Positions 1-6,378 of a stretch of 6,378 nt of DNA are shown piece by piece. The stretch is from NCBI GenBank assembly GCA_003448835.1, contig DLXM01000207.1:1-6378 (forward strand), in the 5' to 3' direction. A program made the translations under genes and the position numbers. Origin of the DNA: Bacteroidota bacterium (GTDB taxonomy: Bacteria; Bacteroidota; Rhodothermia; Balneolales; HLUCCA01). Position 1 is the first letter of the stretch. Every line of letters begins with the position of its first letter. The notes under the pieces were generated by a model. That model ran no database searches. It saw only the letters and a program-made list of their open reading frames with translations, and was not told the origin of the DNA.

Positions 1-956
1 ACCGATTCCGGAGTCATGATTTCATAGGTTAATGGATTCTTAATAACTCCATCCTGATGAATTCCGGCCTCGTGAGCAAATGCATTTCGTCCCACGATGG
101 CTTTGTTTGGCTGGACATCAATTCCTGTGATTTCAGCAAGTAGTCGACTAGTGGGGTACAGTTGCTGGGTGTTAATTGCAGTCTCAGTTCCATATGCTGT
201 TTGTCGAACTGTTAATGCCATTACAAGTTCCTCCAAAGAGGCGTTTCCAGCCCGTTCACCTATTCCATTTATGGTACATTCTACCTGCTCAGCACCATTT
301 TGTATAGCTACCAATGAGTTGGCAACTGCAAGTCCAAGGTCATTATGACAATGCACACTAATGACCGCGTCATTAATATTTGATACATTTTTGCGGATAT
401 ATCGAATCAAGCTACCAAATTCATCCGGTACGGTATACCCAACGGTATCCGGAACATTGATTATCGTCGCTCCGGCAGCAATTACCGATTCAAAAACCTC
501 ACAAAGGTAGTCCCAGTCACTTCTGGAGGCATCTTCCGCAGAAAACTCAACAACCGGACATAAAGTACGAGCGTACATGACACCTTTAATGGCGTCATCA
601 AGAACTTCTTCGCGGGATTTATTCAATTTGTACTTCAAATGAATGTCAGATGTGGCAACAAACGTATGGATTCTGGGCATTTTAGCATATTGAATAGCTT
701 CCCAGGCACGTGAAATATCATTAGGTTTGATCCGACAGAGCCCGGCAACCTGACAATTAACAATGCGTTTAGAAATTTCTCTTACTGCTTCAAAATCACC
801 TTGAGAGGCTATTGGAAAACCAGCTTCCATCACATCTACACCCAGCAGTTCCAGTTGCTCCGCCATTCTAAGTTTTTCGGTAAGATTCATGCTGAAACCG
901 GGCGATTGTTCCCCGTCTCTAAGCGTCGTATCGAAGAATTGAATTCGTTTTTTCAT
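1..956 (-). CDS. leuA: 2-isopropylmalate synthase, N-terminal 318 codons (cut by left window edge)
   Basis: This is the committed step of leucine synthesis: acetyl-CoA plus 2-oxoisovalerate gives 2-isopropylmalate, in the cytoplasm. Translating from the ATG at 956-954 gives an uninterrupted frame to the window edge. The protein opens with the DRE-TIM metallolyase signature DTTLRDGEQ (residues 9-17, with R13 and D14), and carries the metal-binding HCHND (202-206), [13 protein letters not shown] (231-243) and [13 protein letters not shown] (about 291-303), all typical of LeuA rather than homocitrate or citramalate synthase. The (beta/alpha)8 barrel is essentially complete; the rest of the linker and the C-terminal leucine-binding regulatory domain lie outside the window. 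The start overlaps the cimA stop in an ATGA, and CAGGA sits six bases upstream, so translational coupling is likely. LeuA and CimA are adjacent paralogs. The LeuA assignment is strong; the exact length is unknown. Confidence 0.95.
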
Positions 957-2551
957 GCGGATTCCTGAACGATTGGTTGATGTTTGTAATGGTTTATTAA
1001 ATAATAGCTGAAACTCTCCATCAAGGCTTGCCAACTGGCCTCTATGATGTTTTCGGAAACCCCGACGGTTCCCCACGTTTCGCCATTGCATGTAGAATCG
1101 ATGAGAACGCGTACTCTGGCTTTGGTCGCGTCTTTTTCATTGAGGACACGGACTTTATAATCAGATAACTGCATTTCATCGATTTCCGGGAAGAATTTCA
1201 TCAGGGCTTTTCGAAGTGCCTGATCCAGGGCGTGAACTGGTCCAACTGATTCAGCTGCAGTGTGTTCTGATATTCCATTCACATTTACACGAATCGTAGC
1301 TTCTGATCTGATCACTTCATTTTCATTTTTTTCGATAAGCATTCGGAATCCCTTGAACTCGAATGCATCAGCAGTGTCCTGAGTGATTTTTTTGATCAAC
1401 AACTCTAATGAAGCCTCTGCAGCTTCATACATAAAGCCTTCGTGCTCTTTTTGTTTAAGTTTCTTTACGATTTCAGGAATCACATGATTGTGTTCATCCA
1501 AATTCAGATTTAATTCTTCAGCTTTGAAACGAATATTTGATTGTCCTGATAAATCAGAAAGAAGTACTCGGCGTCCATTACCTATTAATTCAGGTTCAAT
1601 GTGTTCATAAGTGACCGGATTTTTTATCACAGCACTGACATGGATGCCACCTTTATGTGCAAATGCACTTTTCCCAACATATGGAAGTTGATTATTATGG
1701 GATAAGTTGGCCAATTCTGAAACATAATGTGAAATGGTGGTCAATTGAGCAAGATTCTCCATTTTTATGCCTTCGAATCCCAACTTAATCTGAAGATTCG
1801 GGATAATTGAGCACAAATTGGCATTTCCACAACGTTCGCCATAACCATTGATCGTGCCTTGTACCTGACGACATCCAGACTGAACAGCAGTCACTGAATT
1901 CGCAACAGCCATTTCAGAATCATTATGGGCATGAATCCCAATTGGAGCATCAACCTTTTTGATAACATTCTGAACAATGGATTGAATATCGTGAGGGAGT
2001 GTGCCACCATTTGTGTCGCACAAAACGATCCAATCAGCCCCCGCTAATCGCGCAGCAAGGAGGGTAGAGATAGCATACTCTGCGTTATCCTTGAATCCAT
2101 CAAAAAAATGCTCGGCATCATAAATTACTTCACGCCCCTGAGACTTCAGATACTGTACAGAATCATGAATCAAAGTGAGATTTTGATCACCTGTAATTCC
2201 TAAAGCCTGCTCAACATGTAATGTCCACGTTTTACCAAATATTGAAACAGCCGGAGTTTGAGCAGTGATGAGCGCCTGGATATTCGGATCTGATTCGGGG
2301 GTATTGCCAAATCTCATGGTCGATCCGAATGCAACTATGCGTGCGTTTTTAAAGTGCTCATCTTTTGCCCGTTCAAAAAACTCCATGTCTTTTGGATTCG
2401 AACCCGGCCAACCACCTTCGATATAATGGATTCCAAGTGAGTCGAGTTTTCTGGCAATCCGGATTTTATCCTCTGCCGAAAAACTGATATTCTCACCTTG
2501 AGTTCCGTCTCGAAGTGTGGTATCGAAATATTTAACGTGGACTTCAGACAT
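953..2551 (-). CDS. cimA: (R)-citramalate synthase
   Basis: The enzyme condenses pyruvate with acetyl-CoA to (R)-citramalate, the entry to 2-oxobutyrate and isoleucine without threonine deaminase. The 532-residue length fits the long CimA subgroup found for example in Geobacter-type bacteria. Visible motifs are [10 protein letters not shown] (10-19, R14/D15), [10 protein letters not shown] (46-55), the metal site IHAHND (206-211, H207 and H209), [15 protein letters not shown] (232-246) and [12 protein letters not shown] (297-308). The [10 protein letters not shown] and GERCGNANL variants separate this group from LeuA and homocitrate synthase. A C-terminal LeuA-type regulatory domain runs from about 400 to 520, with [20 protein letters not shown] (430-449) and [18 protein letters not shown] (493-510); in this family it mediates feedback inhibition, probably by isoleucine here. 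The start lies five bases after the ilvC stop with no clear SD and an A-rich approach. The stop overlaps leuA by four bases. No defect is seen. Homocitrate synthase is the main alternative and is unlikely. Confidence 0.93.
963..966 (-). promoter_or_regulatory. Shine-Dalgarno of leuA inside the 3' end of cimA
   Basis: Reading the minus strand, CAGGAATCCGC directly precedes the leuA ATG, placing AGGA six bases from the start. It lies within the last codons of cimA and supports the chosen start. It is the only start in the operon with a well-placed SD; ilvB, ilvC and cimA have none that is obvious. Confidence 0.6.
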
Positions 2552-2556
2552 GATGT

Positions 2557-3570
<1,014 letters not shown>

Positions 3571-3579
3571 TTAAGAATT

Positions 3580-4095
3580 TCAGACTTCACCATTGTATTC
3601 CCGACGAAGGGCAACCAATCCGGTTCGCGCAACTTCGATAAGTCCAAATGGACGGAACATGCCAATGGCGGCATCTACTTTATTACTATTTCCTGTTATT
3701 TCGATAGTCACGCTTTTGGGACTTATATCGATGATTTTTGAGCGAAAAATGTTTGCAACCTGGATGATTTCAGCACGAGTTTCCATAGGTGCTTTGACTT
3801 TTATCAGCGCTAATTCTCTGGCTACGTGAGGGGAGTAAGTGAGGTCGTCAACGCTTTCTATGTCGACTAATTTGTCGAGTTGACGTGTGATTTGCTCAAT
3901 TATGCGTACATCTCCATGCGTGGTAATGGTTCCACGAGCCATTTTATCCTGTTCACAATCACCAATACTGATGGAATCAATGCTAAATCCACGCCCACTA
4001 AATAGCCCTGCAATGCGTGATAATGCATTAAAACTGTTCGCGACTTTTATCGCGATGATATGCTGTGATTCAGCTGATGTATCTTTGACTGACAT
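3580..4095 (-). CDS. ilvN: Acetolactate synthase small (regulatory) subunit
   Basis: IlvN is the ACT-domain partner that activates the IlvB catalytic subunit and confers valine feedback control. I place the start at the ATG at 4095-4093 (MSVKDTSAES), giving 171 residues, close to the 160-180 typical of the family, with the ACT fold beginning about ten residues in. The frame stays open upstream to an ATG at 4179 (199 residues), but those 28 codons run through two stem-loops and resemble no IlvN N-terminus. The first ACT domain spans roughly 11-85 (NSFNALSRIAGLFSGRGFSIDS, 20-41), and the C-terminal half holds the usual ELALIKV (94-100) and FRPFGLIEVARTGLVALRR (147-165). Two effector-loop positions differ from the common pattern: N23 where E. 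coli IlvH has Gly14, and S38 where it has Asn29. An AAGGGA lies 13 bases before the start, farther than ideal. The gene is 33 nt upstream of ilvC. Confidence 0.93.
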   Translation of the reverse strand: MSVKDTSAESQHIIAIKVANSFNALSRIAGLFSGRGFSIDSISIGDCEQDKMARGTITTHGDVRIIEQITRQLDKLVDIESVDDLTYSPHVARELALIKVKAPMETRAEIIQVANIFRSKIIDISPKSVTIEITGNSNKVDAAIGMFRPFGLIEVARTGLVALRREYNGEV

Positions 4096-4115
4096 ATTTA
4101 ATATATAATCCCTTG

Positions 4116-4139
4116 CCCCGAGACCAGTTGATCCCGGGG
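4116..4139 (-). repeat. Strong stem-loop upstream of ilvN
   Basis: As RNA the segment folds into a 10-bp stem, CCCCGGGAUC against GGUCUCGGGG, with a four-base AACU loop and two G-U wobbles. It ends 20 bases before the ilvN ATG and immediately precedes the AAGGGA that is the best SD candidate. What follows is AT-rich without a U-tract, so it is not a standard terminator. It could modulate ilvN translation, stabilise a processed end, or belong to a small inserted repeat. The structure is seen by base pairing; the role is inferred. Confidence 0.6.
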
Positions 4140-4166
4140 ACAAAGGTGTTACCCTGTTTCTGTTTG

Positions 4167-4184
4167 GCGGAATCCCCATTCCGC
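4167..4184 (-). repeat. Perfect 7-bp stem-loop with GGGG loop
   Basis: On the minus strand GCGGAAU-GGGG-AUUCCGC forms a perfect 7-bp stem. Its GGGG loop could pair with the CCCC at the 5' side of the neighbouring 4116-4139 hairpin, allowing a pseudoknot or an alternative fold. The in-frame upstream ATG of ilvN (4179-4177) lies inside it, which argues against that start. No U-run follows on the minus strand. Confidence 0.55.
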
Positions 4185-4221
4185 ATTTTCCCTATTTACC
4201 CTAAACCTAACACAAAAGGCA

Positions 4222-4247
4222 TTATTCCGGTGTATCGACCATTTCGT
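4222..4247 (-). repeat. Displaced copy of the ilvB 3' end (26 bp, exact)
   Basis: These 26 bases are identical to 4279-4304, the last eight codons of ilvB including most of the preceding context and the stop TAA. The offset is 57 bases, exactly 19 codons, and the 31 bases between the copies contain no stop in the ilvB frame. Reading past the ilvB stop would therefore add 18 residues ending again in EMVDTPE before a second TAA at 4224-4222. The identity is directly visible; the origin (tandem duplication, slippage or assembly error) is not. Confidence 0.85.
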
Positions 4248-4278
4248 AATAAACTAGATATATGATATATATTGTTGT

Positions 4279-4304
4279 TTATTCCGGTGTATCGACCATT
4301 TCGT
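4279..4304 (-). repeat. ilvB-terminal copy of the 26-bp direct repeat
   Basis: This copy is within the ilvB coding sequence and encodes the C-terminal EMVDTPE and stop. Identity with 4222-4247 breaks on both sides: at 4305 (G against A) and at 4278 (T against A). Confidence 0.85.
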
Positions 4305-6042
4305 GAACCGCTGCACCCGGAGGTACCATCGGATACACGTTTTCTTCCTGCGTTACGTGAATATCCATAATTACCGGACGATCATGGATTTCCATCGCAA
4401 TTTTTAAAATTTCATCCAATTCTTTTGGAGTGGTTGCCCGAAGTCCTACTGCTCCGTATGCTTCCGCTAATTTCACAAAATCCGGGTTGGATGGCTCCAG
4501 ATGTGAATGAGAGTATCGTTTTCCATAAAACAATTCCTGCCACTGACGTACCATCCCAAGATAACCATTATTCATGATGGCGACTTTAACCGGGACTTTT
4601 TGATCCACTGCTGTTGCAATTTCCATAGCGGTCATCTGAAATCCACCATCACCGGTTATGCAGAAAACAGTACGATCTGGACAACCAATAGCCGCTCCCA
4701 TCGCAGCCGGGAACCCAAATCCCATCGTTCCAAGTCCACCGGATGTAATCCAGGAGCGGGTATGGTTATACTTATAGTATTGTGCTGACCACATTTGATG
4801 TTGTCCGACATCGGTTACAATTATGGCGTCTCCGGCTGTGATTTCAGAGATTTTTTCGACCATATACTGAGGTGCGATTTCATCTTCGCGTTTGCGGTAT
4901 CTCAGCGGATGATCTGTTCTCCATTTATTTATTTCGACCATCCATTTAGTTGTATCGATTTCATGAACGAGTTCAATCAAATCAGGAAGAATCTTTTTGA
5001 CATCGCCAATAATTGGTAATTCTACATGAACGTTTTTATTGATACATGCGGGATCGATGTCGATATGAATTTTTTTCGATTTTGTTGCGAAATCTGCTAC
5101 TCTACCAGTTACACGGTCGTCAAATCGAGCTCCAATTGCTATGAGGACATCACATTCCTGGATGGCCATATTAGCTGCCCATGTCCCATGCATTCCCAAC
5201 ATTCCCAGCGAATTTGGATGTGACTCAGGAAATACACCTAATCCCATTAAAGTGGTTGTTACCGGAATATTAGTTTTGAAAGCGAGTGCTCTGAGGTCTT
5301 CCCATGCATTCCCTGAAACAACGCCTCCACCTGCATAAATCAACGGTTTTTTAGCCGTTTTAATCAAAGCTGCAGCATCTTTGATTGCTTTTTTGTTATC
5401 CTGACTGATTCTGTAGCTTCCCCGATAATTTTTGGTAGAAGACTTCGAATACTTTCCTTTACTAAATAGCATATCCTTAGGAAGATCTATCACTACGGGT
5501 CCCGGGCGACCTGATTCAGCGATATGAAATGCTTCTTTGATTACATCGCCAAGTTCGCTGGCATCCTTCACTAAATAACTATGTTTTGTAATTGGACGAG
5601 TGATACCGATGATATCAGCTTCCTGAAATGCATCATTTCCAATCATCGAAGAGGGGACTTGTCCGGTAAATACTACCATTGGAATTGAATCCATAAATGC
5701 GGTTGTGATTCCGGTTACGGTATTTGTTGCTCCGGGACCTGAAGTCGCAAGAACTACGCCTGTTTTACCTGTAGCGCGGGAGTATCCATCCGCTGCATGA
5801 GTACCGGCTTGTTCATGACGAACAAGAATATGATTGAACTTTGGACTTTTATAAATGACATCATAGACCCCAAGAACTACACCACCGGGATATCCAAAAA
5901 CAACTTCTACTCCCTGATCTATGAGTGCATTAATTAGAATTTCGCCACCTGACATCTCGACAAAATCCTGGATTGGTGAGTGTCCGTTTGATGTACTTTT
6001 CTGTTGAAATGTACTATTCGTTGTGCTGGTTTGTACTGACAT
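4279..6042 (-). CDS. ilvB: Acetolactate (acetohydroxyacid) synthase large catalytic subunit
   Basis: This ThDP/FAD enzyme condenses two pyruvates to 2-acetolactate, or pyruvate plus 2-oxobutyrate to 2-aceto-2-hydroxybutyrate, the first shared step for Val, Leu and Ile. The 587 residues show the family's three domains. The N-terminal ThDP domain has VVFGYPGG (47-54), the catalytic Glu in RHEQAG (E77), SGPGATN (101-107) and GQVPSSMIGNDAFQE (127-141). The central FAD domain has ARFDDRVTG (305-313). The C-terminal ThDP-binding domain has GDGGFQM (464-470) with NN (491-492) and MVRQWQELFY (497-506). P130 and W501 match the residues of herbicide-sensitive enzymes. The first 29 residues are a Ser/Thr/Gln-rich tail before MSGGEIL; an internal ATG at 5955 with AGGA ten bases upstream is a credible alternative start, since many homologs begin there. 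No clear SD precedes 6042. It heads the operon after a regulatory leader and is followed by ilvN across an unusual spacer that repeats its 3' end. Confidence 0.97.
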   Translation of the reverse strand: MSVQTSTTNSTFQQKSTSNGHSPIQDFVEMSGGEILINALIDQGVEVVFGYPGGVVLGVYDVIYKSPKFNHILVRHEQAGTHAADGYSRATGKTGVVLATSGPGATNTVTGITTAFMDSIPMVVFTGQVPSSMIGNDAFQEADIIGITRPITKHSYLVKDASELGDVIKEAFHIAESGRPGPVVIDLPKDMLFSKGKYSKSSTKNYRGSYRISQDNKKAIKDAAALIKTAKKPLIYAGGGVVSGNAWEDLRALAFKTNIPVTTTLMGLGVFPESHPNSLGMLGMHGTWAANMAIQECDVLIAIGARFDDRVTGRVADFATKSKKIHIDIDPACINKNVHVELPIIGDVKKILPDLIELVHEIDTTKWMVEINKWRTDHPLRYRKREDEIAPQYMVEKISEITAGDAIIVTDVGQHQMWSAQYYKYNHTRSWITSGGLGTMGFGFPAAMGAAIGCPDRTVFCITGDGGFQMTAMEIATAVDQKVPVKVAIMNNGYLGMVRQWQELFYGKRYSHSHLEPSNPDFVKLAEAYGAVGLRATTPKELDEILKIAMEIHDRPVIMDIHVTQEENVYPMVPPGAAVHEMVDTPE

Positions 6043-6055
6043 AACTACTGGCTAT

Positions 6056-6190
6056 TTAGTTTGAACGGTGTGTAGATGATTGGGTCGTTGGAGAATCAAC
6101 GGTATATAAATTGACGAAACATATCCCTGAGAACTGAATCCTTTTAACTTTTATCGTTTGTTGTCTTTGTATAGATGTTGTTTTTTGCAT
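6056..6190 (-). CDS. Possible 44-residue small ORF before ilvB
   Basis: An ATG at 6190-6188 opens 44 codons ending at TAA 6058-6056, 13 bases before the ilvB start and in a different frame. AAAGG lies seven bases upstream, a better SD than ilvB's own. The product (MQKTTSIQRQQTIKV..., rich in Thr, Gln, Ser and Lys) has no membrane segment, no BCAA codon runs, and I do not recognise it. It could be a coupling ORF that feeds ribosomes to ilvB, or chance. Support is limited to the SD, the position and its link to the hairpins. Confidence 0.22.
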   Translation of the reverse strand: MQKTTSIQRQQTIKVKRIQFSGICFVNLYTVDSPTTQSSTHRSN

Positions 6191-6193
6191 TGT

Positions 6194-6211
6194 TTGACCT
6201 TTCGAGGTCAA
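6194..6211 (-). promoter_or_regulatory. Competing leader hairpin (segment 2 with segment 3)
   Basis: UUGACCU (6211-6205) pairs perfectly with AGGUCAA (6200-6194) around a CGAA loop. It uses the same bases as the right arm of the 6204-6263 hairpin, so the two folds exclude each other. The AGG of segment 3 is the only SD candidate for the ATG at 6190, so this fold would hide it. No U-tract follows, so it is not an intrinsic terminator. The same symmetric TTGACCT/AGGTCAA could instead be a DNA operator. Confidence 0.5.
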
Positions 6212-6263
6212 CTCCGACAAAAACTATTCTATGGTACTTGATAAGCTTTTTGGAATTGACCTC
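6204..6263 (-). promoter_or_regulatory. Long leader hairpin (segment 1 with segment 2)
   Basis: In the minus-strand RNA, GAGGUCAAUUCC (6263-6252) pairs with GGAGUUGACCUC (6215-6204) over 12 bp with a single U-G wobble. Past a three-base GUC bulge, AAAAA (6251-6247) can pair with UUUUU (6223-6219), extending the stem. It starts only six bases after the leader peptide stop, so a ribosome in the terminal Leu codons or at the stop would lie against segment 1. This is the geometry expected of an attenuator. The pairing is seen; the regulation is inferred. Confidence 0.55.
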
Positions 6264-6269
6264 TGTTTG

Positions 6270-6377
6270 TTAAGCTAGTAGTAGCTCAGAGATAATTCCT
6301 GATAGTAGAATACTAATCGAAATAATAATCACGTCGATAATCGAAATCTTACGAATGAAAGTAGAGTAGTTTTTCAG
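6270..6377 (-). CDS. Putative Ile/Leu attenuation leader peptide (start beyond window)
   Basis: A minus-strand frame is open from the right edge to TAA at 6272-6270, 35 sense codons. It begins LKNYSTFIRK and ends IIISISILLSGIISELLLA. Eleven codons are Ile, six Leu and one Val. The Leu codons include a CTA pair (6308-6303) and a CTA triplet (6284-6276). CTA looks rare in this operon: I count 1 CTA among 23 Leu codons in the visible leuA, against 5 of 6 here. Runs of Ile codons and rare Leu codons upstream of ilv or leu genes are the signature of leader peptides where the ribosome stalls when charged tRNA is short. The start is not seen; GTG at 6332-6330 would give 20 residues but lacks an SD, so an ATG past the edge is more likely. 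The main alternative is the C-terminus of an upstream membrane protein. Ile is also favoured by AT-rich DNA, but the rare CTA run is not. Confidence 0.55.
   Translation of the reverse strand: MKNYSTFIRKISIIDVIIISISILLSGIISELLLA
6273..6286 (-). repeat. Small hairpin over the leader's Leu codon triplet
   Basis: AGCUA-CUAC-UAGCU forms a perfect 5-bp stem with a four-base loop directly over the three CTA codons and the final Ala codon of the putative leader peptide. A translating ribosome would melt it. It is short, so the function is uncertain. Confidence 0.35.
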
Positions 6378-6378
6378 G

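What the first reader, a model, noticed from the sequence alone, without database searches (positions are those of the whole stretch)
6270..6377. Ile/Leu-saturated leader peptide with a terminal rare-codon CTA triplet upstream of ilvB
The frame just upstream of the operon is packed with the very amino acids the operon makes: Ile-Ile-Ile, Leu-Leu, Ile-Ile, then Leu-Leu-Leu one codon before the last residue. Five of six Leu codons are CTA, which is 1 of 23 in leuA here. The E. coli leu leader likewise uses a run of Leu codons including CUA. Having Ile and Leu runs in one peptide fits an operon serving both branches (cimA for Ile, leuA for Leu). Such a short ORF would normally be missed in annotation.
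Basis: partly seen in the sequence, partly recalled or inferred. Interest (0 to 1): 0.75.

Follow-up and report, generated by a model that had tools for sequence, protein, structure and literature searches.

The report
Ile/Leu leader peptide switching ilvB translation
In front of the genes that make isoleucine, valine and leucine, this bacterium and its relatives carry a short frame packed with isoleucine and leucine codons, followed by RNA segments whose pairings exclude one another, a switch predicted to let a ribosome that stalls for lack of those amino acids free the next start codon, so control would likely act on translation and not on transcription.

Summary
The frame is real: 11 Ile, 6 Leu and 1 Val in 35 codons, 5 of 6 Leu codons CTA, directly ahead of ilvB-ilvN-ilvC-cimA-leuA; its start lies beyond the contig edge. 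All 54 distinct Balneolales ilvB loci of this clade with enough upstream sequence carry such a leader, as do 17 of 57 regions from the wider class. In the last 20 codons CTA supplies 244 of 306 Leu codons (7 of 137 in the window's genes). The new point is what follows. Segment 1 (inside the codons) pairs with segment 2 (just after the stop), 2 with 3, and 3 with 4, which lies against the next start codon. Cognate pairing beats permuted pairing for 1:2 and 2:3 (0/20000 each) and 3:4 (21/20000). In the window, RNA with the leader's last 45 nt folds as 1:2 + 3:4; without the leader it folds as 2:3, which leaves the start open. A fold-based scan finds no terminator before ilvB (0/74; a cruder scan flagged 5/74), but one before trpE in the same order (28/30). 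I read this as an erm-like translational attenuator sensing Ile/Leu starvation. It matches no Rfam family. Nothing was tested at the bench; in the wider class 1:2 is not supported.

The parts
6270..6377 (-). Ile/Leu-rich leader ORF, 5' end cut off by the contig edge
   Evidence: counterpart in 54 of 54 Balneolales loci, this one included
6321..6329 (-). Ile codon run ATT-ATT-ATT (control codons, inferred)
6276..6284 (-). terminal Leu codon run CTA-CTA-CTA (control codons, inferred)
   Evidence: CTA is 244 of 306 leader Leu codons, 7 of 137 in window genes
6287..6299 (-). segment 1, GGAATTATCTCTG inside the leader codons; pairs with segment 2
   Evidence: duplex -16.2 kcal/mol; 4 of 300 synonymous redraws as strong; MFE fold
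6252..6265 (-). segment 2, CAGAGGTCAATTCC, 4 nt after the leader stop codon; pairs with segment 1 or segment 3
6204..6215 (-). segment 3, GGAGTTGACCTC; pairs with segment 2 (12 bp) or, through TTGACCT 6211-6205, with segment 4
   Evidence: 2:3 covariation across families
6194..6200 (-). segment 4, AGGTCAA, 3 nt before an ATG
   Evidence: 7-bp hairpin TTGACCT-CGAA-AGGTCAA in the MFE fold
6056..6190 (-). second small ORF (44 aa, ATG 6190-6188, stop 6058-6056) whose start is the one next to segment 4; its stop lies 13 nt before the ilvB ATG
   Evidence: not present in the two nearest relatives L083, L084
4279..6042 (-). ilvB, acetolactate synthase large subunit (first gene of the operon)
   Evidence: TIGR00118
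3580..4179 (-). ilvN, acetolactate synthase small subunit
   Evidence: TIGR00119
2557..3546 (-). ilvC, ketol-acid reductoisomerase
   Evidence: TIGR00465
953..2551 (-). cimA, citramalate synthase
   Evidence: TIGR00977
3..959 (-). leuA, 2-isopropylmalate synthase, cut off by the contig end
   Evidence: NF002086

Best explanation
The Ile/Leu-rich frame and the three pairings that follow it are predicted to form a translational attenuator of the ilv-leu operon that senses isoleucine and leucine supply. With amino acids plentiful (inferred), ribosomes clear the leader, segment 1 pairs with segment 2, and segment 3 is left to pair with segment 4 and bury the start codon behind it. When charged Ile- or Leu-tRNA runs short (inferred), a ribosome waiting on the ATT/CTA codons in and around segment 1 covers it, so segment 2 is free to capture segment 3 and the start codon opens. 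In 42 of 54 Balneolales loci that start is ilvB's own; in this window it is a 44-codon second ORF, and ilvB, 13 nt after that ORF's stop, would follow by reinitiation (inferred). Shown by sequence and computation: the frame, its conservation, its codon bias and the mutually exclusive pairings. Not shown: translation of the leader, stalling, and any effect on ilvB.
For: Leader in 54 of 54 distinct Balneolales ilvB loci with enough upstream sequence. CTA 244/306 Leu codons and ATT 344/405 Ile codons in their last 20 codons. Best 2:3 duplex -20.5 to -34.5 kcal/mol in all 54. Cognate vs permuted duplex energies, one locus per genus: 1:2 (19 genera) z -8.0, 0/20000; 2:3 (19) z -6.2, 0/20000; 3:4 (18) z -3.5, 21/20000; 3:4 among 34 f4 loci 1/20000. 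Pair counts: 2:3 on 37 rows, double-change cells 30 vs 16.8 shuffled, 0/500; 3:4 on 34 rows, 11 vs 5.0, 2/500. Window: RNA 6317-6176 folds as 1:2 + 3:4 (-33.6, z -4.35, 0/200 shuffles), RNA 6270-6176 as 2:3 (-24.3, z -4.6, 0/200). Withholding segment 2 raises the opening energy of the start region by 4.16 kcal/mol on average over 74 loci vs 0.95 with a shuffled start region; 59 of 74 exceed their shuffle. Fold-based terminator scan: 0 of 74 ilvB regions against 28 of 30 trpE regions of the same order.
Against: No expression data. Leader start codons are unclear: 45 of 74 have an in-frame ATG, the rest only GTG/TTG; five of the 74 run off the fetched sequence, the window among them. Within the f4 family 1:2 and 2:3 are too conserved to covary (permuted 1:2 within f4 364/20000), so their support is between families, where relatedness is not controlled. 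Two of the five measures are not significant for 2:3 on A2 (62/500, 78/500) and two for 3:4 (154/500, 349/500). Synonymous redraws match or beat 1:2 in more than 5% of draws in 7 of 19 genera. 1:2 has no support in 15 loci of the wider class (7307/20000). 3:4 is weak in several f3/f5 loci and ranks 18 and 16 of 18 in L098 and L104. Masking the last 30 nt of the leader raises start accessibility in only 31 of 54 loci. Shine-Dalgarno-like motifs are rare before genes here (12/136 and 15/121; control windows 4 and 5), so burying a Shine-Dalgarno is not a safe reading. The window's second ORF is absent in L083/L084. L090, one of the 74, has no ATG at the place used. A cruder terminator scan flagged 5 of 74 ilvB regions (L101, L084, L010, L152, L154) and 4 of 74 between leader and start.
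Confidence: 0.74

Rival explanations
1. Classical transcription attenuation: the Ile/Leu leader controls a terminator before ilvB, as in E. coli ilvL/leuL.
For: Leader with control codons and competing hairpins; trp leaders of the same order precede terminators. A cruder scan flags 5 of 74 ilvB regions.
Against: No TTTTT within 15 nt after segment 3 in 54 of 54 Balneolales loci (1 of all 74, L012, has one); fold-based scan 0 of 74 against 28 of 30 for trpE. The terminator would have to work without a U-tract.
Confidence: 0.12
2. Rho-dependent or mRNA-decay control: leader translation shields the transcript, and stalling or its absence exposes it; hairpins only modulate this.
For: No intrinsic terminator by the fold-based scan; the distance from leader stop to ilvB start differs between genera, from 79 to about 300 nt.
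Against: Does not explain why segments 1, 2, 3 and 4 change in concert or why segment 4 abuts a start codon.
Confidence: 0.1
3. The hydrophobic Ile/Leu peptide itself matters (a small membrane protein or an arrest peptide), and the RNA pairings are incidental.
For: Long hydrophobic C-terminal stretch; candidate starts put the peptide at about 50-85 residues in Balneolales; the motifs ISGI and IDLLIG recur.
Against: The recurring motifs are the codons of segment 1 that pair with segment 2, and they change with segment 2 between families; synonymous redraws weaken the pairing in 12 of 19 genera (at most 5% of draws as strong); the CTA bias is not needed for a peptide.
Confidence: 0.04

Closest known systems
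erm-type translational attenuators (ermBL-ermB; PMC8274638, passages seen)
   Same: Leader ORF, stalled ribosome opens one helix, alternative helix forms, start site of the next gene is freed.
   Different: Signal here would be lack of Ile/Leu-tRNA at rows of cognate codons and not a drug; target is a biosynthetic operon. Sequences were not compared.
ilvB1 transcription attenuator of mycobacteria and ilvBNC attenuators of Corynebacterium (PMC13236596 passages; PMC11857589 and PMC10272879 search listing only)
   Same: Leader ORF with branched-chain control codons ahead of ilvB, competing RNA folds.
   Different: The mycobacterial one ends in a terminator with a U-tract (passages); here none is found by the fold-based scan.
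LEU element and ilvB leader peptides of Actinobacteria (PMC1262725, passages seen)
   Same: Leader peptide with Leu run; in LEU the base stem touches the start site of leuA.
   Different: LEU pairs the Leu codons with the Shine-Dalgarno of leuA at the base of a pseudoknot, and the actinobacterial ilvB leaders have poly-U terminators; here four ordered segments with exclusive helices.
Cysteine-responsive polycysteine leaders of mycobacteria (Canestrari et al. 2020, seen only as cited in PMC13236596)
   Same: Amino-acid supply read by a leader ORF and passed on to translation of the next gene.
   Different: Other amino acid; anatomy not compared here.
Leader-peptide attenuation clues in Flavobacterium (PMC9723704, passage seen)
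   Same: Leader peptides before amino-acid operons in a neighbouring group.
   Different: Described there as acting on transcription elongation.

Membership tests
Ribosome-mediated translational attenuator (erm logic) | leader ORF upstream of the controlled start | tested here: met
   54 of 54 Balneolales loci; translation itself not shown
Ribosome-mediated translational attenuator (erm logic) | mutually exclusive 1:2 + 3:4 versus 2:3 pairing | tested here: met
   in Balneolales: permutation tests; covariation; window folds. In the wider class 1:2 fails
Ribosome-mediated translational attenuator (erm logic) | start region buried in the 3:4 state | tested here: met
   opening energy +4.16 vs +0.95 kcal/mol, 59 of 74 loci above their shuffle; a computed result only
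Ribosome-mediated translational attenuator (erm logic) | stalled ribosome on the leader frees the start | not testable with these tools
   needs toe-printing or ribosome profiling
Transcription attenuator of the ilvL/leuL/trpL type | leader peptide with cognate control codons | tested here: met
Transcription attenuator of the ilvL/leuL/trpL type | intrinsic terminator (hairpin plus U-run) before the first gene | tested here: not met
   0 of 74 by the fold-based scan with trpE at 28 of 30 as positive control; a cruder scan flags 5 of 74, with trpE at 8 of 30
T-box leader | match to an Rfam model | tested here: not met
   no Rfam family at gathering in the window or in 18 related loci, 15 of them ilvB loci; one sub-threshold snoRNA hit at E 0.35
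Known Rfam leader families of amino-acid operons | match to an Rfam model | tested here: not met

The most novel reading that the evidence does not exclude
A class-wide amino-acid switch that works on the start codon: Balneolales and their class control branched-chain synthesis by erm-like translational attenuation while the same order controls trp by terminators, and in several lineages (this window, L086, the f18 and f21 families, part of f3) the switch acts on a second small ORF that relays the signal to ilvB by reinitiation, with, in f18 and f21, a loop element complementary to that ORF's start.
Probability: 0.4. Interest if true: 0.75.

Novelty: new variant of a known kind. Interest (0 to 1): 0.62.

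Why it matters
Control of amino-acid operons by leader peptides is textbook for transcription (recalled); the listings of seven literature searches showed no description of such a switch on the start codon for this group (capped lists, open-licence papers only). It gives a set of natural variants in which segments 1 to 4 have changed together, so the switch can be tested by swapping halves. Having trp before terminators and ilv before a buried start in the same order offers a direct comparison of the two modes.

Tried and rejected
Extending the window to find the leader start: impossible, the window is the whole contig. A first terminator detector was too strict, because it allowed no internal mismatch: it found only 8 of 30 trpE cases and flagged 5 of 74 ilvB regions, 4 of 74 between leader and ATG; I replaced it by a fold-based one, and, because 300 nt upstream of the ilvB match can miss the hairpin where the leader lies far upstream (16 of 74 leader stops lie more than 300 nt away), repeated it from 60 nt inside the leader to the ilvB match (0 of 74). 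A hairpin at the window's own ilvB start, which I suspected by eye, is no better than shuffles (z -0.14). Segment 1:2 in the wider class: no signal. Shine-Dalgarno burial as the literal mechanism: weak, since such motifs are rare here. One search printed his leaders with the stop shifted by one base (script slip).

Rows dropped before counts: L085 and L096 (89 and 136 nt upstream), L105 and L108 (ilvB cut off), L002/L120/L122 (same contigs as L090/L004/L003), L109-L111 (other ilvB clade, 47% identity, no leader). Of the 57 class regions 17 were kept as leaders; L189 and L193 by resemblance although their scores are low (4.6, 3.4), and L147 left out although its score is 6.8. A2 used 37 of the 54 loci. 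In one search the 3:4 test left out L084.

Full report
What is there. On the minus strand 6377-6270 is a frame of 35 codons, open at the contig edge, with 11 Ile, 6 Leu and 1 Val, ending CTA CTA CTA GCT TAA. It precedes ilvB, ilvN, ilvC, cimA and leuA. The window is a whole contig, so the start of the frame is out of reach.

It is more than chance and it is conserved. Of 54 distinct Balneolales ilvB loci of this clade with enough upstream sequence, 54 have a frame ending 96-424 nt before the ilvB match with an Ile/Leu/Val-rich tail, scores 7.3 or more. Random 600-nt windows from two relatives reach 7.3 in 4 of 2000 and 8.5 in none; 60 trpE/hisG upstream regions reach at most 6.4. Three loci of a second ilvB clade (47% identity) have none. 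In the wider class 17 of 57 fetched regions carry one, and so do L006, L010 and L012. The order is read from named contigs that coincide with genome handles of the same order in contig length and place (SKXL01000167.1 Balneolales, SKYV01000125.1 Balneolaceae, CAJXMW010000005.1 Aliifodinibius sp.).

Codons. In the last 20 codons of the 54 leaders CTA is 244 of 306 Leu codons and ATT 344 of 405 Ile codons; the five window genes use CTA 7 times in 137. Substitutions in 34 f4 leaders fall mostly on third positions (0.142, 0.089, 0.235), and the gaps visible within the leader codons of that alignment are six bases long.

The switch. Within about eight bases of the leader stop comes segment 2, which pairs with segment 3 downstream at -20.5 to -34.5 kcal/mol in 54 of 54 loci. 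In f4 the codons around TTCTAATTTCTGGC pair with segment 2 over up to 15 bp; in the window GGAATTATCTCTG does. Segment 3 also pairs with segment 4 just before a start codon, for example TTGACCT-CGAA-AGGTCAA-aca-ATG in the window, and GCGG:CCGC, GCAG:CTGC, TGGT:ACCA in f4 relatives. With one locus per genus, cognate partners pair better than permuted ones: 1:2 0/20000 and 2:3 0/20000 (19 genera each), 3:4 21/20000 (18 genera). Pair counts show concerted change for 2:3 across families (30 vs 16.8 double-change cells, 0/500) and for 3:4 within f4 (11 vs 5.0, 2/500); two of the five measures in each are not significant. Within f4, 1:2 and 2:3 hardly vary and do not covary. Permutations and shuffles do not remove relatedness, so these numbers are not probabilities. 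Redrawing the leader codons synonymously leaves 1:2 as strong in at most 5% of draws in 12 of 19 genera, the window's among them (4 of 300), and more often in the other 7.

The window alone shows both states. RNA from 6317 to 6176, that is the last 45 nt of the leader onwards, folds at -33.6 kcal/mol as 1:2 plus 3:4, with the start codon enclosed (0 of 200 shuffles as good); RNA from 6270, without the leader, folds at -24.3 as 2:3 with the start codon unpaired (0 of 200). Over 74 loci (54 Balneolales, 20 others) withholding segment 2 raises the cost of opening the start region by 4.16 kcal/mol on average, against 0.95 when the start region is shuffled; 59 of 74 exceed their shuffle, 63 of 74 rise by more than 0.5; L090, counted here, has no ATG at the place used. 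In ensemble calculations masking the last 30 nt of the leader raises 2:3 in 38 of 54 Balneolales loci and start accessibility in 31 of 54; a ribosome at the stop codon instead gives lower accessibility than a stalled one in 37 of 54, and in 8 of 19 loci of the wider class.

Why translation and not transcription. No Balneolales locus (0 of 54) has TTTTT within 15 nt after segment 3; among all 74 only L012 does. The fold-based terminator scan finds none in 74 ilvB regions, but finds one in 28 of 30 trpE and 5 of 30 hisG upstream regions of the same order. Leaders with WW to WWWW precede trpE in 29 of 30, and the 14 printed sit before hairpins with T-runs of six or more. A cruder scan flagged 5 of 74 ilvB and 8 of 30 trpE regions. 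In 200 kb of each of two relatives hairpin plus T-run follows 7 of 136 and 5 of 121 genes (shuffled 2.4 and 0.4).

The second ORF. In 42 of 54 Balneolales loci an in-frame ilvB ATG lies within 125 nt of the leader stop. In the window the start there opens a 44-codon ORF that ends 13 nt before the ilvB ATG, and L086, the f18 and f21 loci and some f3 loci also have a small ORF there. A survey reports a peak of leader-to-gene distances of 11-14 bp in Bacteroidetes, which its authors link to reinitiation (PMC4833913, passages seen). The ORFs do not look alike between families (by eye), and the window's is absent in L083 and L084. In f18 and f21 an element in the 2:3 loop is complementary to the start of this ORF (no null model run for that pairing alone). 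This part is tentative.

Scope. A covariance model of the 2:3 hairpin, searched over 58 relatives, hits 27 genomes at E <= 0.01; every hit below 1e-4 lies just upstream of ilvB, two of them on the other strand of the same hairpin. Most of these are sequences the model was built from, so the informative part is the lack of strong hits elsewhere; three weak hits (E 0.002-0.007: G006, G041, G031:C585) lie elsewhere and were not followed. Rfam has no match at gathering and only a chance-level one below it. Weak points: start codons of the leaders are uncertain (45 of 74 with in-frame ATG); 1:2 is unsupported in the wider class, where I would guess that the ribosome at the stop codon covers segment 2 directly; nothing was measured.

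Prior work. PMC1262725, PMC13236596, PMC8274638, PMC4833913 and PMC9723704 were seen as passages; PMC11857589 and PMC10272879 only in a listing. The listings of seven searches showed no description of this element; the lists were capped and subscription journals are mostly not held.

Noticed in passing
L241 (G000:C224) and other hisG loci among L220-L249: His-rich leader ORFs upstream of hisG: 18 of 30 regions score 3.9 or more, the window's own genome highest (ends HHHVHHHHGHHHHA*). Little structure between leader and gene in several of those printed; some f4 loci have an inverted repeat GATGTCC..GGACATC inside the His codons, by eye.
   Followed up: partly
L250-L279, upstream of trpE: Leaders with WW to WWWW in 29 of 30 trpE upstream regions read, with terminators with T-runs in 28 of 30.
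   Followed up: partly
window 6056-6190; L086; L095, L097, L099, L100; f18 loci L172 and L186-L197: Small ORFs between the leader switch and ilvB, unlike each other between families; in L095, L097, L099, L100 they end in CATCTGA, complementary to CAGATG at the ilvB start, by eye.
   Followed up: partly
L172, L186, L189, L191, L192, L193, L197, L010, L152, L154: Loop element of the 2:3 hairpin complementary to the start codon region of the small ORF, e.g. GGTATCG with CGATGCC.
   Followed up: partly
A1 columns between segments 3 and 4 (34 f4 loci): A conserved A-rich stretch followed by TATATC in the loop of the 3:4 hairpin, unexplained.
   Followed up: no
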